Assembly (NCBI GenBank): GCA_002298885.1
Contig: DBMK01000229.1
Coordinates: 1 to 10,881 of the forward strand
Direction of reading: 5' to 3'
Origin: Anaerolineaceae bacterium UBA700
GTDB taxonomy: Bacteria > Chloroflexota > Anaerolineae > Anaerolineales > Anaerolineaceae
Length of the DNA: 10,881 nucleotides
Shown: positions 1 through 10,881 of the stretch, in pieces
Position numbering within the stretch: position 1 is the stretch's first letter
Layout of the letters: each line of letters begins with the position of its first letter
Made by a program: the position numbers and the translations under genes
Notes under the pieces: generated by a model
The model's input: only the letters and a program-made list of their open reading frames with translations
The model's database searches: none
What the model was told of the DNA's origin: nothing

Positions 1-32
1 CCAGCGCCAAATTATTGTTTTAACAAGGTGCC

Positions 33-3000
33 TTACGGTGTTATTTTGAAGATAGCCCCTGTCGAAGTCCCTTGCACATCTGGGAAATAGAACTGGTAGG
101 CGTGAGCGGGTAGAAGGCGGAATTCGCCTGCCTGAAGCGGGGTGAGCTGATAAGTAAGCTGGTAGGTGCCGGCGGGCAGGGTCGAGGCTACCCAGCGGAT
201 GTGGTCGTCGTACAGAGTCGGCGAGCCGAAGAACCAGCCGCCCCAGCCATTCCCGAACGGATTGCTTGAATCGAAAATAGGGAGCACATCGGGGGTCACC
301 GGCTGGGGGCTGGTCTTTAAAGTCAGGTCGACGATCTCAGCGCCAGCGGGGATGAAGTCCTCCACTACAACCGAATACATCGGATGGGGCACGGTAACGG
401 TCAGCCGCACGAGCAGAGTCGGGTTGGCTACCGCAAGGCTCACGCTGCTGACCGGCTGGCAGTCGACCTTGCGGCAGTCTTGCCCTGCGGCATAGTACGC
501 CCGTGTAATGGAAAGGCCCTGGTCAAGCGCCGGCGCCGTTTCAACCGGGCGGTCCACCTGCAGGAAGGCCCGGTAATACAGGCGTCCATCCCCAGCCTCG
601 TGGGTCAGCTTCAAAGCATTCGGCGCATCCGGGCTTAGAGAGCTGAGCGGAACTCTGGCTTCAACCGGGGTCAGCGCGTTGGCGCCTCCCGCCTGCCCAT
701 TGAGCAAAGGCGAACCATTAAGGGTCGCCGAAAAAGCAAAGCTGGCCTGCAGGTCCCCGGTGCCCTGCAGCGTGTCTGCAAGAGCCAGTAAGATCCACGC
801 CGATTCGAAGCTCGAATCCCAGCCGCCGGTGAAACGCCGGTGGGCCACCAGGTTTCGCACGCCGTCTGCAAGCAGAGGTGAGGCCGGGTCGAAGTGAGCC
901 AGTGCAGTCAGCACCACTGCAGTTGTAAAGTTGGCCGAGGCGTAATTCACCTGGGCGTTATCGGCGCTCGTCTCCCAATATGCTCCGCTGGAAGAACGTA
1001 AGGCATGGGTAGAAAGGTCAGAAAGGATCTCCCTGGCGCGGGGATCTCCCGCTTTTTTGGCGTCCAGCGTCATGGCCAGCAGGGCTTTCGCCCATGGCGA
1101 AAGGCGATTCCAGACGGCGTACAGGCCTCCGGCATCCTGGACCGAGCTTCCAGAGACTTGAAGCGCATAGACTTCGAAAGACAGGCGGTCCAGCATCCAA
1201 TCCTTGCTGTCCTTGGCTGGCGCAATCAACCCGGCCTGGACGTAGGTCTGAGCCTTGGAAATTACCCCGGCATCGACGAACAAGCCGGCCTTTACGGCAC
1301 GCGCCAATCCGAACAGCACGTAAGCCGTCAGGTAAGTATCGCTGTCCTCTCCAGAAGCCCAACCCCAACCTCCATCCTTATTTTGAATATCCAGGATGGA
1401 TTGCAACCCGGTTTGAATTTCGGCTTGAAGCTGTTCTTTAAGGTTTGGCTGGTTAAGCCCCAGGTCCTGCAGGATGCGCAGCGTTTCCAGGTTGGGCAGC
1501 AGGCGCGAGAGCACCGGTTCCGTAAAGTCACCGGGGAATGCGTCCATCGCCTTCAAGCCATCCAAAATGGCCGCTGCCAGCGACGGGGCGGCCTCTACTC
1601 GCAGCTCGCCGCCGGTGGGGGTGAAGGAGCGCGGGATGCTGACTACCTCGAGCTGCTCGCCTGCCTCGGAAAGGATGCCGCTGGTGCCGTAGGTCTGGGG
1701 CGAGCTGTAAACCTCCACCGGGATCGATCCGAGCGCCGGCCGGGATGCATCCTGCAGATCGTTGGCGCGGGCAGAGAAGAGCAAATCGGCCTTGGCTGTA
1801 TCCTGAACCTTGACCCACCAGCTCACGCGCTGACGGCCGTTTGCTTGTACGTTCACCTTCTGATTGGCCTGTGCCGGATCATCCAGGTCCAGGCCACTGG
1901 CCTGGATCGAGACGTCCACGTTCAGCGCCTGGGCCGTATTATTATTGACCATGGCTGCCAGCTCGACGTGGTCGCCGGCCACCAAAAAACGCGGGGTCAA
2001 CGGGCGGATCAGCAAGTCTTTCGTGACCACAACCTCCTTCACCGCCTCGCCAACGCGCGAATCCTGGCTCAGGCCGCGCACGGTCACCACCCAGGTCGTG
2101 AGGTTATCCGGCAGCTTGAGCGAGACTTCGGCTGCTCCGTTGGCATCCGTGAGGATATCGCCGTTCCAGTAAGCCGTATCCTGGAAGTTCTGGCGTACCG
2201 AAGGCGGCGCTGCCAGTCCGCCACCTCCGCCTCCGCGGCCTCCCGGCTCTTGAACAGCCAGCCGCCTACCGGATGCGCTTAATGACAGGCTGCTGGACAC
2301 GCCCAGGGGCTGCGGATCGTAGAAAGCCTTACGGATATCGGGCGCATTGGGGTCCGCCAGCGCCAGTACGGCTTTATCCACGACACTCAGCGAAAATTCA
2401 CCCTGGACCGGCTTCCCCTGGCTGTCTTTGACCAGGATGGAGAATTTCACGTCACCGGACGGCTGAACTTGAGCCGGTTGGGGCGTGAGGTCCACCTGGA
2501 GGATCTCAGCATCCGGCTTGACTTTTAGCTCGACGTAGCCAACCCGGAAATCGGGCTGCTGGTTCGCATTTTTCCCCAACAGGATCACCGAAACGTACAC
2601 GTTCGGAGCGTCTTCAGCGCTCAGCGGCAGGTCGAGCGCATAACTCGACCCGGAAACGGTGGTCACGATCGAACGCATTACCTTTCCCCGCTCCACGGTG
2701 ATCAGGGCCAGCGCAGCATCGCCCAACGGGTTTGGAATGAAGATCCTGGCTTTCGCCCCGGCGGTATATTCATCTGCATCGGCAGTCAGGGGAATCTGCT
2801 GGTTCGGCAGCGCCGGCCAGGTTGTGCTGCCCTCTCCCCCGGCCCAAAATAAAACCTGGGTATGGGCCGTCTGGCCCTGGGCCGACTTTTCGCGCACGTC
2901 AACCAGGTAGGTGCCGGCTGAGGGCGGGGTGAAGGCAATACGCGCCTGGCCCTGGGCGTCGGTCTGGAAATCCGTGCTGCCTACGTCGCTGTACTCGACC

Positions 3001-6000
3001 AGCATTAACGGAAGGCTGGATGCTGGAGTCCAATCCGGGTTATCCTTCCAGGTTGCCTTTTTGAATGCAGCAGTCAACGACTGGTTCCCGTATGGTTTAG
3101 CCTGCCAATCGACGGTCTGGACCGAAAAGCCAGCTTCCTGCTTGGCCTGGCCGCTCCACGCTTCCGGCTTGACGCCGATGTAGAAATTTGCTGGATGCAG
3201 GGTCATTTGGGCGTGGGCGCTGACCGGGAAATCGCCCTGGCCGTTCAGATCTACGTTCAGTTGGAGCTGCTGGATGTTGCCGGGAGAGACACTTTGCAGC
3301 ATATCCGCCGGGACTTTGATCATCGCCGTCCCATCGGTGCCAATCGTGCCCTGGCCGTTGGCGACAAATTTTCCCATACCCTGGTCGAGCGAATACAACA
3401 GCGGGGCAAAACTCTGTGGATCGAACGTGCCCGTCTGGTAAAGCCCCGGGATATTGAAATACGAGCGGCTGCTGGTCAAGGTCCAGTTGAAGCTCAGGTT
3501 ATCCGCCGGCGCGCCGAAGAAATACAGCGCTTTTACGGTTGCCGTCATGTCCTCGGTCACGTTCTGTTCGGCCTTGCTGAATGCCACGCTCAGGTCGATC
3601 TCCGGCTTGCGGTAATCCGCCACCTGGAAGGGCAGGTAGCTCCCGGTCACCTCTTCGACTTCCATATGGTAGAACCCGGGTTGGGCAGCCGCGGGCAGAG
3701 TGTAGCTGGCGCTCCCGGCGCCGAAATCTGACAAGTTGACGGGAACCTTAGCCAGCAAGGGCTGCTCGCCGCTGGCCGGAGAGTAATCCCCAAATATTCT
3801 GATTGTGAGCTTCTTAAGGCTAGAGAGCGAATAGCGGCCGTTGTACTCCTGGCGCAGCACGGCGCGCAGGTCAATCGTCTGCCCAGGGCGGTAAATTGGC
3901 CTATCGGTATACAGGTACACAAACGGCTGGTTCCCCGAAGTTGTGGTGGAAAGGCCAAATTCCCATGCCCCCAATCCGCTGTTCCAGGTGGAGAGGCTCA
4001 GCGAAAAATTGGGGTCTCCCGGTTTGCCGCTTACTGCATAGACCGGGGCGTACGGATCGCTGCGGGTCGGGGTCGACAGGCTAGCGGTGCCGTTGCCATC
4101 CGTCGTCACCTCTCCCAAACTGGCCAGCGCGCCCTTGTTGTCCTGGTAAAGGCTAATTTTTGCTCCGGAAAGAGGCTTGTTCGAATCGAGGCTGACGGCC
4201 CACACGAAGACCTCGTTTGCGCTGACTTTCAGTGTCAACTGGATATTACTTACCACCATTAGCAATGAAGCTGGCGCCGGAGTTGGTTTCGGCAGGTCGG
4301 GGGATTGAATAACGTAATAATAGAGCCCCGGTTTCAGGCCGCTACCATCCGGGGTGATGGGTATTTCTACCGGAGCGTTTTTATCCGGCGGCAGGTCGAT
4401 GGTCTTGCTGAAACTGGAGAGCTGCGGCCCCTGGAATTTCTGTTGGCGGTCGAAAGCGGCGATATTGGCGGCTGTGACGAAATCCTCCAGGCTCAGGCCG
4501 GCGTATCTGACCGTCAGGTTCTTTACATTGGCTGCCTGAGCCGGCAGGGCGGTATCGTTGGGGGTAAGGAAAACACTGCCGGTAAAACTGTCGGGGATGT
4601 TGATATTCAAGCTGGGCTGGAGCGCGCCGGTCTTGAACTTAAAAACATACGGAGCTTTGAGTTTTTGGCCCCAGTTGTCCGCCAGATCTTCGCTGATGGT
4701 AAGGGTGTAATCAGCGCTGGCTGCGAACGTGCCTGAAAGATAGACGTCCGTTCCCTCGGAGCCGGCGTTAGCGTTGAAAACATCTACAGCCGGGTCAAAA
4801 GAGAAGAATCTTTCCAAATTGCGTGTGTTTGCCAGGGGTGCGGTGAAATAGAAATGCAGTGAAGCGAAACCATTGGTGATACGCAGCGGCTGCCCGGCGG
4901 CCAGGTCCACCCCGGCAACGCCCATCGGTGCCACCGTGGTCAGTTTGGCCGAATAATCCTTTCCCAGGGGGGTGCCCCCGCTGGATTGAGCCTTTCCGGA
5001 CAGGGTAAGGGTGTAATCGGCGGCTCGGCGCAGCAGGGCATCCGGTTTGAAGGTCATCACCGCGCCCTGCTCGTTCCAGCTCGTCTTGCCCGGCACTGGG
5101 CTGCCGTCCTGATCGAGGAGAGAGAAGTTCTGGGCGACACTGGCCGGGTCCATCGCCTGGTCGAAGGTCAGCACAACCGGCGCATCCAGATAGACGCGGC
5201 TCGTCTCTGCCGGCGTTACCTGCATCAGCGAAGGTTTGCGGGTGGTGAAGGACCAATCCGGCAGGGAGGCCGCCGCCCACCCAATACCGTCGGTGCTTAC
5301 CAGGTCCTTGTTCAAATTCACGGAGTACTTGACGCCCCCAGCTAGTCCGGGAGCGGGATAAAAAATGTAGGTGCTGGTATTCAGCCACTCGCCGCGGCCC
5401 TTGGCGGACGGCTCCAGGCTGAACGCCGCCGGAGCCTGCGTGGCGTCTCCGCCCAGGGGGACGATCGGCCGGTTGAAGGTCACCAACACGGCATCGCCCG
5501 GGCCGACCGAGCTTGCGTCCGGCAGAGGCAGGCGTTCCACCGCCTGGAATCCGGCTGCCGTGTGAAAAGAAATGTCTACCGGCGCGCTCAAAGGCAAACC
5601 TTTGGCCGCCCGCGCCTTGGTCGACAGGGTAACCGTCAAGGAAGTATCCTTGGGCAGCGGCTGGTCGGGGGTGAAGCTGACCGAATAATCATTCAGCCAT
5701 TTGAAGCTGCCTGCAACGGGCGGTTGAGCCTGCAGCGCAGCTTCGACGGTTCCCTTTTCCATAGCCTGGTTGAAATAGAAGATAAAGGGCTGCTTGAGCC
5801 CGATTTCACTTTCCGGTAGGGGAGCCGATTCCACCAGGGCGGGCGGCAGGTTCACCGGAAGTTGGGTAGGCTGCGGCGGGAACGTGGGCGCTGGTGTGTC
5901 TGTAGGCAGGGCAGGCGGGGTTTGCGTCGGCACGCCGGGCACGGTTACATTGCAGGCCAGGCCGGTCAGCACGACGATCAAAGTCAAAACCGAAAGCAGC

Positions 6001-6041
6001 CGGAAGCCCCGGCGCCTCGAGGTGGCGGGATATTCAATCAT
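33..6041 (-). CDS. Alpha-2-macroglobulin-like lipoprotein without thioester
   Basis: Giant exported protein of the bacterial alpha-2-macroglobulin family, which traps proteases that cleave a bait region. Numbering here is from an upstream ATG at 6059. The preferred start is residue 7 (6041), because AAAGGAAG lies 7 nt before it and the upstream ATG has no Shine-Dalgarno, giving about 2002 aa. RRR plus a hydrophobic stretch (21-35) and Cys36 form a lipoprotein signal, although the lipobox (GLAC) is imperfect; a Pro/Thr linker follows. Next come about four Ig-like Big_5-type domains (76-478), the MG2 signature TDRPIYRPGQ (718-727), a bait-region domain (about 1090-1285), the A2M domain starting NFQDTAYWN (1291), a helical thioester-type domain (about 1485-1765, with GGWGWASGEDSDTYLTAY) and a C-terminal MG-like domain. 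The thioester Cys and Gln are replaced (F1512, P1515). The family call is firm; protease trapping is inferred. Confidence 0.93.
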   Translation of the reverse strand: MIEYPATSRRRGFRLLSVLTLIVVLTGLACNVTVPGVPTQTPPALPTDTPAPTFPPQPTQLPVNLPPALVESAPLPESEIGLKQPFIFYFNQAMEKGTVEAALQAQPPVAGSFKWLNDYSVSFTPDQPLPKDTSLTVTLSTKARAAKGLPLSAPVDISFHTAAGFQAVERLPLPDASSVGPGDAVLVTFNRPIVPLGGDATQAPAAFSLEPSAKGRGEWLNTSTYIFYPAPGLAGGVKYSVNLNKDLVSTDGIGWAAASLPDWSFTTRKPSLMQVTPAETSRVYLDAPVVLTFDQAMDPASVAQNFSLLDQDGSPVPGKTSWNEQGAVMTFKPDALLRRAADYTLTLSGKAQSSGGTPLGKDYSAKLTTVAPMGVAGVDLAAGQPLRITNGFASLHFYFTAPLANTRNLERFFSFDPAVDVFNANAGSEGTDVYLSGTFAASADYTLTISEDLADNWGQKLKAPYVFKFKTGALQPSLNINIPDSFTGSVFLTPNDTALPAQAANVKNLTVRYAGLSLEDFVTAANIAAFDRQQKFQGPQLSSFSKTIDLPPDKNAPVEIPITPDGSGLKPGLYYYVIQSPDLPKPTPAPASLLMVVSNIQLTLKVSANEVFVWAVSLDSNKPLSGAKISLYQDNKGALASLGEVTTDGNGTASLSTPTRSDPYAPVYAVSGKPGDPNFSLSLSTWNSGLGAWEFGLSTTTSGNQPFVYLYTDRPIYRPGQTIDLRAVLRQEYNGRYSLSSLKKLTIRIFGDYSPASGEQPLLAKVPVNLSDFGAGSASYTLPAAAQPGFYHMEVEEVTGSYLPFQVADYRKPEIDLSVAFSKAEQNVTEDMTATVKALYFFGAPADNLSFNWTLTSSRSYFNIPGLYQTGTFDPQSFAPLLYSLDQGMGKFVANGQGTIGTDGTAMIKVPADMLQSVSPGNIQQLQLNVDLNGQGDFPVSAHAQMTLHPANFYIGVKPEAWSGQAKQEAGFSVQTVDWQAKPYGNQSLTAAFKKATWKDNPDWTPASSLPLMLVEYSDVGSTDFQTDAQGQARIAFTPPSAGTYLVDVREKSAQGQTAHTQVLFWAGGEGSTTWPALPNQQIPLTADADEYTAGAKARIFIPNPLGDAALALITVERGKVMRSIVTTVSGSSYALDLPLSAEDAPNVYVSVILLGKNANQQPDFRVGYVELKVKPDAEILQVDLTPQPAQVQPSGDVKFSILVKDSQGKPVQGEFSLSVVDKAVLALADPNAPDIRKAFYDPQPLGVSSSLSLSASGRRLAVQEPGGRGGGGGGLAAPPSVRQNFQDTAYWNGDILTDANGAAEVSLKLPDNLTTWVVTVRGLSQDSRVGEAVKEVVVTKDLLIRPLTPRFLVAGDHVELAAMVNNNTAQALNVDVSIQASGLDLDDPAQANQKVNVQANGRQRVSWWVKVQDTAKADLLFSARANDLQDASRPALGSIPVEVYSSPQTYGTSGILSEAGEQLEVVSIPRSFTPTGGELRVEAAPSLAAAILDGLKAMDAFPGDFTEPVLSRLLPNLETLRILQDLGLNQPNLKEQLQAEIQTGLQSILDIQNKDGGWGWASGEDSDTYLTAYVLFGLARAVKAGLFVDAGVISKAQTYVQAGLIAPAKDSKDWMLDRLSFEVYALQVSGSSVQDAGGLYAVWNRLSPWAKALLAMTLDAKKAGDPRAREILSDLSTHALRSSSGAYWETSADNAQVNYASANFTTAVVLTALAHFDPASPLLADGVRNLVAHRRFTGGWDSSFESAWILLALADTLQGTGDLQASFAFSATLNGSPLLNGQAGGANALTPVEARVPLSSLSPDAPNALKLTHEAGDGRLYYRAFLQVDRPVETAPALDQGLSITRAYYAAGQDCRKVDCQPVSSVSLAVANPTLLVRLTVTVPHPMYSVVVEDFIPAGAEIVDLTLKTSPQPVTPDVLPIFDSSNPFGNGWGGWFFGSPTLYDDHIRWVASTLPAGTYQLTYQLTPLQAGEFRLLPAHAYQFYFPDVQGTSTGAIFKITP

Positions 6042-6048
6042 CAGGATG

Positions 6049-6056
6049 CTTCCTTT
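6049..6056 (-). promoter_or_regulatory. Shine-Dalgarno deciding the macroglobulin start
   Basis: The minus strand reads AAAGGAAG, then 7 nt, then ATG at 6041. The more upstream in-frame ATG at 6059 is preceded by CCGCAGTTATTCAT, which has no purine-rich match. The 6041 start is therefore preferred. It also leaves a more typical signal-peptide n-region (IEYPATSRRR). Confidence 0.7.
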
Positions 6057-6081
6057 CATATGAATAACTGCGGACGATTTG

Positions 6082-6109
6082 ATTATAGTACATCTGCAGG
6101 CTGTGCAAA
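6082..6109 (-). promoter_or_regulatory. Putative sigma-70 type promoter of the macroglobulin gene
   Basis: The minus strand carries TTTGCA (6109-6104), a 16-nt spacer and a perfect TATAAT (6087-6082). Transcription would start near 6075, about 34 nt before the preferred ATG. It lies downstream of the hairpin at 6125-6165, so the macroglobulin gene is probably its own transcription unit. The -10 is strong and the -35 only partly matches. Confidence 0.55.
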
Positions 6110-6124
6110 CCGGATAGAAACGGA

Positions 6125-6165
6125 AACGGTGTTGTTAGGAGGCGCAGCCGCCCAACAACACCGTT
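6125..6165 (-). terminator. Hairpin terminator after the permease genes
   Basis: A perfect 12-bp inverted repeat, AACGGTGTTGTT and AACAACACCGTT, encloses a GC-rich inner stem (GG/CC and GGC/GCC pairs with a GCA loop). It lies 20 bases past the DppC-like stop. On the minus strand the hairpin is followed by TCCGTTTCTATCC, which is T-rich but not a clean T-run. It is therefore a good structural terminator or attenuator candidate, with efficiency unknown. Confidence 0.6.
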
Positions 6166-6184
6166 CTATGCAAGATAAATAATA

Positions 6185-7117
6185 TCAGGCCTTGTTAACG
6201 CCGCGCAGGCGGGGATCGAGGGCGTCACGCAGGCCGTCGCCGATCAGGTTGAACGAAAGCACGGTCAGCATGATTGCCAGGCCCGGGAAGAAGACCAGGT
6301 GGGGCGCATTGAAGACGCTCTCCGCTTCGGAGCCCAACATCAGGCCCCATTCGGGCGTGGGCGGCTGGGCTCCGAGACCGAGGAAGCTCAGGGCGGCCGC
6401 ATTCAAAATGGCCGAGGCAATCCCCAGCGTCCCCTGCACGATCAAGGGCGTGAGGGCATTGGGCAAAATGCGGGTAAATATCAGGCGCAGGTTGCTGGCG
6501 CCGAGTGCCCGGGATGCGTCAACGTATTCCAGGTTTTTTACCGCCAGCACGCTGCTGCGCACGACGCGGGCGTAAATCGGGATCGAAACGATGCCGATTG
6601 CCAGAAGCGCATTGTACAGCCCGGGACCCAGCACGGATACGATGGCGATCGCCAGCAGCAGGCTGGGAAATGCCATGAGGATATCCATGGCACGCATGAC
6701 CAGCGTATCCACCCATCCGCCCCAGAAACCGCTGACGGCGCCGATGATTCCACCCAAAATGATGGCGAAGGAGATGGTCAGGATGCCGATCTGCAAAGAA
6801 AGCTGCGATCCGTACAATACGCGTGAAAACAGGTCGCGATTGTTGCTGTCGATACCCATAATGTGTTCGGGCTGGTCTGCCGGGCAGCCCAAAATGTGAA
6901 TGCAAGGGCCTGAGCGCCGTTTAACATTTTCCAGGGGCACTGTAGGGTCATACGGAGCGATCACCGGTGAGAAAATGGCAATCAGCAGCAGGACAGTGAA
7001 AATGGCCAGCCCCACCTGCGCTGAGCGGTGGTGGATGAAGCGGCGCAGTGCCTCTACGGTCGGCGATTGGCGCGCCAGGATTGGTTCGTTGGCAAGGACA
7101 GGAACATCGATATTCAT
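6185..7117 (-). CDS. ABC importer permease, DppC/OppC type
   Basis: Inner-membrane permease of a peptide/nickel-type ABC importer (310 aa, normal for the family), pairing with the neighbouring DppB-like subunit to form the channel. An N-terminal OppC_N-like region with TM1 (about 34-54) is followed by an extracytoplasmic loop ending in MGIDSNNRDLFSRVLYG, the usual GTDxxGRD region in altered form. Five further membrane segments follow (about 105-130, 140-163, 165-188, 225-248, 274-295). The ATPase-docking EAA loop is clear: YVDASRALGASNLRLIFTRI (198-217), then LPNALTPL. The loop before it has a Cys pair (C72, C78). The ATG lies 6 nt after the upstream stop with only a weak GGAA Shine-Dalgarno, which suggests translational coupling. 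The substrate cannot be deduced from the permease; the dppC symbol is withheld for that reason. Confidence 0.93.
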   Translation of the reverse strand: MNIDVPVLANEPILARQSPTVEALRRFIHHRSAQVGLAIFTVLLLIAIFSPVIAPYDPTVPLENVKRRSGPCIHILGCPADQPEHIMGIDSNNRDLFSRVLYGSQLSLQIGILTISFAIILGGIIGAVSGFWGGWVDTLVMRAMDILMAFPSLLLAIAIVSVLGPGLYNALLAIGIVSIPIYARVVRSSVLAVKNLEYVDASRALGASNLRLIFTRILPNALTPLIVQGTLGIASAILNAAALSFLGLGAQPPTPEWGLMLGSEAESVFNAPHLVFFPGLAIMLTVLSFNLIGDGLRDALDPRLRGVNKA

Positions 7118-7123
7118 AAAGGG

Positions 7124-8200
7124 TTATTCCAATCGAATGCGGGGGTCAAGGTAGGCGTAGGACAGGTCGACGATCAAGTTTGCCAGCACGAAAATGACGG
7201 CAATAAAGACCACGAACCCCTGCACTACCGGATAATCGCGGGATAAAATGGCATTAACAAGCGCCGTCCCCATGCCGGGCAGCGTAAAAACAGTTTCGGT
7301 GAGAACAGCGCCGGATAATAACGCCCCCGTTTCCAATCCGATCACGGTCACGATGGGGATCAGGGCGTTGCGCAGGGCGTGCTTGGTAATCACGCGGGTC
7401 TTAACCAGACCTTTGGCCCGCGCCGTGCGGATGTAATCCTGGCCCAGCACGTCCAACAGACTGGAGCGGGTCATGCGGGCGATGGTTGCCATCGGAATTG
7501 TGCCCACTGCAAATGAGGGCAGGATCAAATGCCACAGGGCATCTTTCAGGACCGCAAAGTTGCCGGTCAGGATACTGTTCAAGACCACCGAATTCGACAT
7601 GAAGTTGACTGCAAACTTGGAAATTCCGGTCAGGTCCTGCAGGTTCCACACGGTTGCCAGAGGGGTTAGAGAAAGACCCGGGGTCAAACGCCCGGAAGGC
7701 GGGATGAATAACGGCGTGCCTTTAAAGACGAGGGAGAACACGTAAGCCAGCATCAACCCTAGCCAGAAAACGGGCATCGAAACGCCGATGTTTGCCAATA
7801 CCATGGTCAGGGTATCGATGATCGTATTACGGCGAAGCGCCGAAATTAACCCCAGCAATATTCCCACAATTGTCGAGAAAAGCATGGCCCCGAGCGTCAG
7901 CTCGAATGTCATCGGGAGCCGTTCGGAAATATAATCCAGAACCGGGCGATGGTATTGGATCGAATCGCCGAAATTCCCCTGTAAAACCTGCTGGATGTAA
8001 CGGCCAAATTGGACCATGATATTATCATTCAAGCCGAATCGTTCCCTGAACTGGGCGCATTGGGCCTGGGTTGCTTTCTCACCCATCATGGCAATGCAGG
8101 GATCGGCGGGGATGGCGCGCGCAATGACGAATGTTACCAGCAGGATGCCGATTAAAACCGGGACAATCAGTAAAAGGCGGCGGATCGTAAACTGGAGCAT
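7124..8200 (-). CDS. ABC importer permease, DppB/OppB type
   Basis: First permease subunit of the same importer (358 aa, slightly longer than the roughly 340 aa of DppB). The N-terminus MLQFTIRRLLLIVPVLIGI is the standard DppB opening and contains TM1 (8-29). An extracytoplasmic domain of about 70 residues with C35 and C48 follows, including FGLNDNIMVQFGRYI and GNFGDSI. Five more membrane segments lie at about 98-121, 131-158, 220-243, 280-302 and 325-347. The EAA loop is DYIRTARAKGLVKTRV, then HALRNALIP (255-283). The extra length is a loop of about 50 residues between TM3 and TM4 (about 165-218). The start ATG has AAGGAA 3 nt upstream. It is co-directional with the binding protein 211 nt upstream and overlaps nothing. 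Confidence 0.93.
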   Translation of the reverse strand: MLQFTIRRLLLIVPVLIGILLVTFVIARAIPADPCIAMMGEKATQAQCAQFRERFGLNDNIMVQFGRYIQQVLQGNFGDSIQYHRPVLDYISERLPMTFELTLGAMLFSTIVGILLGLISALRRNTIIDTLTMVLANIGVSMPVFWLGLMLAYVFSLVFKGTPLFIPPSGRLTPGLSLTPLATVWNLQDLTGISKFAVNFMSNSVVLNSILTGNFAVLKDALWHLILPSFAVGTIPMATIARMTRSSLLDVLGQDYIRTARAKGLVKTRVITKHALRNALIPIVTVIGLETGALLSGAVLTETVFTLPGMGTALVNAILSRDYPVVQGFVVFIAVIFVLANLIVDLSYAYLDPRIRLE

Positions 8201-8203
8201 GAT

Positions 8204-8209
8204 TTCCTT
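8204..8209 (-). promoter_or_regulatory. Ribosome-binding site of the DppB-like gene
   Basis: The minus strand reads ATAAGGAAATC directly before ATG at 8200. Spacing is short but usable, and it supports the chosen start. Confidence 0.55.
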
Positions 8210-8264
8210 ATGCGTGCCCTTTCAAGGATTTCGATTGTGTAAATCCGACTAAACTAGGTGGTTA

Positions 8265-8308
8265 ACAGGGTGGGGCACAACAGTGAACGACTGCCATGCC
8301 CCACCTGT
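8265..8308 (-). promoter_or_regulatory. Intercistronic hairpin between binding protein and permeases
   Basis: GGTGGGGCA (8269-8277) pairs perfectly with TGCCCCACC (8297-8305). Three more pairs, ACA with TGT, form across one bulged base. The loop can fold further through CAGT and ACTG. On the minus strand the hairpin is followed by CTGTTAACCACC without a T-run, so it looks less like a full terminator than like an attenuator or a 3' mRNA stabiliser. Such an element would allow more binding protein than permease to be made, as known for malE-malF type operons. Its function is inferred. Confidence 0.6.
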
Positions 8309-8411
8309 GTCAATATTTATTTGTTAAGATTAACAGATTGTACCATAAGTTGGTTCATGCCTTCGCTGCACAGGCCTTTAAGACCGGTACAGCGATAGCT
8401 GTGGAACGAAC

Positions 8412-10103
8412 TCACGGAGTAGCCGTCGGCGCCGGCGGGGGATTCAGCAAACCCATCCAGCCACCGAAGTATTCGAAGACGCCGGTGTTACCCTTGTGGT
8501 TGGGGTTCTTCGCGTCCCACATAGCAGAATAGGTAGCGAAGACGTCGGCAGCGGTGAACGGCGTGCCGTCCGACCACTTCACATTCTGGCGCAGGTGGAA
8601 GGTGTATTGGGTGGCATCGGCGTTGACGTCGTAGCTGGTCGCCAGGGCCGGCTCAGTCTGAGTGGTGCCGTATTTGAACTTGAGCAGCGGCTCATTGACA
8701 ACCATGCAGGCATTGATCGTCTCACCGTCGGTTTCGTCGCCGCACCACAGGCTGATCGGCTCACCGGACTGCAGCCAGACGAGCTGGCCGGAATCGGTCT
8801 GCATGAAGGGGAAGTTCTGGTTGTAGATGCTGATGACCACGTTCTTGACGCTGGCCTTGAAGGCATCCGCCTGGCCGCCGTGGGCAACGGGCACCATCGG
8901 GACGTGCTGCAGCAGCAGCTTGTTGACTTCGTCGTAAGCCGCCTGGCGTACTTTCGGATCACCGGTTGTGGCGCCTTTGTCGATGGCGGCAGTGATGTCA
9001 GGATACGGCGTGCCGAAGATCTTGCTAGCTTTGCCGAAGTGGTAATCGAACCAGTCGGTGGCATCCGGGTAATCCTCGCCCCATCCGAGCAGGAAGAAGG
9101 TCAGGTTGCCCTTGCCCGAATTTCCGATCAAAGTGCCGGATTCCTGCTGATCCAGTTTTACTTTCACGCCGATAGTCGCTAACTGAGCCTGGACATCCTG
9201 CGCAATCTGGTCGGGGACGGGGGCATAGCCACGGGCATTGGTACGGAAGGAGAACGGGATCTCCTGGTTGAAATCGAACTTCGCATCCGTCAGCATTTGT
9301 TTGGCTTTGGCAGGGTCATAAACGACGCCTGCCAGACCATCCGTGTAACCCGGTTTCAGGCCTGGATACAGGAACTGGTCTGCAACGGTGGAGCCTTCGG
9401 GGAAGAAGTTCTTGACGATGCGCTGTTTATCGATCGCCATGGCGAAGGCCTGGCGTACCGTTTCGTTGTCGAAGGGCGGCTTGGTATTGTTCATACCGAA
9501 GTAAAGTGTGTTGAGGGCCACGATCGGGACCAGCGACAAGGTCTTGTCGTTTTCAATGGTCTTCATATCCTCCGGCCCTACGAGCTCGATAGCGTCGGCA
9601 TTGCCGGACTGGAGCTCGAGCAAGCGCTGGGCAGACTTGGCGGACCATTTGAAGATCAAGGTCTTTACGGAAACGTTGCCGCCCCACCAATTCGGATTGG
9701 CAGTAAAGGTGATATGATCGCCTTTGACCCATTCCTTCATGATGTACGGGCCGGTTCCAATCGGGGCAGAGCCGATTTTAGCCGAGTCGCCACCGGTGGA
9801 ATCGAGCAGCGCCTTGGGCAGGATCTCAAATGTAGCAAACGCAGCCTGGGCGGGCACAGCCGGGTCCGGATTGCAGGTGGTGATGACGAACGTGTTGGCG
9901 TCTGGCGCTTCAATGGATTTGAGCGCGCCGCCATAATTGCAGTCCGGGGCTGCTAATTTCAGCGGGTAGGACACTGCAGGAGTGGCTGGGGGTGTGGTGG
10001 GGACTGCTGTGGGCGCAGTGGTGGCGGCTGCCTGGCATGCAGACAATACCAGGCTGAACATCAATAGAGCCGCGAAAAGCGTATAAAACTTATTTTGTTT
10101 CAC
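8412..10103 (-). CDS. Substrate-binding lipoprotein, SBP_bac_5 family, circularly permuted
   Basis: Extracytoplasmic solute receptor of the DppA/OppA/NikA family (563 aa), lipid-anchored. It starts at GTG with AAAGGAGG 5 nt upstream. Residues 1-23 form a lipoprotein signal (LVLSAC, Cys23), followed by a Thr/Pro/Ala linker (24-45). The family landmarks occur in an unusual order. Residues 61-435 carry what is normally the middle and end: DANTFVIT, PIGTGPYIMKEW (114-125), NPNWWGG, VRQAFAMAIDKQRIV, the ligand-loop region DYPDATDWF and PMVPVAHGG. Residues 440-554 carry what is normally the beginning: LVWLQSGEPISL, NEPLLKFKYGTT, EPALATSYDV, YTFHLRQNVKWSDGTPFTAADV and NPNHKGNTGVFEYFGG. A short PPPAPTATP tail ends the protein. 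Two Cys pairs (55/77, 454/466) could form disulfides. It heads the importer operon. The ligand is unknown: peptide, nickel or a metal chelate are all possible. Confidence 0.92.
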   Translation of the reverse strand: MKQNKFYTLFAALLMFSLVLSACQAAATTAPTAVPTTPPATPAVSYPLKLAAPDCNYGGALKSIEAPDANTFVITTCNPDPAVPAQAAFATFEILPKALLDSTGGDSAKIGSAPIGTGPYIMKEWVKGDHITFTANPNWWGGNVSVKTLIFKWSAKSAQRLLELQSGNADAIELVGPEDMKTIENDKTLSLVPIVALNTLYFGMNNTKPPFDNETVRQAFAMAIDKQRIVKNFFPEGSTVADQFLYPGLKPGYTDGLAGVVYDPAKAKQMLTDAKFDFNQEIPFSFRTNARGYAPVPDQIAQDVQAQLATIGVKVKLDQQESGTLIGNSGKGNLTFFLLGWGEDYPDATDWFDYHFGKASKIFGTPYPDITAAIDKGATTGDPKVRQAAYDEVNKLLLQHVPMVPVAHGGQADAFKASVKNVVISIYNQNFPFMQTDSGQLVWLQSGEPISLWCGDETDGETINACMVVNEPLLKFKYGTTQTEPALATSYDVNADATQYTFHLRQNVKWSDGTPFTAADVFATYSAMWDAKNPNHKGNTGVFEYFGGWMGLLNPPPAPTATP

Positions 10104-10108
10104 GATCT

Positions 10109-10116
10109 CCTCCTTT
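10109..10116 (-). promoter_or_regulatory. Strong Shine-Dalgarno for the GTG start of the binding protein
   Basis: The minus strand reads AAAGGAGG, then AGATC, then GTG at 10103. The strength and 5-nt spacing fix the GTG as the start. The residues that follow form a proper lipoprotein signal (KQNK plus a hydrophobic core). Confidence 0.8.
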
Positions 10117-10177
10117 GGGAATTTTTCGGACCAGCGTTTTTTGGGGGCGTAAACACCTCAATGCGAAATGTACTTGC

Positions 10178-10190
10178 GATCACCTCCTTT
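10178..10190 (-). promoter_or_regulatory. Orphan extended Shine-Dalgarno in the binding-protein mRNA leader
   Basis: The minus strand reads AAAGGAGGTGATC, complementary over 13 nt to the usual 3' end of 16S rRNA. No ATG, GTG or TTG follows at a normal distance. The nearest gene start is about 75 nt downstream and has its own Shine-Dalgarno. It may be a ribosome standby site, a remnant of a lost leader peptide or chance. Confidence 0.45.
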
Positions 10191-10218
10191 TATTGGCGCT
10201 TGATTTCTTAATATATTG

Positions 10219-10246
10219 ATTATACGGTAATAATTACCAATGTCAA
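10219..10246 (-). promoter_or_regulatory. Consensus promoter of the importer operon
   Basis: The minus strand carries TTGACA (10246-10241), a 16-nt spacer and TATAAT (10224-10219): both hexamers are perfect, and only the spacer is one base short of the optimum. Transcription should start near 10212, giving a leader of about 108 nt before the GTG. The upstream flank (10250-10266) is A/T-rich and could serve as an UP element. Confidence 0.8.
10226..10238. promoter_or_regulatory. Palindromic operator candidate inside the promoter spacer
   Basis: GGTAAT-A-ATTACC is a perfect 13-bp inverted repeat around one central base, lying entirely between the -35 and -10 boxes of the importer promoter. A protein bound here would block RNA polymerase. 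The pattern matches the 7-1-7 layout of Fur-family boxes and most closely the Bacillus Zur consensus (TCGTAATNATTACGA). GntR- or MarR-type regulators are alternatives. No regulator gene is visible in the window. Confidence 0.5.
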
Positions 10247-10277
10247 TCATCATCAAAATATTTTTTGTGGGCTGGAA

Positions 10278-10306
10278 TTGGCATGCGCTTCAATTCAAGG
10301 TATACT
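10278..10306 (+). promoter_or_regulatory. Promoter of the PAP2 gene
   Basis: TTGGCA (10278-10283), a 17-nt spacer and TATACT (10301-10306). The -10 box ends only 9 nt before the ATG at 10316, so transcription would begin at or within a few bases of the start codon. It is back to back with the importer promoter, with the two -35 boxes about 31 bp apart. Confidence 0.6.
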
Positions 10307-10315
10307 CCAACTTGT

Positions 10316-10861
10316 ATGGAAATGCGCACACTTCTAAAGCTGGATGCCAGCCTGTCCCAAAGGTTTCGCCTGGATTCCTCACAGGCTTCGTTGAAGACAG
10401 TAGCCGCTTTCCTGGCTCATTCGGGGGATTCGTGGTTCTGGGCTGCCGGCCTGGGGATTCTATGGCTCCTGGTCCGCGGCGAGTGGCACACGAAAGCAGC
10501 CCTGATGTTAATTGGAGTGGTCGGGTTGGCTCTGGCGGTTTTTGCGATTAAATTTACCATCCGGCGCCGGCGTCCTGAGGGTGAATGGGGCGCCATTTAT
10601 CGCAACACCGATCCGCATTCTTTTCCCTCCGGCCATGCGGCGCGCGCCTTCATGCTGGCGACGCTGGCGCTCATCACCGGACCGGCCTGGTTTGGCGTGC
10701 TGGTGCTGGTGTGGGCGCCGCTGGTAAGCCTGGCCCGCGTCTCGATGGGCCTGCATTACCTCTCGGACGTGGTCGCCGGCATGGTCGTCGGCGTTCTCGC
10801 CGGCCTGTTCATGGCCTGGCTCGCCCCCACCCTGATTGGCCTCTTTCCGTTTCTATTCTAA
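10316..10861 (+). CDS. PAP2-family membrane phosphatase
   Basis: Integral membrane acid phosphatase of the type-2 phosphatidic acid phosphatase family (181 aa from this start). Relatives dephosphorylate undecaprenyl pyrophosphate, phosphatidate or other lipid phosphates at the outer membrane face. All three catalytic motifs are present: K79-x6-R86-P87, P104-S-G-H107 and R141-x5-H147-x3-D151. The serine that usually precedes the motif-3 arginine is alanine (LARVSMG). Hydrophobic segments flank these motifs (about 40-53, 61-79, 110-122, 124-138, 152-175). The frame stays open upstream to a TTG at 10265 and an ATG at 10283, but those starts overlap the promoter. The ATG at 10316 is preferred, and an ATG at 10322 is also possible. 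No Shine-Dalgarno is visible. It is divergent from the importer. The lipid substrate cannot be assigned from the sequence. Confidence 0.9.
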   Translation: MEMRTLLKLDASLSQRFRLDSSQASLKTVAAFLAHSGDSWFWAAGLGILWLLVRGEWHTKAALMLIGVVGLALAVFAIKFTIRRRRPEGEWGAIYRNTDPHSFPSGHAARAFMLATLALITGPAWFGVLVLVWAPLVSLARVSMGLHYLSDVVAGMVVGVLAGLFMAWLAPTLIGLFPFLF

Positions 10862-10881
10862 TAAATGTGCCTGATAAAAAT

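Follow-up and report, generated by a model that had tools for sequence, protein, structure and literature searches.

The DNA analysed here (the window) is a contig of 10,881 nucleotides from Anaerolineaceae bacterium UBA700 (DBMK01000229.1), which carries on its minus strand, the strand of all coordinates given for it below, a gene coding for a substrate-binding protein (SBP) of 563 amino acids (8412..10103). The open reading frame starts with a GTG at 10103, ends with a stop codon at 8414-8412 and is preceded by the Shine-Dalgarno sequence AGGAGG (10109..10114); start, length, strand, ribosome-binding site and lipoprotein signal are all as a first, sequence-only reading had described them. 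The signal peptide comprises residues 1-22 (10038..10103) and is followed by Cys23 (10037-10035), the last residue of a lipobox, LSAC, recognized by eye at residues 20-23; this cysteine is present in 40 out of 40 alignment rows. A crude lipobox motif lies within the first 75 residues in 66 of the 93 proteins with the same architecture, a scan with which the choice of the start codon and N-terminal fusions interfere. Judged from its signal peptide and lipobox cysteine, the window protein is a bacterial lipoprotein. Further upstream, a promoter-like TTGACA-16-TATAAT found by eye (10219..10246) stands ahead of a PAP2 gene in divergent orientation; within its spacer, GGTAAT-T-ATTACC forms an inverted repeat that might serve as an operator. 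Directly 3' of the SBP gene are two genes for Dpp/Opp-type permeases identified by Pfam, one DppB-like (BPD_transp_1; 7124..8200) and one DppC-like (OppC_N and BPD_transp_1; 6185..7117); an ATPase gene was not identified anywhere in the window. Beyond the permeases lies an alpha-2-macroglobulin gene (33-6059) for a protein of 2008 amino acids that contains Big_5 domains and lacks a CxEQ thioester motif; in the fetched loci no conserved link of such genes to the SBP family was seen, only L032 and L135 showing it.

Pfam places the protein in SBP_bac_5 (PF00496; E 4.1e-84, 283.2 bits against a curated cut-off of 32.4), in two stretches, with residues 58-359 aligned to profile positions 62-364. 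The sequence-only reading had proposed a natural circular permutant, and a phmmer search of PDB sequences agrees: residues 61-444 match positions 152-542 of the DppA chain 5f1q_A and residues 440-551 match positions 30-147, so that the N-terminal part stands last. After an Ala/Thr/Pro-rich linker with mostly low pLDDT (residues 24-47; 9963..10034), residues 57-438 (8790..9935) correspond to DppA mature ~120-507, the native C-terminal part, which now leads, and residues 439-553 (8445..8789), by phmmer and HMM, to DppA mature ~1-119, the native N-terminal part, which now trails. The former C-terminus runs into the former N-terminus, with no or few linker residues in between, approximately at residues 438/439 (...FMQTDSG-QLVWLQ...; 8787..8792), as located by phmmer, structure and comparison with native ends, and the new termini fall in the loop following EYFGG. 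Both the cut, at DppA ~119/120, and the joining of the old ends had been correctly placed by the first reading. The new C-terminal tail, NPPPAPTATP (residues 554-563; 8415..8444 from sequence and alignment), contains a stretch, PPPAPTATP, that looks like a lipoprotein linker, a resemblance that the permutation does not explain.

That reading had also proposed reordering the sequence, predicting its structure and searching for homologues that could date the event, and each of these bore it out. With a profile HMM built from 50 native-order proteins, the encoded order gives 326.7 bits over profile positions 115-476 and then 90.7 bits over positions 3-101, so that the native N-to-C order of the SBP_bac_5 profile is not kept; when the native order is restored, the protein becomes one colinear domain of 426.1 bits over positions 3-476. 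The comparison was extended to 213 permutants (209 distinct), consisting of 120 database proteins, 92 proteins from genome loci and the window protein, with exclusion of locus ORFs shorter than 380 amino acids, N-halves below 15 bits, C-halves below 60 bits and C-half coverage below 280 positions. The best single domain was higher after reordering in 212 of them, with one tie and a median gain of 98.9 bits. The AlphaFold model is confident (pLDDT 91.1, pTM 0.86) and supports, at the level of prediction, the retention of a complete two-lobed cluster C fold; both Foldseek and VIA-align compare chains in sequential order, so that the superposition on native structures did not extend to residues 439-553, whose placement rests on model confidence. 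The fold and the binding site appear to have survived the permutation. Order test, homologues, genome loci, structure prediction and a single clade in the trees support the conclusion that the window protein is a naturally circularly permuted SBP_bac_5 protein of the DppA type, cluster C, opened at DppA residue ~119/120.

The same order recurs in independent genomes. It was found in 120/120 homologues (the best 120 of 4056 passing the E-value, from 7996 candidates scored) and in 80/80 genome loci (the best 80 of at least 568 confirmed relatives), with identities ranging, among the listed proteins and kept loci, from 86% down to about 42%. Judged by record titles, the kept loci, again the best 80 relatives, are from Chloroflexota, plus six from actinobacteria, mostly Acidimicrobiia; carriers include Ilumatobacter nonamiensis and Leptolinea sp. 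HRD-7, and one locus, L003, has a record titled 'complete genome', the title borne by Leptolinea sp. HRD-7. Matches spanning the junction were present in at least 37 of 301 sampled genomes from the phylum of G001 (38 matches, with one further match in G231 interrupted by a contig end), in at least 4 of 296 from the phylum of G003 and in at least 13 of 119 from the class of G003, all lower bounds with at most 4 scored candidates per genome for the phyla and at most 11 for the class. A family-profile search showed permuted and native-order copies side by side in 5/5 genomes. At L017 (1442 onwards), a native-order SBP and its B and C permeases are followed directly by a permutant that likewise has a B and a C permease to itself.

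Trees built from the re-ordered sequences place the permutants in a single clade, both in an 88-row tree (38 rows, taken from 57 non-redundant permutants; SH-aLRT 100) and in a 40-row tree (18 rows; bootstrap/SH-aLRT 100/100). This clade sits within native DppA-like proteins and E. coli DppA branches outside it, thus the native order is ancestral. Such a well-supported clade argues for one origin of the permutants inside the native DppA-like proteins; the event is old, the family that shares it occurring in at least two phyla. Their nearest native group is weakly resolved (L118/L121/L124, 81/78 in the 40-row tree).

The explanation that we consider best, with a probability of about 0.88, is that the window protein is the SBP of a Dpp/Opp-type importer and belongs to an old family whose DppA-like ancestor was circularly permuted once. 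The permutation would have arisen when the gene was duplicated in tandem, fused and then trimmed, or through an equivalent fission and fusion, and would have brought the lipid anchor onto the new N-terminal arm. Two cysteine pairs are largely specific to the permutants in the alignment. The first, Cys55 (9941-9939) and Cys77 (9875-9873), spans 9873..9941 and is found in 80/93 and 92/93 permutants, respectively, with at most 1/27 native relatives for each residue; since Cys55 is within the new arm, a Cys55-Cys77 disulfide could pin the arm. The second, Cys454 (8744-8742) and Cys466 (8708-8706), spans 8706..8744, each residue being present in 90/93 permutants and in 1/27 and 3/27 natives, respectively. 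As the first reading suggested, the anchor might emerge on a different face of the permuted protein, which could alter docking on the permease.

As for the ligand, in DppA the carboxylate is bound by R383 and the amino group by D436, as reported in PMC12136057. These dipeptide-end residues (precursor numbering) align with Arg291 (9231..9233) and Asp344 (9072..9074) of the window protein, Arg being found in 92/93 permutants and Asp in 93/93, and both in 27/27 native relatives. The scoop of the DppB-like permease carries Glu41 (8080-8078) and Lys42 (8077-8075), flanked by Cys35 (8098-8096) and Cys48 (8059-8057); in the DppB ORFs linked to permutants (80 ORFs, 77 of them distinct, at 80 loci), position 41 is E in 78 and position 42 is K or R in 77. 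The retention of these four residues points to a peptide-like ligand bound by its ends and to service of the adjacent permease. The window protein would therefore act as a normal Venus-flytrap and as the substrate-binding lipoprotein of the permeases encoded by the next two genes; D344 and R291 would hold the two ends of a short peptide or peptide-like ligand, which would be handed to the permease, where E41 and K42 of the scoop would pair with this Asp and Arg.

An alternative is that the permuted protein has a ligand other than a peptide, such as a sugar, a metal chelate or a haem-like compound. Indeed, position 322 (9138..9140) is Ser in 91/93 permutants and Trp in 27/27 native relatives; the ligand site of the window protein may therefore not match that of DppA, in which this Trp lines the pocket. 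Moreover, PDB relatives bind nickel, haem or sugars, as indicated by their molecule names and titles. Conversely, the near-complete conservation of the residues binding the dipeptide ends in DppA and of the scoop charges of the partner permease speaks for a peptide, and we regard a non-peptide ligand as unlikely, though it is the strongest of the competing explanations.

As for the gene neighbourhood, a DppB-like ORF is located downstream of the permutant in 74/80 loci and a DppC-like one in 73/80. Against an importer of this kind speak the six loci lacking a DppB-like ORF, four of which end close to the permutant gene, and the ATPases, which were missed in the window and picked up downstream by a motif scan in only 14/80 loci. 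Cys35 and Cys48 flank the scoop in 79/80 permutant-linked DppB but only in 1/33 native-linked ones (L126), 24 of these 33 adjoining DppA-like SBPs. In a tree, 33 sampled permutant-linked DppB form one clade against the 33 native-linked DppB (support 99), thus SBP and permease were inherited together. The fixed differences in these DppB could be explained through shared ancestry alone; the cysteine pair hints at a joint change of SBP and permease, which is a testable idea.

A less favoured possibility is that the C-terminal 115 residues were acquired from another SBP gene and took the place of a lost N-terminus. No intermediate forms were found, but both halves prefer a single native subfamily, which argues against a tail from another gene. 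The N-half gives 57-87 bits with 25 of the 27 DppA-like natives (16.6 and 32.0 with the other two) and 17-45 bits with the other 23 natives; the C-half gives 196-283 bits with 27/27 DppA-like natives and 64-197 bits with the other 23. The N-half scores represent the independent test, the natives having been gathered by a whole-profile match resting mainly on the C-half. In addition, both halves align to one DppA, 5f1q, which is the best PDB sequence match, and the replacement thus appears improbable. Two further accounts can be dismissed: misassembly or a chimeric contig, in which the two parts of a native-order gene would have been put together the wrong way round and for which the ~10.9 kb length of the contig could be invoked, is ruled out by the independent genomes carrying the permuted order (all 120 proteins and 80 loci, the best listed, with a 'complete genome' record among them) and by the conserved junction-flanking residues, cysteines and partner permease residues, and a real but non-functional relic is ruled out by long-term conservation, namely an open frame, R291 and D344 kept across 93 permutants, permeases kept in 73-74/80 loci, partner scoop residues and a single old clade.

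The closest known proteins are E. coli DppA (1dpp, 8z1y/8z1z) and the HbpA/GbpA-like SBPs of cluster C, from which the window protein differs in its order, permuted at ~119/120, in the lipid anchor at the new N-terminus, in Ser in place of the Trp of native relatives and in the extra cysteine pairs. With the DppA equivalog model NF043070 it obtains 188 bits in two stretches, far under the cut-off of 1005, the E. coli DppA control reaching 1178.1 bits. None of the matched NCBIfam models is, by its description, dedicated to a permuted protein, and the source names of the permutants are 'ABC transporter substrate-binding protein' or similar, with nothing more specific; therefore a whole topology appears to be unmarked in a very well-studied family.

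A natural precedent is TpMglB-2 (Tp0684) of Treponema pallidum, likewise a circularly permuted, lipid-anchored ABC SBP, named 'Type Ic / Cluster Bc' (PMC4990184). Its authors propose a subclass of permuted SBPs, speculate on tethering as the driver and raise replacement from a different SBP gene as a possibility (PMC4990184). TpMglB-2 is a glucose-binding protein with a cluster B (type I) fold, which is cut elsewhere and has a fourth hinge crossing and a large insertion (PMC4990184). The window protein shows no such cluster B/type I glucose-galactose-binding assignment, SBP_bac_5 being the only Pfam family found in it at E up to 0.1; its family differs from TpMglB-2 in belonging to cluster C, in an almost linker-free fusion, in two halves nearest to one subfamily, in a linked permease difference and in fusions at the new N-terminus. 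This family is the cluster C counterpart of TpMglB-2, and offers a natural experiment for the question that TpMglB-2 poses, why anchored SBPs permute and whether moving the anchor alters docking. In the open-licence literature we noticed no natural permuted cluster C SBP and TpMglB-2 as the sole ABC case, which does not amount to proof of absence.

A second SBP_bac_5 permutation, cut at DppA mature ~271/272, was found at L112 (3001-4992, minus strand) and L111 (2205-4181, plus strand), and it is common to 120/120 L112 homologues among the matches listed (P0121-P0240). As in the window family, these are SBP_bac_5 proteins with a signal and a lipobox-like start, and DppB/DppC-like permease genes adjoin the SBP gene at both loci, each from a Chloroflexota genome; the cut, ~271/272 instead of ~119/120, and the nearest native relatives are different. 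With these two independent cuts, two positions are known at which a cluster C protein can accept new termini, a help in designing biosensors. It is conceivable, at somewhat less than even odds, that anchored cluster C SBPs have been permuted repeatedly and under selection, at no fewer than two SBP_bac_5 sites in Chloroflexota, and that in the window lineage the change re-sited the anchor, accompanied a permease scoop stapled by a disulfide and made the new N-terminus a port for SBP_bac_3, Peripla_BP_6 and a transmembrane Ser/Thr kinase.

N-terminal extensions of more than 170 residues are present in 12 of the 93 permutants (loci and window protein), lengths that may be overstated, as starts were set at the first start codon in the open frame. 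Such fusions are not unique to permutants: extensions of this size also occur in 2/50 native-order proteins, L085 (Peptidase_MA_2) and L103 (no further Pfam match), and L094, a native-order protein that failed the order-test filters, has a long extension with no further match. Eleven of the 12 extended permutants were scanned with Pfam, since the twelfth, L113, and L029 are one gene. Eight carry SBP_bac_3 at the new N-terminus (L023, L029, L036, L044, L067, L080, L114, L130) and L060 carries Peripla_BP_6 there, in two stretches, while the extension of L069 gave no further Pfam match; in the proteins with SBP_bac_3 or Peripla_BP_6, different classes of binding protein are thus found in tandem in one chain. 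At L035 (2865-5672, plus strand), a protein kinase is followed by a proline-rich stretch, one hydrophobic segment identified by eye and the permuted SBP domain. This gene lies directly 5' of another permutant of 559 amino acids with permeases, and the Ser/Thr kinase fusion is possibly a receptor kinase for the ligand of that neighbour.
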